A model generated the notes under the pieces. It was not told the DNA's origin. It saw nothing but the letters and a program-made list of their open reading frames with translations, and did no database searches. The position numbers were made by a program, and so were the translations under genes. Positions 1 through 64,000 of a stretch of 64,000 bases of DNA are shown one piece after another. The DNA is from Janthinobacterium sp. 64. Lineage in GTDB: Bacteria > Pseudomonadota > Gammaproteobacteria > Burkholderiales > Burkholderiaceae_D. The stretch covers positions 4,278,001-4,342,000 of the forward strand of contig NZ_PHUG01000001.1 of assembly GCF_002813325.1 (NCBI RefSeq), written 5' to 3'. How positions within the stretch are numbered: the stretch's first letter is position 1; the number at the start of each line of letters is the position of its first letter.

Positions 1-1
1 C

Positions 2-2074
2 TATCTGCTGGCCCAGCTCGACCGTCCGCTGGCGGACGTGAAGGGCGAATTGGCCGAATTGGGCATGGAGCGCTTGCTGCCCGTGTTTGATGCGCGCCTG
101 GAAACCCAGCCGGACGCCACCCTGTTCGACGTGGTGCAGGACCGTACCGTGCGCATTACCTGGAAGCAGGAGATTCGCGCCCAGTTGCGCCAGATATTCA
201 ACGGCGCCGCTTTCAAACTGATACTCGACGAGGCCACCGCCATCCATGCACGCATCTTGCGTTCGCGCGTGTTTGTCGCGCTGCACATGCATGCGGGCGA
301 CGGCAACGTGCACACGAACTTGCCCGTCAACTCGGACAATTACGAAATGCTGCAGGATGCCCACGAAGCCGTGGGCCGCATCATGATTTTGGCCCGCTCG
401 CTGAACGGCGTCATTTCCGGCGAACATGGTATCGGCATTACCAAGCTGGAATTTTTGACGGAAGAAGAAATCGGCGAATTCCGCAGCTACAAGCAGCGCA
501 TCGATCCTGAAGGCCGTTTCAACAAAGGCAAATTGCTGAACCTGCCAGGCATGGGCGCCGACTTGCGCAATGCCTACACGCCATCGTTCGGCCTGATGGG
601 GCATGAATCCTTGATCATGCAGCAAAGCGATATCGGCGCCATCGCCGACAGCGTCAAGGATTGCTTGCGTTGCGGCAAGTGCAAACCCGTGTGCTCGACC
701 CACGTGCCGCGCGCCAACTTGCTGTATTCGCCACGCGACAAGATTTTGGCGACCTCGTCCCTGATCGAAGCCTTCCTGTACGAAGAGCAGACGCGCCGCG
801 GTATTTCCATCAAGCACTGGGAAGAGTTCGAGGACGTGGCGGATCACTGCACGGTGTGCCATAAATGCGTCACGCCTTGCCCCGTCAACATCGACTTCGG
901 CGACGTGTCGATGAACATGCGCAACTTGCTGCGCAAGATGGACAAGAAGAGCTTCAATCCGGGCACCAAGGCCACGATGCTGTTCCTCAACGCCACCGAT
1001 CCCGTGACCATCAACGCCACGCGCAAGGTCATGATCGGCTGGGGTTACAAGGCGCAGCGCCTGGGCCACGACTTGCTGAAGAAATTTGCGAAAAAGCAAA
1101 CCAAGGCGCCGCCGCCATCGACGGGCAAGCCGCCCGTCAAGGCGCAGGTGATCCATTTTATTAACAAGAAGATGCCGGGCAACCTGCCGAAGAAAACGGC
1201 GCGCGCGCTGCTCGACATCGAAGACGATAAAGTCATTCCGATCATCCGCAATCCGAAGACGACGACGGCCGATACGGAAGCCGTGTTTTACTTCCCCGGT
1301 TGCGGTTCGGAACGATTGTTCTCGCAAGTGGGCCTGGCCACGCAAGCGATGCTGTGGGAAGTGGGCGTGCAGACGGTCTTGCCGCCGGGCTACCTGTGCT
1401 GTGGTTATCCGCAGCGGGGCGCGGGCGAGTTCGACAAGGCCGAGAAGATGATGACGGACAACCGCGTCCTGTTCCACCGCATGGCCAACACGCTCAATTA
1501 CCTGGACATCAAGACGGTGCTTGTCTCGTGCGGCACCTGTTACGACCAGCTGGCGACGTACCAGTTTGAAAAGATTTTCCCTGGCTGCCGCATCATGGAT
1601 ATCCATGAGTATTTGCTGGAGAAAAACGTCAAGCTGGAAGGCGTCAACGGCACGCGCTATATGTACCACGAGCCATGCCACAATCCGATGAAACTGCAGG
1701 AATCGGGCAAGACCATCAATTCCCTGATCAGCACGGTAGATAACGTGAAGATCGAGAAGAATGATCGTTGCTGCGGCGAATCGGGCTCCTTGGCCGTTAC
1801 GCGCCCCGACATTTCCACGCAAGTGCGTTTCCGCAAGGAAGAAGAGATGGTCAAGGGCGCCGACAAGCTGCGCGGCGACGGTTTTACGGGCGACGTGAAA
1901 ATCCTCACCAGCTGCCCATCGTGCCTGCAAGGCCTCTCGCGCTACAATGATGATTCGGGCACGACGGCCGACTACATCGTCGTCGAGATCGCCAAACACT
2001 TGCTGGGAGAGAACTGGATGCCGGATTACGTGAAACGCGCCAATGACGGCGGCATCGAACGGGTGTTGGTGTAA
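2..2074 (+). CDS. FAD-linked oxidase / Fe-S (CCG domain) oxidoreductase, C-terminal part
   Basis: This is the 3' part of a large flavin/iron-sulfur dehydrogenase whose start lies outside the window; the frame is open from base 2. The first ~170 residues are the C-terminal half of a GlcD/D-lactate dehydrogenase-type FAD-linked oxidase, with the HMHAGDGNVH and SGEHGIG motifs. Two ferredoxin-like clusters follow (CLRCGKCKPVC and CTVCHKCVTPC). Then come two cysteine-rich CCG domains, as in GlcF/HdrB/LldE (CGTCYDQL, HEPCH, RCCGESG). Proteins with this order oxidise 2-hydroxyacids and pass electrons through the Fe-S part towards quinone; the substrate cannot be read from the sequence. Its TAA overlaps the next ATG by one base, so the two are translationally coupled. 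Confidence 0.88.
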   Translation, partial: YLLAQLDRPLADVKGELAELGMERLLPVFDARLETQPDATLFDVVQDRTVRITWKQEIRAQLRQIFNGAAFKLILDEATAIHARILRSRVFVALHMHAGDGNVHTNLPVNSDNYEMLQDAHEAVGRIMILARSLNGVISGEHGIGITKLEFLTEEEIGEFRSYKQRIDPEGRFNKGKLLNLPGMGADLRNAYTPSFGLMGHESLIMQQSDIGAIADSVKDCLRCGKCKPVCSTHVPRANLLYSPRDKILATSSLIEAFLYEEQTRRGISIKHWEEFEDVADHCTVCHKCVTPCPVNIDFGDVSMNMRNLLRKMDKKSFNPGTKATMLFLNATDPVTINATRKVMIGWGYKAQRLGHDLLKKFAKKQTKAPPPSTGKPPVKAQVIHFINKKMPGNLPKKTARALLDIEDDKVIPIIRNPKTTTADTEAVFYFPGCGSERLFSQVGLATQAMLWEVGVQTVLPPGYLCCGYPQRGAGEFDKAEKMMTDNRVLFHRMANTLNYLDIKTVLVSCGTCYDQLATYQFEKIFPGCRIMDIHEYLLEKNVKLEGVNGTRYMYHEPCHNPMKLQESGKTINSLISTVDNVKIEKNDRCCGESGSLAVTRPDISTQVRFRKEEEMVKGADKLRGDGFTGDVKILTSCPSCLQGLSRYNDDSGTTADYIVVEIAKHLLGENWMPDYVKRANDGGIERVLV

Positions 2075-2523
2075 TGTCCACGCCTTGCGATCTGTGTCAG
2101 TTGCTCGATGGCTACGCCAACAAGCAGGGTTGTGAAACCTTGCTGTGGCGCAGCGAGCGCCTGTCCGTCGTGGCCGTCGACGACCCTGCATATCCCGGCT
2201 TTTGCCGCGTGATCTGGAACAAGCACGTCAAGGAAATGACGGATCTGACGCCCGGCGAGCGCAATTACGTCATGGAAGTCGTGTGGCAAGTCGAGCTGGC
2301 CGTGCGTGAAGTGATGCAGCCGGAAAAGGTCAACGTGGCCAGTTTCGGCAACATGACGCCGCATGTGCACTGGCACGTGATTCCCCGCTACCGCGACGAC
2401 GCGCATTTCCCGAACCCCAGCTGGGCCGTGGTCCAGCGCGAGACGGCGCCCGAAGTCCTGGCCACGCGCCGCGCCCTGTTGCCGGCACTGCGCGCCGCCA
2501 TCATTCAACGTTTATCCGCATAA
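2074..2523 (+). CDS. HIT family protein (histidine triad nucleotide-binding/hydrolase)
   Basis: A 149-residue protein with the histidine triad HVHWHVIPRY near residues 90-99, the active site of HIT nucleotidyl hydrolases. The N-terminal CDLCQ resembles the zinc-associated Cys pair of many Hint proteins. Family members hydrolyse AMP-linked phosphoramidates or dinucleoside polyphosphates in the cytoplasm; the physiological substrate is not evident here. The start codon shares one base with the stop of the upstream oxidoreductase, and the DUF971 gene follows after 9 bases, so these three probably form one transcript. Confidence 0.85.
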   Translation: MSTPCDLCQLLDGYANKQGCETLLWRSERLSVVAVDDPAYPGFCRVIWNKHVKEMTDLTPGERNYVMEVVWQVELAVREVMQPEKVNVASFGNMTPHVHWHVIPRYRDDAHFPNPSWAVVQRETAPEVLATRRALLPALRAAIIQRLSA

Positions 2524-2532
2524 AGTATCGTC

Positions 2533-2982
2533 ATGACTGAAAAAACAGCAACACCGCAACCGACCGGCTTGACCGTGCACAACCAGTCGCGCGTGCTCGA
2601 CGTGGCCTTCGACGATGGCAGCACATTTGTGTTGCCGTTCGAATACCTGCGCGTGTACTCGCCGTCGGCCGAAGTGCAGGGGCATGGCAAGGGCCAGGAA
2701 ACCTTGCAATTAGGCAAGCGCCTGGTCGGCATTACGGGCCTGGAGCCGGTCGGCAACTACGCCGTGCAGCCCACCTTCAGCGATGGCCACAATTCCGGCC
2801 TCTACACCTGGGCCTATCTGTACAAGCTGGGCGCGGAAAAAGACAAACTGTGGCAAGCCTACCTGGACCAGCTGACGGCAGCCGGCTATCCCGGCGACAG
2901 CGGCCGCGACGCCAAGGCCGACATGACGGTCAAGCAATCTTCCGGCCACGTGCACGGACCGAGCTGCGGGCACAAACACTAA
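2533..2982 (+). CDS. DUF971 domain protein (gamma-butyrobetaine hydroxylase N-terminal-like)
   Basis: A 149-residue protein whose first ~110 residues match the small beta-rich DUF971 fold, with LPFEYLRVYSPSAEVQGHG and TFSDGHNSGLYTWAYL as recognisable core segments. The tail is rich in histidine and cysteine (HVHGPSCGHKH), which suggests metal binding, but no function is established. In related bacteria a DUF971 gene often sits next to ubiE; here a YciI/sigma-factor pair lies between them. A hairpin terminator follows the gene. Confidence 0.8.
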   Translation: MTEKTATPQPTGLTVHNQSRVLDVAFDDGSTFVLPFEYLRVYSPSAEVQGHGKGQETLQLGKRLVGITGLEPVGNYAVQPTFSDGHNSGLYTWAYLYKLGAEKDKLWQAYLDQLTAAGYPGDSGRDAKADMTVKQSSGHVHGPSCGHKH

Positions 2983-3037
2983 GCTGAAAAAATAATGCGG
3001 TAATCTGTCGGATAACCGCAGATCCATTCGTCGTATG

Positions 3038-3062
3038 AATGCCCGCGCTTGCGGGCATTTTT
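3038..3062 (+). terminator. Intrinsic terminator after the DUF971 gene
   Basis: Perfect 9-bp inverted repeat AATGCCCGC / GCGGGCATT around a GCTT tetraloop, followed by a T-rich run. It ends the transcript of the oxidoreductase-HIT-DUF971 group, so the YciI gene starting 18 bases later must depend on read-through or its own promoter. Confidence 0.8.
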
Positions 3063-3079
3063 CTTTTGGAGAAGAGACT

Positions 3080-3424
3080 ATGGAATACCTGATCCTGATC
3101 TACGCCGACGAGGCCCGCTATGCCGCCATGCCAGACGAGCAGATGGCCAGTCTGATGGCCGACTTTGCCAGCTATACGCAGGACCTGGAAACCGCTGGCG
3201 TGCTGCGCGGCGGGGCCGAACTGGCGCCCGTGGCCAGTGCCACCAGCGTGCGGGTGCGCAATGGCAAGCCCGTCATCACGGATGGGCCGTTCGCGGAAAC
3301 CAAGGAGCAACTGGGCGGATATTATTTGCTAGCCTGCGCCAACCTGGACGAGGCGCTGGCCTGGGCCGGGCGCTGCCCGGCGGCTTCCCTGGGCACCATC
3401 GAAGTGCGGCCTGTCACGGCATAA
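3080..3424 (+). CDS. YciI family protein (DGPF domain)
   Basis: A 114-residue YciI/DGPF-fold protein with the DGPFAETKEQLGGYYL core at about residues 70-86. The chosen ATG has GGAG ten bases upstream, and the encoded MEYLILIYAD is the usual YciI beginning; an in-frame upstream extension would be transcribed through the terminator. The gene ends two bases before the sigma factor ATG. DGPF proteins are consistently paired with ECF42-type sigma factors, but their biochemical role is unknown. Confidence 0.88.
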   Translation: MEYLILIYADEARYAAMPDEQMASLMADFASYTQDLETAGVLRGGAELAPVASATSVRVRNGKPVITDGPFAETKEQLGGYYLLACANLDEALAWAGRCPAASLGTIEVRPVTA

Positions 3425-3426
3425 AC

Positions 3427-4668
3427 ATGGCCGGCGACGCCCTGTCGGCCGTCGAGCACGTCTTTCGCCAGGAAAGGGGCAGGGTGCTGGCCGGCCTGAT
3501 GCGGCGCTTCGGCGACCTGGGCCTGGCGGAAGACGTGTTGCAGGAAGCGTGCCGCAAGGCACTGGAACGGTGGCCGCGTACGGGCATCCCTGATCATCCC
3601 GCCGCCTGGCTCAGTGCCGTGGCGCGTAATGCCGGCCTCGATCAGGTGCGCCGCGCGGGCAAGAGCGTGCCGGACAGCGACGCCGTACTGTCGCGCCTGC
3701 CGGCATCCGCGATGGAAGAAACGCAGGCCATCGGGGACGATTGCATGCGCCTGCTGTTCATCTGCTGCCATCCCGCGCTGGCGCCCGAGGCGCAGGTGGC
3801 GCTGGCCCTGCGCACCCTGTGTGGCTTGTCCACGGGCGAGATCGCGCGCGCCTTCGGCGTGGCGGAGGCGGCCCTGTCGCAGCGGCTATTGCGCGCCAGG
3901 CGCAAGATCGCCGAAGCGCGCACCCCCTTCGAGTTGCCACCTGAGCAAGAATTGCAGCCACGGCTGGCGCAAGTGCTGCATGTGATTTACCTGGTATTCA
4001 GCGAAGGCTATTGCGCCAGCGGCGGCGATAGCCTGCTGCGCCCGGACCTGTGCGCGGAAGCGCTGCGCCTGGGGCGGCTGCTCGACAGCCTGCAGCCGGG
4101 CCAGCCGGAAGTGCAGGGCTTGTTGGCCTTGATGCTGTTGCAGGCGTCGCGCGGCCCGGCCCGGCTATCGCCTGAAGGCTATTTGCTGACCCTGGAAGAA
4201 CAGGACCGCGGCCTGTGGCAGGGCGACCTGATTGCCGAGGGGCTGACCGTGCTGGCGCAGGCCTTGCCGGCGCGCGCACCGGGGCCGTACCAGTTGCAGG
4301 CGGCGATTGCCGCCTTGCACGCCCAAGCGCCCACGGCCAGCCAGACGGACTGGCGCCAGATCAGCGCCCTGTATGGCGCCTTGCTGCGGCACAAGCCGGA
4401 ACCCTTGATTTTGCTCAATGCCGTGATCGCTTGCGCCATGGCGCACGGCGCCGAACACGGGCTGGCGTGGCTCGATCGCCTGGAAGCCGTGCCCAGCCTG
4501 GCGCTATCGCATTATCTGCATGCGGCCCGCGCCGACTTGCTGCGCCGCCAGGGTGACCGCTCAGGCGCGCTGGCGGCGTATGCACAGGCGGCAATGCTTG
4601 CTTCAAATGCAGTGGAAAGGCAATACCTTCTCCGGCGTCACGGGGAAATGCGCCTGCCGCTTGTATAA
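3427..4668 (+). CDS. ECF42-like RNA polymerase sigma factor with C-terminal TPR-like extension
   Basis: A 413-residue extracytoplasmic-function sigma factor. Residues 1-80 carry sigma region 2 ([15 protein letters not shown]), region 4 lies near 110-170 ([31 protein letters not shown]), and a long helical C-terminal half of about 230 residues follows. ECF sigma factors are normally near 200 residues; this extension plus a neighbouring DGPF protein is the hallmark of the ECF42 group. No anti-sigma factor or membrane protein is adjacent, as expected for that group, where the extension itself is thought to modulate activity. The ATG two bases after the YciI stop fits the first sigma residues [13 protein letters not shown]. 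Confidence 0.87.
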
Positions 4669-4669
4669 T
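4664..4669 (+). promoter_or_regulatory. Possible -10 element (TATAAT) for ubiE
   Basis: A perfect TATAAT sits across the sigma factor stop codon, 28 bases before the ubiE ATG. No good -35 hexamer is visible at 16-18 bases, so this is only a candidate promoter. Confidence 0.35.
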
Positions 4670-4697
4670 GCGTGCAAGTTCAAACAGACTGCCTACC

Positions 4698-5432
4698 ATG
4701 ACCAATACGACCCATTTCGGATACAAAACAGTTGCAGAAGACGACAAAGTGCGCGAAGTCGCCAAGGTGTTCCATTCCGTCGCTGCCAAATACGACGTGA
4801 TGAACGACTTGATGTCGGGCGGGCTGCACCGTCTGTGGAAGACGTTCACCATTGCCAACGCGGGCGTGCGCCCCGGCTTCAAGGTGCTCGACATCGCCGG
4901 CGGCACGGGCGATCTGTCGAAGGCGTTCGCCAAGCAGGCGGGCCCCACGGGCGAAGTCTGGTTGACCGATATCAATGAATCGATGTTGCGCGTGGGCCGC
5001 GACCGCCTCTTGAATCGCGGCTTGCTCACCCCCACCATGTTGTGTGACGCGGAAAAACTGCCATTCCCCGATAATTATTTTGATCGTGTCAGCGTGGCCT
5101 TTGGCCTGCGCAACATGACGCACAAGGATGTGGCGCTGGCGGAAATGCGCCGCGTGCTGAAACCGGGCGGCAAGCTGCTGGTGCTGGAGTTTTCCAAGGT
5201 GGCAGCGCCCCTGCAAAAGCCGTACGACCTGTATTCGTTCTCGGTCTTGCCGTGGTTCGGACAGAAAATCGCCGGCGACGCGGAAAGCTACCGCTACCTG
5301 GCCGAATCGATCCGCATGCACCCGGACCAGGAAACCCTCAAAACCATGATGGAAACGGCGGGCCTGGAACGCGTGCAGTACTACAATTTGACGGCAGGCA
5401 TTGCCGCTTTGCACACCGGTATCAAGATGTAA
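4698..5432 (+). CDS. ubiE: Ubiquinone/menaquinone biosynthesis C-methyltransferase UbiE
   Basis: A 244-residue SAM-dependent methyltransferase that performs the C-methylation of the demethoxyubiquinol ring. Motif I is [11 protein letters not shown] near residues 62-72, and the UbiE signatures [17 protein letters not shown] and [17 protein letters not shown] are clear. The ATG at [12 protein letters not shown] was preferred over one 30 bases upstream because UbiE proteins begin just before the FGYKTV segment. ubiJ and ubiB follow downstream, with a Tim44-like gene between. Confidence 0.97.
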
Positions 5433-5463
5433 TGCATCAACGTTGGTGATTTTAGGAGATGGA

Positions 5464-6405
5464 ATGAAATTGAAGAAATTTATGGTCGGCATGATGCTGG
5501 CCGCGACCACGGTATCCATGCTGGGCGAGGCGCTGGCCCGTCCCATGGGCGGTGGCCGTTCGTTTGGCCGCCAGTCGCAAAACGTGGGCCGCCAGGCACC
5601 CGCACCGGCGCCAACCCCGGCACCGGCCGCCGCGCCACGCCAGGCGCAACCTGCGCCAGCTCCCGCACCGGCCCCTGCCGCCAAGGCACCGAGCCGCTGG
5701 AAGGGCTTGCTGGGCGGCGCCCTGCTGGGTCTGGGCCTGGGCGCCTTGCTGTCGCATTTCGGCCTGGGCGGCGCCCTGGCCAGCATGATCAGCACCCTGC
5801 TGATGGTGGCCTTGCTGGCTGGCGTGGCTTACTTCATCTACCGCATGGTGCGCGGCAAGCGCGACAATAACGCCAGCGGCAATGCGCCATTCGCCGGCTT
5901 CGGCAACCAGCCTGCGCCAGCGGGTAACGTGCCGGACATCGGTTCGGGCATTCCACCGCTGCCGCCACTGCAGCCCGTCTCGTCCGGCGTCGGCCTGGAT
6001 AAGCCGGCCCCGGCTGCCGCGCCATGGGGCGTGCCTGCCGACTTCGACAAGGAAGCCTTCCTGCGCCATGCGAAAAGCAATTTCATTCGCCTGCAAGCGG
6101 CCTGGGACAAGGCCGACGTCAACGATATCCGTGAATTCACGTCGCCGGAAGTGTATGGGGAACTGCGCATGCAAATCCAGGAACGGGGCGCGCAGCCGGA
6201 CTTTACGGACGTGGTCACCATCGACGCCGAACTGCTCGGTATCGAGACGAGCGTCAACGATTACCTGGCCAGCGTGAAGTTTACGGGCCTGATCCGTTCG
6301 GCGCCGGGCGCGGCAGCGGAACCGTTCGCGGAAGTGTGGAATATGTCGAAACCCGTCAGCGGCAACAGCGGCTGGGTCCTGGCAGGCATCCAGCAATTGA
6401 ATTAA
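5464..6405 (+). CDS. Tim44-like domain membrane-associated protein
   Basis: A 313-residue exported or membrane protein. It starts with a signal-like segment (KKFMVGMMLAATTVSMLGEALA), followed by a Pro/Ala-rich linker, a Gly/Leu-rich pair of hydrophobic segments (residues ~80-130) and a C-terminal Tim44-like domain (from about residue 190, FLRHAKSNFIRLQAAWDKAD). Bacterial members keep this gene next to ubiE in many betaproteobacteria; the function is unknown. The ATG with AGGAG eight bases upstream was chosen over an upstream in-frame codon that would overlap ubiE. The low-complexity PAPAPTPAP linker makes the antisense strand look spuriously open. Confidence 0.85.
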   Translation: MKLKKFMVGMMLAATTVSMLGEALARPMGGGRSFGRQSQNVGRQAPAPAPTPAPAAAPRQAQPAPAPAPAPAAKAPSRWKGLLGGALLGLGLGALLSHFGLGGALASMISTLLMVALLAGVAYFIYRMVRGKRDNNASGNAPFAGFGNQPAPAGNVPDIGSGIPPLPPLQPVSSGVGLDKPAPAAAPWGVPADFDKEAFLRHAKSNFIRLQAAWDKADVNDIREFTSPEVYGELRMQIQERGAQPDFTDVVTIDAELLGIETSVNDYLASVKFTGLIRSAPGAAAEPFAEVWNMSKPVSGNSGWVLAGIQQLN

Positions 6406-6493
6406 TTGCAAAAACTTGCTGAATACTGGCTTAAGTCCATGCGCAATGCATGATGCTTGACAGATATTCCCTGCTGAACTGGTAAGATCGAAG

Positions 6494-6522
6494 CCGCCCG
6501 CGTAGTTTTACGGGCGGTTTTT
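6494..6522 (+). terminator. Intrinsic terminator upstream of ubiJ
   Basis: CCGCCCG / CGGGCGG stem with a ten-base loop, then TTTTTC. It lies about 90 bases after the Tim44-like gene and 27 before ubiJ. A TTGACA at 6457-6462 just ahead of it lacks a convincing -10 partner. Confidence 0.7.
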
Positions 6523-6548
6523 CTTTTTGGGGGCGCGAAGCGCGCAAC

Positions 6549-7190
6549 ATGATGGCACCACTTTCCGACCTTTCCCTGATGACGCCCGTCATCGCGACCA
6601 TTAACCACTTGCTGGCGCAAGAGCCGTGGGCGCGCCAGCAGTTGGCCGTGCACGCCGGCAAGCTGGCCTGCATCGATACGGGCGCCGTGGCCTTGCGCCT
6701 GCGCGTCGACAGCGCCGGCATCCTCGAGGCGGCGCCGGCCGACATGCCGGCCAACGTCACCATCCGCGTAAAATTGTCCGATGTGCCACTGATCCTGCAA
6801 AACCGCGAGCGGGCGTTTTCCTACGTCAAGATCGAAGGCGATGCCGAGTTTGCCAATGCGATTTCGCAATTGAGCAAGGGCTTGCGCTGGGAAGCCGAGC
6901 ACGACCTGGAAAAGGTCGTCGGTCCCATGCTAGCCACGCGCCTTGTTTCCGGTGCGAAAGATGCCGCCGCCTTTGTGCGCACGGGCCAGCAAAAGCTGGC
7001 GGAAAACGTGGCCGAATATTTTCTTGACGAACAGCCGATGCTGATCCGTCCTGCTACCCTGCAAGAGTATTCCGCTGGCGTGACGCGCGTGCGCGATGAC
7101 GTCGAACGCCTGGCCAAGCGCCTTGCCCGGCTGGAAAAGGCGGCCGCTGCCGTCCAGCCGCAGTCCTCCTCACCGGATTTGTCTACATGA
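6549..7190 (+). CDS. ubiJ: Ubiquinone biosynthesis accessory factor UbiJ (SCP2 domain)
   Basis: A 213-residue protein with an N-terminal SCP2 sterol-carrier-like lipid-binding domain (residues ~20-115, including [15 protein letters not shown] and the [22 protein letters not shown] region) and a helical C-terminus. UbiJ is thought to hold the hydrophobic ubiquinone intermediates within the soluble Ubi metabolon. Its stop overlaps the ubiB start in an ATGA arrangement, which couples the two. An alternative ATG lies one codon downstream. Confidence 0.9.
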
Positions 7191-8758
7191 TATTGAAATT
7201 TCTGCGCCTGTTTAAAATCATCCGTGTTTCCATCAAGTACGGTCTGGATGAAATAGCGATTTCTGGTCTGCAAGTTCCCCGCACCGCCAAATTGATCAAC
7301 ACCGTAATTTTCTGGCGCGACCTGTCGTCGCCACGGGGCTTGCGCCTGCGCCTGGCGCTGGAAGAGCTGGGTCCGATTTTCGTGAAATTCGGCCAGGTGC
7401 TGTCGACCCGGCGCGACCTGATGCCGCTCGACATCGCCGAAGAACTGGCGCGCTTGCAAGACCGGGTGCCGCCTTTCGATTCCGACCTGGCCATCGCGCA
7501 AATCACCAAATCGCTGGGTGCGCACCCGGATCAATTGTTTGCCCGCTTCGAGCGCGAGCCGGTGGCGTCCGCCTCGATTGCCCAGGTGCACTTCGCTACC
7601 TTGAAAGATGGCCGTGAAGTGGCCGTGAAGGTCTTGCGTCCAGGCATGAAAAAGCTGATCGACGAAGACGTGGCCCTGATGCACATCGCGGCCGACTGGA
7701 CCAGCCGCCTGTGGGCCGACAGCAAGCGCTTGAAACCGAAAGAGGTGGTGGGCGAGTTCGACAAATATCTGCACGACGAGCTGGACCTGATGCGCGAAGC
7801 GGCCAACGCCAGCCAGCTGCGCCGCAACTTCGCCAATTCGGACTTGCTGCTGGTGCCGGAAATGCACTGGGATTATTGCTCCAGCAGCGTCATCGTCATG
7901 GAGCGCATGGTGGGTATTCCCGTGTCGCAGATCGACCGCCTGGTGGCGGCCGGCGTGGATTTGCGCAAGCTCTCCAGCGATGGCGTGGAGATTTTCTTCA
8001 CGCAAGTATTCCGCGACGGCTTTTTCCATGCGGATATGCATCCGGGGAATATTCTCGTGTCGATCGCGCCCGAATCGTTCGGCCGCTACATCGCGCTGGA
8101 CTTTGGCATCGTGGGAACGTTGAACGACTACGACAAGGATTATCTGTCGCAAAACTTCCTCGCTTTCTTCCGCCGCGACTACAAGCGCGTGGCCGAGGCA
8201 CATATCGAATCGGGCTGGGCGCCGAAAGACACGCGCGTCGATGAGCTGGAAGCGGCCGTGCGCGCCTGTTGCGAACCGATCTTCGACCGTCCGCTGAAAG
8301 ATATCTCGTTCGGCCAGGTCTTGCTGCGGCTGTTCCAGACCTCGCGCCGCTTCAACGTGGAAGTGCAGCCGCAGCTGGTGCTGCTGCAAAAGACCCTGCT
8401 CAATATCGAAGGCCTGGGCCGCCAGCTCGATCCGGAACTGGACCTGTGGCAAACGGCCAAGCCGTATCTGGAAAAATGGATGAGCAACCAGGTGGGTCCG
8501 CAAGGCTTCATGGAGCGCCTGCGCGCCGAGGCGCCCCGTTATGCACACATCTTCCCGCAACTGCCGCGCTTGCTGCACCAGGCCTTGACGGTGCAAGGAG
8601 AACCGCGTGAAAACGATGTGGAACTGATGAAAACCTTGCTGGCAGAGCAACGCCAGACGAACCGCTTGCTGAGCTTTATCGTGTACTTCGTGGGCGCTTT
8701 CGCCCTTGGTGCGCTGGGCTTGCAAGTGTTCATACGCTGGCATCAACTGCCATTTTAA
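7187..8758 (+). CDS. ubiB: Ubiquinone biosynthesis atypical kinase UbiB
   Basis: A 523-residue UbiB/ABC1/ADCK-family atypical kinase-ATPase. The family-specific KxGQ motif occurs as [16 protein letters not shown], the Ala-rich nucleotide loop as [10 protein letters not shown], the catalytic segment as [13 protein letters not shown], and the metal-binding DFG equivalent as LDFGIVG. Two hydrophobic stretches at the C-terminus (residues ~490-520) anchor it to the inner membrane. UbiB supports ubiquinone synthesis, probably by using ATP hydrolysis to extract or present lipid intermediates. Confidence 0.96.
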
Positions 8759-8776
8759 AGGCTGAGGACGTAAGTG

Positions 8777-9379
8777 ATGGCTGACTTCAATACCCGCGAT
8801 CCGCTCTCGCCCGCCTTCTGGGACGAGCGTTTCGAGAAGCAATTTACACCCTGGGACCACGGCGGCGTGCCGTCGCGGCTGCGCAGCTTCGTTGCCGGCA
8901 GTCCGGCGCCGCTGCGCTGCCTGATTCCCGGCTGCGGTTCCGCGTATGAACTGGTTTTCATGCTCGATCACGGCTGGGATGCCACGGCCATCGACTTTTC
9001 GCCGGCCGCCGTGGCCGCCGCGCGCGCCCAGCTGGGCGAGCGGGCAGGGCGGGTGGTGGAGGCGGATTTCTTTGCCTGGCAGCCCGAGGCGCCGCTGGAC
9101 CTGATCTATGAACGGGCGTTTCTGTGCGCCATGCCGCGCGCCATGTGGCCGCAAGTGGCGGCCCGCTGGGCGCAGCTGCTGGCGCCCGGTGCCATGCTGG
9201 CCGGCTACTTTTTCTTTGACGACAATGCCAAGGGACCGCCATTTGGTATTTCTCGTGAGAAACTACAGGAATTGCTGGCGCCGCATTTCGACTGCCTTGT
9301 CGATGAAGCCGTCGATGATTCCATCGCCGTCTTTGCCGGCAAGGAACGCTGGATGCGCTGGCGCCGCCGGGCAGACTGA
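8777..9379 (+). CDS. TPMT-family SAM-dependent methyltransferase
   Basis: A 200-residue class I methyltransferase of the thiopurine S-methyltransferase family. Motif I is LIPGCGSAYELVFMLDHGWDAT (split here by family convention around PGCGS), followed by AIDFSPAAV and the ERAFLCAM segment. TPMT-like bacterial enzymes methylate thiols, selenium or tellurium species; the substrate cannot be assigned. The ATG preceded by AGGA was chosen over a GTG one codon upstream. Confidence 0.82.
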   Translation: MADFNTRDPLSPAFWDERFEKQFTPWDHGGVPSRLRSFVAGSPAPLRCLIPGCGSAYELVFMLDHGWDATAIDFSPAAVAAARAQLGERAGRVVEADFFAWQPEAPLDLIYERAFLCAMPRAMWPQVAARWAQLLAPGAMLAGYFFFDDNAKGPPFGISREKLQELLAPHFDCLVDEAVDDSIAVFAGKERWMRWRRRAD

Positions 9380-9420
9380 GGCGGGCGGGGCAATTTCTGC
9401 TGGGAGCAAAGGAAAAGCTT

Positions 9421-9426
9421 TATAAT
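9421..9426 (+). promoter_or_regulatory. Probable -10 element of the fmdB-DUF502-aspS unit
   Basis: TATAAT located 32 bases before the fmdB start. The upstream TTCTGC/TGCTGG stretch is a weak -35. Position and sequence fit a housekeeping sigma-70 promoter driving fmdB and the genes behind it. Confidence 0.5.
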
Positions 9427-9458
9427 TCAGGGTTTTTGATGATTTTCTCGGAGTAGAG

Positions 9459-9761
9459 ATGCCGATTTATGCTTACCGTTGTGACGAGTGTGGTTTTGCC
9501 AAGGACGTCTTGCAAAAGATCTCCGATCCAGTACTGACGGTGTGCCTGTCGTGCGGCAAACCCAGTTTCAAGAAACAATTGACGGCCGCCGGTTTCCAAT
9601 TGAAGGGCACCGGCTGGTACGCGACCGATTTCCGCGGCGGCACGGCGCCCACCACGGCCATCCCGACGGGCCCGGCTGATGGCGCCAAGCCCGCCCCAGC
9701 CGCCGACAGCACGCCTGCGCCTGCGTCCGCACCGGCTGCCGCTGCGCCGAAAGCGGACTGA
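9459..9761 (+). CDS. FmdB family zinc-ribbon protein
   Basis: A 100-residue protein with the FmdB zinc ribbon in the first 45 residues: MPIYAYRCDECG and later CLSCGK supply four cysteines for one zinc. The C-terminal third is a disordered Pro/Ala/Thr-rich tail. FmdB was first described as a possible regulator next to amide-utilisation genes, but in proteobacteria this short form usually sits beside a DUF502 gene and aspS, as here; its role is unknown. A GGAG lies six bases before the ATG. Confidence 0.9.
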   Translation: MPIYAYRCDECGFAKDVLQKISDPVLTVCLSCGKPSFKKQLTAAGFQLKGTGWYATDFRGGTAPTTAIPTGPADGAKPAPAADSTPAPASAPAAAAPKAD

Positions 9762-9800
9762 GAGCGCGCCGCGCCGATACGTTCCATTACCGAGAAACCG

Positions 9801-10454
9801 ATGCGTAAATACTTTATTACCGGACTACTGATTTTGGTGCCCCTGGCCATTACGGCCTGGGTCTTGAATCTGGTCATCAGCACGATGGATCAGTCGCTGT
9901 TGCTGGTGCCCGGCAGTAAGCTGCCCAGCGTCTGGTTCGGCCGCCAGGTGCCCGCGCTCAGTACCATTCCCGGCCTGGGCACGGTATTGACGGTACTGAT
10001 CGTGTTCTTCACGGGCTTGCTGACGAATAACCTGGTCGGCAATTACGTGGTGAAACTGTGGGAAAAATTGCTGCAACGCATACCCATCGTCAATTCCCTG
10101 TATTCGAGCGTCAAGCAAGTGTCCGATACCTTGTTTTCCCCGTCGGGCAATGCCTTCCGCAAGGCCGTGCTGGTGCCGTATCCGCACCAGAACTCCTGGA
10201 CCATCGCTTTCCTGACGGGCGTGCCGGGCGGCGATGCGGCGAACCACCTGGTGGGCGACTTTGTCAGCGTGTATGTGCCGACGACGCCGAACCCGACATC
10301 GGGCTTTTTCCTGATGATGAAGCGCAGCGATGTCGTCGAACTCGACATGAGCGTCGATGCGGCGCTCAAATATATCGTCTCGATGGGCGTGGTGGCGCCT
10401 GCGGAAGTTGTTGCTGTACCGGCCCCGGTCCCGGTACCGGCAACCAAAGAATAA
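9801..10454 (+). CDS. DUF502 family membrane protein
   Basis: A 217-residue inner-membrane protein with two predicted membrane segments in the first ~85 residues (YFITGLLILVPLAITAWVL and the LGTVLTVLIVFFTGLLTNN region), then a conserved soluble DUF502 part. The latter contains RIPIVNSLYSSVKQVSDTLF and VPTTPNPTSGFF. The family is conserved across proteobacteria and plants without a firm biochemical role. The C-terminal tail is Val/Pro rich. It lies between fmdB and aspS. Confidence 0.88.
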   Translation: MRKYFITGLLILVPLAITAWVLNLVISTMDQSLLLVPGSKLPSVWFGRQVPALSTIPGLGTVLTVLIVFFTGLLTNNLVGNYVVKLWEKLLQRIPIVNSLYSSVKQVSDTLFSPSGNAFRKAVLVPYPHQNSWTIAFLTGVPGGDAANHLVGDFVSVYVPTTPNPTSGFFLMMKRSDVVELDMSVDAALKYIVSMGVVAPAEVVAVPAPVPVPATKE

Positions 10455-10461
10455 AGGCAGG

Positions 10462-10477
10462 CGTCCCACGTGGGACG
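10462..10477. promoter_or_regulatory. 16-bp perfect palindrome upstream of aspS
   Basis: CGTCCCACGTGGGACG is a perfect dyad with no spacer, located just after the DUF502 stop and about 40 bases before aspS. It could be a dimeric protein-binding site or a hairpin in the aspS leader. There is no T-run, so it is not an intrinsic terminator. Confidence 0.45.
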
Positions 10478-10517
10478 TGGCCGGATTGAACACTCACTAA
10501 CCTGAACTGAGAATTTT

Positions 10518-12320
10518 ATGTCTATGCGTACTGAATACTGCGGCCTCGTTACCGAAGCCATGCTGGGACAAACCGTCAGCCTGTGCGGCTGGGTACATCG
10601 CCGCCGCGACCACGGCAGCCTGATTTTCATCGACTTGCGCGACCGTGAAGGCCTGGTGCAAATCGTTTGCAACCCGGAACAAGCGGAGATGTTCAAGGTC
10701 GCCGAAGCCGTGCGCAACGAATTCTGCCTGCGCGTGACGGGCGTCGTGACCAACCGTATCGACGGCACGATCAACAACAACCTGAAGTCCGGCAAGATCG
10801 AAGTGGTCTGCTCGGAGCTGGAAGTGCTGAACCCGTCCGTGCCCGTGCCGTTCCAGCTGGACGACGACAACCTGTCGGAAACGACGCGCCTGACGCACCG
10901 CGTGCTGGACCTGCGCCGCCCGCAAATGCAAAACAACCTGCGCCTGCGCTACAAGGTGACGATGGAAGTGCGCAAGTACCTCGACGCGCTGGGCTTCATC
11001 GACATCGAAACGCCGATGCTGACCAAGTCGACGCCAGAAGGCGCGCGCGACTACCTGGTGCCGTCGCGCGTGAACGCGGGCAGCTTCTTCGCCTTGCCGC
11101 AATCGCCACAGTTGTTCAAGCAGCTGTTGATGGTCGCTAACTTCGACCGTTACTACCAGATCACCAAATGCTTCCGCGACGAAGACTTGCGCGCTGACCG
11201 CCAGCCTGAATTCACGCAGATCGATTGCGAAACCTCGTTCCTGACGGAACAGGAAATCCGCGACCTGTTCGAAGACATGATACGCGTCGTCTTCAAGAAC
11301 ACCCTGAACATCGACCTGCCGAACCCGTTCCCGGTGATGGATTTCGCCGAAGCGATGGGCCTGTACGGTTCCGACAAGCCGGACATGCGCGTCAAGCTGG
11401 CCTTCACGGACTTGACGGAAGTCATGAAATCGGTCGAGTTCAAGGTCTTCAACGGCGCCGCCAACATGAAAGGCGGCCGCGTGGTTGCCCTGCGCGTACC
11501 GCAAGGCGGCAGCATGCCCCGTTCGGAAATCGATGCCTACACGCAATTTGTTGCCATCTACGGCGCCAAGGGCCTCGCTTACATCAAGGTCAACGAGAAA
11601 GCCAAGGGTCCTGAAGGCTTGCAGTCGCCGATCGTCAAGTTCCTGCCTGCCGACGTGCTGGCCACGATCCTCGAGCAGACGGGTGCGCAAGACGGCGACC
11701 TGATCTTCTTCGGCGCGGACAAGGCCAAGGTCGTCAACGACGCCATCGGCGCGCTGCGCGTGAAAATCGGTCACAGCGAGTTCGGCAAGAAAGCCGGCCT
11801 GTTCGAAGACGTGTGGAAGCCATTGTGGGTGGTCGACTTCCCGATGTTCGAGCACGACGAAGAAGCGGACCGCTGGACGGCAACCCACCATCCATTCACG
11901 GCGCCAAAAGACGGCCATGAAGACATGCTGGAAAGCGATCCTGGTGCCTGCATCGCCAAGGCCTACGACATGGTCTTGAACGGCTGGGAACTGGGCGGCG
12001 GTTCGATCCGTATCCACCGCGAAGAAGTGCAGTCGAAAGTGTTCCGCGCGCTGAAGATCGATGCCGAAGAAGCGCAGCTGAAGTTCGGCTTCCTGCTCGA
12101 CGCCCTGCAATACGGCGCGCCACCGCATGGCGGCCTGGCATTCGGCCTGGACCGTATCGTGACCATGATGACGGGTTCCGAATCGATCCGCGACGTGATC
12201 GCCTTCCCGAAAACCCAGCGTGCGCAAGACTTGCTGACGCATGCGCCGTCGGAAGTGGACGAGAAGCAACTGCGTGAACTGCACATCCGTTTGCGCAGCG
12301 CCGAGCCAAAAGTAGTGTAA
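10518..12320 (+). CDS. aspS: Aspartyl-tRNA synthetase (probably non-discriminating type)
   Basis: A 600-residue bacterial-type class II synthetase that charges tRNA-Asp and probably also tRNA-Asn with aspartate. The order is an OB-fold anticodon domain (residues ~1-105), the class II core with motif 2 in [21 protein letters not shown], the bacterial GAD insertion (~290-420) and motif 3 in [14 protein letters not shown]. His32 in RRRDHG and Gly83 in NRIDG correspond to the positions that mark relaxed tRNA specificity in Pseudomonas AspRS. A second in-frame ATG lies two codons downstream; the first is kept. Confidence 0.97.
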
Positions 12321-12367
12321 TGAAGCATGCGGCTGCCCCGGCGGCCGCTGTTTGATCCACTATGCAA

Positions 12368-12394
12368 AAAAAGGCGCTGTCGTGGCGCCTTTTT
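12368..12394 (+). terminator. Intrinsic terminator after aspS
   Basis: AAAAAGGCGC / GCGCCTTTTT inverted repeat with a seven-base loop, giving a GC stem with a flanking A-run and T-run. It stands 11 bases before the nudB ATG, so nudB expression would require read-through or a start inside this region. The symmetric A/T tracts would permit termination in both directions. Confidence 0.75.
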
Positions 12395-12404
12395 CATTGT
12401 TGAT

Positions 12405-12869
12405 ATGACTCATAAAATCCCTGTTTCCGTGCTGGTCGTCATTCATACGGCTGACCTTGACGTCTTGCTCATCGAACGCGCGGGCCAGCCCGGTTTCTGG
12501 CAATCGGTGACGGGTTCCATCGATGCCGTCGACGAGCCGCTGCTGCAGACGGCCGCGCGCGAATTGTGCGAGGAAACCGGCATCGTTGCCGATGGGCGCG
12601 ACATCGTGCTGCGCGACTGGAACTTGTCGAATGTGTACGAGATCTATCCGATCTGGCGCCACCGCTATGCGCCCGGCGTGACGCGCAACACGGAACACGT
12701 GTTCAGCGTGCAAGTGCCGCGCGATACGCTGATTACGCTGAGTCCCCGCGAACACTTGCAATACGCGTGGCTGCCGTATCTGGCGGCGGCTGACCGTTGT
12801 TTCTCGTCGTCCAACGCGGAAGCGATTTTGCAATTGCCGGCCATGACGGGCCTGGCGCGTCCCACCTGA
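12405..12869 (+). CDS. nudB: Dihydroneopterin triphosphate diphosphatase (Nudix)
   Basis: A 154-residue Nudix hydrolase matching NudB, which removes pyrophosphate from dihydroneopterin triphosphate in folate synthesis. The Nudix helix reads EPLLQTAARELCEETGI, with the REL-EE core intact. The preceding Gly-loop (GSIDAVDE) has one residue more than the textbook spacing, as I recall for other Burkholderiales NudB proteins. The start at MTHKIPVSVLVVIH was chosen because the upstream in-frame codons lie inside the terminator hairpin. aspS-nudB adjacency is common. Confidence 0.88.
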   Translation: MTHKIPVSVLVVIHTADLDVLLIERAGQPGFWQSVTGSIDAVDEPLLQTAARELCEETGIVADGRDIVLRDWNLSNVYEIYPIWRHRYAPGVTRNTEHVFSVQVPRDTLITLSPREHLQYAWLPYLAAADRCFSSSNAEAILQLPAMTGLARPT

Positions 12870-12888
12870 TTTCCCTAGAAAGCACTCC

Positions 12889-13182
12889 ATGTTGAACTGG
12901 TTACATTTGACTGCGCAGCAAAAATTGCTGGGCACCCTGGGCATCGTTTTCTGCCTGTGCTTTATCTTCCTGCTGTTCAGCTCCACCGTGCCCGGCCGCA
13001 CGCCACCGATCGGCATGCCGCTGATGGCGATCGGCTGGCTGCTGCATCCGGGCGCCTTTGCCAAGGGCAAGCGCACCGTGGCCTGGCGCGGCGCGCCGTT
13101 GCTGGTCAAGATCGTCTGGGCGGCCGGTATCACCGCGCTGCTCGTCAGCGTGACGGCAGGCGTGGGACGCATGCTGGCGTGA
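12889..13182 (+). CDS. Small membrane protein of unknown function
   Basis: A 97-residue protein with two or three hydrophobic segments: LGTLGIVFCLCFIFLLFSS at ~15-33, a shorter one around GMPLMAIGWLLHP, and VKIVWAAGITALLVSVTAG at ~73-91. Basic residues in the KGKRTVAWR loop suggest that it faces the cytoplasm. It starts 19 bases after nudB and reads like a genuine coding sequence by codon usage, but I recognise no family. Confidence 0.65.
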   Translation: MLNWLHLTAQQKLLGTLGIVFCLCFIFLLFSSTVPGRTPPIGMPLMAIGWLLHPGAFAKGKRTVAWRGAPLLVKIVWAAGITALLVSVTAGVGRMLA

Positions 13183-13193
13183 TTGTGTGCGTT

Positions 13194-13213
13194 TAGGTGC
13201 GCACGCGCACCTA
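13194..13213. repeat. Inverted repeat between the small membrane gene and the EEP gene
   Basis: TAGGTGCG-CACG-CGCACCTA, eight-base perfect arms with a four-base centre, and no T-tract. It may act as a transcript 3' hairpin for the upstream gene; no protein target is evident. Confidence 0.4.
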
Positions 13214-13255
13214 CGTTGGCGCCGCGCGGGGCCCGTCTGGGAGTAGAATCAAGGC

Positions 13256-14077
13256 ATGAAAATCCGCGTAGCAACTTATAATATACACAAGGGTGTCTCC
13301 TCCGTGCGAGGCTTGCCCAGGGTCCATGCATTGAAGCAGGCGATTGCCCTGTTCCATGCCGATGTCGTCTTTTTGCAGGAAGTGCAAGGCAAGCATGACC
13401 GCAATGCGGCCCGCTATGGCGCCGAGAACAACGGCCACAAGCATTGGCCGGAAGCGTCGCAGCATGAATTCTTTGCCGGCGCCGAACACCATTCCGCGTA
13501 TGGCATGAATGCCGTGTATGACCATGGCCACCATGGCAACGCCTTGCTGAGCAAGTTTCCCATCGCCTCGCAAACCAACCACGACGTGTCCGACCATGCC
13601 TATGAACAGCGCGGCATCCTGCATTGCGTGCTCAAGACGCCGCAGGCCGACGTGCATTGCTATGTGGTGCACCTGGGCCTGTTCGAATCGGGACGGGGCC
13701 GCCAGACGCAGGCGCTGATCGACGCCGTCATGGAGTCGGCGCCGCATGGCGAGCCCGTCATCATCGCGGGCGACTTCAACGACTGGCGCAACACGCTCAG
13801 CGACAAGCTGCGCAATGCGCTCGGGGTGGTCGAGGTATTCGACCAGCGCGCGTCGAACTCGGCCTTGGGCGACCTGGTGCGCACCCTGGCGCGGCGCCAG
13901 ACGAAAACGCCCGTGCCCGTGCCGGCGCGCACCTTTCCCGCCGCTTTGCCATGGTTCCGTCTGGATCGCATCTATGTGCGCGGTTTCCACGTGGAAGGCG
14001 CGCAAGTGATGCATGGCACCTTGTGGGCGAAACTGTCGGACCACGCGCCGATCGTTGCTGCCTTGAAACTCGCGTAG
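13256..14077 (+). CDS. Endonuclease/exonuclease/phosphatase family protein (YbhP-like)
   Basis: A 273-residue EEP-fold metal-dependent phosphodiesterase. Signature parts in order are RVATYNIHKG (metal Asn), VFLQEVQG (metal Glu), the YVVHLGLFESGRGRQ helix, IIAGDFNDWRN (catalytic Asp/Asn) and the final LSDHAPIVAAL (catalytic Asp-His). Substrates of this fold range from DNA to phospholipids. The gene lies directly before a clsB-type cardiolipin synthase, the same order as ybhP-ybhO in E. coli, so a membrane-lipid role is more likely than DNA cleavage. Confidence 0.85.
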   Translation: MKIRVATYNIHKGVSSVRGLPRVHALKQAIALFHADVVFLQEVQGKHDRNAARYGAENNGHKHWPEASQHEFFAGAEHHSAYGMNAVYDHGHHGNALLSKFPIASQTNHDVSDHAYEQRGILHCVLKTPQADVHCYVVHLGLFESGRGRQTQALIDAVMESAPHGEPVIIAGDFNDWRNTLSDKLRNALGVVEVFDQRASNSALGDLVRTLARRQTKTPVPVPARTFPAALPWFRLDRIYVRGFHVEGAQVMHGTLWAKLSDHAPIVAALKLA

Positions 14078-14086
14078 ACTGCCGGC

Positions 14087-15250
14087 ATGCGCACAGTCAA
14101 TTTTATCGCCGACAACGACATCAAGCTGCTGTATTGCGGCACCGATTACTTTCCCGCATTGGTCCAGGCCATCGATGGCGCCCGTTCGGAAGTGTATTTC
14201 GAAACGTATATCTTTGCCGACGACGCCACGGGCACCCTGGTGCTCGATGCCCTGAAACGTGCCGCCGCGCGCGGCGTGCTGGTGTGCATGATCACGGACT
14301 GGTTCGGCACGGGCAACCGCCGGGTCAACGCCATGCATGCGCAGCTGGAAGCGGCCGGCGTGCACCACCGCATTTTTAATCCCTGGTTCCGGCGCGGCAT
14401 CACGCGCACGCACCGCAAGATTTGCGTCGCCGATGGAGAAATTGCCCTGGTGGGCGGTATCAATATCAATGACGACATGTTTTGCGACTATGACCACAAC
14501 ATCAGCCTGGAAGCGCCGCGCTGGGATTTCGCCGTGCAGGTGAAGGGCCCGCTGGTCGACGCCATCCATGAGGAAGTGCAGGCGCAATGGGCGCGGTTGG
14601 GCAAGATGAATTTGGTGCGGCGTATCAAGCTGTACCGCAAGATGCGCGTGGTCAGCAAGGAGCTGGCGAAGAACCCCGTCGTGGCCGGTTTTGTCGTGCG
14701 CGACAACCTGCGCAACCGCCGCACCATCCAGCGCGCCTACCTGCAGGCGCTGGGCCAGGCGCGCAAAAGCGTGATGCTGGCCAACCCGTATTTCGCGCCG
14801 GGGCACAAGCTGCGCCACGCGCTGGCCCAGGCGGCCCAGCGGGGCGTCGACGTGGTGCTGTTGATCGGCGTGGGCGAGTTTCGCATGCAAGATGCCGTGG
14901 CGCACTCGTTTTATCCGAAACTGCTGGCTGCCGGCGTGAAAATCGTCGAATACCGCAAGACGCAGCTGCACGCCAAGGTGGCCGTCGTCGACGATGACTG
15001 GGCGACGGTCGGTTCGAGCAATATTGACGCGCTGAGCCTGTTCCTGAACCAGGAAGCGAACGTGGTCATCAAGGACGTGGCCTTCGCGCAAAGCCTGCGC
15101 CAGCACATCGAGCAGGGCGTGGCCGACGGCATCGTGATTCACCAGGATGATTTCAAGCACATCGGCCGTGTCCGGCGCATCGGCTACGAAGCCGCCTTCC
15201 TCGTGTACCGGCTGGTGATGCGCATTTTTTCAGTAGGCAAGTACGCATGA
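14087..15250 (+). CDS. clsB: Cardiolipin synthase ClsB (phospholipase D family)
   Basis: A 387-residue phospholipase D-superfamily transferase with two HKD motifs: HRKICVADGEIALVGG (residues ~108-123) and HAKVAVVDDDWATVGSSN (~290-307). The length and lack of N-terminal membrane helices match ClsB/YbhO rather than ClsA. The enzyme makes cardiolipin from phosphatidylglycerol at the inner membrane. The stop overlaps the hslR start, and the EEP-family gene precedes it by nine bases. Confidence 0.92.
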   Translation: MRTVNFIADNDIKLLYCGTDYFPALVQAIDGARSEVYFETYIFADDATGTLVLDALKRAAARGVLVCMITDWFGTGNRRVNAMHAQLEAAGVHHRIFNPWFRRGITRTHRKICVADGEIALVGGININDDMFCDYDHNISLEAPRWDFAVQVKGPLVDAIHEEVQAQWARLGKMNLVRRIKLYRKMRVVSKELAKNPVVAGFVVRDNLRNRRTIQRAYLQALGQARKSVMLANPYFAPGHKLRHALAQAAQRGVDVVLLIGVGEFRMQDAVAHSFYPKLLAAGVKIVEYRKTQLHAKVAVVDDDWATVGSSNIDALSLFLNQEANVVIKDVAFAQSLRQHIEQGVADGIVIHQDDFKHIGRVRRIGYEAAFLVYRLVMRIFSVGKYA

Positions 15251-15636
15251 ACGAGATGACAACGGTAAGGCTGGACAAATGGCTGTGGGCGGCGCGCTTC
15301 TTCAAGACGCGCTCGCTGGCCAGCGAGGCCGTCGACACGGGTAAAGTCAAAGTGGGCGGCGAGCGCGTGAAACCGGCGCGCAGCTTGCGCGTGGGCGACG
15401 AGCTGGCCATCGACAATGGCGCGGAAACGTGGGAAGTGGCCGTGCTGGGCCTGTCCGACAAGCGCGGCGCGGCAAGCGTGGCGCGCCTGCTGTATGCCGA
15501 AACACCGGCCAGCATCGCCCGCCGCGAGCAACTGGCCGAGGAGCGCAAGCTGTTCCGCGAGCCGGGCACCACCATCAAGGGGCGGCCGACCAAGCGCGAC
15601 CGCCGTCAATTGAGCAAGGCAGGCGGCCTCGACTGA
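15247..15636 (+). CDS. hslR: Hsp15-like S4 RNA-binding protein
   Basis: A 129-residue S4-domain protein. Residues ~6-65 (VRLDKWLWAARFFKTRSLASEAVDTGKVKVGGERVKPARSL) are the S4 RNA-binding fold, and the basic tail (RPTKRDRRQLSKAGG) is as in Hsp15. Hsp15 binds free 50S subunits carrying a stalled nascent chain and helps to recycle them. The ATG overlaps the clsB stop by four bases. Confidence 0.9.
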   Translation: MNEMTTVRLDKWLWAARFFKTRSLASEAVDTGKVKVGGERVKPARSLRVGDELAIDNGAETWEVAVLGLSDKRGAASVARLLYAETPASIARREQLAEERKLFREPGTTIKGRPTKRDRRQLSKAGGLD

Positions 15637-15756
15637 GGCGCGCTTGTACCCAGATGGCAGGGGCGCACACCGCTTTTGCCCGCCTGAAATCGCTACAAAC
15701 ACGCGGCCAAAAAATGCTGCGCTGCACCAATAGAACACCGGCTCTAAAGTTCCCGT

Positions 15757-15784
15757 TTGACTTTTACGTGGTAGTGGATAATAG
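15757..15784 (+). promoter_or_regulatory. Probable sigma-70 promoter of the TetR gene
   Basis: TTGACT at 15757-15762, 16 bases, then TAATAG at 15779-15784. It lies ~110 bases upstream of the TetR start and is the best promoter match in the 258-base space after hslR, which otherwise holds nothing identifiable. Confidence 0.5.
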
Positions 15785-15894
15785 TACGAGCGTTCGGATT
15801 TTTTCGGAGCGTGCTTTTTTTTACCCTCGCTTCAGTCCGCCAGATCGGCAACATCACTTTTAGAACGGACCTCTTGAATACTTCAGTCAAATTC

Positions 15895-16497
15895 ATGCGC
15901 AAGGGCGAACTGACCCGTGCAGCCATCCTCGACGTGGCGCTGGACTTGTCCAGCCGCGACGGCCTGGAAGGCCTGACCATAGGGCTGCTTGCGGACAAAA
16001 TGAACATGAGCAAGTCGGGCGTGTTTGCCCACTTTGGCTCGCGCGAAGACTTGCAGATGGAAGTGCTGAAGCTCTACCACTATCGTTTCGAGCAAGAAGT
16101 CTTTTTCCCCAGCATGAAAGAGCCACGCGGCATCCAGCGCCTGCAATCGATGTTTGCGCGCTGGGTCAAGCGGGTCAGTGTGGAGATCGCTTCCGGCTGC
16201 ATCTATATCAGCGGCGCCGTCGAGTATGACGACCGTCCGGGCCCCATCCGCGACTCCCTGGTGGCCATGGTACGGGCCTGGCAAGGCGCGCTGCTGCGCA
16301 GTGTCGAGCAATCGATCGCCACGGGCGATCTGAAAGCGGACACGGACGCCCAGCAGCTGGTGTACGAGATGTATGGCCTGATCCTGGCCCTGCATCACGA
16401 TGCGCGCTTCCTGCGCGTGCCAGGCAGCATCGAACGGGCGCAAGCGGGCTTTATCCGCCTGCTGGCGTCGTACCAGAATTCCGTCACAAGCAAATAA
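15895..16497 (+). CDS. TetR/AcrR family regulator of the adjacent beta-oxidation operon
   Basis: A ~200-residue TetR regulator. The N-terminal helix-turn-helix spans residues ~5-50 (AAILDVALDLSSRDGLEGLTIGLLADKMNMSKSGVFAHFGSRE split across helices), and the C-terminal ligand domain is helical. The gene runs in the same direction as, and 80 bases ahead of, acyl-CoA dehydrogenase, so an acyl-CoA-responsive repressor of that operon is the natural inference. The start is uncertain: the ATG giving MRKGELTR is used, but a TTG 21 bases upstream is also possible. Confidence 0.82.
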   Translation: MRKGELTRAAILDVALDLSSRDGLEGLTIGLLADKMNMSKSGVFAHFGSREDLQMEVLKLYHYRFEQEVFFPSMKEPRGIQRLQSMFARWVKRVSVEIASGCIYISGAVEYDDRPGPIRDSLVAMVRAWQGALLRSVEQSIATGDLKADTDAQQLVYEMYGLILALHHDARFLRVPGSIERAQAGFIRLLASYQNSVTSK

Positions 16498-16577
16498 GCC
16501 GTCAGGCAGTATCCGCAGCAACGCACACGCAGTTCACAAGTACAACACTTTAGCTAAACGCCTTCAGGAGAAAAATT

Positions 16578-18368
16578 ATGGGTCAATACGTCGCGCCAAT
16601 CCGGGATATGCAATTCGTTCTGCATGAGTTCCTGCAAGTGGAAGAAGAACTGAAGCAAATGCCGTCGTACGCCGACGTCGACGCCGATATCATCAACCAG
16701 GTACTGGAAGAGGGCGGCAAGTTCACTTCCGAAGTGTTGTTCCCGCTGAACCACTCGGGCGACCGCGAAGGCTGCCACCACGACCCCGTCACGAAAAACG
16801 TGACCACGCCGAAAGGCTTTAAAGAAGCCTACAAGCAGTACGTCGAAGGCGGCTGGGCGGCACTGGCTTGCGATCCGCAATACGGCGGCCAGGGCTTGCC
16901 TGTTGTGCTGAACAACTCGTTCTATGAAATGCTGAACTCGTCGAACCAGGCCTGGTCCATGTACCCTGGCCTGTCGCACGGCGCCTACGAGTGCCTGAAG
17001 GAACACGGCACCGACCACCAGAAGGAAGTGTATCTGCCGAAGCTGGTATCGGGCGAATGGACGGGCACCATGTGCCTGACCGAACCGCACTGCGGCACCG
17101 ACCTGGGCCTGCTGCGCTCGAAAGCGCTGCCTGAGGCGGACGGTTCCTGGACCATCACCGGCAACAAGATCTTCATCTCGGCCGGCGAGCACGACATGGC
17201 GGAAAACATCCTGCACCTGGTGCTGGCCCGCGTGCCGGATGCGCCGGAAGGCTCGAAAGGCATCTCGCTGTTCCTGGTGCCGAAATTCCTGCCGAACGCG
17301 GACGGCACGGTCGGCGAGCGCAACCCGATCACCTGCGGCGCCATCGAAGAAAAAATGGGCATCCACGGCAATTCGACCTGCCAGATGAACCTGGACGGCG
17401 CGAAAGGCTGGATCATCGGCCAGCCAAACAAGGGCCTCAACGCCATGTTCGTCTTCATGAACGCGGCCCGCCTGGGCGTGGGCATGCAGTCGCTGGGCCT
17501 GACGGAAATCGCTTACCAGAACGCGCTGATCTACGCCAAGGACCGCACGCAAATGCGTTCGCTGTCCGGCATCAAGAACCCGGAACTGCCGGCCGACCGC
17601 ATCATCGTGCACCCTGACGTGCGCCGCATGCTGTTGACGGGCAAAGCCTACGCCGAAGGCGCGCGCGCTTTCACTTCCTACGTGGCGCTGCAGATCGACC
17701 GCGAACTGCACCACCCTGACGCCGACGTGCGCAAGGAAGCGGCTGACGAAGTGGCGCTGCTGACCCCTGTCATCAAGGCCTTCATCACCGACAACGCCTG
17801 GATCGCCACCTCGGACGCGATGCAAGTGTTCGGCGGCCACGGCTACATTTCGGAATGGGGCATGGAGCAGTATGTGCGCGACGCGCGCATCAACATGATC
17901 TACGAAGGCACGAACACGATCCAGTCGCTGGACCTGCTGGGCCGCAAGATCCTCGGCGACAACGGCGCCAAGCTGCGCAAGTTCGGCGAGAAGATCAAGG
18001 CCTTTGTCGAAGACAACGGCACCGATGAAGCGATGAGCGAATTCGTCACCCCACTGGGAGACCTGGGCGACAAAGTCACCAAGCTGACCATGGAAATCGG
18101 CATGAAAGCTTTCCAGAACCCTGACGAAGTGGGCGCGGCATGCGTGCCATACCTGCGTGTCGTCGGCCACATGATCTACAGCTACCTGTTCGCGCAGATG
18201 GCCAAGATCGCCCTCGAAAAAGAGTCCAGCGGCGACACCTTCTACACCGCCAAACTGGCTACCGCACGTTTCTACTTCGCCCGCTTGCAGCCTGAAACGG
18301 CAACCCTGATCCGTCAGGCGCGTTCCGGTTCGGCCAACCTGATGGCACTCGACGCAGACCTGTTCTAA
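16578..18368 (+). CDS. Acyl-CoA dehydrogenase with C-terminal extension domain
   Basis: A 596-residue FAD-dependent acyl-CoA dehydrogenase that introduces the first double bond in beta-oxidation. It has the usual N-terminal helical, middle beta (CLTEPHCGTDLG) and C-terminal helical domains. The last ~120 residues form the extra Acyl-CoA_dh_C domain typical of ~600-residue long-chain enzymes. The catalytic glutamate is probably in INMIYEGTNTIQS. AGGAG precedes the ATG by eight bases. It is the first enzyme of the operon and ends 14 bases before the bifunctional dehydrogenase/hydratase. Confidence 0.93.
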   Translation: MGQYVAPIRDMQFVLHEFLQVEEELKQMPSYADVDADIINQVLEEGGKFTSEVLFPLNHSGDREGCHHDPVTKNVTTPKGFKEAYKQYVEGGWAALACDPQYGGQGLPVVLNNSFYEMLNSSNQAWSMYPGLSHGAYECLKEHGTDHQKEVYLPKLVSGEWTGTMCLTEPHCGTDLGLLRSKALPEADGSWTITGNKIFISAGEHDMAENILHLVLARVPDAPEGSKGISLFLVPKFLPNADGTVGERNPITCGAIEEKMGIHGNSTCQMNLDGAKGWIIGQPNKGLNAMFVFMNAARLGVGMQSLGLTEIAYQNALIYAKDRTQMRSLSGIKNPELPADRIIVHPDVRRMLLTGKAYAEGARAFTSYVALQIDRELHHPDADVRKEAADEVALLTPVIKAFITDNAWIATSDAMQVFGGHGYISEWGMEQYVRDARINMIYEGTNTIQSLDLLGRKILGDNGAKLRKFGEKIKAFVEDNGTDEAMSEFVTPLGDLGDKVTKLTMEIGMKAFQNPDEVGAACVPYLRVVGHMIYSYLFAQMAKIALEKESSGDTFYTAKLATARFYFARLQPETATLIRQARSGSANLMALDADLF

Positions 18369-18382
18369 GACTTGAGGAAAAT

Positions 18383-20782
18383 ATGACCAATTTCATCGTT
18401 AAAAAAGTAGCCGTCCTCGGCGCCGGCGTGATGGGCGCGCAGATCGCCGCCCATTGCATCAACGCGAAAGTGCCGGTCGTGCTGTTCGACCTGCCAGCCA
18501 AGGAAGGACCAAAGAATGGCATCGTGCTGCGCGCCATCGAGAACCTGAAAAAGCTGTCGCCTGCGCCGCTGGGCAACAAGGATGACGCCGCGCTGATCCA
18601 GGTGGCCAACTACGAAGACAACCTGGACCTGCTGGCCGGTTGCGACCTGATCATCGAAGCCATCGCCGAGCGCATGGACTGGAAACACGACCTGTACCAG
18701 AAGGTCGCACCGCACATCGGCCCGAACGCGATCTTCGCCTCGAACACCTCGGGCCTGTCGATCACCAAGCTGGCCGAAGGCTTCGACGCCGACCTGAAAT
18801 CGCGCTACTGCGGCGTGCACTTCTTTAACCCGCCACGCTATATGCACCTGGTCGAGATCATCCCGACCGAGTTCACCCGCCCGGAAATCGCCGACCAGCT
18901 GGAAGGCTTCCTGACCACCACCCTGGGCAAGGGCGTCGTGCGCGCCAAGGATACGCCGAACTTCATCGCCAACCGCGTTGGCGTGTTCGGCATCCTGGCC
19001 ATCGTGCACGAAGCTGAGAAATTCGGTCTGTCCGTGGACGTCGTCGATGACCTGACGGGCGCCAAGCTGGGCCGCGCCAAGTCGGGCACCTTCCGCACGG
19101 CGGACGTGGTCGGCCTGGACACCATGGGCCATGTGATCAAGACCATGCAGGATTACCTGCCGAACGACCCCTTCGCTGCCGTCTACAAGACGCCGGCCGT
19201 GCTGGCGCAGCTGGTGGAAAAAGGCGCGCTGGGCCAGAAGAGCGGCGCGGGCTTCTACAAGAAGGTCGGCAAGGAGATTCAACGCCTCGATTTCGCCACC
19301 GGTGAATACGTCGCTGGCGGCGCCAAGGCAGCCGACATCATCGCCCGCATCCTGAAAGAAAAGGATCCGGTCAAGAAGATGAAGGCGCTGCGCGAATCGA
19401 CGAACCCGCAAGGCCAGTTCCTGTGGGCGATCTTCCGCGACGCTTTCCACTACATCGCCATCCATCTCGACACCGTGGCCGACAATGCGCGCGACATCGA
19501 CTTCGCCATGCGCTGGGGCTTCGGCTGGAACGTCGGCCCGTTTGAAACGTGGCAGGCATCGAACTGGCTGCAAGTGGCCAACTGGGTCAAGGAAGACATC
19601 GACGCCGGCCACGCGCTGTGCAATGCGCCGCTGCCAGCCTGGGTCTTCGAAGGTCCGGTCGCTGAAAAAGGCGGCGTGCACACGCCCGAAGGTTCCTACT
19701 CCGCCGTGTCGAACAGCTTCGTGCCACGCTCGACCCTGTCCGTGTATGACCGCCAGCCGTTCCGCGCGCCAGTCCTGGGCAGCGGCGCCATCGACGGCAA
19801 GACCGCCGGCACCACCGTGTTTGAAGACGAATCCGTGCGCGTCTGGCATACGGGCGACGATGTGTTGATCATCTCGTTCAAGACCAAGATGCACGTGATT
19901 GGCGAAGGCGTGATCAATGGCCTGAAACTGGCCTTGGCAGAAGCCGAGAAGAACTTCAAGGGCCTGGTGATCTGGCACGCCGACGCCGCCGAAGGCGGCG
20001 CGTTTTCGGCTGGCGCCGACCTGCAATCGGCCTTGCCGGCCTTCATGCAAGGCGGCGTGAAAGCCGTCGATCCGATCATCGCCGAACTGCAGAACACCTT
20101 CATGTCGCTGAAATACGCGAACGTGCCGGTGATCGCCGCGGTCGCGGGCCTGGCACTGGGCGGCGGTTGCGAACTGGCGCTGCATGCATCGAAGCGCGTG
20201 GCTTCGATCGAGTCCTACATCGGCCTCGTGGAAGTGGGCGTGGGCCTGATTCCTGCCGGCGGCGGCTTGAAGGAAGCGGCGCAGCGCGCCTACAAGGAAG
20301 CCAAGGGTAACGATATCCTGCAATTCCTGAAAACGGGCTTCACCAACGCAGCCACCGCCAACGTGTCGAAATCGGCGCTGGAAGCGAAAAAAATGGGCTA
20401 CCTGAAGGAAGACGACGTCATCGTGTTCAACGCCTACGAGCTGCTGCACGTGGCCAAGGTCGAAGCGCGCGCCATGTTCGACGCGGGCTTCCGTCCAGCG
20501 CTCCCTTCGCTGATCCAGGTCACGGGCCGTTACGGCTGGGGCACCATCAAGGCGCAGCTGGTCAACATGCGCGACGGCGGCTTCATTTCGGCGCACGATT
20601 TCAAGCTGGGCGAGATGATCGCCGAGATCGTATCGGGCGGTGACGTGGACCAGGGCAGCTTCGTCAGCGAACAGTGGCTGCTGGATATGGAACGCAAGGC
20701 ATTCCTGGAGCTGTTGAACCATCCGAAAACCCAGGAACGGATCATGGGCATGATGCAGACCGGTAAGCCGGTACGCAACTAA
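18383..20782 (+). CDS. 3-hydroxyacyl-CoA dehydrogenase / enoyl-CoA hydratase (FadN type)
   Basis: A 799-residue bifunctional beta-oxidation enzyme. The N-terminal NAD-binding 3-hydroxyacyl-CoA dehydrogenase domain opens with VAVLGAGVMGAQIAAHC, followed by its C-terminal helical domain (FIANRVGVFG). The enoyl-CoA hydratase/isomerase domain is at the C-terminus (residues ~490-700, GGAFSAGADLQS and AGLALGGGCELALH). This order is the reverse of E. coli FadB/FadJ and matches FadN-like proteins. It carries out hydration and NAD-dependent oxidation on acyl-CoA. Confidence 0.92.
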   Translation: MTNFIVKKVAVLGAGVMGAQIAAHCINAKVPVVLFDLPAKEGPKNGIVLRAIENLKKLSPAPLGNKDDAALIQVANYEDNLDLLAGCDLIIEAIAERMDWKHDLYQKVAPHIGPNAIFASNTSGLSITKLAEGFDADLKSRYCGVHFFNPPRYMHLVEIIPTEFTRPEIADQLEGFLTTTLGKGVVRAKDTPNFIANRVGVFGILAIVHEAEKFGLSVDVVDDLTGAKLGRAKSGTFRTADVVGLDTMGHVIKTMQDYLPNDPFAAVYKTPAVLAQLVEKGALGQKSGAGFYKKVGKEIQRLDFATGEYVAGGAKAADIIARILKEKDPVKKMKALRESTNPQGQFLWAIFRDAFHYIAIHLDTVADNARDIDFAMRWGFGWNVGPFETWQASNWLQVANWVKEDIDAGHALCNAPLPAWVFEGPVAEKGGVHTPEGSYSAVSNSFVPRSTLSVYDRQPFRAPVLGSGAIDGKTAGTTVFEDESVRVWHTGDDVLIISFKTKMHVIGEGVINGLKLALAEAEKNFKGLVIWHADAAEGGAFSAGADLQSALPAFMQGGVKAVDPIIAELQNTFMSLKYANVPVIAAVAGLALGGGCELALHASKRVASIESYIGLVEVGVGLIPAGGGLKEAAQRAYKEAKGNDILQFLKTGFTNAATANVSKSALEAKKMGYLKEDDVIVFNAYELLHVAKVEARAMFDAGFRPALPSLIQVTGRYGWGTIKAQLVNMRDGGFISAHDFKLGEMIAEIVSGGDVDQGSFVSEQWLLDMERKAFLELLNHPKTQERIMGMMQTGKPVRN

Positions 20783-20793
20783 GCACAACGTCG

Positions 20794-21291
20794 ATGACGA
20801 TCCTGTCACTTGTTTTTAAAGTACTGCTGCGCGTGAGGCCAAGCATGGTGTATGACCGTATCAAACAACAGATGATGGACACCTTGCCCTTCGTGCGGCT
20901 GCTGGGGATCAGCATCGACGACATCGGCGCCGGCACCTCGAAGGTGTCGATGCCGGAAGATCCAAAACTGAATAATCACCTGGGCACGCAGCATGCGGGC
21001 GCCTTGTTTACCCTGGCCGAAACGGCTTCCGGCGCGGCCATGGCTGGCGGCTTCGCCGAGCTGATACTGGGCTTGCGCCCGGTGGCCAAGGAGTCGCGCA
21101 TTCAGTACCAGAAGGTGGCCCGGGGCGCGACGCGCGCCGAAGGCCGGGTACCGGGCGATTTGGCTGCCTTGAAGGCACAGCTGGCACAGGACGGCAAGGT
21201 GGCGTTTCCCGTGGCAGTCGATATTTTCGACTCCGAAGGCACGCTGGCGGCACAGGTGACGGTGGACTGGTATTTGTCGCAGAAGCGATAG
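20794..21291 (+). CDS. Hotdog-fold thioesterase (DUF4442/PaaI-like)
   Basis: A 165-residue single hotdog-domain protein; LNNHLGTQHAGALFTLAETASGAAM (central helix and its lead-in) is the fold signature. Such proteins hydrolyse acyl-CoA thioesters, and the position between the hydroxyacyl-CoA dehydrogenase and thiolase genes suggests relief of trapped CoA intermediates. The start is the ATG 11 bases after the upstream stop; an internal ATG at residue 18 is an alternative. Confidence 0.78.
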   Translation: MTILSLVFKVLLRVRPSMVYDRIKQQMMDTLPFVRLLGISIDDIGAGTSKVSMPEDPKLNNHLGTQHAGALFTLAETASGAAMAGGFAELILGLRPVAKESRIQYQKVARGATRAEGRVPGDLAALKAQLAQDGKVAFPVAVDIFDSEGTLAAQVTVDWYLSQKR

Positions 21292-21351
21292 GCCAGCATC
21301 CCGGACATTCGACAGAACACGAACCTCGTTCAACATCTTTGAAAGCATAAA

Positions 21352-22548
21352 ATGAGCAAACAACTTCAAGACGCCTACATCGTCTCTGCAACCCGCACCC
21401 CGATCGGCAAGGCGCCGCGCGGCATGTTCAGAAACACCCGCCCGGACGACCTGCTGGTGCGCGTGCTGCAATCGGCCCTGGCGCAAGCGCCTGGCCTCGA
21501 CCCGGCCCTGATCACCGACGCCATCATCGGCTGCTCGTTCCCGGAAGCGGAACAAGGTTTCAACATTGCGCGTAACTCGGTGCTGCTGGCCGGCTTGCCG
21601 AAAACCGTGGGCGGCGTCACCGTCAACCGTTACTGCGCGTCGGGCATCACGGCGATTGCCATGGCGGCCGACCGCATCCGCGTGGGCGAAGCCGACGTGA
21701 TGATCGCCGGCGGCATCGAATCGATGTCGATGGTGCCGATGATGGGCCACCACCCATCGATGAACCTGGACATGTTCAGCGATGAAAACATCGGCATGGC
21801 TTACGGCATGGGCCTGACGGCCGAAAAAGTGGCGCAGCAATGGAAAGTGTCGCGCGAACAGCAGGACGCGTTCTCCGTTGAATCGCACCGCCGCGCCATC
21901 GCCGCGCAGCAAGCCGGTTTCTTCAAGGCCGAAACGACGCCCGTCGAAATCATCACGCGCACGCCGAACCTGGCTACCGGCCAGGTGGACGTATCGCGCC
22001 GCACGGTCGACACGGATGAAGGCGCGCGCGCCGATTCGTCGATGGAATCGCTGGGCAAACTCAAACCCGTGTTTGCCGCCAAGGGCACCGTCACGGCCGC
22101 CAACAGCTCGCAGATGTCCGACGGCGCCGGCGCGCTGCTGATCGTCAGCGAAAAAATCCTGCGCGAGCATAACCTGACCCCGCTGGCGAAATTCTCGTCG
22201 TTCGCCGTGCGCGGCGTGCCGCCGGAAATCATGGGCATCGGCCCGAAATTCGCCATTCCCGCAGCGTGCGCCGCCGCCGGCATCACGCAAGACCAGCTGG
22301 ACTGGATCGAGCTGAACGAAGCGTTTGCCGCGCAAGCCCTGGCCGTCATCGGCGACCTGGGCCTGGATCCATCGAAGGTCAATCCGATGGGCGGCGCGAT
22401 CGCCCTGGGCCACCCGCTGGGCGCGACCGGCGCCATCCGCGCCGCCACCGTGATCCACGCACTGCAGCGCACCAAGCAGAAGTACGGCATGGTCACGATG
22501 TGCGTGGGCGCAGGCATGGGCGCGGCAGGCATCTTCGAGCGCGTATAA
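21352..22548 (+). CDS. Acetyl-CoA C-acyltransferase (thiolase)
   Basis: A 398-residue type I thiolase that performs the thiolytic step of beta-oxidation. The acyl-accepting cysteine lies in VNRYCASGITAIA (near residue 93). The ELNEAFAAQALA and GGAIALGHPLGATGA segments hold the active-site His, and the final CVGAGMGAAGIFERV holds the second Cys. Together with the three genes upstream it makes a full degradation cycle. Confidence 0.94.
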   Translation: MSKQLQDAYIVSATRTPIGKAPRGMFRNTRPDDLLVRVLQSALAQAPGLDPALITDAIIGCSFPEAEQGFNIARNSVLLAGLPKTVGGVTVNRYCASGITAIAMAADRIRVGEADVMIAGGIESMSMVPMMGHHPSMNLDMFSDENIGMAYGMGLTAEKVAQQWKVSREQQDAFSVESHRRAIAAQQAGFFKAETTPVEIITRTPNLATGQVDVSRRTVDTDEGARADSSMESLGKLKPVFAAKGTVTAANSSQMSDGAGALLIVSEKILREHNLTPLAKFSSFAVRGVPPEIMGIGPKFAIPAACAAAGITQDQLDWIELNEAFAAQALAVIGDLGLDPSKVNPMGGAIALGHPLGATGAIRAATVIHALQRTKQKYGMVTMCVGAGMGAAGIFERV

Positions 22549-22573
22549 GTTTGGCGGGCTAAAGCAATACAAC

Positions 22574-22606
22574 AGGGCGCTGCGGGATTACCCCGGCGCC
22601 CTTTAT
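22574..22606 (+). terminator. Terminator/attenuator between thiolase and enoyl-CoA hydratase genes
   Basis: AGGGCGC / GCGCCCT outer arms with an inner GGG-ATTA-CCC pairing, then TTATCTTTTT. It stands 16 bases before the enoyl-CoA hydratase ATG and would reduce expression of that last gene relative to the rest. Confidence 0.65.
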
Positions 22607-22621
22607 CTTTTTGGAGACGAC

Positions 22622-23401
22622 ATGGATATTTTGTGTAGCAAGAGCGAGGGCATTCTGACCCTGGAATTCAACCGCCTGGAACGCAAGAATGCGATCACGG
22701 GCGCCATGTACCAGACCCTGGCCGATGCGCTGGTGGCGGCCGAGACGGACGATGCGGTACGCGCCATCCTGATCTGCGGCAAGCGCGAGATTTTCACGGC
22801 CGGCAACGACCTCGATGATTTCATGAAGACGGCGCGCCCGAAGGATGGCTCGCTCGACCATGACCGTCCCGTGTTCCAGTTCATGCGCGCCCTGTACGGC
22901 AGCAGCAAGCCCGTGGTGGCGGCTGTTTCCGGCCCGGCCATCGGCATCGGCACGACCCTGCTGATGCACTGCGACCTCGTCTACGCGGCCGACAACGCCA
23001 GTTTCTCGATGCCGTTCACGCAGCTGGGCCTGTGCCCGGAATTCGGCTCCAGCCTGCTGCTCACGCAACTGGCAGGATACCCGCGCGCGGCGGAAAAGCT
23101 GATGCTGGGAGAGTCCTTCCCGGCCAGCGAAGCGCTGGAAATGGGCCTGGTATCGAAAGTCGTGCCCCTGTACGACTTGATGACGTACGCGCAAGGCCAG
23201 GCTGCCAAGCTGGTGGCCCTGCCAGCGGCCTCGATCCGCGCCACCAAGCGCCTGATGAAGCAAAGCCGCATGGAGCCGATGAAGGCCGCCATCGCCGACG
23301 AAAACACACTGTTCAGCGCCATGCTGGGCGGCGCCGAAGCGAAGGAAGCGTTTACGGCCTTCTTTGAAAAACGCAAGCCGGACTTCAAGAAGTTTGCATA
23401 A
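22622..23401 (+). CDS. Enoyl-CoA hydratase/isomerase family protein
   Basis: A 259-residue crotonase-fold enzyme. The oxyanion-hole segment GKREIFTAGNDLDDF occurs at ~58-72 and the second, AVSGPAIGIGTTLLMHCDLVYA, at ~101-122 as two helices. The usual catalytic Glu of the second site is at FTQLGLCPEFGSS. GGAGA precedes the ATG. It supplements the hydratase domain of the bifunctional enzyme, perhaps for other chain lengths or for isomerisation; this is inferred from the context. Confidence 0.88.
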   Translation: MDILCSKSEGILTLEFNRLERKNAITGAMYQTLADALVAAETDDAVRAILICGKREIFTAGNDLDDFMKTARPKDGSLDHDRPVFQFMRALYGSSKPVVAAVSGPAIGIGTTLLMHCDLVYAADNASFSMPFTQLGLCPEFGSSLLLTQLAGYPRAAEKLMLGESFPASEALEMGLVSKVVPLYDLMTYAQGQAAKLVALPAASIRATKRLMKQSRMEPMKAAIADENTLFSAMLGGAEAKEAFTAFFEKRKPDFKKFA

Positions 23402-23434
23402 GTTCCAAGAAGCAAACCCAAATGCGGCACTGCC

Positions 23435-23461
23435 GGGGTCGGACCCTCAGGGTCCGACCCC
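23435..23461. repeat. GGGTC-type palindromic repeat, copy A
   Basis: A perfect inverted repeat with 12-base arms GGGGTCGGACCC / GGGTCCGACCCC around TCA. A base-identical 27-base copy is at 56293-56319, in a completely different intergenic space, so this is a dispersed repeat and not a gene-specific site. Each arm is itself partly self-complementary (GGGTC/GACCC). Confidence 0.8.
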
Positions 23462-23479
23462 AGAACTTGCCTTTGTGGC

Positions 23480-23508
23480 TTGCTTGATCTAGACGACTGG
23501 TCTAATTG
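23480..23508 (+). promoter_or_regulatory. Promoter and operator of the NemR-like gene
   Basis: TTGCTT, 17 bases, TAATTG. Between them lies the dyad TAGAC-GACTG-GTCTA (23490-23504), embedded in TCTAGACGACTGGTCTAAT. The same 19 bases recur with two central changes before yqhD, where they also lie between the -35 and -10 elements. This is the arrangement of a repressor blocking polymerase. Confidence 0.72.
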
Positions 23509-23524
23509 TGCTACAATGCCTCGC

Positions 23525-24127
23525 ATGAAAGCTGAATACACCGACGTGCGCCAGCACATTATCGACCAGGGCAAGGCCATCATCACGCGCAAAGGCTTTG
23601 CCGGCGTGGGGCTGAACGAGATTTTGTCGGCCGCCGACGTGCCCAAGGGCTCGTTCTACCATTACTTCAAGTCCAAGGAATTGTTTGGCGAGGCGATGCT
23701 GGAAGATTACGTCACCGGCTATCTGGATGAAATGGAGTTCGTGCTGGGCCAGCCCGGCAAGAGCGCGGCGCAGGCGCTGATGGCGTATTGGGCCAGCTGG
23801 ACCAGCGCAAGCCTCGATGGCAGCGCTTGCGACTGCCGCTGCCTGGTGGTCAAGCTCAGCAGCGAAGTGGCGGACATGTCGGAACCGATGCGCGTGGCGC
23901 TGCTCGATGGCACCCACCGCATCATCGCCAGGCTGGCCCTGGCCATCGCGCGGGGCAGGGTGGACGATACCCTGCCATCGGTAGCCGACCCGGCGCAGAT
24001 GGCCGCCACCTTGTACCAGCTGTGGCTGGGCGCGGCCATGCTGACCAAGCTGCGGCGCGACGCCAGCGCCTTGCAAACGGCGTGGCGTGCGACCCTGGCC
24101 ATGTTGCAGCTGCCGCCGGACCAGTAA
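23525..24127 (+). CDS. nemR: NemR-like TetR family electrophile-sensing repressor
   Basis: A 200-residue TetR regulator similar along its length to E. coli NemR as I remember it: GFAGVGLNEIL, VPKGSFYHYFKSKE and CLVVKLSSEVADMSE align with the NemR helix-turn-helix and ligand domain. Cys106 is at the same number as the redox/electrophile-sensing cysteine of NemR, here inside an unusual CDCRC cluster (102, 104, 106). NemR derepresses detoxification genes in response to quinones, hypochlorite and aldehydes. The next two genes, YqhD and a DJ-1-like protein, fit aldehyde stress. The start at MKAEYTD is preferred; an ATG three codons upstream exists. Confidence 0.85.
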   Translation: MKAEYTDVRQHIIDQGKAIITRKGFAGVGLNEILSAADVPKGSFYHYFKSKELFGEAMLEDYVTGYLDEMEFVLGQPGKSAAQALMAYWASWTSASLDGSACDCRCLVVKLSSEVADMSEPMRVALLDGTHRIIARLALAIARGRVDDTLPSVADPAQMAATLYQLWLGAAMLTKLRRDASALQTAWRATLAMLQLPPDQ

Positions 24128-24140
24128 GCGAGTGTCAAGT

Positions 24141-24169
24141 ACGCGGATGACAGACGTCCGCGTTTTTTT
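24141..24169 (+). terminator. Intrinsic terminator after the NemR-like gene
   Basis: ACGCGGA / TCCGCGT stem, nine-base loop, seven T. It separates the regulator from yqhD, which has its own promoter and operator. Confidence 0.8.
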
Positions 24170-24172
24170 GAA

Positions 24173-24202
24173 TTGCATTCTAGACGACCAGTCTAATAAT
24201 AT
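24173..24202 (+). promoter_or_regulatory. Promoter and NemR-like operator of yqhD
   Basis: TTGCAT, 18 bases, TAATAT. The spacer holds TAGAC-GACCA-GTCTA (24181-24195), matching the site in front of the regulator. AGGAG lies at 24203-24207, eight bases before the yqhD ATG. Confidence 0.75.
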
Positions 24203-24214
24203 AGGAGCAGCAGC

Positions 24215-25378
24215 ATGAAGAATTTTGAATTCCATAACCCGACCAAGATCGTGTTCGGTCTTGATACCGTCGCCAAATTGTCCACGCTGGTGCCGCACGA
24301 TGCGCGCGTGCTGATCTTGTACGGCGGCGCCAGCGCGGAAAAGACGGGCACCCTGGCCGAAGTGCGAGCTGCGCTTGCGCTGGGCCAGCGCACGGTGCAG
24401 GAGTTTGGCGGCATCGAACCCAATCCCAGCTATGAAACCCTGATGCGTGCCGTGGCGCAGGTGCGCAGCGAAAAGCTGGACTTCCTGCTGGCCGTCGGTG
24501 GCGGCTCCGTGATTGACGGCACCAAGTTCGTCGCCGCCGCCGCCCTGTACGATGGCGAGCCGTGGGAAATCGCCGAGCGCGGTGGCGCCAATGTACGTCA
24601 AGCCCTGCCGTTCGGCACGGTGCTGACCTTGCCGGCCACGGGATCGGAAATGAACAGCGGCGGCGTGGTGACGAAAAAAGCCACACATGACAAGCTGAGT
24701 TTCCGCAATCCGCTGCTGTACCCGCAGTTTTCCGTGCTCGACCCCAGCAAGACCTTTACTTTGCCGGCCACGCAGGTGGCCAATGGCCTGGTCGACGCCT
24801 TTGTCCACACCACGGAACAGTATCTGACCTATCCTGTACAGGCGATGGTGCAGGACCGCTTTGCCGAAGGCTTGCTGCAAACCCTGGTCGAGATCGCGCC
24901 GCAGGCAATCGCCGCGCCCGACGATTACGCCACCCGGGCCAACCTGATGTGGACGGCCACCCTGGCCCTGAATGGCCTGATCGGCGCCGGCGTGCCGCAG
25001 GACTGGGCCACCCACATGATCGGCCACGAACTGACGGCCCTGTACGACATCGACCATGCACGCACCCTGGCCCTGGTGCTGCCCGCGCTGCTGGACGTGC
25101 AGCGCGAACAGAAACGCGGCAAATTGCTGCAATTTGGCGAACGTGTGTGGAACATCACGGAAGGCAGCGACGACGAGCGCATCGATGCCGCCATCGCCAG
25201 CACGCGCGCCTTCTTTGAAGGTCTGGGCATCCCGACCCGTTTGTCGGCCTATCAGCTGGGTCAGGAAGCGGTGGAAGCGGTACTGACGCAATTGGAAGCA
25301 CATGGTATGACCTCGCTCGGCGAACACCGCGATATCGACCTTGCGCGCAGCCGCCGCATTCTCGAAGCAGCACTGTAG
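24215..25378 (+). CDS. yqhD: NADPH-dependent aldehyde reductase YqhD (iron/zinc-containing alcohol dehydrogenase)
   Basis: A 387-residue group III metal-dependent alcohol dehydrogenase, the same length as E. coli YqhD. Recognisable segments are the GGGSVIDGTKF nucleotide loop, LTLPATGSEMNSGGV, and the metal ligands in NGLVDAFVHTTEQY (Asp and His) and HMIGHELTALYDIDHA (His, His). YqhD reduces short aldehydes such as glyoxal, methylglyoxal and peroxidation-derived aldehydes with NADPH. It is followed after 34 bases by a DJ-1/PfpI protein, probably in one transcript. Confidence 0.93.
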   Translation: MKNFEFHNPTKIVFGLDTVAKLSTLVPHDARVLILYGGASAEKTGTLAEVRAALALGQRTVQEFGGIEPNPSYETLMRAVAQVRSEKLDFLLAVGGGSVIDGTKFVAAAALYDGEPWEIAERGGANVRQALPFGTVLTLPATGSEMNSGGVVTKKATHDKLSFRNPLLYPQFSVLDPSKTFTLPATQVANGLVDAFVHTTEQYLTYPVQAMVQDRFAEGLLQTLVEIAPQAIAAPDDYATRANLMWTATLALNGLIGAGVPQDWATHMIGHELTALYDIDHARTLALVLPALLDVQREQKRGKLLQFGERVWNITEGSDDERIDAAIASTRAFFEGLGIPTRLSAYQLGQEAVEAVLTQLEAHGMTSLGEHRDIDLARSRRILEAAL

Positions 25379-25412
25379 TCCCACCCCGCAAGCTCACTGA
25401 AAAGGAAACAAC

Positions 25413-26093
25413 ATGAACATCCTGATGGTACTGACCTCGCACGATCAACTGGGTAACACCGGCAAGAAAACCGGTTTCTGGCTGGAAGAATTCGCCGCTC
25501 CCTACTATGCCTTGCAGGAAGCGGGCGCCAGGCTGACGGTGGTGTCGCCCAACGGCGGCCAGCCACCGCTGGACCCGAAAAGCGATGAACCCGATTCGCA
25601 AACGGACGCCACGCGCCGCTTCAAGCAAGACGCCGAAGCGCAAGCCGTGCTGGCCAACACGGGCAAGCTGGCCGACGTGAAGGCGGCCGACTTTGACGCC
25701 GTGTTTTACCCGGGCGGCCACGGCCCGCTGTGGGATCTGGCCGAAGACGCGCATTCGATCGCGCTGATCGAACAGATGATCGCGGCCGGCAAGCCCGTCG
25801 CCGCCGTTTGCCACGCACCGGGCGTGCTGCGCCACGTGAAGGCAGCTGACGGCACGCCGCTGGTGCGCGGCAAACAGGTGACGGGCTTTACGAATACCGA
25901 GGAAGACGCCGTCGGCTTGACGGCCATCGTGCCTTTCCTGGTCGAGGACATGCTCAAGCAAAACGGCGGCGTCTACTCCAAGCTGGGCGACTGGCAGCCG
26001 TACGCCGTCACCGATGGCTTGCTGGTCACGGGCCAGAATCCCGCATCGTCGGAAGCGGCCGCGCAGGCGTTGCTCAAGCTGCTGGCCCGGTAG
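25413..26093 (+). CDS. DJ-1/PfpI (Hsp31-like) class I glutamine amidotransferase-fold protein
   Basis: A 226-residue protein of the DJ-1/PfpI/Hsp31 superfamily. The nucleophile elbow is AAVCHAPGVL with Cys133 followed by His134, Glu25/26 in FWLEEFAAP supplies the conserved acid, and YPGGHGPLWDL is the typical glycine loop. Hsp31-type members act as glyoxalase III or deglycase-like enzymes on methylglyoxal and glyoxal. AAGGAAA precedes the ATG. The gene ends 20 bases inside the convergent TetR gene. Confidence 0.88.
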   Translation: MNILMVLTSHDQLGNTGKKTGFWLEEFAAPYYALQEAGARLTVVSPNGGQPPLDPKSDEPDSQTDATRRFKQDAEAQAVLANTGKLADVKAADFDAVFYPGGHGPLWDLAEDAHSIALIEQMIAAGKPVAAVCHAPGVLRHVKAADGTPLVRGKQVTGFTNTEEDAVGLTAIVPFLVEDMLKQNGGVYSKLGDWQPYAVTDGLLVTGQNPASSEAAAQALLKLLAR

Positions 26094-26685
26094 CGCGTCC
26101 GGCGGTCATGCCCGCCAGGATCAGGCTGACCGAGGCGTGCCAGTGCGTCTCGGTCGCCGGTCTGCCCGCCAGCGCATAGCCGTGCAGGAAATCGACGAGC
26201 GCATCGCGCCCGCGCAGCCGGGTTTTCTTGTCCTGCTCAAGGTCCTCCACGGCCAGCTCGAACAGCGCCGTGAACCGCTCGGCCACGTCGGCTTGTTCCA
26301 CCAGCCCGCGCGCCATCAGGCGCACGAAATACGGCGTGGCGCCGACCAGTTCCAGGTACAGCGCGCACAGCGCGAGCAGGCGGCGCTGTGGCCCCTGGCG
26401 TTGCGTAAATGGCGGCTGGCGCGGATCGAGCGCGGCAAAACGCTGCGCCATCAAGGCCAGCAATAATTCCTCTTTTCCCGCGTAGTAGTGATACACGGCC
26501 ATGGCATCGACGCCGAGGCGTTGCGCCAGCGCGCGCATGGAAAACGCATCGCCTTGTTCTTCCAGCAGGGCCAGGGCAGCGTGCAGAATGCTGGCGCCGT
26601 CCAGTGCGGGCGCGGCGCGGCGCGGACGCCCGGCTCGGCGCACGGGATTTTCAATCGCTTGAAGTTTTTGCGGTTTCATGGGCAT
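26074..26685 (-). CDS. TetR family regulator (TetR/tetracyclin-repressor-like C-terminal domain)
   Basis: A 203-residue repressor divergent from the dihydrofolate reductase-like gene. The HTH covers ~28-75, with SMRALAQRLGVDAMAVYHYYAGKEELL as two helices and the following turn; the VDAMAVYHY recognition helix is typical of the TetR_C-containing subgroup. The C-terminal domain is helical. A perfect palindrome starts immediately upstream of the first codon, which points to autoregulation and control of the divergent gene. An alternative ATG lies two codons in. Confidence 0.85.
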   Translation of the reverse strand: MPMKPQKLQAIENPVRRAGRPRRAAPALDGASILHAALALLEEQGDAFSMRALAQRLGVDAMAVYHYYAGKEELLLALMAQRFAALDPRQPPFTQRQGPQRRLLALCALYLELVGATPYFVRLMARGLVEQADVAERFTALFELAVEDLEQDKKTRLRGRDALVDFLHGYALAGRPATETHWHASVSLILAGMTAGRATGPAA

Positions 26686-26704
26686 AATTCTACACCGTAG
26701 AATT
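26686..26704. promoter_or_regulatory. TetR operator in the divergent promoter region
   Basis: AATTCTAC-ACC-GTAGAATT, perfect eight-base arms with a three-base centre. It occupies more than half of the 35-base space between the TetR start and the divergent reductase start. Its size and position are those of a TetR dimer site controlling both genes. Confidence 0.7.
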
Positions 26705-26720
26705 AATTGAAAGAGCGTCC

Positions 26721-27278
26721 ATGCAAAAAATTTCTGTCAGCGTTTTTCTCGGCATCAGCCTTGACGGCTGCATCGCCGGAGAAAACGGCGACCTGTCCTG
26801 GCTGGCAGAACTGGCGCCCGACTCGCCCGACGCCACCGGCTATACGGCCTTGATGGAGCACGTTGATACCCTGCTGATCGGGCGCACCACGTATGACGCC
26901 GTGCTGGGGTTCGAGCCGTGGCCATATGCGGGCAAGCGCGTGGTGGTATTGAGCCACCACGACTTCGCGCCGCGCCATGGCGAGCAGCGCCGCGAAGGCG
27001 GCGTGCGGGAAGTATTGGCAGGTCTGGCCGCCGAGGGTTGCCGCCACGTGTATCTCGATGGCGGCGCCGTGATCCGCGCCGCTTTGCGCGAGGGCGTCAT
27101 CGACAGCCTGACCTTGTCCGTGCTGCCCGTGGTGCTGGGCAAGGGCGTGCGCCTGTTCGAGGACGGCTTGCCGCGCAGCGACTGGCGCCTGGACGGCACG
27201 CGCCAGTTGCCCAGCGGCGTGGTGCAGCTGCGCTATCGAAAAAATCAAACCAGGCTGACGATGAAGCCGGAATCGTAG
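26721..27278 (+). CDS. Dihydrofolate reductase family protein (RibD C-terminal-like)
   Basis: A 185-residue RibD_C/DHFR-fold protein: VFLGISLDGCIAGENGDLSWL at the start, LLIGRTTYDAVL for the cofactor loop, HVYLDGGAVIRAAL and LTLSVLPVVLGKGVRLF near the end. Such stand-alone proteins are NADPH-dependent reductases of unknown substrate, often next to a TetR repressor and annotated as DHFR family. It overlaps the convergent metallophosphoesterase gene by 34 bases at its 3' end. Confidence 0.85.
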   Translation: MQKISVSVFLGISLDGCIAGENGDLSWLAELAPDSPDATGYTALMEHVDTLLIGRTTYDAVLGFEPWPYAGKRVVVLSHHDFAPRHGEQRREGGVREVLAGLAAEGCRHVYLDGGAVIRAALREGVIDSLTLSVLPVVLGKGVRLFEDGLPRSDWRLDGTRQLPSGVVQLRYRKNQTRLTMKPES

Positions 27279-28039
27279 CGCTCGTTTTCCGGCGTGCCAT
27301 CGGGCCGCTTGTAGCCGCAGGGGTTGCACACGACGCGGCACTCGCCTATCTGGTAGTCGAGCGAGGCGTGCATGTGACCATGCACCCACAGGTCCGCCTG
27401 CGCCACCAGTTCATCGAGCTGCGAGGCGAAGGCGGGCGAACCGAGATTGGTCGCGTATTGCTCTTCCACCGACTGCATCGATGGCGCCATGTGCGTGATG
27501 ACGACCGTCTTGCCATCGAACGGTTGTGCCAGCTGCTCGGCTAGCCAGGTCTTGTGCCGCGCGTGCAGCTGCGCCGTGTCGCTCGCGCACAAGAGGCGCG
27601 GCGCGTCGCCGCCCGTGCTGATGCGCTTGTAGTCTGGCATGTAGGCTTGCGCCGCGTTCAAGGCTTCCTCGTACCTGTCGGAGCCGAACAGCAGAAAATC
27701 CGTCCACAGCGTGATGCCGAGGAAGCGCACGCCGTTCAAGACCACGGCGTCGCCGTCGAGCAGGCCGATGTTGGCGCCCTGTGCATTGGCGCTGGCGCAG
27801 GCGTCGCGCACGGCATCCTGCATGTGTTCGAGCTGGTGCCCATAGCCCTCGTGATTGCCATGCACGTACAGCACGGGCAGGGCGCCGAAGGTGCGCGCGG
27901 CCCAGGCGATGGCATGGTTGCCCGTAGCGATGTCGCCGGCCAGGATCACCACGTCGGGGCGGCTGGCGGCAAGGTCGATGGCGGGCGTGTCGTCACCCCA
28001 GACTTCCAGGTGCAGGTCGGACAGGATCAGCAAACGCAT
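27245..28039 (-). CDS. Metallophosphoesterase (paralogue 1)
   Basis: A 264-residue calcineurin-like phosphoesterase. Metal-binding motifs in order: ILSDLHLEV, ILAGDIATG, YVHGNHEGYGH, ITHMAPS and VHGHMHASLDY. A second gene of the same length and close sequence lies at 29262-30065 on the same strand; both begin MRLLILSDLH and share AQPFDGKTVV and LDELVAQADLWVHGH-type segments. The ATG is chosen at MRLLILSD, since upstream in-frame codons add no family sequence. The substrate is unknown. Confidence 0.88.
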   Translation of the reverse strand: MRLLILSDLHLEVWGDDTPAIDLAASRPDVVILAGDIATGNHAIAWAARTFGALPVLYVHGNHEGYGHQLEHMQDAVRDACASANAQGANIGLLDGDAVVLNGVRFLGITLWTDFLLFGSDRYEEALNAAQAYMPDYKRISTGGDAPRLLCASDTAQLHARHKTWLAEQLAQPFDGKTVVITHMAPSMQSVEEQYATNLGSPAFASQLDELVAQADLWVHGHMHASLDYQIGECRVVCNPCGYKRPDGTPENERYDSGFIVSLV

Positions 28040-28193
28040 GGCAGTGGGCGCGGCAAGGCGCGCGGCAGTGGATGGGCCTCTATCGTAGCGCAATTGGCGG
28101 GATGGACGGCAAGCGCGCCCCACTGCTTGACCGCGCGAGGGTAGCGACGTTACCCTGTGGCATCGATTACCGCACACTCATTCCTGGAGCCGC

Positions 28194-29138
28194 ATGCCGC
28201 CTTTCTACTTACCCAAGACTCTGCTCAGCATCGCGCTGGCCGCCATGGCGCTGCCATTTGCCGCGCATGGCGCCACGCCCGCCGTCGATCCCCTGACGCA
28301 GCCGATCGCCTCGCCGTATGCGGCGCAATGGAACCGACCGCAGCAGCCGGCGCGCATCCACGGCGACACGTATTACGTGGGCGTGGGCGGCTTGAGCGTG
28401 GTGCTGATCGATACGCGCGAGGGCTTGATCCTGATCGACGGCGCGCTGCCGCAATCGGTGGCCGCCATCAAGGAACACATCCTCGAGCTGGGCTTTCGCC
28501 TGGAAGACATCAAGTTCATCCTGAATACGGAAGCGCATTTCGACCATTCGGGCGGCATTGCCGCACTGGCCCGCGACAGTGGCGCGCAAGTGGTCGCCAG
28601 CCCGCTCGGTGCACAGGCGCTGCGCGCGGGTTCGGTGCTCGCGATGGACCCGCAAGCGGGCGAAATCGATCCCATGCCGGCCGTGGAAAACGTGCGCGAG
28701 ATCGCCGATGGCGAAACCCTGCAACTGGGCGACTTGACCATCACGGCGCGCTACACGCCGGGCCATACGCCGGGCAGCACCAGCTGGACCTGGGTCTCGT
28801 GCGAGGATGCAGAGCGTCAGGATTGCCTGAACGTGGTGTTCGGCGCCAGCCTCACGCCGGTGGCGGCCGACGATTTTCACTACCTGGGCGATGAACGCCA
28901 TGCGGACCTGACGCCGGCCTTCCGCCGCGTGATGCAGGACTTCGCCAGACTGCCGTGCGACATCCTGATCTCGGCCCACCCCGACCACTCGGGCGGTGAC
29001 CGCAAGCTGACGCAATTGCTCGAAGGCGTCACGCCGAATCCCTTCATCGATGCGCAGGCGTGCAGCAGCTACGCGGCCAAGAATGAAGCCAAGCTCGATG
29101 CCCGCATCGCGAAAGAAAAAGCGGCTGCGACAAATTAA
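28194..29138 (+). CDS. Subclass B3 metallo-beta-lactamase-like protein with Glu at the first zinc position
   Basis: A 314-residue secreted MBL-fold hydrolase with a signal sequence (LLSIALAAMALPFAAHG). The zinc motif is E113-A-H115-F-D117-H118 (TEAHFDHSGG), with H191 in PGHTPGSTSW and H262 in ISAHPDHSGG. Spacing and the HTPGSTSW and SAHP segments are those of subclass B3 beta-lactamases such as THIN-B and L1, but the usual first histidine (His116 in standard numbering) is glutamate. Glu variants of B3 enzymes are known and can still hydrolyse beta-lactams, so activity is possible but unproven; another esterase-like role remains open. GGAG lies seven bases upstream of the ATG. Confidence 0.87.
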   Translation: MPPFYLPKTLLSIALAAMALPFAAHGATPAVDPLTQPIASPYAAQWNRPQQPARIHGDTYYVGVGGLSVVLIDTREGLILIDGALPQSVAAIKEHILELGFRLEDIKFILNTEAHFDHSGGIAALARDSGAQVVASPLGAQALRAGSVLAMDPQAGEIDPMPAVENVREIADGETLQLGDLTITARYTPGHTPGSTSWTWVSCEDAERQDCLNVVFGASLTPVAADDFHYLGDERHADLTPAFRRVMQDFARLPCDILISAHPDHSGGDRKLTQLLEGVTPNPFIDAQACSSYAAKNEAKLDARIAKEKAAATN

Positions 29139-29157
29139 CAACGTTGGCGCATGCGCC

Positions 29158-29265
29158 ATGAAAATCAAAGTGAAAGCCACGCCCAAGCCGCGCAACCCGC
29201 TGGTGGCGGCCGGCAAGCACCGCTTGCAACAATTGCTGGCGGGGCGGCTCAAACCGGACGATTAG
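29158..29265 (+). CDS. Possible 35-residue basic small protein
   Basis: The frame encodes MKIKVKATPKPRNP followed by a short amphipathic helix and ends RLKPDD, with eight Lys/Arg residues in the first 25. There is no clear ribosome site. It lies 19 bases after the MBL gene and its stop overlaps the end of the convergent metallophosphoesterase. Composition resembles small basic proteins kept in this group of bacteria, but I do not recognise a family. Confidence 0.4.
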   Translation: MKIKVKATPKPRNPLVAAGKHRLQQLLAGRLKPDD

Positions 29266-30065
29266 CGAGCCGGCAGTTCGACGATGAAGTTCGGATCAAA
29301 AGCGGGATTTTGCGGCGTGCCGCTGCGCGTCCTGTAGCCGCACGGGTTGCTGACGACGCGGCAGGGGCCGATGCGGTAATCGCGCGAGGCGTGGATGTGG
29401 CCATGCACCCACAGGTCCGCCTGCGCGACCAGCTCGTCCAGGCGCGAGGCATAGGCGGGCGAAGACGCCTCGCTGCCGTAGGCAGCGTCGACCGACAGCT
29501 GCGACGGCGCCATGTGGCTGATGACGACGGTGCGCCCATCGAACGGTTGCGCCAGTTCGCGCGCCAGCCAGGCTTTTTGCTGCGCGTGGAACATGGCCGT
29601 ATCGGCCGCGCGCAGCTTGCGAAAACCCATGCTGGCCAGGCGGATGCGCTTGTAGTCGTTCATGATGGCTTGCGCGTCGTGCATGGCCGCTTGCCGCGTG
29701 TCGTCGCCCAGCAGGCGGAAATCCGTCCACAGGGTGGCGCCCAGGAAGCGCACGGCGTTGCCGGCCTGGTCGGTGATGATGTGGGAATCGGCGTCGAGAA
29801 AATGCACGTTGTCCGTGGCGGCGCAGACCGCGCGCAGCTCCTGGCGCACCTTGTCGAGGTGGTGGCCATAGCCTTCGTGGTTGCCGTGCACGTACAGCAC
29901 CGGCAGGCCCGCGAATGCGGCGGCGGCCCAGGCGACGGCGCGCGCGCCCGTGTCGATGTCGCCGGCCAGGATCACGGCGTCGGGGCAGCTGAGCGCGAGG
30001 TCGCCCTGCGGCGCTTCGTCGCGCCATAGCTCGTGGTGCAGGTCCGACAGTATCAATAAACGCAT
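29262..30065 (-). CDS. Metallophosphoesterase (paralogue 2)
   Basis: A 267-residue calcineurin-like phosphoesterase with ILSDLHHEL, ILAGDIDTG, YVHGNHEGYGHH, ISHMAPSQLSV and VHGHIHASRDY. It is clearly paralogous to the gene at 27245-28039, and the two flank the MBL gene on the opposite strand. The intervening region has diverged (the 90-150 segment differs most), so this is an old duplication and not an assembly artefact. Confidence 0.88.
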   Translation of the reverse strand: MRLLILSDLHHELWRDEAPQGDLALSCPDAVILAGDIDTGARAVAWAAAAFAGLPVLYVHGNHEGYGHHLDKVRQELRAVCAATDNVHFLDADSHIITDQAGNAVRFLGATLWTDFRLLGDDTRQAAMHDAQAIMNDYKRIRLASMGFRKLRAADTAMFHAQQKAWLARELAQPFDGRTVVISHMAPSQLSVDAAYGSEASSPAYASRLDELVAQADLWVHGHIHASRDYRIGPCRVVSNPCGYRTRSGTPQNPAFDPNFIVELPAR

Positions 30066-30111
30066 GCTGTTTTCACGCCTGTTGAAAGAGCACCATCGTA
30101 CCTGAAAACCT

Positions 30112-31017
30112 TCACTCTTCCGGCAGCGTGGCGAAGCTGTGCGCCAGGTAGTCGAGCAGCGCGCGCACGGCCGGCAGCAGGCCGCGCCGCGACGGGAACA
30201 CGGCGTGGATGATTTCGCGCTGCGGCCGCCACTGCGCCATCAGCGGCAGCAGGCTGCCATTGGCCACCTGTTCGGTGATCATCATGGTCGGCAGCTGCAC
30301 CACGCCCACGCCGGCCACGGCCGCGTCGCGCAGGGTCAGCATGTCGCCCGTGACGAAGCGCGGCGTATGGCGCAGCTGGGCGCGCGCGCCATCGGGGCCG
30401 TGCAAATCCCACTGGTAGTGCTGTTGCGGCATGCCCAAGGCCAGGCTGGGCCAGTCGGCCAGGTCGGCCGGCGCGGCTGGCCTGGCGGCGTCGCCGAACA
30501 GCAGCGGGCTGCCCACCATGCACTGGCTGCGCTCGGCCAGCACGCGCAGCACCAGGTCGCTGTCGGGCAGCGGCGGCGGACGCACGCGGATGGCCACGTC
30601 GATGCCTTCGGCCACCAGGTCGACGCGGCGGTTGCTCGCTTCGAGCAGCAGGGTCACTTGCGGATGCGCGCGCATGAAGCCGGCCAGCATGGGCGCGACC
30701 AGCGAGTGCAGCAGGGCGATGGGGCAGGACAGGCGCACCGTGCCGCGCGGCGCGGCCCGCGTCAGCTCGATCGCTTCCTGCGCCGCCTCCGCTTCCACCA
30801 GCATCGCCTTGCAATGCTCGTAAAACGTCTGGCCCACGTCGGTGACGGAAAAATGCCGCGTCGTGCGCTGCAGCAGGCGCGCGCCGAGGCGCTCTTCCAG
30901 CAGCGCGATGCGTCGGCTGAGTTTGGATTTCGGCATGCCCAGCGCCCGCCCGGCCGGCGCGAAGCCGCCATGGTCGACCACCTGCACAAAGTAATACAAG
31001 TCATTCAGGTCCTGCAT
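30112..31017 (-). CDS. LysR family transcriptional regulator
   Basis: A 301-residue LysR regulator. The N-terminal winged HTH is at residues ~1-60 (MQDLNDLYYFVQVVDHGGF, GRALGMPKSKLSRRIALLEERLG), followed by the periplasmic-binding-like effector domain. The start has a strong AGGAGG site seven bases upstream. It is divergent from the pirin gene, the common arrangement in which a LysR protein controls pirin and an isochorismatase-like hydrolase. Confidence 0.93.
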   Translation of the reverse strand: MQDLNDLYYFVQVVDHGGFAPAGRALGMPKSKLSRRIALLEERLGARLLQRTTRHFSVTDVGQTFYEHCKAMLVEAEAAQEAIELTRAAPRGTVRLSCPIALLHSLVAPMLAGFMRAHPQVTLLLEASNRRVDLVAEGIDVAIRVRPPPLPDSDLVLRVLAERSQCMVGSPLLFGDAARPAAPADLADWPSLALGMPQQHYQWDLHGPDGARAQLRHTPRFVTGDMLTLRDAAVAGVGVVQLPTMMITEQVANGSLLPLMAQWRPQREIIHAVFPSRRGLLPAVRALLDYLAHSFATLPEE

Positions 31018-31032
31018 GCCGCCTCCTTGATC

Positions 31033-31048
31033 GTTCTATTTTTGGAAC
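31033..31048. promoter_or_regulatory. Candidate LysR binding box
   Basis: GTTC-TATTTTTG-GAAC dyad that also satisfies the T-N11-A LysR box. It lies 16 bases from the LysR start, about 90 from the pirin start and inside the only space between them. Confidence 0.45.
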
Positions 31049-31135
31049 ACTGATGGCTGATTTTACCGTCTACCGCCTTCATCGTTGCAGGTCTATTCTG
31101 TCTCCATCGTCATGCACACCCCACAGGAGATCGAG

Positions 31136-32002
31136 ATGAACACAGTCACAGGTATCTACAGCGCACCGCGCCAGCACTGGGTAGGCGACGGTTTCCCCGT
31201 GCGCTCGATGTTTTCGTATAACGGCCATGGCAAGCAGCTGAGCCCCTTCCTGCTGCTCGACTATGCCGGCCCTGCCGAATTTGCGCCCGGCACGCGTCCG
31301 CCCGGCGTCGGTTCGCACCCGCACCGCGGTTTTGAAACGGTGACCATCGTCTACAAGGGCGAAGTGGCGCACCGCGATTCGACGGGCCAGGGCGGCGTGA
31401 TCGGCCCCGGCGACGTGCAGTGGATGACGGCCGGCGCCGGCATCTTGCATGAAGAGTTCCACTCGCCTGCCTTCACGCAGTCGGGCGGCACCCTGGAAAT
31501 GGTGCAGCTGTGGGTGAACCTGCCGGCGAAAAACAAGATGACGGCGCCCGGCTACCAGGCCATCACCAGCGACACGATACCCACCGTGGCGCTGCCCGAC
31601 GATGCAGGTTCCGTGCGCGTGATCGCCGGCGACTTCGCTGGCCTGCATGGCCCGGCCCGCACGTTCTCGCCGATGCAGGTGTGGGACGTGCGCCTGGCGC
31701 AGGGCAATCTGACGGAGTTGCCCGTGACCCGAGGCTGGAGCACGGCGCTGATCGTCCTGCATGGCACGGTGCTGGTCAATGGCGAGAGCGTGGTGCGCGA
31801 AGCGCAGATGGCGCTGTTCGAGCGCGATGGCGACAGCATCACCGTCGAGGCGAACAGCGATGCCGTGGTACTGCTGCTCAGTGGCGAGCCGATCGAGGAA
31901 CCCATCGTCGGTCATGGCCCCTTCGTCATGAATACCGAAGCGGAAATCGCGCAGGCGTTCGAGGATTTCAACAGCGGCCGCTTCGCCCGTATCGCAAAAT
32001 AA
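31136..32002 (+). CDS. Pirin family protein
   Basis: A 288-residue bicupin pirin. The N-terminal cupin carries the metal-binding HPHRGFETV and the later GILHEE motif. Pirins act as redox-sensitive metalloproteins or quercetin dioxygenase-like enzymes. The ATG at [12 protein letters not shown] follows GGAGATCGAG; an upstream in-frame codon was not used. Its transcript ends at a strong hairpin just after the stop. Confidence 0.92.
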
Positions 32003-32027
32003 TTTGTGTAGCGAATTTGTGTAATAC

Positions 32028-32055
32028 CCGTGCCGCATCCCGCGGCACGGTTTTT
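32028..32055 (+). terminator. Intrinsic terminator between pirin and hydrolase genes
   Basis: Perfect nine-base stem CCGTGCCGC / GCGGCACGG, five-base loop, TTTTT. The AGGAG of the next gene starts two bases later, so the hydrolase needs partial read-through. Confidence 0.85.
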
Positions 32056-32067
32056 CAGGAGACCACC

Positions 32068-32769
32068 ATGAGCACCCCCGCCAACTTCCAAGGTTTGCCA
32101 CCGATGATCGATCCCGACGACGCCGTCATGCTGTTGATCGACCACCAGAGCGGCTTGTTCCAGCTGGTGCGCGACATCGAGCAGCACGTGCTGCGCGGCC
32201 ACGTCACGGCGCTGGCCAAGCTGTCGCGCCTGGCGAACATGCCGACTTTTACCACCGCTTCCGTGCCCGACGGCCCGAACGGTCCCTTGATCCCGGAAAT
32301 CCACCATTTCAACCCGGAAGCCGTCTACATCCCGCGCACGGGCCAGATCAATGCCTGGGACAATCCGGCCTGGGTCGAGGCCATCGAAAAGACGGGACGC
32401 AAGACCCTGCTGATCGCCGGCACGCTCACCAGCGTGTGCATGGCCTTTCCCACCATCAGCGCGCTGGCGGCCGGCTACAAGGTGTTTGCCATCATCGACG
32501 CCTCGGGCAACTGGTCGAAGATGGCCACCGACATCACCATGGCGCGCGTCACGCAAGCGGGCGCCGTGCCGATCGATACGTATGCCGTGCTGGCTGAAGT
32601 GATGAGCACCTGGAACCGCGCCGATGCGATGGAATTTGCCGCCATCATGACGGACCATATCGTGCCGCCATACCGCGCGCTGATTGAAAGCTACGACAAG
32701 GCGCAGGGCGTGCAAAAGAATGGCCGCGAAACCAAGCTGGAAATTCTGGAAGCGGCCAGCAAGGGCTGA
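32068..32769 (+). CDS. YcaC-like isochorismatase-family hydrolase
   Basis: A 233-residue cysteine hydrolase of the isochorismatase superfamily, closest in look to YcaC. The catalytic Asp is in MLLIDHQSG and the catalytic Cys in [14 protein letters not shown], with the cis-peptide region preceding it. The substrate of YcaC-type enzymes is not established. The start codon is the ATG seven bases after AGGAG. It pairs with pirin downstream of the divergent LysR gene. Confidence 0.88.
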
Positions 32770-32774
32770 TCACT

Positions 32775-33536
32775 TTACGGCGCGTCGTAGCGGGCGCGTA
32801 TCGCCGCCAGCACGCCATGCTGTTCCAGGTGCGTGATGGCGGCGTCCAGGCGCGCCAGGTCGGCGGCGCTGGTCGTGCGCGCATTGAGCATCAGATGCAC
32901 GGGAGCGCGCAGGACCAGGAAGGGCAGGGTGTTCAAGGCGACGCCCTGCAGGCGCGCTTCATGGCGCACGGCCAGCACGTCGCCCAGCAGCAGATCGGCG
33001 CGGCCCGCGTCGAGCATGAGGATACCCTGCCGGAAGCTGCCGAAGGCATTCAGCCGGCCGGCCTTTTCCAGCGCCGGCCGGGCCGCCGCATACTGCGCGC
33101 CATACCAGCCCACTTTGGGCGCCAGCAAGGTCGACTTGCCGCGCACCAGCTGCGCGAAGCTGGCGATTTGCTGGTGGTTGTGGGGCGAGCCGGATTTGCT
33201 GAAGACGCCCACGGCTTCATCGCGATACGAAATGGAAAAACGGGCATAGGAATGGCGTTCCGGCGTCTCGGACGCGGCGGGCATCAGGTCCAGCCCCCCT
33301 TTCTGGAACAGCAACTGGCGCCGCGCCGTGGGCAGTTCCGGCGCGGTCAGCAAGGTGCAGTGCGCTTCCTTGAAAATGGCGCGCAGCAGCTCCAGGTCCA
33401 GGCCCGTATAGTGGCCCTGGGCATCGCGGTAGAGATACGGCGGCCACTGTTCCAGCGCCATCGTCATGCGGCAGGCCTGGGCGGGCAGGATGTTGCCGAG
33501 CAGCGTTGCCGCAAGCAGCACGTGGCGCAAGCGCAT
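32775..33536 (-). CDS. Periplasmic substrate-binding protein (family 3-like)
   Basis: A 253-residue exported solute-binding protein with signal peptide LRHVLLAATLLGNILPAQA. It opens with MTMALEQWPPYLYRDAQGHYTGLDLELLRAIF, the usual lobe I of the amino-acid-type (SBP_bac_3) fold. No permease or ATPase is adjacent, so it may be an orphan binding protein or a sensor. It ends five bases from the convergent YcaC-like gene. Confidence 0.82.
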   Translation of the reverse strand: MRLRHVLLAATLLGNILPAQACRMTMALEQWPPYLYRDAQGHYTGLDLELLRAIFKEAHCTLLTAPELPTARRQLLFQKGGLDLMPAASETPERHSYARFSISYRDEAVGVFSKSGSPHNHQQIASFAQLVRGKSTLLAPKVGWYGAQYAAARPALEKAGRLNAFGSFRQGILMLDAGRADLLLGDVLAVRHEARLQGVALNTLPFLVLRAPVHLMLNARTTSAADLARLDAAITHLEQHGVLAAIRARYDAP

Positions 33537-33671
33537 GGAACATCTCCGCAGTGGTTCAAGTGTAGTGCTTAGCAATTTGCCAGAATGGCCACGGAAGTCA
33601 AGCAGTGCATGGCCGGTTACCGATATCAAATGGGCTATAGTGGCGGCTATCTTCATCCAAAGGAAATCCGC

Positions 33672-34262
33672 TTGACTCCCCCGCTCGAGATCGCCGCCAA
33701 TGTCTTGATGACTGCTTCCATCATCCTGGCTGGACGCAATAATATTCATTCCTGGTGGATCGGCATCGTCGGCTGCGTGCTGTTTGCCGTGCTGTTTTTC
33801 CAGGTCAACCTGTACGCCGACGTGCTGCTGCAGCTGTTTTTCATCGTCACTTGCGTCATCGGCTGGCTGCAATGGCGGCGCGGCGCCGGCGGCAAGCCCT
33901 TGCCGATCACGCGCACGGGCTGGCGCAGCCTGGCCTGGGTGGTGCCTGCCGGCATCGCCTCCGTGGCGATCTACGGCATGCTGCTGCACCGCTTCACGAA
34001 TGCCTACGCGCCCTTCATCGATTCGGCAGTGTTGGTATTTAGCATCATCGCGCAATTCCTGCTGATGAACCGGCGCATCGAAACCTGGGCCTTCTGGCTG
34101 CTGGTCAATACCGTCGCCGTGCCCCTCTATTACAGCCGCGGCCTGCACCTGACGGCCGTGCTGTACGCGGCTTACTGGGTCAATGCCGTGATTTCCTGGT
34201 ACTGGTGGGGCGTGCAGGCACGCCGCGCGGCGGCCCCGCCGGAAACGATGGCTGACGCCTGA
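33672..34262 (+). CDS. pnuC: Nicotinamide mononucleotide/riboside transporter PnuC (TTG start)
   Basis: A 196-residue PnuC-family membrane transporter with about seven hydrophobic segments, including IAANVLMTASIILAGR, WWIGIVGCVLFAVLFFQ and WAFWLLVNTVAVPLYYSRGL. PnuC moves nicotinamide riboside or NMN across the inner membrane for NAD salvage. I place the start at a TTG (LTPPLEIAANV) because AAAGGAAA lies just six bases upstream; an ATG 87 bases earlier lacks this site and adds no family residues. No NAD kinase (nadR) partner is adjacent. Confidence 0.88.
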   Translation: MTPPLEIAANVLMTASIILAGRNNIHSWWIGIVGCVLFAVLFFQVNLYADVLLQLFFIVTCVIGWLQWRRGAGGKPLPITRTGWRSLAWVVPAGIASVAIYGMLLHRFTNAYAPFIDSAVLVFSIIAQFLLMNRRIETWAFWLLVNTVAVPLYYSRGLHLTAVLYAAYWVNAVISWYWWGVQARRAAAPPETMADA

Positions 34263-34591
34263 CATAGCCAAACGCCCAGTCCTTAGATTCAAATCGTATA
34301 TACAATCAATTTTTAATTCGTTCACGCCATAAAGACACCGGGATATAGTGGCCTTTCCCCGCTTACCGGTGTCTTTTATGTTGCGCTTTAGCCTTTCTGC
34401 CTGTTTTTATGCCGCCCCGCACCAGCTGGCCATGCAATGCATGGCCCAGTCGATGCCGGTGCGTGCCCGTCCACGCATCCCGTAATTCCTTCATACCCCC
34501 GTCGTTGTTTTGCCCGCAGGCCCACCCGGTCCGCGTGCCCCTGCTCGGCCTTTTTTATCTGAAAAAGGCTCAATCCCAATAAGAGGAAACC
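34263..34591. other. Intergenic region between pnuC and the TonB receptor
   Basis: 329 bases without a gene. It holds the pnuC terminator hairpin (34331-34377), a 19-base palindrome GGCCATGCA-A-TGCATGGCC at 34428-34446, and a small hairpin GCCTTTTT / AAAAAGGC (34548-34569) just ahead of the receptor ribosome site. The last could affect translation or transcription of the receptor gene. No small RNA or further ORF is supported. Confidence 0.6.
34331..34377 (+). terminator. Probable terminator of pnuC
   Basis: Eleven-base arms AAAGACACCGG / CCGGTGTCTTT separated by 24 bases, followed by one further T. The long loop is unusual for an intrinsic terminator, so its efficiency is uncertain. Confidence 0.5.
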
Positions 34592-37159
34592 ATGTTCAAA
34601 CCACTCGCCATCAGTCTCGCCATCGCCGCCGCCTTTCCCGCTTTTCCCATCCTTGCCCACGCCGAAGAGGACATGCTGCGGGTCAACGTCACCGGCTCGA
34701 ATATCCGCGTCAGCGAAAAGGAGGGCGCCAGCGCGGTGCAGGTCATCACGGCCAAGGAGTTGAAAGCCAGCGGCAAGACCAGCGTGTCGGATGTGCTGCG
34801 CGCCATCTCCGCCAACAGCGGCAACAGCTACAACGAACAATATACGGGCAGTTTCTCGGCCGGCACTTCGGGCCTGTCGCTGCGCGGCATCGGCCAGCAA
34901 AACACCCTGATCCTGGTGAATGGCCGCCGCGTGGCCAGCTATGCCACGGCGCAGGATTTGCAGCAGACCTTCGTTGACCTGAACAGCTTGCCGATGGCGG
35001 CCGTGCAGCGTATCGAAGTGCTCAAGGATGGCGCCTCGTCCGTGTATGGCTCCGATGCCGTCGCCGGCGTGGTCAACATCATCCTGTACAAGGAATTCAC
35101 GGGCACGGACATCACGGCGCAATGGGGCGGCTCGACGCAAGGCACGGGCCAGCATGAAAAGAGCGCGGCGCTGCAAACGGGGTTCGGCAAGCTCGGGGAA
35201 GATGGCTACAGCGTGGTCTTCTCGGTCGATGCGCAGCAGCGCGACAAGCTGCAGCAAAGCGACGTGGCGTGGCTGCGCGATGCGGATTTCCGCAAGCAGC
35301 AGCGTGGCAGCCTGGGCTGGAACGTGACGAATTACGCGGGCGCCGATCCCACGCAAACCCTGGGCGGCGCGCGCGGGCCGCTGCAGCTGGTGCCGTACAG
35401 CGCCATCAATCCGGACGGCGCGGGGCAGGTGCTGGCCTATAATCCGTCGCCCTATGAAACCCTGATCCCCGGCATCCATCGCATCCACTCCTCGCTGCGC
35501 GGCACCGTGAAACTGAACGCGGACACGGAAGCCTACGTCGACCTGCTGCACAGCTATTCGCGCGCCGACCAGACCTTCAGCGCGCCATTGACGGTAAGCA
35601 GCTCGCTGCGCGCGTGGAACAACGGCACCAAGCGGCTCGACACGATTCCCGTGGTGCTGCCCGTGGGCCATCCGAACAATCCGGGCGCAACGCCCCTGCC
35701 GTTCACGGCCACCCTGTTCGACCTGGGGCCGCGCCTGAAGCAGGACAAGGTGACGTTCTATCGCGCCCTGGCGGGAGTCAAAGGCACTTTGGCGGGCTGG
35801 GACTGGGATACGGCCGTGGCCCATTCCAGCAGCAAGCTGGAGGAAACGGTGCAGAATTTCGTCAACCGCTATGAATTCCAGAAAGTGCTGGCCGATGGCA
35901 GTTACAACTTCTTTGACCCATCGCAAAACAGCGAAGCGGTGCGCAACCGCCTGCGCCTGTCGACCCTGCGCCCGGCCGAATCGACGCTCGACACGCTCGA
36001 CTTCTCGGCGGCCAAGGATATCTGGAACCTGCCGGCGGGCCCGCTGGGCTTTGCCGCCGGCTTTCAATGGCGCCGCGAAAAGATGGATTCGCAAACCTCG
36101 ACCGCCGTGCTGTCGGGCACGGAACTGCGTCCGGCGCTCAACATCATCGAGGGTTCGCGCAGTGTCTCGGCGCTGTTCGCCGAATTCAATGTACCCGTGG
36201 TGAAAAACCTGTCCGTCAACGTGGCGGGACGCGCCGACCATTACAGCGACTTTGGCAATGCATTTTCACCCAAAGCCAGCGCCCGCTACCAGGCGGCGCC
36301 ATGGCTGCTGTTGCGCGGCACCGTCTCGCGCGCTTTCCGTGCACCGTCGCTGCCGGAAATCACCGACAGCACGGCCGTTAGCTATACCGGCGTGATCGAT
36401 CCGCGCGACCCGTTGACGCCGACGCTGTCGCGCGGCGTGACGGTCATCACCATCGCCAATCCGGCGCTGCGCCCCGAGCGCTCGAAAAACCTGAATCTGG
36501 GCGTGGTGGTCTCGCCCACCAGCAGCTCGAGCATCGGCCTCGATTATTACCGCATCCGGCAGGAAGGCGTGATCGGCACGGAAAGCGCCACCACCACCCT
36601 GGACAATGAATTGACGTCGCCGGAAAAGGTCACGCGCGGCGCCGATGGCCGCATCACGACCCTGTACCGCCAGTTCCGCAACCAGGGCCAGCGCGACGTG
36701 TCGGGCATCGATCTCGACCTGCGCCAGCGCTTCGTCGACCAGGACTGGGGCAAGCTGACCCTGGCCGGCCAGTTGAGCCGCGTGCTGCGCTTTGCCGAGC
36801 CGCTGTCCGATGGCGCGCCGCTGACGAACGGCGCCGGCACCAATTATTTCGGCTCCATCCCGAAATGGCGCGGCGTCACCTCGGCCACGTGGGAGCAGGG
36901 CAAATGGTCGTCCACCCTGACCTGGAACTATGTGGGCAGCTATGCGCAACAACAGCACCTCGACGAATCGGTGGCCGCCTTCAGCACCTTCGACGTGACG
37001 ACCAGCTGGCAGGTGACACCGAAGGCGAACGTCACCTTCATCGTGCAAAACCTGGCCAACAAGCGCGCGCCGTGGGATTACTCCGCCTCGGGCTTCGATT
37101 TTACCCAGAGCGACCCGCGCGGACGCTTTGCGTCGCTAAAGCTGAACTACAAGTTCTAG
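34592..37159 (+). CDS. TonB-dependent outer-membrane receptor
   Basis: An 855-residue outer-membrane receptor with a signal peptide (FKPLAISLAIAAAFPAFPILAHA). An N-terminal plug domain follows (GASAVQVITAKEL, TSGLSLRGIGQQNTLILVNGRR, VQRIEVLKDGASSVYGSDAVAGVVNI), then a 22-strand type barrel ending in aromatic KLNYKF. The short plug and absence of a secretin/STN domain mean simple TonB-driven uptake without anti-sigma signalling. The ligand cannot be read; no siderophore or sugar genes lie nearby. AGAGGAAA precedes the ATG. Confidence 0.92.
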   Translation: MFKPLAISLAIAAAFPAFPILAHAEEDMLRVNVTGSNIRVSEKEGASAVQVITAKELKASGKTSVSDVLRAISANSGNSYNEQYTGSFSAGTSGLSLRGIGQQNTLILVNGRRVASYATAQDLQQTFVDLNSLPMAAVQRIEVLKDGASSVYGSDAVAGVVNIILYKEFTGTDITAQWGGSTQGTGQHEKSAALQTGFGKLGEDGYSVVFSVDAQQRDKLQQSDVAWLRDADFRKQQRGSLGWNVTNYAGADPTQTLGGARGPLQLVPYSAINPDGAGQVLAYNPSPYETLIPGIHRIHSSLRGTVKLNADTEAYVDLLHSYSRADQTFSAPLTVSSSLRAWNNGTKRLDTIPVVLPVGHPNNPGATPLPFTATLFDLGPRLKQDKVTFYRALAGVKGTLAGWDWDTAVAHSSSKLEETVQNFVNRYEFQKVLADGSYNFFDPSQNSEAVRNRLRLSTLRPAESTLDTLDFSAAKDIWNLPAGPLGFAAGFQWRREKMDSQTSTAVLSGTELRPALNIIEGSRSVSALFAEFNVPVVKNLSVNVAGRADHYSDFGNAFSPKASARYQAAPWLLLRGTVSRAFRAPSLPEITDSTAVSYTGVIDPRDPLTPTLSRGVTVITIANPALRPERSKNLNLGVVVSPTSSSSIGLDYYRIRQEGVIGTESATTTLDNELTSPEKVTRGADGRITTLYRQFRNQGQRDVSGIDLDLRQRFVDQDWGKLTLAGQLSRVLRFAEPLSDGAPLTNGAGTNYFGSIPKWRGVTSATWEQGKWSSTLTWNYVGSYAQQQHLDESVAAFSTFDVTTSWQVTPKANVTFIVQNLANKRAPWDYSASGFDFTQSDPRGRFASLKLNYKF

Positions 37160-37161
37160 CG

Positions 37162-37968
37162 TTAGTGTCCGCCCGCCGCCTGCCGCTGGCCCGTCTGCTC
37201 CTGCAGGCGCTGGCGGTAGGCGCTGGGCGTCACGCCCATGCGCTCACGGAAGGCGGTGGCGAAGTTGCCCGCATTGTGAAAGCCGATCAGCAGGGCGATA
37301 TCCTGCACGTCGATGTCTGTCTGCTGCAGCAATGCCACGCCGCGGGCGATGCGCGCTTCGCGGATGAAGGCAAACACCGTCATGCCCGTTTGTTCACGGA
37401 ACATCAGGGTCAGCTTTTCGCGGTAGGTGCCCACGCTGCGGGCGATGTCGGACAGGTTGGGCAGGCTGCCCAGGTTGTCGAGAATGAGCTGTTTGACGGC
37501 ATTGACGAACACCAGGTCGGGATGCTGCTGGCGCTCGCTGACCGGGACCGCGATGGGTAAGGTGCTGTTGCTTTTGCGCATCAATCCCAGGTGGATATGA
37601 ATGCGCGCGGCCAGTTCTTCCGGCGTGAACGGCTTCGAAATGTAGTCGACACCGCCCACCTGCAAGCCCATGATGCGTTCCTTGGCGGCATCGGCGCCGC
37701 TGAGAAAGATGACGGGTATCTGCTCCGTTGCAGGATTGGCCTTGAGCAATCGGCATGCCGTGTAGCCATCCATCTCGGGCATGCGCACATCGAGCAGTAT
37801 CAGGTCGGGTAACGTGGCCAATGCCAGCTGGTAGCCCTGGTAGCCGTTGAACGCGATGCTGAAACGGTAGGGCTGCTCGCTGAGCAGCTCCATCAGCATG
37901 CGCTGCTCGAACGCGGAATCGTCCACGATCAGGATGTTTTTTTTGACGGTTTCGCTGGTCAATGGCAT
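37162..37968 (-). CDS. Response regulator with AraC-type DNA-binding domain
   Basis: A 268-residue REC-AraC regulator. The receiver domain (ILIVDDSAF, LILLDVRMPEMDGY with the phospho-Asp, VIFLSGADA, YISKPFTPEE) covers residues ~10-130. A C-terminal pair of AraC helix-turn-helices (~160-255) contains IARSVGTYREKLTLMF and ALLIGFHNAGNFATAFRERMG. No cognate kinase is adjacent, so it is an orphan here. It converges on the TonB receptor, ending two bases from it. Confidence 0.9.
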   Translation of the reverse strand: MPLTSETVKKNILIVDDSAFEQRMLMELLSEQPYRFSIAFNGYQGYQLALATLPDLILLDVRMPEMDGYTACRLLKANPATEQIPVIFLSGADAAKERIMGLQVGGVDYISKPFTPEELAARIHIHLGLMRKSNSTLPIAVPVSERQQHPDLVFVNAVKQLILDNLGSLPNLSDIARSVGTYREKLTLMFREQTGMTVFAFIREARIARGVALLQQTDIDVQDIALLIGFHNAGNFATAFRERMGVTPSAYRQRLQEQTGQRQAAGGH

Positions 37969-38316
37969 GGCATGGATGACTTAACCAAAAAGCAAGTTGT
38001 GGCTTATTATGCCTCGCTTTTTCTTTTTTTTCTGCTTTTCTCGTGTTTCAAAAGAGGTTTCTCCGCCAGAAGAAGCGGCGATTTCCCAGATCGCTAATAA
38101 TTCACCCATGCATTGACTTAAAGCAATGTCGATTGTTAAAAAATCTGTTTTGTAAATGCGGCAAAAAAACCGACGCCCTCAGGTTCCTGGCTCTCGGCGC
38201 TGATATTTTGTTGTCCTGGTTTGCGTGCCCCAAAAAACGCCGGCAATACCGTGACTATCCTCGACGTCCCTCATATTGACGGGCTCATTAATGATGTTCG
38301 ATCATCAGGAGGTAGC
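37969..38316. other. AT-rich intergenic region
   Basis: About 350 bases upstream of the REC-AraC gene and of the broken gene. It is clearly richer in A/T than its surroundings and holds runs of T at 38026-38039. It presumably contains the promoter of the minus-strand regulator; no motif is strong enough to name. An open frame at 38043-38279 has no ribosome site and no family sequence. Confidence 0.5.
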
Positions 38317-38684
38317 ATGTTGCGAGTCATTTCCCCCCACCTTATCGTTGCCGCCAGCACGGCACTGCTGCCGCGTGGCGCCGACGCGGCCGTGCATCTG
38401 AACGTCAATGCGAGCGTGAGTGTGACCTGCACCACGCGCTACCTGAGCGGCACCAGCGCCCGATACCTGTATTCCTGACGCTCAACATCCGCCTTGTCCG
38501 TGCCGAGGCTGGGCCCGTCGCGCAGGAAAACACCTGGCGCGTGTTCATCGATGAGGTCAGCCGTGACGATGAGCCGGGCCGCTTGATGAATATCGGACCC
38601 GCAGCGGAAGGCGTGGCTGACTTTGTAGTTGATCGTACTGATGTTTTCGTGTTGCAACTGAGATTTTTTCGATTGTTGTGTTGA
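38317..38684 (+). pseudogene. Probable frameshifted gene for a small exported protein
   Basis: A strong AGGAGG site lies before an ATG that encodes a signal-like start (MLRVISPHLIVAASTALLPRGADA) and then VHLNVNASVSVTC, and the frame stops at 38478. Past the region 38455-38476 the zero frame (positions divisible by three) continues with protein-like codon usage to 38684 (IRLVRAE, ENTWRVFIDEVSRDD, PGRLMNIG). One inserted or deleted base would join both parts into a ~120-residue exported protein. No family was recognised. It could also be two unrelated stretches. Confidence 0.45.
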
Positions 38685-38704
38685 ATCAATGTGAGGAGAT
38701 GGTC

Positions 38705-39262
38705 ATGAAACATACCAACTTTAATAATTTGCCTTGCCCGATTGCCCGCAGCCTGGGCAAGGTGGGCGAATGGTGGAGCATCCTCATCCTGCGCGAAGCG
38801 TTTTATGGCAAGACGCGCTTCGACGAATTTGAAAAAAGTCTCAAGATCGCCCCTACCATCCTGACGCGCCGCCTGGCCGACCTGGTGGAAGGCGGCTTGA
38901 TGACGCGCCGCCTGTACTGCGCCAAGCCGCCCCGCTACGACTATGTGCTGACCAAGTCCGGGCGCGCCTTCAAGCCCGTCTTGCTGGCGTTTATTGCCTG
39001 GGGTAATGAAAACTTCGCCCCGGAAGGCGCCAGCCTCGTCATCGCCAGCCGCGACACGGGCCTGGCTGCCGATCCCGTGCTGGTCGACGCCATGACGGGC
39101 TTGCCCATCAATGATGAGTACTACGCGTTCGCGCCGGGGCCGGCCGCCAGCGACAGCATGCGCAGCATCATCCTCGATGCGGAAAAAAGCAGCGGCATCG
39201 CACCCAAACCGAAGCCAGCGCCAGCCAACCGGGGCTGGGTGGCGGAAGGGCATCTGGCCTGA
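38705..39262 (+). CDS. HxlR family winged-helix transcriptional regulator
   Basis: A 185-residue HxlR (MarR-like) regulator. The core domain covers residues ~7-100: CPIARSLGKVGEWWSILILREAFYG, FDEFEKSLKIAPTILTRRLADLVEGGLM and the wing PPRYDYVLTKSG. A C-terminal extension of ~80 residues is unusual for this normally ~110-residue family. HxlR proteins often sense quinones, aldehydes or redox state through the N-terminal Cys, present here in the LPCPIA segment. The start six bases after AGGAG is preferred to two upstream codons. Confidence 0.87.
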   Translation: MKHTNFNNLPCPIARSLGKVGEWWSILILREAFYGKTRFDEFEKSLKIAPTILTRRLADLVEGGLMTRRLYCAKPPRYDYVLTKSGRAFKPVLLAFIAWGNENFAPEGASLVIASRDTGLAADPVLVDAMTGLPINDEYYAFAPGPAASDSMRSIILDAEKSSGIAPKPKPAPANRGWVAEGHLA

Positions 39263-39417
39263 GGCGCGACGGCAGGCGAGCAGGAAGTTTGGCGCACAGC
39301 AAAGCGGGCACGGCGGTATAGCCTTACCGTCGCAATATGCAACACCAGTGCGGCGCAGGCCCGCGTATGCGGACCGGGCGCCTTCCGTGATCCGCTGTCC
39401 GTTGAAGGAGATCTGCG

Positions 39418-39855
39418 ATGAACACATTGCAACAACACGTACGCCGCGCCGCCAGCGTGCTGGCGCTGGCCACCTTGCTCGGTGCCTGTTCCCACGGCCC
39501 GCACCACCCGGGCGGCCATGACGTCACCTTGACGGGCGCGCAGGAAGTGCCGGCCAATACCAGCACGGCCAGCGGCAACAGCAGCATCCGCGTCGCCCAC
39601 GACCGCAGTGTCAGCGGCGGCGTGCGCTACACGGACATGCTGGCGACCATCGCGCATATCCATGAAGCGCCAGCGGGCGCCAACGGCCCCGTCATCGTGC
39701 CGCTGGTGAAAACGGCCGAAGGCATGTTTGCCGTACCGGCCGGCACCCTGCTCACGCCGTCCCAGCATGCGAGCTACCAGGCCGGCAACCTGTACGTGAA
39801 CGTGCACAGCGCAGCCTACCCGGCCGGCGAGATCCGCGCCCAGCTCAAGCCATAG
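39418..39855 (+). CDS. CHRD domain lipoprotein
   Basis: A 145-residue exported protein with lipobox LLGAC at ~20-24, followed by a CHRD domain (VTLTGAQEVPANTSTASG, IAHIHEAPAGANGPVIVPL, LYVNVHSAAYPAGEIRAQL). CHRD domains occur in chordin and in many bacterial secreted proteins, and their role is unknown. AAGGAG lies eight bases before the ATG. It is followed by its own terminator. Confidence 0.88.
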   Translation: MNTLQQHVRRAASVLALATLLGACSHGPHHPGGHDVTLTGAQEVPANTSTASGNSSIRVAHDRSVSGGVRYTDMLATIAHIHEAPAGANGPVIVPLVKTAEGMFAVPAGTLLTPSQHASYQAGNLYVNVHSAAYPAGEIRAQLKP

Positions 39856-39887
39856 CCGGCCATCGGCGTTTTCCCGAAACCTCCTTG

Positions 39888-39910
39888 GGCCGCGCGAGCG
39901 GCCTTTTTTT
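39888..39910 (+). terminator. Intrinsic terminator after the CHRD gene
   Basis: GGCCGC-GCGA-GCGGCC stem-loop followed by seven T. Confidence 0.85.
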
Positions 39911-39953
39911 GCGCCTGGGGGATGCTGCACGGGGCGCGCTACAATGGTGCTCC

Positions 39954-40907
39954 ATGCTGACCATCCTCGCCATCACCTTTCCGTTCTTCGCCCTGGTGCT
40001 GTGCGGCTACCTGGCCGTGCGGCGCGCGCTGCTGCCGCTGGCCGCCATCGGCGGCTTGAACAGTTTTGTCCTGTACTTCGCGCTGCCGTGCATGCTGTAC
40101 CGCTTCGGCGCCGCCACGCCCATCGCGCAGCTGCTCGACGCCAGCGTGTTCGGCGTCTACCTGCTATGCGCGCTGATCATGGTGGGCGTCACCATGGCCA
40201 TGACGCTGAGCCACCGCATCGACTGGAACAACGCCGCCTTCGGCGCGCTGGTGGCGGCCTTCCCGAACACGGGTTTCATGGGCGTGCCCCTGCTATTGAC
40301 CTTGCTCGGGCCCCGTTCCTCGGGTCCCGTCATCGTCACCATCGTCGTCGACTTGCTCATTACCAGCTCGCTGTGCATCGCCCTGTCGCGCATCGGCAGC
40401 GGCGGCGCGCACGGCAGCCGCACGGCCGTCGTCAACGCCATGAAGGGCATGGCGGGCAACCCCATGCCATGGGCGATCGTGCTCGGTGCCTTGGCGTCGT
40501 GGCTGGCACTGGCCTTGCCCAAGCCATTGATGCAGACGGTGGGCCTGCTGGCCGACGCTGCCTCGCCGGTCGCCCTGTTTACCATCGGCGCCGTGCTGGC
40601 CCGTTCGCAGATGAGCACCAGCGACCCGGCGCCGATGAAAGAATATGTACCCGTGGCGCTGAAAAAACTGCTGCTGCATCCGCTGCTGGTATGGGGCATC
40701 GGCCACGCGGCCATCGCGCTGGGCGCGCCGCTCGATCCGTTCGCGCTGACCTGCATGGTGCTGGTCGCTTGCCTGCCCAGCGCCAGCAACGTCTCGCTGC
40801 TGTCGGAACGCTTCGGGGCGAACACGGCGCGCATCGCCCGCATTATCCTGGTGTCGACGGCGCTGTCGTTTTTGACGTTTTCGGCGGCCGTCAGCTGGCT
40901 GGCGTGA
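39954..40907 (+). CDS. AEC family transporter (auxin efflux carrier superfamily)
   Basis: A 317-residue inner-membrane permease with about ten hydrophobic segments, two five-helix halves as in the AEC/PIN superfamily. It begins LTILAITFPFFALVLCGYLAVRR. The conserved Asn-rich crossover regions appear as AFPNTGFMGVPLLLTLLG and CLPSASNVSLLSERFG. Bacterial AEC proteins export or import organic acids such as malate and malonate; the substrate is not inferable. A TACAAT hexamer lies nine bases before the ATG, implying a very short leader. Confidence 0.88.
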   Translation: MLTILAITFPFFALVLCGYLAVRRALLPLAAIGGLNSFVLYFALPCMLYRFGAATPIAQLLDASVFGVYLLCALIMVGVTMAMTLSHRIDWNNAAFGALVAAFPNTGFMGVPLLLTLLGPRSSGPVIVTIVVDLLITSSLCIALSRIGSGGAHGSRTAVVNAMKGMAGNPMPWAIVLGALASWLALALPKPLMQTVGLLADAASPVALFTIGAVLARSQMSTSDPAPMKEYVPVALKKLLLHPLLVWGIGHAAIALGAPLDPFALTCMVLVACLPSASNVSLLSERFGANTARIARIILVSTALSFLTFSAAVSWLA

Positions 40908-41538
40908 CGTTGGCGGCGATCAGCGCGCCCAGCGCCTGCGCCGCGCCGGGCTGGGTGCCGGCGGTCAGTTCGCGCGCCATCGTGGCCTGATCTTTCTGCG
41001 TGCGGTTCTGCCCCAGCTTCCATTTTCCCGTGAGGCGCGTGAGCGGGATTTCGATGCCGACGATGGCTTTCAGGAGTTTCTCGATATAGCCGGCCGGCGC
41101 ATCGCTCACCCGCCACGGCGCGGCTTGCTCTGCCTCATGGCGCGCCGTCAGCCGCTCCACCAATCCCAGCAGCCATGCCGCGTCGTCGATGGCGCGCAGG
41201 GGGCCGTGCGCGTGCACCACCGCGTAGTTGAAGGTGGGTACTTCCTTGCCGCTGCGCTGCTTTTCCGCATACCAGGCGGGCGTGATGTAGGCGTGCGGTC
41301 CCTGGAAGATCACCATGCAGTCGGCACCTGCGGCGCGCCACAGCGGGTTGGCGCGCGCCACATGGGCGCGCAGGATGCCGAATGGGGCGTCAGCCGTGGG
41401 TGCGGCGATCTCGAATGGCAAATGGTCGGCGCACAGGCCATCGGCGCTCTGGCGCACCAGCGCGCCCAGCGGATGCGCGTCGATCAGGCCATGCAGCACG
41501 TCGAGGCGCTCTTCGCGGAAGGTGGCGGGCGTGTACAT
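40891..41538 (-). CDS. PaiB-like FMN-binding transcriptional regulator
   Basis: A 215-residue PaiB/FMN-binding split-barrel protein (MYTPATFRE, HPLGALVR, DHLPFEI, FQGPHAYITPAWY, PTFNYAVVHAHG, EIPLTRLTGKWKLGQNR). PaiB of Bacillus represses degradative and sporulation genes; the proteobacterial relatives are poorly characterised. Its 3' end overlaps the AEC gene by 17 bases. It starts directly at the stop of the upstream OsmC-like gene, so the two are one operon, read away from the MocR gene. Confidence 0.88.
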   Translation of the reverse strand: MYTPATFREERLDVLHGLIDAHPLGALVRQSADGLCADHLPFEIAAPTADAPFGILRAHVARANPLWRAAGADCMVIFQGPHAYITPAWYAEKQRSGKEVPTFNYAVVHAHGPLRAIDDAAWLLGLVERLTARHEAEQAAPWRVSDAPAGYIEKLLKAIVGIEIPLTRLTGKWKLGQNRTQKDQATMARELTAGTQPGAAQALGALIAANVTPAS

Positions 41539-42000
41539 CTAGGCGACGCCTTCCACGACCACGTCGGCCGTCAGCGAATTGGCGATGTAGCAGCGTTCAT
41601 GCGCGTCGTGGTGCAGGGCCGCCAGCGCCTCGGGCGAGGGCGGCGTTCCCGCAAACGCGATGCGCGGGCGCAGCACGATGCGCGTCATGGCCAGGCGGCC
41701 TTGCGCATTTTTCCCCAGCTCGCCGACGGCGTCGTCGCGGTAGTCGTCGATGACGACACCGCGCTGCGCTGCCAGCGACAGGAAGAACAGCATGTGGCAG
41801 CTCGACGTGGCCGCCACCAGCGCTTCTTCCGGATCGATATTTGCTTCCACCGACATGGGCAGCGGCACGGACAGGGGCGACGACGAGGCGGGTACCGTCA
41901 GGCCGCCGTCGAATTGCCATTCATGGCCGCGGCTGTAGCGCTGGCCGGCGAAATCCTGGCCGTCGCGCTGCCAGGCCACGGTGGCGAAAAACTGATGCAT
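41539..42000 (-). CDS. OsmC/Ohr family protein
   Basis: A 153-residue OsmC-fold peroxidase-like protein. One cysteine is in ATSSCHMLFFLSLA (near residue 75) and the second in HERCYIANSL near residue 140, the redox pair of the family, which reduces organic hydroperoxides. GGAG precedes the chosen ATG (MHQFFATVAW). It is the first gene of the OsmC-PaiB pair and is divergent from the MocR regulator. Confidence 0.9.
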   Translation of the reverse strand: MHQFFATVAWQRDGQDFAGQRYSRGHEWQFDGGLTVPASSSPLSVPLPMSVEANIDPEEALVAATSSCHMLFFLSLAAQRGVVIDDYRDDAVGELGKNAQGRLAMTRIVLRPRIAFAGTPPSPEALAALHHDAHERCYIANSLTADVVVEGVA

Positions 42001-42046
42001 GGGTGCTCCACGGGAGTAAGAGGGATGCGTCATCTTAGCGCCAGTT

Positions 42047-42097
42047 TTGGCTATTTAAAACAGCCAATAAGTGATATCTTGAAGCTACCAATTCAAG
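42047..42097. promoter_or_regulatory. Two dyads between OsmC and MocR genes
   Basis: TTGGCT-N9-AGCCAA at 42047-42067 and CTTGAA-N8-TTCAAG at 42078-42097, side by side in the 106-base divergent space, the second ending 10 bases before the MocR ATG. MocR regulators typically bind in the space to their divergent neighbour, so these are the likely sites. Confidence 0.5.
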
Positions 42098-42106
42098 AGT
42101 GCCGCC

Positions 42107-43588
42107 ATGCCAGCTTCCCATTTGCACCAGATCATCGCCGCCTTGCCGCTGCAGCGCGGCGCCAGCGAGCCGCTGTTTCGCCAGCTGTATGCGGCCATCA
42201 AGGCCGCCATCCTCGATGGCCGCATGAGTCCCGGCGTGCAGCTGCCGCCCACGCGCGAATTTTGTCGTCTGCTGGCCGTGTCGCGCCAGACGGTGCTCAA
42301 TGCGTATGCGCTGTTGACGGCGGAAGGCTATCTCGATGGCGCCGTGGGGCGCGGCACCTTTGTCAGTCGCGACGTTCCGCTGCTGGCGCCTGTCCCTGCT
42401 GCGGCGCCCGGCTTGCTGCGCCCCCTGTCTGCGCGCGGGCAGGGCGTGGTGGCGGCCATGCGCCAGGTGGCGTTCCACCGGGGGCCGCTGCGCGCTTTCC
42501 GCGTCGGCATGCCGCGCATCGACCATTTTCCGTTCGACGTGTGGAACCGCCTGGAAGCGCGGCGCTGGCGCCGGCCCGACCACCATTTCGGCTACAGCGA
42601 TCCGGCCGGCTACCTGCCGCTGCGCGAGCTGCTGTGCGTGTATTTGAAAGCGTCGCGCGGCGTCCTGTGCACGCCGCAGCAGATCGTCATCACCTCCGGT
42701 TCGCAGCAGGCGCTGTTCCTGCTCTCGACTATTTTGCTGGCACCGGGCGACTCTGCCTGGATGGAGTCGCCCGGCTACCGGGGCGCCAGCGGCCCCTTGC
42801 GCGCGGCCGGCGCGCGCGTCTTTCCCGTTCCCGTCGATGCGCAGGGGCTGGACGTGGCGTATGGCGTGGCGCACTGTCCGCAGGCGAAGCTGGCCTATGT
42901 GACGCCGTCGCACCAGATGCCGCTGGGCGTGAGCATGAGTTTACCGCGCCGCCTGGCCTTGCTGGCCTGGGCCGCGCACAATAAAGCGTGGCTGGTGGAG
43001 GACGATTACGACAGCGAATACCGCTACACGGGCGCGCCGCTGGCGTCCCTGCAAAGCCTGGACCGCGATGGCTGCGTGGTGTACGTGGGTACCCTGTCAA
43101 AAGTGCTGTTCCCCGGCCTGCGCCTCGGTTACATGGTGGCGCCGCCCGCGCTGGCCGACGCGCTGGTGCAGGCCAAGGCCGTGATGGACCGCCACACGGC
43201 CATTGTGCCGCAGATGGCGCTGGCGGACTTCATCGCCGAGGGCCACTTTGGCCGGCATATCCGCCGCACGCGCGACAGCAATGCCGAGCGGCGCGACCTG
43301 CTGGTGCGCGGCATCGCGCGCGAACTGGGCGACCAGCTCGCGTGCGGCCCGGCCGACAGCGGCCTGGAACTGTGCGCGTATTTTCGCGGCGGCCACGATG
43401 AGGAAACGGTGTCGCGCGCGGGGCTGGAACGCGGTATCGAACTGCGCCCGCTGGGGCACTATGCCGACCCTGACGCCGGTGCCGCCTGCGCCACGCCGCC
43501 CGGGCTGTTGCTGGGTTTTGCGGCGATTCCCCCGGACGAGATGGCGCACGGCTTGCTGGAACTGGGACGCATCCTGCGCGGCCGATAA
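42107..43588 (+). CDS. MocR family PLP-dependent regulator (GntR-aminotransferase fusion)
   Basis: A 493-residue MocR protein. The N-terminal GntR winged helix is at ~10-80 (LFRQLYAAIKAAILDGRM, LPPTREFCRLLAVSRQTVLNAYALL). A fold-type I aminotransferase-like domain follows, with the pyridoxal-binding Asp-Asp-Asp in VEDDYDSEY and the Schiff-base Lys in VYVGTLSKVLFPGLRLGY. MocR proteins use bound PLP as an effector; PdxR is the best-known example. Being divergent, it presumably controls the OsmC-PaiB pair. Confidence 0.92.
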   Translation: MPASHLHQIIAALPLQRGASEPLFRQLYAAIKAAILDGRMSPGVQLPPTREFCRLLAVSRQTVLNAYALLTAEGYLDGAVGRGTFVSRDVPLLAPVPAAAPGLLRPLSARGQGVVAAMRQVAFHRGPLRAFRVGMPRIDHFPFDVWNRLEARRWRRPDHHFGYSDPAGYLPLRELLCVYLKASRGVLCTPQQIVITSGSQQALFLLSTILLAPGDSAWMESPGYRGASGPLRAAGARVFPVPVDAQGLDVAYGVAHCPQAKLAYVTPSHQMPLGVSMSLPRRLALLAWAAHNKAWLVEDDYDSEYRYTGAPLASLQSLDRDGCVVYVGTLSKVLFPGLRLGYMVAPPALADALVQAKAVMDRHTAIVPQMALADFIAEGHFGRHIRRTRDSNAERRDLLVRGIARELGDQLACGPADSGLELCAYFRGGHDEETVSRAGLERGIELRPLGHYADPDAGAACATPPGLLLGFAAIPPDEMAHGLLELGRILRGR

Positions 43589-43626
43589 ACTATACTGGCA
43601 CTTGCCTGCACATGAAGAACACGACC

Positions 43627-44190
43627 ATGAATATTACCCGCTGCTCCTGGGCCAACCCGGCCAATCCCCGCTACCTCGACTATCACGACACGGAGTGGGG
43701 CGTGCCTTGCCACGACGAGCGCCGGCTGTTCGAGATGCTGAACCTGGAAGGCGCGCAGGCTGGCCTGAGCTGGGAAACCATCCTGAATAAGCGCGACACT
43801 TACCGCGCCGCCTTTGACAACTGGGACGCGGAAAAGATCGCCGCGTATGGCCCGGACAAGGTGGCGCAGCTGCTGGCGGACCCCGGCATCGTGCGCAACC
43901 GCCTGAAGGTGGCCGCCGCCATCACGAACGCGCAAGCCTATTTGCGCCTGCGCGCGCAAGGCCAGACCCTGGACAGCTTTTTGTGGGCGTATGTCGATGG
44001 CCAGCCCATCGTCAACAGCTGGCAGCCGGGCGAATTCCCGGCCAAGACGGCCTTGTCCGACACATTGTCGAAAGACTTGCTCAAGCTGGGCTTCAAGTTC
44101 GTCGGCTCGACCATCGTCTACGCCTACATGCAGGGCATCGGCATGGTCAACGACCATGCGCCGGCCTGCTTTTGCCGCGCGGGGCATTGA
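43627..44190 (+). CDS. tag: DNA-3-methyladenine glycosylase I
   Basis: A 187-residue Tag glycosylase, the same length as the E. coli enzyme. It removes 3-methyladenine from alkylated DNA. Zinc ligands are visible at both ends: Cys in RCSWAN and His in YHDTEWGVP near the start, and His and Cys in NDHAPACFCRAG at the end. The start MNITRCSWAN is preferred; an ATG five codons upstream is possible. TATACT at 43591-43596 is a plausible -10. The stop overlaps the mnmC start. Confidence 0.93.
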   Translation: MNITRCSWANPANPRYLDYHDTEWGVPCHDERRLFEMLNLEGAQAGLSWETILNKRDTYRAAFDNWDAEKIAAYGPDKVAQLLADPGIVRNRLKVAAAITNAQAYLRLRAQGQTLDSFLWAYVDGQPIVNSWQPGEFPAKTALSDTLSKDLLKLGFKFVGSTIVYAYMQGIGMVNDHAPACFCRAGH

Positions 44191-45821
44191 TGCGCCGCGC
44201 GCTGGTCCTGCTCGACACGGATTTTGACGGTGCCCGCTTTGGCGCAGCCTGTACGGTGCATGGCGGGCGGCGCCTGCATTACATCGCGCTGGCGCCGCGT
44301 CCCGTCGATGCCAGCCACTTGCCCGAGCAGTGGCGCGCACAGTGGCCGCTTTGCGTGCCGGGCTTGCACCGCATGGTCTCGCACGACGGCCTCGTCACGC
44401 TCGATGTACTGATCGGCGAGCCCGATGCCTGCCTGGCGCAATTGTCGGCGCGCGTCGATGAAGTGCTGCTGGCTTGGGTGCCCGCCGCCATGGCGGTGCT
44501 GGCGCGCCTGATGGTCGATGGCGGCCAGTTGCATGCGGTGCACCTGGACGAGACACAGCGTGCGGCGCTGCAACAGACTGGTTTTGTCTTCGACGAAAGC
44601 CGCTTGCGCGCCGTGTTTTATGCGCGGCGCGCAGAGTACGCGGCCGTCACCGTACCCGAGCGGCGCGCCATCGTCATCGGCGCGGGCGTGGCCGGCGCGG
44701 CCGCCTGCGAACGGCTGGCCGCGCGCGGCTGGAAGGTGACCCTGATCGAGCGCCACGCGCAGCCGGCCAGCGCAGCGTCGGGCAACCTGGCCGGCATCTT
44801 CATGCCGTTGCTGTCGAAGGACGACAACATCGCCACGCGCCTGACGCGCGCCGCCTATCTGTACTCGCTGCGCCGCTGGAAAGACCTGGGCGGCATCGGC
44901 ACCGCCATCGAGGGCGCGCAAAGCGGCGTGCTGCACCTGGCGCGCGACGGCGCGCATGCGCAGGTGCAGCGGCAGATCGCCGCCAGCGGCCTGTATCCGC
45001 GCGAATTCGCCCGCTGGCTGGAAGCGCCCGAGGCGAGCGCCATGCTGGGCGCGCCGGCGCCCGATGGCGCCTGGTGGTTCGCACAGGGCGGCTGGGCACG
45101 TCCGTCTTCCGTCTGCGCGGCCATGCTGGACGCCTGCGGTGGCTTGCTCACGCGGCGCTTTTCCAGCAGCGCCCTGCGCCTGGAGCGTGGCGATGCGGAG
45201 TGGCTGGTGCGCGATGCGGACGGTGCCCTGATCGCGGCCGCGCCCAACGTCATCCTGGCGGCAGGCACGGGTGCCGTCGATTTCGAACAGGCGGCGGGTC
45301 TGCCACTGGACGCCGTGCGCGGCCAGGTCACGCACCTGGCCGAAGGCAGTCTGCCGTCGTTGCCGTTCGTCGTCTGCCGCGAAGCCTACATGACGCCGGC
45401 ATACCAGGGCGTCATGTGTGTGGGCGCGACCTATGCTGCCGATGCGGACAGCAGCCTGCGCATGGATAGCCAGCACGACAATATCGCGAAGATCGCCGAC
45501 ATCCTTGGCGTGACCCCGTTCGAGGCGCCGCTGGCCGGGCGCACGGGCTTTCGCTGCATGGCGCCGGACCGCCTGCCGCTGGCGGGCGCCTTGCCCGACC
45601 CCGGCGTGCCAGGGCGCTGCGAGCGATTGCGCGACGTGCCGCGCTGGCCCGGCCTGTTTGGCTTGCTCGGTTACGCCTCGCGCGGCCTGATCTGGGCCCC
45701 GCTGGCGGCCGAACTGCTGGCGTGCCAGCTGGAGGGGGAGCCGCTGCCGCTGGAGAGTCAATTGGCCGCTGCGTTGGATCCTGCGCGGTTTTTATTACGA
45801 GAGCGCCGTAGAGCATATTGA
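44190..45821 (+). CDS. mnmC: MnmC-like tRNA modification FAD oxidoreductase with an eroded methyltransferase domain
   Basis: A 543-residue protein. Residues ~155-530 are the MnmC FAD-dependent oxidoreductase domain: GAGVAGAAACERLAARGW (FAD motif), SGNLAGIFMPLLSKDDN, QGGWARPSSVC, and GLLGYASRGLIWAPL. It converts cmnm5 to nm5 at tRNA wobble U34. The first ~150 residues align in length and end-features (QWRAQWPLCVPGLHRM, LARLMVDGG) with the later part of the MnmC methyltransferase domain. They lack the N-terminal ~60 residues, the SAM glycine motif and the DGFAP segment. So the second (methyl transfer) step is probably not made by this protein. Confidence 0.85.
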   Translation: MRRALVLLDTDFDGARFGAACTVHGGRRLHYIALAPRPVDASHLPEQWRAQWPLCVPGLHRMVSHDGLVTLDVLIGEPDACLAQLSARVDEVLLAWVPAAMAVLARLMVDGGQLHAVHLDETQRAALQQTGFVFDESRLRAVFYARRAEYAAVTVPERRAIVIGAGVAGAAACERLAARGWKVTLIERHAQPASAASGNLAGIFMPLLSKDDNIATRLTRAAYLYSLRRWKDLGGIGTAIEGAQSGVLHLARDGAHAQVQRQIAASGLYPREFARWLEAPEASAMLGAPAPDGAWWFAQGGWARPSSVCAAMLDACGGLLTRRFSSSALRLERGDAEWLVRDADGALIAAAPNVILAAGTGAVDFEQAAGLPLDAVRGQVTHLAEGSLPSLPFVVCREAYMTPAYQGVMCVGATYAADADSSLRMDSQHDNIAKIADILGVTPFEAPLAGRTGFRCMAPDRLPLAGALPDPGVPGRCERLRDVPRWPGLFGLLGYASRGLIWAPLAAELLACQLEGEPLPLESQLAAALDPARFLLRERRRAY

Positions 45822-45858
45822 TTCTGGTCTTTTTCTAATTTACCCCCAAAACAAGTTC

Positions 45859-45926
45859 TGGGGTCAGACCCGGCGGGGGAATATGCCCCAATGGGGCATA
45901 TTCCGATTCCGAAGGAACTGACCCCA
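45859..45926. repeat. Nested inverted repeat (REP-like) between mnmC and the rhodanese gene
   Basis: The outer arms TGGGGTCAG (45859-45867) and CTGACCCCA (45918-45926) enclose a perfect inner hairpin with arms GAATATGCCCCA and TGGGGCATATTC (45879-45903) around a single A. The GGGGTC/GACCCC core resembles the arms of the repeat at 23435 and 56293. No T-run follows, so it is more likely a dispersed repeat than a terminator. Confidence 0.6.
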
Positions 45927-46035
45927 TATACGTTTTCCAGCTTTCCAAACTCTTTTTAATTTGTTTTCCGAACAACATAAGTTCGCTACAGTGGACTCGT
46001 GCTGGTTTTTGACGACGGAATAAAGAGGTGGAAAG

Positions 46036-46533
46036 ATGGCTGCTGCAGAACTGATTTTCGATCCCCGCGCCGCCCACGGCGAGGCGGCTTTTGACGAAGT
46101 GCTCCATCTCGCGCGCAGCCAGGCGCAGGCGCAGGGCTTGCCGTATGCGGGCATCGTCAGCGCGCAGGATGCATGGCAGCTGGTGCAGGCTGGCAAAGCC
46201 GTGCTGGTTGACGTGCGCACGCATGAAGAACGCACGTTCGTCGGCTACGTGCCCGCCTCGCTGCACGTGGCGTGGGCGACCGGCACGTCCATGCACCGCA
46301 ATCCCCGCTTTACGCGCGAACTGGAAGCGAAGGCGGGCGGCAAGGATGCCGTCGTGGTGCTGCTGTGCCGCAGCGGCAAGCGCTCGGCCCTGGCCGCCGA
46401 AGCGGCCGCCAAGGCCGGTTTCACGCACGTCTTCAACATCGCGCAAGGCTTCGAGGGCGATCTCGACGCGCAGCAGCAGCGTGGCCACAGCGGTGGCTGG
46501 CGCTGGCATGCGCTGCCCTGGCTGCAAGATTAA
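46036..46533 (+). CDS. Rhodanese-like sulfurtransferase
   Basis: A 165-residue single-domain rhodanese. The segment LVDVRTHEERTFVGYVPASLHV leads into the persulfide-carrying Cys111 in the CRSGKRS loop. It transfers sulfane sulfur, probably to a thiol acceptor. It heads the rhodanese / serine acetyltransferase / XRE / encapsulin / cysteine desulfurase group, with 19 bases to the next gene, so it likely handles sulfur going into or out of the nanocompartment. GAGGTGG precedes the ATG. Confidence 0.92.
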   Translation: MAAAELIFDPRAAHGEAAFDEVLHLARSQAQAQGLPYAGIVSAQDAWQLVQAGKAVLVDVRTHEERTFVGYVPASLHVAWATGTSMHRNPRFTRELEAKAGGKDAVVVLLCRSGKRSALAAEAAAKAGFTHVFNIAQGFEGDLDAQQQRGHSGGWRWHALPWLQD

Positions 46534-46552
46534 ATCTCTTCCCGGAGCCACC

Positions 46553-47548
46553 ATGAACCAGCGAGCCATTCCCCCCGCCTCCCTTGCCGCGCAGCCGCAA
46601 TGGGAACTGCGCCAGATCGTCGATGAATTGCGCGCCGTGCGCGCGCAGTGGCGCGAAGGGCTGGCCAGCAACCAGGAGTGCGGCGCGCGCCAATTCCCGT
46701 CGCGCCAGCATTTGCGCGACATCATCAACGCCTTGTGCGCGGCCCTGTTTCCGATGCGCCTCGGCCCCCTCGACCTGCAGCAGGAGAGCGAGGATTTCTT
46801 TGTCGGCCACACGCTCGACACGACCCTCACGGGCTTGCACGAACAGGTGCGGCGCGAACTCAGTTACCACGCGCGCCAGCATGGCTTGCAGCAGACGGTC
46901 TCCATCGAACAGCAGGCGCTGGCCATCGTGCAGCGCTTCGCCCGCGCGCTGCCGCGCATCCGCGCCCAGCTCGATACGGACGTAGCGGCCGCCTTCCATG
47001 GCGATCCGGCCGCGCACAGCGTCGATGAAGTGCTGCTGTGCTATCCGGGCATCCTGGCCATCATCCATTACCGCCTCGCGCACACCTTGCATGCACTGGG
47101 CGCGCCGCTGGTGGCGCGCATCATCGCCGAAGTGGCCCATTCGCAGACGGGCATCGACATCCATCCGGGCGCCATCATCGGCAGCAGCTTTTTCATCGAC
47201 CATGGCACGGGCGTGGTGATCGGCGAGACGGCCATCCTCGGCGACAGGGTGCGCATTTACCAAGCCGTCACCCTGGGCGCCAAGCGCTTTCCCGCCGGTG
47301 CCGACGGCATGCTGAAAAAGGGACTGGCGCGCCATCCCATCGTGCAGGACGACGTGGTCATCTACGCGGGCGCGACGATCCTGGGGCGGGTCACCATCGG
47401 CCAGGGCTCCGTCATCGGCGGCAATGTCTGGCTGACCCGCAGCGTGGCGCCAGGCAGCCATGTCACGCAAGCGCACAACCAGCAGGAGGCGCCCGATTTG
47501 CCAGAGTCGCCGGCGCCATCGCCCCCCGCTTTTGCCCACCACCGATGA
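46553..47548 (+). CDS. epsC: Serine O-acetyltransferase (EpsC/CysE type)
   Basis: A 331-residue left-handed beta-helix acetyltransferase with an extended N-terminal helical domain (residues ~1-165). The hexapeptide repeats span ~185-285: IDIHPGAIIGSSFFIDHGTGVVIGET split over two coils, then RIYQAVTLGAKRF and IYAGATILGRVTIGQGSVIGG. It acetylates serine with acetyl-CoA, the first step of cysteine synthesis, and so supplies the substrate for the desulfurase two genes later. CGGAG lies eight bases upstream of the ATG. The C-terminal ~20 residues are Pro-rich. Confidence 0.92.
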   Translation: MNQRAIPPASLAAQPQWELRQIVDELRAVRAQWREGLASNQECGARQFPSRQHLRDIINALCAALFPMRLGPLDLQQESEDFFVGHTLDTTLTGLHEQVRRELSYHARQHGLQQTVSIEQQALAIVQRFARALPRIRAQLDTDVAAAFHGDPAAHSVDEVLLCYPGILAIIHYRLAHTLHALGAPLVARIIAEVAHSQTGIDIHPGAIIGSSFFIDHGTGVVIGETAILGDRVRIYQAVTLGAKRFPAGADGMLKKGLARHPIVQDDVVIYAGATILGRVTIGQGSVIGGNVWLTRSVAPGSHVTQAHNQQEAPDLPESPAPSPPAFAHHR

Positions 47549-47555
47549 GGACAGC

Positions 47556-47780
47556 ATGTTGATCAAACAGTTTGGACTGGCCGTGCGCCAGTTGCGCGAA
47601 GGGCATGGCTGGTCGCAGGAGCGCCTGGCCGAAGCGGCCGACTTGAACCGCTCCTTCATCGGCGAAATCGAGCGGGGCGCCGCCACGCCGTCGCTGCTGA
47701 CGGTGGAAAAGCTGGCCATCGCGCTGGGCGTCGGCCTGGCGGGATTGATGGCCCGCTGCGAACCGGAGCTGGTGGATTAG
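47556..47780 (+). CDS. Small XRE family regulator of the sulfur/encapsulin locus
   Basis: A 74-residue single-domain Cro/CI-type helix-turn-helix protein: FGLAVRQLREGHGWSQERLAEAADLNRSFIGEIERGAATPSLLTVEKLAIALG spread over the five-helix fold (residues ~5-58). There is no sensor domain. It starts seven bases after the acetyltransferase gene with a GAGGA site and ends 113 bases before the encapsulin gene, so local control of this locus is the simplest inference. Confidence 0.85.
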   Translation: MLIKQFGLAVRQLREGHGWSQERLAEAADLNRSFIGEIERGAATPSLLTVEKLAIALGVGLAGLMARCEPELVD

Positions 47781-47893
47781 GTCGATGATAACGCCGCGTT
47801 GATGGCGATAGCATGTTGAGGAAAAGAGAGGGGTACTCGATACTTTATTCGTTTTTCAGATAAGCATATTCACTTTTCTCATCAGGAGTAGTC

Positions 47894-48823
47894 ATGACAG
47901 CAGCAACAGAGAACCAGTTCGCGCTGGGCGATAACGCCGCGCGCCAGCTGGCCAATGCAAGCAAGAGCGTCCCCCAGTTATCCACGATCACGCCGCGCTG
48001 GCTCGTGCACCTGCTGCAATGGCTGCCCGTGGAAGCGGGTATCTACCGCCTCAATCGCGTGAAGAACCCAAAGGACGTGCGCGTGGCCTGCTCGCAGCGC
48101 GACGAGTCGGAACTGCCGCAAACCTTCGTCGACTATGACGAGCAGCCGCGCGAGTATTTTCTCAATGCCGTCAGCACGGTGCTCGACGTGCATACGCGCG
48201 TGTCGGACCTGTACAGCAGCCCGCACGACCAGATCAAGGAGCAGCTGCGCCTGACCATCGAGACGATCAAGGAGCGCCAGGAAAGCGAACTGATCAACAA
48301 TCCCGATTACGGCCTGCTGGCCAGCGTGCACGACGACCAGCGCATTTTTACGCTGACGGGCGCGCCGACGCCGGACGACCTCGATGAACTGCTGACGAAA
48401 GTGTGGAAGGAACCGGGCTTCTTCCTCGCGCACCCGCTGGCGATTGCCGCCTTTGGCCGCGAATGCACGCGCCGCGGCGTGCCGCCGCCGACCGTCAGCC
48501 TGTTCGGTTCGCAGTTTTTGACGTGGCGCGGCGTGCCGCTGGTGCCGTCCGATAAACTGCCGATCGAAGACGGCAAGACGAAAATCATCTTGCTGCGCGC
48601 GGGCGAACAGCGCCAGGGCGTGATCGGCCTGTTCCAGCCTGGCCTGGCGGGCGAGCAAAGCCCGGGCCTGTCCGTGCGCTTCATGGGCATCAACCGCCAC
48701 GCGATTTCGTCCTATCTGATTTCGCTGTATTGCTCATTGGCCGTGCTGACCGACGATGCGCTGGCCGTACTGGAAGACGTGGAGATCGGTAAATACCATG
48801 ACTACCCAGACACCTACAAGTGA
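47894..48823 (+). CDS. srpI: Family 2A encapsulin shell protein (SrpI type)
   Basis: A 309-residue HK97-fold shell protein resembling SrpI of cyanobacteria and related Family 2A encapsulins. Markers are LSTITPRWLVHLLQWLPVEAGIYRLN near the N-terminus, the E-loop region around YFLNAVSTVLDVHTRVSDLYS, the long spine helix IKERQESELINN, LFGSQFLTWRGVPLVPSDKLPI and the end of the domain GINRHAISSYLISLYCSLAVL. The length matches the ~305-residue family norm. Such proteins form ~25 nm icosahedral shells. The desulfurase gene starts inside its 3' end (26-base overlap), which couples shell and cargo production. CAGGAG lies eight bases before the ATG. Confidence 0.93.
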   Translation: MTAATENQFALGDNAARQLANASKSVPQLSTITPRWLVHLLQWLPVEAGIYRLNRVKNPKDVRVACSQRDESELPQTFVDYDEQPREYFLNAVSTVLDVHTRVSDLYSSPHDQIKEQLRLTIETIKERQESELINNPDYGLLASVHDDQRIFTLTGAPTPDDLDELLTKVWKEPGFFLAHPLAIAAFGRECTRRGVPPPTVSLFGSQFLTWRGVPLVPSDKLPIEDGKTKIILLRAGEQRQGVIGLFQPGLAGEQSPGLSVRFMGINRHAISSYLISLYCSLAVLTDDALAVLEDVEIGKYHDYPDTYK

Positions 48824-50570
48824 TGGCGCGGCGGCCTTGTCCGCCGTCCCGTTCTTGCCCGATGAAGCGACCCTGAACCGCCTGGCGGGCGAGTTTTTCG
48901 CGCGCCTTCCCGGGTTAGATAAGTCGCCCAGCCTCGGCGGTTCCGGCAGCGTGCTCGATGCGGCGCCCCGCTATGCGAACCGTCCGCCGCCGCAGCCCGG
49001 CCCTTCGTTTGCCGCCATCGCCCCCGGCGTGGCGACGGCGCAGGTGCCGCCCGTGACGGCGCCGCTGGAGACACCGATTGCGCCGGCGCCGGCCTCCGTG
49101 CCGACGCCGCGCGCATCCGCCCTCGGTGCGCCGTCGCCCTACTATTTTGTCGGCGGCGCGCATGGCTATCCCGCATCGAACGGCAAGCTCGATGGCCTGG
49201 CGCAGCAGGGGCTGGGGCAGGCGATACCCGATGCCACGCCGCAGGGCGCGCCCGCGCGCCAACTGCCCGTATCGCCAGCCAGTGGCCAGCCCGCCTTCTA
49301 TTTCCAGACCGAGCTGCCTGCGCGGCAGCAGGGGCATGGACAAACCCCCGCGCCGTTCGACGTGCATGCCGTGCGGCGCGATTTTCCCGTGCTGGCGGAG
49401 CGCGTCAACGGCAAGCCTTTGGCCTGGTTCGACAATGCGGCCACCACGCACAAGCCGCAATCGGTGATCGACCGCGTGTCGTATTTCTACGCGCACGAGA
49501 ATTCGAACATCCACCGCGCCGCGCACGCACTGGCGGCGCGCGCCAGCGACGCGTATGAAGCGGCACGCGCCAAGGTGGCTAACTTCCTCGGCGCCGCCTC
49601 GGCCAATGAAATCATCTTCGTGCGCGGCGCCACCGAGGGCATCAATCTGGTCGCCAATACCTTTGGCCGCAAGTACATCGGCAGCGGCGACGAGATCATC
49701 GTCTCGCAGCTTGAGCACCATGCCAACATCGTGCCGTGGCAGCAGCTGGCGGCGGAAAAGGGCGCGATTCTGCGCGTGATTCCCGTCGACGACAGCGGGC
49801 AAATCCTGCTCGATGAATTCCGCAAGCTGCTCAACGGCCGCACCAAACTGGTGTCCGTGACGCAGGTGTCGAATGCGCTGGGGACGGTCACGCCCGTGGC
49901 GCAGATCATCGCGCTGGCGCATGCGGCCGGCGTGCGCGTGCTGGTCGATGGGGCGCAAGCCGTGTCGCACCTGCGCGTCGACGTGCAGGCGCTGGGTGCC
50001 GATTTTTACGTGTTTTCAGGGCATAAAGTGTTTGGCCCGACGGGCATCGGCGCCGTGTATGGCAAGGCGGACTTGCTGGAGCAATTGCCGCCGTGGCAGG
50101 GCGGCGGCAACATGATCGCCGACGTGACGTTCGAGCGCACCGTCTACCAGGGCGTGCCGAATCGTTTCGAGGCGGGCACGGGCAATATCGCCGATGCCGT
50201 GGGCCTCGGCGCGGCCATCGATTACGTGCAGCGCATCGGCCTGGACAACATCGCCGCTTACGAGCACGCGCTGCTGGACTACGCGACGCAGCAGCTGCAG
50301 GCGATTGCCGGCGTGCGCCTGATCGGCACGGCGCTGGACAAGGCCAGCGTGGCTTCCTTCGTGCTGGCCGGTTACGAGCCGGCGGAAGTGGGACGCGCCC
50401 TGAACGACGAGGGCATCGCCGTGCGTTCGGGCCACCACTGCGCCCAGCCGATTTTGCGCCGCTTCGGCGTGGAAGCGACCGTGCGGCCATCGTTCGCCTT
50501 CTACAACACGTATGAGGAAATCGACCGCATGATCGCGGTGGTGCGCCGTCTGGCGGGTGCGCGCCGCTGA
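48798..50570 (+). CDS. Encapsulated cysteine desulfurase with N-terminal cargo-loading extension (SufS-like)
   Basis: A 590-residue protein. Residues ~187-590 are a SufS/group II cysteine desulfurase, with PLP-Lys410 in FSGHKVFGPTG and catalytic Cys548 in RSGHHCAQPIL. It converts cysteine to alanine and enzyme-bound persulfide. Residues 1-186 form a Pro/Ala-rich, mostly disordered extension absent from ordinary SufS. It holds a short helix (LPDEATLNRLAGEFFARLPG, 20-39) and two aromatic motifs, YYFVGG (115-120) and FYFQTE (167-172). In Family 2A encapsulins this extension targets the enzyme into the shell. The start is the ATG after GGAG inside the encapsulin gene. Confidence 0.94.
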   Translation: MTTQTPTSDGAAALSAVPFLPDEATLNRLAGEFFARLPGLDKSPSLGGSGSVLDAAPRYANRPPPQPGPSFAAIAPGVATAQVPPVTAPLETPIAPAPASVPTPRASALGAPSPYYFVGGAHGYPASNGKLDGLAQQGLGQAIPDATPQGAPARQLPVSPASGQPAFYFQTELPARQQGHGQTPAPFDVHAVRRDFPVLAERVNGKPLAWFDNAATTHKPQSVIDRVSYFYAHENSNIHRAAHALAARASDAYEAARAKVANFLGAASANEIIFVRGATEGINLVANTFGRKYIGSGDEIIVSQLEHHANIVPWQQLAAEKGAILRVIPVDDSGQILLDEFRKLLNGRTKLVSVTQVSNALGTVTPVAQIIALAHAAGVRVLVDGAQAVSHLRVDVQALGADFYVFSGHKVFGPTGIGAVYGKADLLEQLPPWQGGGNMIADVTFERTVYQGVPNRFEAGTGNIADAVGLGAAIDYVQRIGLDNIAAYEHALLDYATQQLQAIAGVRLIGTALDKASVASFVLAGYEPAEVGRALNDEGIAVRSGHHCAQPILRRFGVEATVRPSFAFYNTYEEIDRMIAVVRRLAGARR

Positions 50571-50727
50571 TCTTGCCTGCTTGTCAAGCTGATGCCGCCC
50601 TGGCGCAAGCTGGGGTGGCATTGTTGCGTCATGTCACGGTCTTTGCGCGCGACTGGCTGGCGTCCGCAGGCTGGCGGTATAATTTATCCTTGGCAATATT
50701 GAAGCTGCGGCCCCAAGGAGATATCCG

Positions 50728-51447
50728 GTGGAAAATCAACACAGCTCGCCCGAGCTTTTCCTGTTCCTGGCGTCGACCGTGCACGACATGAAAAATTCGA
50801 TCAGCGTGGTCAGCGGCACTTTGGAGTCGCTGCTGGCGGCCGAGCAGGCGAAAACAGCCCCCCAGGCCGACCCCGCCTACCTGCAGATGGCGCAAATGCT
50901 GTACCAGACCAAGCGCCTCAACGATAACCTGATCCAGCTGCTGGCCCTGTACAAGGAAGTGGGCAAGCCCGGCTACCCGTTTGACGTGCAGCCGCAACTG
51001 GTGAGCCAGGTGCTCGACCAGGTGGTGGACCAGGAAAAGATCCTGCTGGCCTCGAAAGGCATCGGCCTGGAGACGGCGTGCCCGCCGGAGCTGATCTGGA
51101 CCCTCGATGAAGACCTGGTCATCGGCGTGCTGGCGCATGCGATCAATAACGCCATCCGCTACACGAAGGACACGATACGCCTGTCGGTGCAGGAGCACGA
51201 CGGCATGCTCGAACTGCGCGTGGACGACAATGGCGACGGCTACTCGCAGGCGCTGCTCGACGCGGGCAGCGCCGCCATGGATGGCATGGCGGCCGGCGTG
51301 AACTTTTCCACCAACAGCACGGGACTGGGCCTGTATTTCTCCAGCGAAGTGGCGAAGATGCACAAGCACCGGGGCAGCAGCGGCAGCATCGCCCTGGAAA
51401 ATGGCGGCGCGCTGGGCGGCGGCTGTTTCATCCTGCGCCTGCCCTGA
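50728..51447 (+). CDS. Soluble sensor histidine kinase (GTG start)
   Basis: A 239-residue kinase made only of a dimerisation/phosphoacceptor helix pair and an HATPase domain. The His is in ASTVHDMKNSISVVSG, the N-box is LAHAINNAIRY, and the G1/G2 boxes are LRVDDNGDGYS and STGLGLYFSSEVAKMH. There is no transmembrane or PAS domain, so the signal is cytoplasmic or delivered by a partner. AAGGAG lies eight bases before the GTG. The REC-TPR gene follows after 11 bases and is its likely partner. Confidence 0.9.
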   Translation: MENQHSSPELFLFLASTVHDMKNSISVVSGTLESLLAAEQAKTAPQADPAYLQMAQMLYQTKRLNDNLIQLLALYKEVGKPGYPFDVQPQLVSQVLDQVVDQEKILLASKGIGLETACPPELIWTLDEDLVIGVLAHAINNAIRYTKDTIRLSVQEHDGMLELRVDDNGDGYSQALLDAGSAAMDGMAAGVNFSTNSTGLGLYFSSEVAKMHKHRGSSGSIALENGGALGGGCFILRLP

Positions 51448-51458
51448 ACGAGGAATTC

Positions 51459-53189
51459 ATGACGACAGACAGCCACGCCACCGCCGCCGAAGCGGGCAGC
51501 ACCGACTGGGCCGACAAGCATTATCTGCTGGTCGATGATTTCGTCGGCATCCGCATCCTGCTGCGCGAATCCCTGCGCAACCTGGGTGCGCGCCATATCG
51601 ACCAGGCGGCCAGCGGCGGCGAAGCCATGAAGCTGCTGGCCAAGACGCGCTATGACGTGGTGCTGTGCGATTACAACCTGGGCGAAGGCAAGAATGGCCA
51701 GCAAGTGCTGGAAGAGACGCGCGTGCGCAACCTGACGGCGCCATCGAGCGTGTGGCTGATGGTGTCGGCCGAAAAAAGCGTGGAATCGGTGATGGGCGCG
51801 GCCGAGCACCAGCCCGACGCCTACCTGATCAAGCCGATCACGGAAGGCGTGTTGCTGACGCGCCTGAACCGCGTGTGGCACAAGAAGCAGGTGTTTCGCG
51901 AAATCGACCAGGCCTGCATGGAAAAGGATTATCTGCGCGCGGCCAAGCTGTGCGACGCGCAGATCGAGCTCAACAAACTGCACGCGCTGGAATTGCTGCG
52001 CATGAAGGCGTCGTTGTTGCTGAAAAGCGGCGAGCCGGACAAGGCCCGCGCCGTGTACGAAAAAGTGCTGGCCGAGCGCGATTACAGCTGGGCCAGGGCG
52101 GGCCTGGGCAAGATCCGCATGAACAACGGCGAGCACGAGGCGGCGCGGCAGATCTTCCAGGGCGTGATCGTCGAAAACAAGTATTACATCGACGCCTACG
52201 ACCAGATGGCCATCGCCTACCAGCTGATGGGACAGCACGAGGAAGCGTGCGGCGTGCTGGAAAAGGCGGCGCGCCTGTCGCCCAATTCCGTGCCGCGCCA
52301 GCGCAACTTGGGGCTGGCGGCCCTGAAAGTGGGCAATGTCAGCATGGCGGAAAAGGCTTTTCGCAAGTGTATTTCCATCGGTGAATTTTCCGTCATGAAG
52401 ACGCCGGACGCCTATCTGGGTCTGGCGCGCGTGTGCGGACTGAAGAAAGATGCCAAGGAAGCGCTGCAGTGGCTGCTGCTGGCGCAGCGCGAGTTCCCGC
52501 CCGAGCAGATCGGACTGCGCGCGAAGATCACGGAAGGCATGGTGCACCACGAAACGGGCGATTACCGGCGCGCGCGCAAGTGCGGCGACGAACTCGAAGC
52601 CATGCTGGCCGAAGACCCGGCGCGGCCCGAAAAAAGTATCTGCATGGAACTGGCGACCCTGCTGTTCGCCGTCGGCGTGAAGGATGCGCCGGCCGGCCTG
52701 CTGTGCTATGTGGTGAAGAACAACCACGACAACCAGGTGGTACAGGACGAGGTGCAAAAGATTTTTGACAAGGCCAAGATGGGCGACGAAGGCACCAGCC
52801 TGATCATCGCTGCGCGCAAGGAAGCGTCGGACTTGATGAACAAGGGCGTGCTGCTGTGGAAGACGGACAAGCTCAACGAGGCAGTCGCCTGGATGCGCGC
52901 GGCACGCGAAAAGCTGCCCAACAACCTGCGCATTCTGTTCAATTCCGCGCAAATCATCGTGTCTTTCCTGGAGCAGCGCGGTTACCAGGCGGAATTGGCG
53001 GCCGAAGCCATGGAAGTGTTGTTGTATGTAGACAAAATTGCACCGGGACAGCAGCGCTTTGCGCAATTGATGGAGCAACTGGTGCAGCTGACGCCGCCGC
53101 CCGGGCCGGAACAGGCCGTCGAGGTGGCGGAAAAAACGCCGCCGGCGCCGGAAAAAGGGGGAAAATCCGTGCACGAGCGTGCCGGATGA
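51459..53189 (+). CDS. Response regulator with tetratricopeptide repeats
   Basis: A 576-residue protein. The receiver domain spans ~20-135 (LLVDDFVGIRIL, phospho-Asp71 in VLCDYNLGEG, the Lys in AYLIKPITEG). About ten TPR-like helical pairs follow, for example ELLRMKASLLLKSGEPDKARAVYEKVL and IDAYDQMAIAYQLMGQHEEACGVLEKA, and it ends in an acidic/Pro tail. There is no DNA-binding domain, so output is by protein-protein contact. It forms a two-gene unit with the kinase; REC-TPR proteins of this kind have unknown targets. Confidence 0.88.
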   Translation: MTTDSHATAAEAGSTDWADKHYLLVDDFVGIRILLRESLRNLGARHIDQAASGGEAMKLLAKTRYDVVLCDYNLGEGKNGQQVLEETRVRNLTAPSSVWLMVSAEKSVESVMGAAEHQPDAYLIKPITEGVLLTRLNRVWHKKQVFREIDQACMEKDYLRAAKLCDAQIELNKLHALELLRMKASLLLKSGEPDKARAVYEKVLAERDYSWARAGLGKIRMNNGEHEAARQIFQGVIVENKYYIDAYDQMAIAYQLMGQHEEACGVLEKAARLSPNSVPRQRNLGLAALKVGNVSMAEKAFRKCISIGEFSVMKTPDAYLGLARVCGLKKDAKEALQWLLLAQREFPPEQIGLRAKITEGMVHHETGDYRRARKCGDELEAMLAEDPARPEKSICMELATLLFAVGVKDAPAGLLCYVVKNNHDNQVVQDEVQKIFDKAKMGDEGTSLIIAARKEASDLMNKGVLLWKTDKLNEAVAWMRAAREKLPNNLRILFNSAQIIVSFLEQRGYQAELAAEAMEVLLYVDKIAPGQQRFAQLMEQLVQLTPPPGPEQAVEVAEKTPPAPEKGGKSVHERAG

Positions 53190-53253
53190 TAAACTAGGGG
53201 CCAGCGTGGGTTCGCCCGTGCTTGAGTTGCTTTACAACAATAAGGAAGAAACT

Positions 53254-53469
53254 ATGCGTGATGTGGTCAATGAAGTGTACAAAAAAATGAAGGTCGGCAG
53301 TATTGCCTGGGTACGCCCGGTCGCCGCCAAGGGAGACACGCTGGAAACATTCCAGTCTTCGTACGAGCACGCCAAGGCGCTGGCCGACGAAGGCCTGATC
53401 ACGATCGGTGACGTAAAACGCCAGGCCGACAACATGATCGAAGCGATCCGCATTCATCGTATCGCCTGA
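53254..53469 (+). CDS. Small conserved-looking protein (71 residues)
   Basis: A 71-residue soluble protein with no recognised family. It starts MRDVVNEVYKKMKVGS and has an amphipathic helix FQSSYEHAKALADEGLITIGD that hints at a winged-helix-sized or adaptor fold. AAGGAAG lies about six bases upstream of the ATG. It lies 64 bases after the REC-TPR gene, convergent with phaM, and could be the last gene of the signalling unit. Confidence 0.65.
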   Translation: MRDVVNEVYKKMKVGSIAWVRPVAAKGDTLETFQSSYEHAKALADEGLITIGDVKRQADNMIEAIRIHRIA

Positions 53470-53489
53470 TCATATCGCCGGCTTGCGTA

Positions 53490-54212
53490 TCAGGCCTTGC
53501 CTGGTGCTTTAGCCTTGGGCGCTGCGCGTTTCGCGGGCGCCTTGCGCAGCGGGGCCTTGGCCTTGGCTGCCGTGCCTGCTTCTGCCGGCTTGGCGGGCTT
53601 GCTGGCCGCTGGCTTGGTCTTGGCGCCAGCGCCGAAACTGGCCGCTGCCGCACTGGCAGCGTCGGGCGACATTGCCGTCGACACCGCCTGCTTGAACTGA
53701 TCTTGTAACAAATTCCACCAAGCACTTGGATTTGCCAACTGGGCTGCTGCCTGGCTGCCGGCATCGTCGGTCGCCGCCGCAGCCGGTTCCGGCGCGGGCG
53801 CAGGTGCGGGCGCCGGTTTCGGTGCAGGCGCGGGCGCCGCAGGTGCAGCTTGCTGGAAAAACGCGGAAGCGTAGGGCACCGATTCAAAGACGCTTTTCTC
53901 GCTGGCGCCGGGCTGGGTGATGGCCGCCGCCAATGACGCACCCATCGATTTCAATGTGGCGATGGTACCGCGCTGTACTTCCAGCGCCTGGATACTGCCG
54001 CGCAGCATGCTGGTATTGAGGTTCAGCCATGCTTCGACGGCTTTCAGGTCGCTGATTTTCTTGTCCAGCTCTTCCACCGACAGGGTGGGCGCCGTGATGC
54101 CAGGCACGCCCATGCCGGGCACGCTCATGCTGCCCCACAGGTTCTTGACGAAGTCGAGGGTATCGGTCACAACTGCTGCGCCCGGTATTTGGGGCATTTG
54201 CGGATTTGCCAT
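53490..54212 (-). CDS. phaM: PhaM-like polyhydroxyalkanoate granule protein
   Basis: A 240-residue PhaM family protein. The N-terminal half (VTDTLDFVKNLWGSM, VEELDKKISDLKAVEAWLNLNTSMLRG, LEVQRGTIATLKSMGASLA) is the PhaC-activating region. The middle is Pro/Ala low complexity, followed by PSAWWNLLQDQF and a Lys/Ala/Pro-rich histone-H1-like tail that binds DNA. PhaM ties PHA granules to the nucleoid and activates PHA synthase. It is monocistronic, with AGGAG upstream of the ATG. Confidence 0.9.
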   Translation of the reverse strand: MANPQMPQIPGAAVVTDTLDFVKNLWGSMSVPGMGVPGITAPTLSVEELDKKISDLKAVEAWLNLNTSMLRGSIQALEVQRGTIATLKSMGASLAAAITQPGASEKSVFESVPYASAFFQQAAPAAPAPAPKPAPAPAPAPEPAAAATDDAGSQAAAQLANPSAWWNLLQDQFKQAVSTAMSPDAASAAAASFGAGAKTKPAASKPAKPAEAGTAAKAKAPLRKAPAKRAAPKAKAPGKA

Positions 54213-54361
54213 GCGAAATCTCCTGGTAGGTGGGTGCCCCTAGCGTAGCAGATATCAGCTTGCAACTGACGCAACGCTGCCAACATTTTCTTACATAAAA
54301 CATCAGGAGTTGAGCGCGGGCAAGAAGCGGGAGACGGAGGGAAAGCGGTACACTACGGCCT

Positions 54362-55480
54362 ATGATGCCCGACTCCTTCTTTTCGCCACCGCGCCGCCGT
54401 ACCGTCGTCTTTGTCGCGCTCATCGGCGCACTGCATTACGTGGCGCTGGCATGGCTCACCTCGCATGCGCGCATGGTGCCGCTGGGGCAGGATCATGCGC
54501 AGGTGGTCAGCATGGCCTTGATCGCCGAGCCGCCCAAACCGCTGCCGGTGGTGCCGCCACCGCCGCCTGAACTGCTGCCCGTGCCCAAGCTCAGGCCGCC
54601 GCCACCGCCGCCGACGACGGAACTGGCGTCGAGCGAAACGCCCCAGTGGACGGCGCCCGCCAGCGACGTGCCGCAAGGCCCTGCCACGTCCGAGCCGGCC
54701 GCAGTGGCTGCCCCGGCCATCACGGCGCCTGCACCTGCCGTGGCGGCCGCGCCCGCGCCAGCTGCCGCACCGCCGCCACCGGCCGTCGAGCAGGCACGGC
54801 ACTACAAGACGAATGTGCCTGCTTCGGCCCAGTTCGACTTGCATGTGGACCGGCGCGATGCCGACGGCACCAAGTGGCAGGGCGTGGCCGCCATGGCGTG
54901 GGACAATCGGGGCGACACGTATCAGCTGAAGCTGGAAGTGGGCTTGAGCATGCTGATCACGCGCATCAACCTGCTGGTGCTGACCAGCGAGGGCGTGATC
55001 GATGGCAGCGGCATCGTGCCCGTCACGGCCACGGAAAAACGCAAGGGCCGCGCGCAAACGGCCACGCATTTCAAGCGCGACGCCAAGGCCATCACGTTTT
55101 CGGCCACGACGGCCACGGCGCCATGGCAGGAGGGGGCGCAAGACAAGGCCACCGTGCCGTTCCAGCTGGCCGCCATCGGCCGCGCCGACGTCAACCAGCT
55201 GGCCGGCAATATCGACATCCTCGTCGGCGAGGAAAAGGAAGCGACCGTGTTCCGCTTCCAGCTGGTGGGCGAGGAAGAACTCGATACCAACATGGGCCGG
55301 CTGGTGACCTGGCATCTGCGCCGGCCACCGAAGCCCGGCACCTATTCGTCGCAGCTCGATATCTGGCTGGCGCCGTCGATGCAGTGGTATCCGGTACAAA
55401 TACGCAATACCGAGGCGAGCGGGGCGCTGACCACGCAAACCGTGACCCAAATTCGCGTCAATGACGCTACAGGAAAATAA
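54362..55480 (+). CDS. DUF3108 protein with TonB-like N-terminal half
   Basis: A 372-residue protein. One N-terminal membrane helix (VVFVALIGALHYVALAWLTS) is followed by a Pro-rich linker (PPKPLPVVPPPPPE, residues ~55-145) as in TonB-type proteins. The C-terminal periplasmic DUF3108 domain (VNQLAGNIDILVGEEKEATVFRFQ) then continues to the end. DUF3108 resembles lipid-binding or envelope barrel proteins; the function is unknown. Its stop abuts the start of a second DUF3108 gene. Confidence 0.82.
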   Translation: MMPDSFFSPPRRRTVVFVALIGALHYVALAWLTSHARMVPLGQDHAQVVSMALIAEPPKPLPVVPPPPPELLPVPKLRPPPPPPTTELASSETPQWTAPASDVPQGPATSEPAAVAAPAITAPAPAVAAAPAPAAAPPPPAVEQARHYKTNVPASAQFDLHVDRRDADGTKWQGVAAMAWDNRGDTYQLKLEVGLSMLITRINLLVLTSEGVIDGSGIVPVTATEKRKGRAQTATHFKRDAKAITFSATTATAPWQEGAQDKATVPFQLAAIGRADVNQLAGNIDILVGEEKEATVFRFQLVGEEELDTNMGRLVTWHLRRPPKPGTYSSQLDIWLAPSMQWYPVQIRNTEASGALTTQTVTQIRVNDATGK

Positions 55481-56242
55481 ATGATGACTCTGACTACTTT
55501 CAAACACTTGCTGGCCGCCGGCGTGCTGGCCGCCACCTTCGCTCCCGCCATGGCCGACGCACCCGTGGAGCACCCCGTCATCAAGCGCCCGTACAAGCTG
55601 GCGCCATCGGCGGACCTCGTCTATTCGATCAAGGCCAAGCAGCGCGGCATCGGACTGTCCGGCGAATCGGTCAGCAACTGGCGCGTGGGCGATGGCAAGT
55701 ACTCGCTGCTGGCCGAAACCAAGGCTGCCCTGTTCGGCAAGATTCTGGAGCAGCGCAGCGAAGGCACGGTCGACGATTTTGGCCTGGCGCCTTCTCAATT
55801 CGTGGAAAAACGCTTCCGCAAGGAAGCGGCCACCACCACGTTCAAGCGCGACAGCAAGACCATCGTCTTCAGCGAGGGCGATGACAGCTATCCGCTGAAA
55901 GGCGGCGAACAGGACCGCAACAGTACCGTCTGGCAACTGGTCAGCGTGGCGCGCGCCACGCCCGAGAAATTCACGCCCGGTTCGGAATGGAGCTTCTTCG
56001 TGGCCGGCCGCCACGACGCCGAGCCGTGGACCTTCAAGGTCGTCAAGGATGACAAGGTCGCCACCGGCCTGGGCGAAGTGGCCGCCATCCACCTGGTCAA
56101 GGCGCCGCCGCCGGACAAGAAGGGCCAGCAAGTGGACCTGTGGCTGGCGCCGTCGCTGGAATGGTACCCCGTGAAGGTGACGTTCGCCGATGAAGACGGC
56201 GATTACGTCGAGCAAACCTTGCAAAAGATTGTCAAGAAGTAA
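55481..56242 (+). CDS. DUF3108 family secreted protein
   Basis: A 253-residue exported protein with a signal peptide (FKHLLAAGVLAATFAPAMA) and a DUF3108 domain (YKLAPSADLVYSIKAKQRGIGLSGES, FKRDSKTIVFSEGDDSY, KGQQVDLWLAPSLEWYPVKVTF, in pieces). The last segment closely resembles DIWLAPSMQWYPVQI in the preceding gene, showing a tandem duplication. It starts with ATGATG directly after the upstream TAA; either ATG could be used. Confidence 0.85.
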   Translation: MMTLTTFKHLLAAGVLAATFAPAMADAPVEHPVIKRPYKLAPSADLVYSIKAKQRGIGLSGESVSNWRVGDGKYSLLAETKAALFGKILEQRSEGTVDDFGLAPSQFVEKRFRKEAATTTFKRDSKTIVFSEGDDSYPLKGGEQDRNSTVWQLVSVARATPEKFTPGSEWSFFVAGRHDAEPWTFKVVKDDKVATGLGEVAAIHLVKAPPPDKKGQQVDLWLAPSLEWYPVKVTFADEDGDYVEQTLQKIVKK

Positions 56243-56292
56243 GTGCTTGCTATCAATTTTTGCGTCAAATTTTCAACCCTGATGCAGAAACC

Positions 56293-56319
56293 GGGGTCGG
56301 ACCCTCAGGGTCCGACCCC
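56293..56319. repeat. GGGTC-type palindromic repeat, copy B
   Basis: Same 27 bases as at 23435-23461 (12-base arms around TCA), located between the DUF3108 pair and the condensin operon. Both copies are followed by CAG but the flanks then differ. Confidence 0.8.
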
Positions 56320-56500
56320 AGCCCTTCGCCGTTGGGGTTTTCGTCAATACAACACTCGGCTACCTGACTGCCCGCTGGCTCCCCTCCCATGCGCTAAATT
56401 GCATGTCAGAACTGATATACTGACGCCCCCGCCCCGCAGTGCTGCGTTAGCCCGCTGCGCCGCCCGCTGAACACTCATCCGGAAAAGAATGATTGATATA

Positions 56501-57871
56501 ATGGCAAGTGCAGCCGTGGCTACGGATGCACATCAGACAGAGCAAGAGCATCACGATTCCTTGCAGGCGCATTTCCAGCCCAATATTTCGGCCGACGAGA
56601 TCGAGCAGGTATTTCACTTGAAGCGGGCCCAGCCCCTGCTGCAAGTGTTTACGGCCCTGTTCCACGGCGGTTTCGATGGCGTGCTGGTGCGTCTGCTGGT
56701 GTTGCGCGAGCTGGCGTCCGATGCGGCCACGTCCGCCTATACGCGCGCCGATATCAACACCAAGCTGGCCTATTTATTGCCGGAAAGCCTGGAAACGGTC
56801 TTGCTGCGCCTGCGCTCGAACCAGTTGCTGGCCTGGGATGCGCAGCAGGGCGTGTACCGCGTCACGCCCATGGCGCGCAATGTGCTGTCCGCCATCGACA
56901 GCTTGCTGGGCCTGGGCCAGACGGAAGATGAAGCGGAAATGGGTTTCCTCCTGTCCCAGGTGGCCGGTGCGCAAGCCGTCGGCGGCGTGTCGGTCGAGCA
57001 GCTGCAGCATCTGCTGGGGCGCCTGGTGGATTTGACGGAGGAATTCTCCGACGCCATCGCTTCCGGTTCCGAATTTCGCCTGCGCACGGCGCAGGCGAAG
57101 TGGAACATGGCCTGCGACTGGGTGGAAAAAGGCTCCGAGATTCTCGTGGCGATCACGTCCGATGAAAACGCGGACAGCGCCACGCACAAGGCGGCGCAGG
57201 CGATCGGCCGCGCGCAAAGTAAATTGCTCAACATGCAAGGCATGTTTTCGCGCGCGCTGAACCAGATCGAGCGCCAGCGCGTGCACCTGGGCCAGTCGGG
57301 CCTGTCGACCACGGACATCAAGCGCTGGCTCTTGCTGCACGACGACCTGGCCAGCCTGGCCGAAGGCGCCATCGATCAGCCCGTCGTGCCCCTGTTCAGC
57401 ACGCCGGCCGAGATGATCGACGTGGCCGAAACGGAACTGCTGTCCGAACGGGCGGCGGGTGTCATCAACACGGGCCTGCCCAGCGGAGAGGACGCGCCCA
57501 CCACCATCAGCGACGGTCCCGCCATGCAGCTTGAACTCGATGACTTGCTCGAACGCCTGTCGAACTTTGCCAGCCTGGGCAATTTCCCCAGCATAGTCGA
57601 AGAAGGGCCGAAGTCCGTACCGGTGCAGGATTCGCTGCTGCCGGCCAGCTTTGCCGTGGCGTCCTACCGCGCCTCGATGCTGCCGCTGTTGGGCGACGTG
57701 TCCGAAGCGAGCTTGCAAGGCTCGACGGCCGAACTGGCCCGTTTGCCGATTACCTTTACACCGACCGACGAGATGGTCCAGCTGACCGACCCCCATGTGG
57801 CGGCCATGTCGATCGCCTCGCTTTCACTGAATGTTTCACTTGATTTAGATAGCGGCACTGCCGATGAATGA
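56501..57871 (+). CDS. MksF/MukF-like kleisin subunit of a condensin
   Basis: A ~456-residue acidic protein and first gene of a three-gene unit. Residues ~20-130 look like an N-terminal winged helix (ADIEQVF-like start, YTRADINTKLAYLLPESLETVLLRLRSNQLL, VYRVTPMARNVLSAIDSLL). Long helices then resemble the MukF middle domain, and the C-terminus is low-complexity. The match to MukF/MksF is by domain order and neighbours, not by strong identity. The stop overlaps the next gene by eight bases. The start is uncertain (an ATG lies four codons upstream). A TATACT at 56416-56421 may be its -10. Confidence 0.68.
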   Translation: MASAAVATDAHQTEQEHHDSLQAHFQPNISADEIEQVFHLKRAQPLLQVFTALFHGGFDGVLVRLLVLRELASDAATSAYTRADINTKLAYLLPESLETVLLRLRSNQLLAWDAQQGVYRVTPMARNVLSAIDSLLGLGQTEDEAEMGFLLSQVAGAQAVGGVSVEQLQHLLGRLVDLTEEFSDAIASGSEFRLRTAQAKWNMACDWVEKGSEILVAITSDENADSATHKAAQAIGRAQSKLLNMQGMFSRALNQIERQRVHLGQSGLSTTDIKRWLLLHDDLASLAEGAIDQPVVPLFSTPAEMIDVAETELLSERAAGVINTGLPSGEDAPTTISDGPAMQLELDDLLERLSNFASLGNFPSIVEEGPKSVPVQDSLLPASFAVASYRASMLPLLGDVSEASLQGSTAELARLPITFTPTDEMVQLTDPHVAAMSIASLSLNVSLDLDSGTADE

Positions 57872-58598
57872 CGATTCCCAAATCCTGATTGCGCGCCTGC
57901 TCACGCATCAAACCCTGCGCCGCGACGACAAGCTCGTCAAGCGCGTGCTGTCCGACGAGCTGTTCCGCGCCGAAATTGATGCGCGCCTGCTGGCCTGCGG
58001 CTTGAAACTGCTCGACAACGTGTATGCCGACCATGTGACTTTGGCACTGACGCGCACCATCGAGCCGAAGATCTTCGGCGCGCGCGACGTGTGGCAAAAC
58101 AATAACTTCGGCCTGGCGCGCGATGGCGTGGCCTTGCTGGTGGTGCTGTGGGCGCAGATCATCCTGCCCAAGCGCGAACGCCAGGAAACGCATCAGCATG
58201 CGGATGACGACCAGAACGATATGTTTGGCACGGAAAAGCCGCTGCCGCGCGCGGAAGACGCCTCGATCGGCATTTCCTACAAGGCGCTGCTGTCGGACTT
58301 CGGCGACAAGCTGGGCAAGAAGACGCGCATGGACATGAACCTGGGCACCCTGGCCAAGCTGGGCTTCATCGAGCGGCGTGGCGACTTCATCCTGGAAGGT
58401 CCCTTGCTGGACCTGATGATGGATACCGACGTGCTCAAGGAACGCATCATCAACGGCGCGCTCGCCGACGTGTTCAAGCGGGCGCCCGCGCGCCTGGTGG
58501 CCGTCGACCTGGACGCTGATTTGTCCGCTGATTTGTCCGCCGACATCGGCGACTTGCCTGACGCGGGCGACGAGCCTGCGTCCGACCTCCCTCACTGA
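57864..58598 (+). CDS. MksE/MukE-like accessory subunit of a condensin
   Basis: A 244-residue protein with two winged-helix-like regions. Near the centre are ALTRTIEPKIFGARDVWQNNNFGLARDGVALLVVLWAQIILPKRERQ (read as two helices) and ISYKALLSDFGDKLGKKTRMDMNLGTLAKLGFIERRG. The latter looks like the wing of MukE/DUF4194 proteins. It ends with an acidic tail. Its position between kleisin-like and SMC-like genes, with an 8-base overlap on one side and 8 bases spacing on the other, fits MksE. The family call is moderate. Confidence 0.68.
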   Translation: MNDDSQILIARLLTHQTLRRDDKLVKRVLSDELFRAEIDARLLACGLKLLDNVYADHVTLALTRTIEPKIFGARDVWQNNNFGLARDGVALLVVLWAQIILPKRERQETHQHADDDQNDMFGTEKPLPRAEDASIGISYKALLSDFGDKLGKKTRMDMNLGTLAKLGFIERRGDFILEGPLLDLMMDTDVLKERIINGALADVFKRAPARLVAVDLDADLSADLSADIGDLPDAGDEPASDLPH

Positions 58599-58606
58599 AA
58601 GCGCCC

Positions 58607-61438
58607 ATGTTTCATATCAAATCACTTGAACTGGTGCACTGGGATTACTGGCAGCGCATCAAGAATATTCCGCTCGACGCGAAGATCATCACCATCGCGG
58701 GGCAGAACGGTTCCGGCAAGACCACCTTGCTCGACGCCTTGCGCACCCTGTTCGGCCTCGACTGCTCGATGGGCCGCACGTATAAACACTATGCGCGCCA
58801 CTCGGGCCAGCAGACGGCCTGGCTGCGCGCCGTGGTCGACAACAAGAACGTGGGCAAGCAGCTGTCGAACCGCCCGTTCCGCAGTTCCGGCTTCTTCAGC
58901 GACGATGAAGTGACCCTGTTTTGCCAGATCCAGAAAAATGGCGGCGACTGGAAGCGCCAGTATCTGATGCGTCCGGGCAATGTGCAGATCGAAGACATCA
59001 CGGATGCCAACGACTGGCTCGGTGTGGAAAACTACCGCAAGCGCCTGGCCAATGCGGGCCTGTCGCCGGCCATGTCGAAAGTGCTGGCGCTGGAGCAGGG
59101 CGAGACGGACAAATTGTGCGAATACGCGCCGCGCCAGCTGCTCGACCTGGTCTTCCAGGTGTTTGGCGACAAGGAAGTGCTGGACGCCTACGATGAAGCC
59201 AAGCGCCACCAGCGCGACACGGAAGTGGAGCTGAAACGCTTCGAAACGGAACTGGAAGCGTCGAAGACCAACCTGGAAGGCTTGCGCCTGCGCGTAGCCA
59301 ATTACCACCAGTGGGAAGGGCTGCATAAAGAGCGCCGCAACCTGCTGGAAGAAGTGCTGCCCAGCTTGCAGTACCACGAGGCGCGCGAAAAAGCGGCCAT
59401 CGCCAGCCGTCAATTGCGCGATGCGCGCAAGCCGATGGCGCAGGCGGATCAGCAGCTGACCGATAAACGCAATGCGCTGGCCGCGCAAGCGAAGGCCTTG
59501 TCCGACGCGCAGATGAACGAAACCCTGCTGGAGCAGGAATCGATCGGCTTGCAGAGCCGCTTGTCTCTGATCAATGCCAAGCTGAAACCGCTGGACAGCC
59601 TGCTGGAACAGAAGGACCGCCTGCACAAGCTGGCCGCCGACTCGGGCAGCGACATCGCCGAAGTGGCGGCCCAGCTGGAACAGAAGGAAGCGGAACTGTT
59701 GCGCCAGCGCCAGCAGCGCGACGCCCTGTCGGCGCGCATCGCGGGCGAGCAGGCGACCATTGCCGCGCTGCAAGGCAAGACGGCCATGCCGGAGCCGGAC
59801 AATGTGCGCGGCATGCGCCGTGCATTGCGCGACGCGGGCATTGCCCACGCGATGCTGTCGGACATCGTCGAAGTGACGGACAGCCGCTGGCAGGGCGCCG
59901 TCGAAGGTATATTGGGCGGTTACGCCTCCGTCGTCTTGCTCGACAAGGCCAAGGATGCGGCTGCCGCCTACCGCCTGGCCGAAAAAGAACGCTACCGCCA
60001 CTTCATCGTGCCGGACCTGGTCACGGCACCCGTCGCCAAAGACGAGAGCTTGCTGGCGGTAGTAAAATTTTCCGCGCCCGTGCCCAGCTGGCTGATCGAG
60101 CAATTGTCGCGCATTGCGCGTGTCGATTCCGTCGAAGCCGGTTTCAAGCTGGGCAACCACGAGGAATGGATCACGCCCGAGGCGTATCACCGCGAACGCC
60201 GCGGCGGGCGCTCGCTGTTCGTGGAAGCGTCGCGCTACCGCTTCGGCCAGGCTGGCCGCAGCGGCCGCCTGGAAGCGCTGCTGCGTTCCTTGCCTGGCCT
60301 GGAAGGGCAGGAAGACACGCTCACCCTGGCGATCTCGAAGCTGGCGGCGGAAGTGGGTGCCCTGAAGGCGCGCATCGCCGGCGTCGACGCGGCCAAGGAA
60401 CTCAGTGCGCGCCAGGACGAATTTGCCGAAGCGCTGCGCAACTCGAAGCCGCTCAAGGAAGAGCGCCTGGAAGTGGGCGGCCGTCTGGGCGAGCTGCAGA
60501 CTCTGACGAAGAACGCCACCGTGGCGCGCACGCGTGCCGATACCGTGTGGCAAAACGCGCGCCTGGCCTTGTCGGAAGCGGAAGCGGGTTCGCGCCTCGG
60601 CTACAAGAAGCAGATCGAACAACGCGCCGAGCATGCGCGCGCCTTGCTGGCCCTGCGCCATGCGTGGCGCCATTTGCCGAAAAGCTGGCGCCGTCCCGCG
60701 CGCCGCGCGGCGCTCGTGGCCGAGCACCAGAATGCGCACCAGGTCGATCTGCGCGTTGCCAGCCTGCAAAACAGCCTGGCGCGCGACGACTGGGAACTCG
60801 ACGCCACCGTCATCGACCAGCATCACCGCCTGTCGGATCAATTGCATGGCCGCCAGTCGGAAACGGACGAGCGCCGCTACCAGAACAACCGCGCCATCGA
60901 AGCGACGGGCAATGCCCGCGGTGCCTACATGGAACGCTTGCGCTACACCATCAAGACGTACAGCAAGAACATCAAGGAGCTGGGCGAACTGGCCGGCATC
61001 GAAGTGCATGCCGACCCCGTGCGCCTGGAAAACGACGACGTGCAGCTGTCGCAGGCGGGCTTGCACGTGCGTTTCAAATTCGACGGCAAGGGCGTGATCG
61101 GCATGAACGATGGCGAAGCGTCGGGCGGCCAGCAAGTGATGAAGTCGCTGGTGCTCTTGATCGGCTTGCTGAAATCGGAAGACGGTTCCGGCGGCTTCGT
61201 CTTCATCGACGAACCGTTTGCCCACCTCGATATCCGCAACATTCAGCTGGTCGGCGAGTTCCTGAAAAACACGCAAGCGCAATACCTGATGACGACGCCG
61301 TTGACGCACAACACGGATGTCTACGATCCCTCGGAGCTCACTTTGATCACGAGCAAGAAGAAAAAGGATAGCCTATGGGCGCAACCGATTTTCGTGCTGC
61401 AGCGCCGGGTCGATCCCGTGTCGGGCAAGGTGGCGTGA
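58607..61438 (+). CDS. MksB/MukB-like SMC ATPase
   Basis: A 943-residue SMC-type ATPase. Walker A is GQNGSGKTTL (residues 32-41), the ABC signature is SGGQQ (839-843), and Walker B is FVFIDEP (864-870). Two Gln/Glu/Arg-rich coiled coils (~190-380 and ~570-800) enclose a central hinge-like part (GAVEGILGGYASVVLLDKA, ~425-450). The size matches MksB rather than the larger MukB or the ~1100-residue JetC of Wadjet. With the two partners upstream it would form a Mks-type condensin acting on DNA loops or plasmids. The start overlaps nothing; the stop overlaps the DUF4424 gene by one base. Confidence 0.82.
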   Translation: MFHIKSLELVHWDYWQRIKNIPLDAKIITIAGQNGSGKTTLLDALRTLFGLDCSMGRTYKHYARHSGQQTAWLRAVVDNKNVGKQLSNRPFRSSGFFSDDEVTLFCQIQKNGGDWKRQYLMRPGNVQIEDITDANDWLGVENYRKRLANAGLSPAMSKVLALEQGETDKLCEYAPRQLLDLVFQVFGDKEVLDAYDEAKRHQRDTEVELKRFETELEASKTNLEGLRLRVANYHQWEGLHKERRNLLEEVLPSLQYHEAREKAAIASRQLRDARKPMAQADQQLTDKRNALAAQAKALSDAQMNETLLEQESIGLQSRLSLINAKLKPLDSLLEQKDRLHKLAADSGSDIAEVAAQLEQKEAELLRQRQQRDALSARIAGEQATIAALQGKTAMPEPDNVRGMRRALRDAGIAHAMLSDIVEVTDSRWQGAVEGILGGYASVVLLDKAKDAAAAYRLAEKERYRHFIVPDLVTAPVAKDESLLAVVKFSAPVPSWLIEQLSRIARVDSVEAGFKLGNHEEWITPEAYHRERRGGRSLFVEASRYRFGQAGRSGRLEALLRSLPGLEGQEDTLTLAISKLAAEVGALKARIAGVDAAKELSARQDEFAEALRNSKPLKEERLEVGGRLGELQTLTKNATVARTRADTVWQNARLALSEAEAGSRLGYKKQIEQRAEHARALLALRHAWRHLPKSWRRPARRAALVAEHQNAHQVDLRVASLQNSLARDDWELDATVIDQHHRLSDQLHGRQSETDERRYQNNRAIEATGNARGAYMERLRYTIKTYSKNIKELGELAGIEVHADPVRLENDDVQLSQAGLHVRFKFDGKGVIGMNDGEASGGQQVMKSLVLLIGLLKSEDGSGGFVFIDEPFAHLDIRNIQLVGEFLKNTQAQYLMTTPLTHNTDVYDPSELTLITSKKKKDSLWAQPIFVLQRRVDPVSGKVA

Positions 61439-62463
61439 TGATCGCGCGCAAGCTCGTTCTGGCCGTAGCCCTGTCGCTGGCATTGACAGGCACGGCCATG
61501 GCCAATGACGGCATCGGCTCGGTCAGTGCCGGCGGCATTATCGTCGGCAAGACCGACGCCGTGGCCATGAAAAAGGAAGTGCTGACCGTCAGCGCGGACT
61601 TGATCAAGGTCGAGTACGAGTTCCTGAACGAATCGCCAAGCGATGTGGCAGAGACCATCATCTTCCCGCTGCCTGCCTACGAGGCCGGCTACCACCAGTC
61701 GCCCACGTATTACGGCCAGCCGCAGCAGTTCTCGATCGAGGTCGACGGCAAGCGCAAGGATTACCAGACCGTGCTGCTCGCCAAACTCGACGGCCGTGAC
61801 GTGACGGCGCGCCTGGCGCAGCTGGGCCTGTCGGACGCGCAGGTGGCGTATTTTCCCTCGTTCAGCCCGTTCGAAAAAAAGGTGGCGCCCTTGAGCGCCG
61901 CGCAGCAAAAAGCCATGATCGCCGAAGGCTTGCTGGCCAAGCTGTCCGACGATGAAGAATGGGTGCCGGCCTGGTCCGTGACGGTGGTCTACCAGTGGCG
62001 GCAGACGTTCCCGGCCGGTAAAACGGTGCGCGTGCGCCATCAGTATGCGCCGTTCGTGGCCGCCGGCCCCGGTGCCTCCTACCTGGGCGAGGGCAAGGAG
62101 TTTGAACAAAAGTATTGCGGCGACAAGGCTTTCTACAAGACGTGGAACCGTTTGGCGGCGCAACAGGGCGAGAGCGGTTTCGTCAATGCCAAGTGGGTCT
62201 CGTACATCCTAAAGACTGGCAACACCTGGAAGAATGGCATCGAAGACTTTACCCTGAACCTGGTCAAGGGCAAGCCGGATGAGCTCATCAGCCTGTGCTT
62301 CCCCGGCACATTTACCAAGATCAATCCCACCACCTTGCAGGTGAAGCTGCGCAATTTCCGTCCGCAGCAGGATCTGAATGTGTATTTCGGCAATGTCGAG
62401 GGTGGCAGCGAGAATACGGGCGAGGCGCCTGCGCTGCGCCCCCATTATTTGCTGAAGAAATAG
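61438..62463 (+). CDS. DUF4424 family secreted protein
   Basis: A 341-residue exported protein with signal peptide RKLVLAVALSLALTGTAMA and a mixed beta domain of the DUF4424 type. Features are NDGIGSVSAGGIIVGKTDAV, AETIIFPLPAYEAGY, WRQTFPAGKTVRVRHQYAPF, and the terminal LRNFRPQQDLNVYFGNV. The family is periplasmic with no known role. Its ATG overlaps the SMC stop, so it is probably co-transcribed with the condensin genes although it is unlikely to belong to them. Confidence 0.82.
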   Translation: MIARKLVLAVALSLALTGTAMANDGIGSVSAGGIIVGKTDAVAMKKEVLTVSADLIKVEYEFLNESPSDVAETIIFPLPAYEAGYHQSPTYYGQPQQFSIEVDGKRKDYQTVLLAKLDGRDVTARLAQLGLSDAQVAYFPSFSPFEKKVAPLSAAQQKAMIAEGLLAKLSDDEEWVPAWSVTVVYQWRQTFPAGKTVRVRHQYAPFVAAGPGASYLGEGKEFEQKYCGDKAFYKTWNRLAAQQGESGFVNAKWVSYILKTGNTWKNGIEDFTLNLVKGKPDELISLCFPGTFTKINPTTLQVKLRNFRPQQDLNVYFGNVEGGSENTGEAPALRPHYLLKK

Positions 62464-62475
62464 AAAGATATCGCC

Positions 62476-63276
62476 ATGCCCACTCCGATTCTCCCCCGCC
62501 GTTTGCGTAGCCTGCTCCTGGGCGCGCTGCTTGCCGCGCCTGCAGCCTGGGCCGACAGCTATACCGATTTCCAGCAAGCCAGCGGCCAGCTGGAAGCGCT
62601 GATGGCCAAGGCGACGCCGCACAGCGGCTTGCCGCGCCTGGGCGACCCTGGCGTGGCGGCACTGTTTGCCCAGGTCGCCGATGGCCCGCGCCTGTTCCAG
62701 GCACCCGTGGCCGCACTGCAAGACATGAACCAGAGCGTGGCCCTGTGCGAGCGGGCGACCAACCTGGGCAAGGCGTATTACACGTTTGGCTTGCAACGGC
62801 CGCTGCTGCTGTCCGGCGCCGAGCTGCAGCAGGCGCGCCGGGAGCAGGTGACGCAGAACCTGGCCAATTATGGCGATGAAATGGCCGCCCTGTTTGCCTT
62901 CGGCGTGCATTGCCATGCGCACTTGATCGGTTTGATGGAACAGGAATTCAGTACGCAGCCGGCGGACGCGGTGAGCGGGCCCGAGCGCATGCGCGCGCGC
63001 GCGTTCAGCAAGGGATCGAGCACCGTGTTTGCGAACGTGGCGCAGTTCGTGCAGGTGCCGTTCTGGAATGTGGCGCAAAAGAAAGTCATGCTGGCAGCGG
63101 CGGCGCAGCACGCCACGGCGAATGCCAATCTGATGGCGCCACCCTTGCGCGAGCGCCTGCTGACCAGCTTGGCTGATGCGGACAAGGACCTCGATCCCGC
63201 CCTGGCGCCGGCGCTGACGACGATACGCGAGGCGCTGGCGGTGACGACGTGTACCGGCCTGTGCCAGTACTACTGA
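62476..63276 (+). CDS. Secreted all-helical protein of unknown function
   Basis: A 266-residue protein with a signal peptide (LRSLLLGALLAAPAAWA) and a helix-rich mature part (YTDFQQASGQLEALM, LNLGKAYYTFGL, QARREQVTQNLANYGDEMAALFAFG). No catalytic or metal motif is evident, and no family is recognised. It starts 12 bases after the DUF4424 gene and is likely the last gene of that transcript. Confidence 0.7.
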   Translation: MPTPILPRRLRSLLLGALLAAPAAWADSYTDFQQASGQLEALMAKATPHSGLPRLGDPGVAALFAQVADGPRLFQAPVAALQDMNQSVALCERATNLGKAYYTFGLQRPLLLSGAELQQARREQVTQNLANYGDEMAALFAFGVHCHAHLIGLMEQEFSTQPADAVSGPERMRARAFSKGSSTVFANVAQFVQVPFWNVAQKKVMLAAAAQHATANANLMAPPLRERLLTSLADADKDLDPALAPALTTIREALAVTTCTGLCQYY

Positions 63277-63277
63277 T

Positions 63278-63796
63278 TTACTCTGCGGCCTGCAGCGGTT
63301 TGTTGCGCTGGCGCCAGCGCAGCAAGCCCCACGCATACATGGCGTAGTAGCCGATGACCAGGCCGTAGGCTGCCATGGTCAGCGGGCTTTGGCCGAATGG
63401 CGGCGGCGGCACGGGCACGTCCTGGCGCGTGTTCAGGTAGATTTCCATGCCGCGGTACAGCAAGCGGGCGATGAACAGCATCGTGATGGCCAGGCCCAGG
63501 TAGCGGTGCTGGGTAAAAAAGAAATCTTTTCCTGCTTGTTCGAAGCGCGTCAGCTTCAAGCCCAGCACGCCCAGCCAGCCACCGGCCAGCGCCGCTGCGC
63601 CCAGGCTGGACAGGGGCAGGACCTCGAATTTCGTCGTCGTCGCCAGGAACAGCAGCAGCGCGGGGAAACCGACGGCCACGGTCCAGTGGCGCCACAGTTG
63701 CGACTTCTGGCGCGCCACCAGTTTCTTCAGGCGCGAATAAATACGCCAGACCAGCAGCGGGACCAGGAACAGCAGGGCGAGGGTAGTGGTTTCCAT
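63278..63796 (-). CDS. Polytopic membrane protein, possibly CcdC/DUF1453-like
   Basis: A 172-residue inner-membrane protein with four to five hydrophobic segments: TLALLFLVPLLVWRIYSRL, a second around VAVGFPALLLFLA, then LGAAALAGGWLGVLGLKL, YLGLAITMLFIARLLY and YGLVIGYYAMYAWGLLRW. Length and layout suggest DUF1453 proteins, but the match is impressionistic. It converges on the secreted-protein gene with one base between stops. Confidence 0.6.
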   Translation of the reverse strand: METTTLALLFLVPLLVWRIYSRLKKLVARQKSQLWRHWTVAVGFPALLLFLATTTKFEVLPLSSLGAAALAGGWLGVLGLKLTRFEQAGKDFFFTQHRYLGLAITMLFIARLLYRGMEIYLNTRQDVPVPPPPFGQSPLTMAAYGLVIGYYAMYAWGLLRWRQRNKPLQAAE

Positions 63797-63984
63797 GTAG
63801 GCAATCGGGTACGGTAAAACAGCGATTGTAAGCGAGATGGAGACGGGCGGCGATGCTTGTCAAACGGTAAAAGTTGCCGGTTGACATTTACATGGCATCA
63901 ACGCACTATGCCTTGTCACAATGCGCCGCCATGAGCGGTGCGGTGCACTCGCTGCTTGTCACCACCTTCATCCACTGGAGTTTC

Positions 63985-64000
63985 ATGTCTACTCGTTTGC
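63985..64000 (+). CDS. Start of a further gene, cut by the window end
   Basis: An ATG (MSTRL...) preceded by GGAG at 63977-63980 begins 16 bases before the edge. The 187 bases to the divergent membrane gene show no other feature. Nothing can be said about the product. Confidence 0.35.

What the first reader, a model, noticed from the sequence alone, without database searches (positions are those of the whole stretch)
46036..50570. Family 2A encapsulin locus with dedicated sulfur metabolism and cysteine desulfurase cargo
Five consecutive same-strand genes encode rhodanese, serine O-acetyltransferase, a tiny XRE regulator, an SrpI-type shell protein and a cysteine desulfurase carrying a ~185-residue disordered N-terminus. 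Family 2A encapsulins are known to enclose such desulfurases and to store elemental sulfur. The set here covers precursor supply (O-acetylserine), sulfur release (desulfurase), compartment and sulfur transfer (rhodanese). That makes it a compact candidate for a regulated sulfur-storage organelle.
Basis: partly seen in the sequence, partly recalled or inferred. Interest (0 to 1): 0.92.

Follow-up and report, generated by a model that had tools for sequence, protein, structure and literature searches.

The report
Sulfur encapsulin operon with own switch
This stretch of a Janthinobacterium genome holds a known kind of protein compartment that encloses a sulfur-releasing enzyme, and beside it sit a very small DNA-binding protein and what looks like its own landing site on the compartment's promoter, which would give a simple way to test how the compartment is switched on.

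Summary
46036-50570 encodes rhodanese, serine O-acetyltransferase, a 74-aa XRE protein, a Family 2A encapsulin shell and its cysteine desulfurase cargo; NCBIfam's dedicated shell and cargo models exceed their cut-offs. This gene set is in print: SAT and rhodanese are reported as the most enriched accessory genes of such operons (PMC8346489, passages). As a compartment it is ordinary.

Less ordinary is the XRE gene. A sequence TTGRTGGC-nATA-GC[AC][GT]GTTGA (window 47799-47819) overlaps the -35 of a putative promoter between XRE and shell. It occurs upstream of the shell in 49 of 51 relatives with the XRE and 0 of 29 without (two of the 29 are cut off too near the shell to judge). A second draw gave 14 of 15 against 0 of 15 (6 of those 30 repeat the first set). 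A blind search of 399 genomes gave 9 sites, all between XRE and shell, one being the window's. The three XRE-bearing exceptions have a divergent, decayed or frame-broken XRE. Its best PDB matches are restriction-modification controller proteins. I infer a dedicated regulator of the shell-desulfurase promoter, more likely an activator. Binding and direction are untested.

The parts
46036..46533 (+). rhodanese-like protein, 165 aa, with a CRSGKR loop (active-site reading recalled)
   Evidence: Pfam PF00581 55.1 bits; open frame
46553..47548 (+). serine O-acetyltransferase (EpsC/CysE-like), 331 aa
   Evidence: NF041874 151.9 bits against cut-off 150; cysE 160.8 against 210.65
47556..47780 (+). 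74-aa XRE (HTH_3) DNA-binding protein, starts 7 bases after the SAT stop; proposed regulator of the shell promoter
   Evidence: Pfam HTH_3 55.0 bits; PDB best C.BclI, C.AhdI; model pLDDT 94.0, Foldseek best C.BclI and C.AhdI
47799..47819 (+). conserved element TTGATGGCGATAGCATGTTGA, proposed operator of the XRE
   Evidence: 49 of 51 XRE+ and 0 of 29 XRE- loci; once without mismatch in own genome; 9 of 9 blind hits, the window's included, between XRE and shell
47816..47821 (+). putative -35 hexamer TTGAGG, its first four bases being the end of the element
   Evidence: TTGA then GAnAnT after 17 bases in 22 and after 18 in 3 of 34 dereplicated loci; 9 of 34 show neither
47839..47844 (+). putative -10 hexamer GATACT
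   Evidence: not found by the stricter consensus scan
47884..47888 (+). AGGAG, likely ribosome-binding site of the shell gene
   Evidence: sequence
47894..48823 (+). Family 2A encapsulin shell protein (SrpI-type), 309 aa
   Evidence: NF041162 543.1 bits, cut-off 380; 8t6r 596.5 bits
48798..50570 (+). cysteine desulfurase cargo, 590 aa; residues 1-185 Ala/Pro-rich extension with cargo motif counterparts at 26-35 (LNRLAGEFFA) and 113-117 (SPYYF)
   Evidence: NF041166 880 bits, cut-off 800; motifs
45987..45992 (+). TACAGT in a block conserved upstream of the rhodanese gene in Janthinobacterium; possible -10 of the upstream promoter (low confidence)
   Evidence: AAGTTCGCTACAGT invariant in 12 of 12 aligned sequences, the window and 11 of the 12 named Janthinobacterium loci

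Best explanation
The locus is a Family 2A desulfurase-encapsulin operon with its own switch. Shown by sequence: shell, desulfurase with cargo motifs, rhodanese and SAT. Strongly supported by comparison: the 74-aa XRE protein and the element at 47799-47819 are a regulator-site pair, because they occur and decay together. Inferred: the XRE is made with rhodanese and SAT from an upstream promoter, binds as a dimer at the element centred about 42 bases before the shell transcript start, and touches sigma-70 region 4 through its SQE segment as controller proteins and lambda CI do. It thereby turns on shell and desulfurase together, after the acceptor and supply enzymes are already being made. The desulfurase is then packaged through its disordered N-terminus, and sulfur taken from cysteine is held in or passed on from the shell, the rhodanese being the likely acceptor.
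For: Element within 420 bases upstream of the shell: 49 of 51 XRE+ and 0 of 29 XRE- loci; permuted patterns hit on average 0.015 (at most 2) of 51. Second draw: 14 of 15 and 0 of 15; without the 6 loci that repeat the first set, 12 of 13 and 0 of 11. Blind pattern search of 399 genomes: 9 hits, backward control 0, 9 of 9 between XRE and shell, one of them the window's own. In the 37 same-genus genomes seen by both calls the same 27 hold shell and element and the same 10 hold neither. Exceptions fit: L023 is changed in both the SQE and the recognition segment; in L124 XRE and element are both decayed; in L075 the frame is broken. L019, without XRE, keeps -35 and -10 but not the upstream part of the element. 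SQE and the recognition segment are kept in 64 of 66 XRE rows, the two others being L023 and L124. Best fold matches C.BclI and C.AhdI. C.Esp1396I uses GAC-TATA-GTC sites with an outer TG (PMC3758141, passages); C proteins activate through an SQE-sigma contact (PMC4824078, passages).
Against: No binding, transcript or phenotype data. The element lies next to or inside the 3' end of the XRE gene, so one deletion can remove both; only L124, L075 and L019 speak against that. Two of the 29 XRE- loci, L042 and L062, begin 206 and 90 bases before the shell, so XRE and element could be missing only because the contig ends; without them it is 0 of 27. On well-supported branches of the shell tree only 4 independent pairs exist; they agree (3.9 on average, none opposed) but the sign test is p 0.125. 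The element needs 16 changes on the tree, the XRE 14. SQE is common in HTH_3 proteins (recalled). The element is symmetric only in its middle, and in most Janthinobacterium the middle is GATA or CATA, not TATA. The strict promoter arrangement is seen in 36 of 51 XRE+ loci, and the consensus scan did not report it in the window. C proteins tie in VIA-align Z with other XRE proteins. Homologues of the XRE are many (5617 of 7993 scored) and their neighbours were not looked at.
Confidence: 0.62

Rival explanations
1. The XRE is a repressor: it sits on the element over the -35 and keeps shell and desulfurase off until a sulfur signal or low XRE level frees the promoter.
For: The element overlaps the -35; many XRE proteins are repressors (recalled); a promoter with a TTGA -35 and 17-base spacer could fire unaided. 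L019, without XRE, keeps both hexamers, which suits a promoter freed from repression.
Against: The best symmetry centre is 7.5 bases before the -35 (centre at 1.5, -35 starting at 9), a spacing that suits contact with sigma (lambda OR2-like, recalled); no sensor domain fits in 74 residues; SQE is kept in 64 of 66 rows.
Confidence: 0.28
2. The element is bound by some other factor, or is kept only as a promoter, and the XRE acts elsewhere.
For: No binding data; neighbours on DNA are lost together easily; only 4 well-supported independent pairs.
Against: None of 29 XRE- loci keeps the element, and the promoter arrangement without the element is seen in 1 of 29 (L019); point decay of both in L124; 9 of 9 blind hits next to the XRE.
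Confidence: 0.07
3. Nothing beyond the published operon type: the XRE is a passenger gene and the five genes are one transcript under general sulfur control.
For: The other four gene types are the published set; the S. elongatus shell is induced by sulfate starvation (PMC8049743, passages).
Against: XRE next to the shell in 51 of 80 named loci, in several families, and the conserved promoter-like stretch in front of the shell.
Confidence: 0.03

Closest known systems
Family 2A desulfurase encapsulin of Synechococcus elongatus (SrpI/CyD; PMC8049743, passages)
   Same: Shell 510.3 bits to 6x8m; desulfurase with disordered N-terminus; motifs LARLANEFFS and AASPYYFLDG have counterparts LNRLAGEFFA and GAPSPYYFVGG here
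   Different: 'XRE' and 'helix-turn-helix' have 0 occurrences in that main text; there the gene is plasmid-borne
Acinetobacter baumannii sulfur-storing encapsulin (8t6r; Sci Adv 2024, seen only as a citation, paper not held)
   Same: Closest solved shell, 596.5 bits over residues 6-309
   Different: Whether its operon has an XRE was not examined
Family 2A desulfurase operons as surveyed in PMC8346489 (passages)
   Same: SAT and rhodanese reported as the most enriched accessory genes; 1281 such operons
   Different: 'XRE' has 0 occurrences in its main text; supplementary figures not seen
Restriction-modification controller (C) proteins C.BclI, C.AhdI, C.Esp1396I
   Same: Size, fold (TM by query: C.BclI 0.85-0.88, C.AhdI 0.79-0.82, C.Esp1396I 0.81-0.88), SQE segment, TATA-centred site touching a -35
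   Different: No restriction or methylase gene among the neighbours scanned; the strong site lies after its own gene and before the shell; GGC/GC[AC] instead of GAC/GTC beside the centre
E. coli SutR (YdcN), regulator of sulfur utilization
   Same: XRE family; sources name 4 of the 120 listed homologues so (P0054, P0069, P0079, P0089)
   Different: 178 aa; its S. elongatus relative is described with a cupin sensor domain, absent here; the name looks like automatic annotation

Membership tests
Family 2A encapsulin shell | matches the curated Family 2A model above its cut-off, and better than Family 2B | tested here: met
   NF041162 543.1 (cut-off 380) against NF041163 429.5 (cut-off 400)
Family 2A encapsulin shell | no cyclic-nucleotide-binding domain in the shell | tested here: met
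   309 aa, only PF19307 found
Family 2A encapsulin shell | HK97 fold | tested here: inconclusive
   homologous over residues 6-309 to a solved shell, but own model failed, pLDDT 33.2
Family 2A encapsulin shell | assembles into ~25 nm icosahedra | not testable with these tools
   needs expression and microscopy
Family 2A cargo desulfurase | curated cargo model above cut-off | tested here: met
   NF041166 880 against 800
Family 2A cargo desulfurase | N-terminal extension with the two published motifs | tested here: met
   counterparts at residues 26 and 113; by my strict patterns motif 1 in 53 and motif 2 in 38 of the 73 relatives examined, of 80 loci; disorder itself was not computed
Family 2A cargo desulfurase | is packaged in the shell | not testable with these tools
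   needs co-purification
Restriction-modification controller (C) protein | small HTH-only protein with C-protein fold and SQE segment | tested here: met
   74 aa
Restriction-modification controller (C) protein | encoded with restriction endonuclease and methylase genes | tested here: not met
   neighbours scanned are SAT, rhodanese, encapsulin shell and desulfurase, with MnmC-like, glycosylase, kinase-like and response-regulator genes outside
Restriction-modification controller (C) protein | operator in front of its own gene (autoregulation) | tested here: inconclusive
   the 49 loci with the element have one site within 1 mismatch, before the shell; but in 7 of 12 named Janthinobacterium loci, and in the window at 47550-47562, a 2-mismatch match GACAGCATGTTGA lies over the XRE start codon

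The most novel reading that the evidence does not exclude
A controller-protein-like XRE regulator, of the kind known from restriction-modification systems, is used by many Betaproteobacteria to time the building of a sulfur organelle: rhodanese, SAT and regulator first, then shell and desulfurase together through a dedicated strong site at the shell promoter.
Probability: 0.45. Interest if true: 0.65.

Novelty: new variant of a known kind. Interest (0 to 1): 0.5.

Why it matters
How desulfurase encapsulins outside cyanobacteria are switched on was not described in what I saw of the papers found (searches; open-access library, supplements not seen). A 74-residue regulator with a 21-bp site beside the promoter makes that testable with one protein, one DNA fragment and one reporter. 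It also gives a sequence tag by which operons with and without this regulator can be told apart, and natural losses (L019, L075, L124) to compare.

Tried and rejected
Structure prediction of the shell from 21 sequences failed (pLDDT 33.2); no fold claim rests on it. The consensus promoter scan of 45780-50760 reported one site, on the minus strand (shuffles: mean 0.7), and not the proposed promoter. Beyond the order, 4 further class loci (L157-L160) show neither XRE nor an element closer than 4 mismatches in the stretches held. I considered that the XRE is a toxin-antitoxin antitoxin (TIGR03070 49.8 bits, below its cut-off 71.65); none of the neighbours scanned is a toxin. I considered the SutR name and set it aside as likely automatic annotation. 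A sulfur-regulator site (CysB) upstream of the rhodanese and after the -10 was considered by eye only and is not claimed. A second match to the element in the own genome (3 mismatches, L111) has none of the operon's genes or their flanking genes beside it. The backward control of the genus search gave 1 hit in 40 genomes (G017). A paper holding both 'encapsulin' and 'XRE' (PMC8987985, passages) treats them apart.
Full report
What is there. The window lies in a 6.3 Mb genome in two contigs; the closest named relatives of the shell gene are Janthinobacterium. Five genes follow each other on the + strand: rhodanese, SAT, a 74-aa XRE protein, shell, desulfurase. The XRE start is 7 bases after the SAT stop, and the desulfurase begins inside the shell gene. 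Curated models name the shell (NF041162, 543.1 bits, cut-off 380) and the desulfurase (NF041166, 880 bits, cut-off 800) as Family 2A shell and cargo. The closest solved shell is 8t6r at 596.5 bits. The desulfurase has a 185-residue Ala/Pro-rich extension that carries counterparts of both published cargo motifs. One shell gene is found in the genome. Flanking genes are a DNA-3-methyladenine glycosylase and an MnmC-like oxidoreductase before, and a histidine-kinase-like protein and a response-regulator/TPR protein after.

This much is known. PMC8346489 (passages) counts 1281 Family 2A desulfurase operons, names SAT and rhodanese as the most enriched accessory genes, and already proposes a co-regulated rhodanese as sulfur acceptor. 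PMC8049743 (passages) shows packaging through the N-terminal domain and induction by sulfate starvation in S. elongatus. The paper on elemental sulfur storage was not held; I saw its title in a reference list, with 8t6r named there as the A. baumannii shell, and a one-line citation to sulfur storage.

The XRE gene. In the 80 best named loci (563 candidates confirmed, 80 kept), the XRE is next to the shell in 51 and not found in 29; a profile search of all frames found no XRE homologue in any of the 29 stretches held. Two of the 29, L042 and L062, begin only 206 and 90 bases before the shell, so their XRE could lie off the contig. On the shell tree XRE presence changes at least 14 times, at least 4 forced by well-supported branches.

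The element. Between XRE and shell I found a strongly conserved stretch, TTGRTGGC[TGC]ATAGC[AC][GT]GTTGA, in the window 47799-47819. Within 420 bases upstream of the shell (less where the contig ends) the 13-base core is present with at most 1 mismatch in 49 of 51 XRE+ loci and 0 of 29 XRE- loci (Fisher p 9e-20, which ignores relatedness), or 0 of 27 without the two cut-off loci. Two hundred permuted patterns hit on average 0.015 of 51. Its end, TTGA, is followed in 22 of 34 dereplicated loci by GAnAnT after a spacer of 17 bases and in 3 by 18; 9 show neither. So it looks like the -35 of a sigma-70 promoter. The strict TTGANN-17-GANANT arrangement occurs upstream of the shell in 36 of 51 XRE+ loci and in 1 of 29 XRE- loci, L019.

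Independent checks. (a) A draw of 399 genomes of the order: 39 hold the shell, in 40 places. Loci were returned for 30 places; 15 have the XRE, of which 14 have the element, and 15 lack it, of which none has the element. Six of those 30 share an identical 600-base core with the first set; without them it is 12 of 13 and 0 of 11. The other 10 places were not examined. (b) A blind search of the same 399 genomes for element plus promoter gave 9 sites in 9 genomes, none for the backward control, and 9 of 9 lie between an XRE and a shell gene. One of the 9 is the window's, and at least two (L118, L120) match loci already seen. (c) In the own genome the site occurs once without mismatch; the next, at 3 mismatches, has none of the operon's genes or their flanking genes beside it. 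(d) Among the 37 same-genus genomes in both, the same 27 have shell and element and the same 10 have neither; the backward control there gave 1 hit (G017).

The exceptions. Three XRE+ loci lack the element. L023 has a changed SQE segment (SQG) and a changed recognition segment (SYISEIECG, where most have SY.GE.ERG). L124 has a decayed XRE (SCPGGIERG, extra prolines) and a decayed element (GATAGCATATCGA). In L075 the XRE reading frame is broken. In the reverse direction, L019 (Zoogloea) has no XRE and keeps -35 and -10 but not the upstream part of the element. Of 66 XRE rows, 64 keep both SQE and the recognition segment; the two that do not are L023 and L124. These in-place decays are what sets a regulator-site pair apart from two neighbours lost in one deletion, but they are few.

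What the XRE resembles. By sequence, its best solved relatives are C.BclI and C.AhdI, then a Neisseria regulator. AlphaFold gives a confident five-helix model (pLDDT 94.0), and Foldseek's best matches are again C.BclI (TM 0.88) and C.AhdI (0.82); in the VIA-align list C proteins tie with other XRE proteins. C.Esp1396I recognises GAC and GTC on either side of TATA, with an outer TG, and the TATA of one of its sites forms part of a -35 (PMC3758141, passages). C proteins contact sigma-70 region 4 through SQE (PMC4824078, passages). The element here has a similar plan, GGC-TATA-GC[AC] with an outer TG, in many relatives; in most Janthinobacterium the centre is GATA or CATA, in L011 TATA. Best symmetry is centred at TA|TA, 7.5 bases before the -35. 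With a start 7 bases after the -10 this is about -42, where lambda CI activates (recalled). It works like a controller protein but is not filed as one: no restriction genes are among the neighbours scanned. Whether it also controls its own gene is open: in the window (47550-47562) and in 7 of 12 named Janthinobacterium loci a 2-mismatch copy of the core lies over the XRE start codon, while the other named XRE+ loci show none within 2 mismatches in the 420 bases searched.

How it most likely works. Rhodanese, SAT and XRE are made from an upstream promoter; a block ending in AAGTTCGCTACAGT is invariant in 12 of 12 aligned sequences upstream of the rhodanese, the window and 11 of 12 named Janthinobacterium loci. 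The XRE then acts on the promoter of shell and desulfurase. That is an ordered switch: acceptor and supply enzymes first, compartment and sulfur-releasing enzyme together afterwards. Gene content, the conserved site and the coupling are shown by comparison; binding, direction and timing are inferred. Repression is the main rival.

Limits. The tree gives only 4 well-supported independent pairs; on average 3.9 go the same way, none the other, p 0.125. The element abuts or overlaps the XRE gene end. The shell model failed. The wider XRE family is large (5617 matches among 7993 scored) and its gene neighbours were not examined. Supplements of the encapsulin survey were not seen, so an XRE could be listed there. 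That I found no description of this regulator rests on searches and 57 of an open-access library only.

Noticed in passing
window 47550-47562: GACAGCATGTTGA, two mismatches from the element core, lies over the XRE start codon; also in 7 of 12 named Janthinobacterium loci. A weak second XRE site or a coincidence of coding sequence.
   Followed up: partly
window 47851-47859 and 45932-45940: Both the region after the shell -10 and the region upstream of the rhodanese contain GTTTT(T/C)CAG in A/T-rich surroundings; after the -10 many XRE+ relatives show CTTAT...ATAA. A sulfur-regulator site or a leader structure is possible.
   Followed up: partly
window 45876-45904: GGGGAATATGCCCCAATGGGGCATATTCC, an inverted repeat also present upstream of the rhodanese in L003 and, with one base different, L016, but not in the other 9 aligned Janthinobacterium loci; may be a dispersed repeat.
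   Followed up: no
L018, L021, L022, L024, L025, L027 (Zoogloea and MAGs): Encapsulin loci with rhodanese, XRE, shell and desulfurase but no SAT match in the stretch held; the element is kept.
   Followed up: no
L044, L045, L049, L050, L064, L068 and others: About 1 kb lies between the rhodanese and SAT matches, room for one extra gene not identified here.
   Followed up: no
same-genus genomes G001, G005, G008, G014, G016, G018, G022, G023, G027, G034: 10 of 37 same-genus genomes lack the shell and the element; G014 and G034 are only 82-83% complete, the others 98-100%. The site where the locus would sit was not examined.
   Followed up: no
G000:C1:22797-23711: A second SAT of the same long type, 60% identical, elsewhere in the genome.
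   Followed up: no
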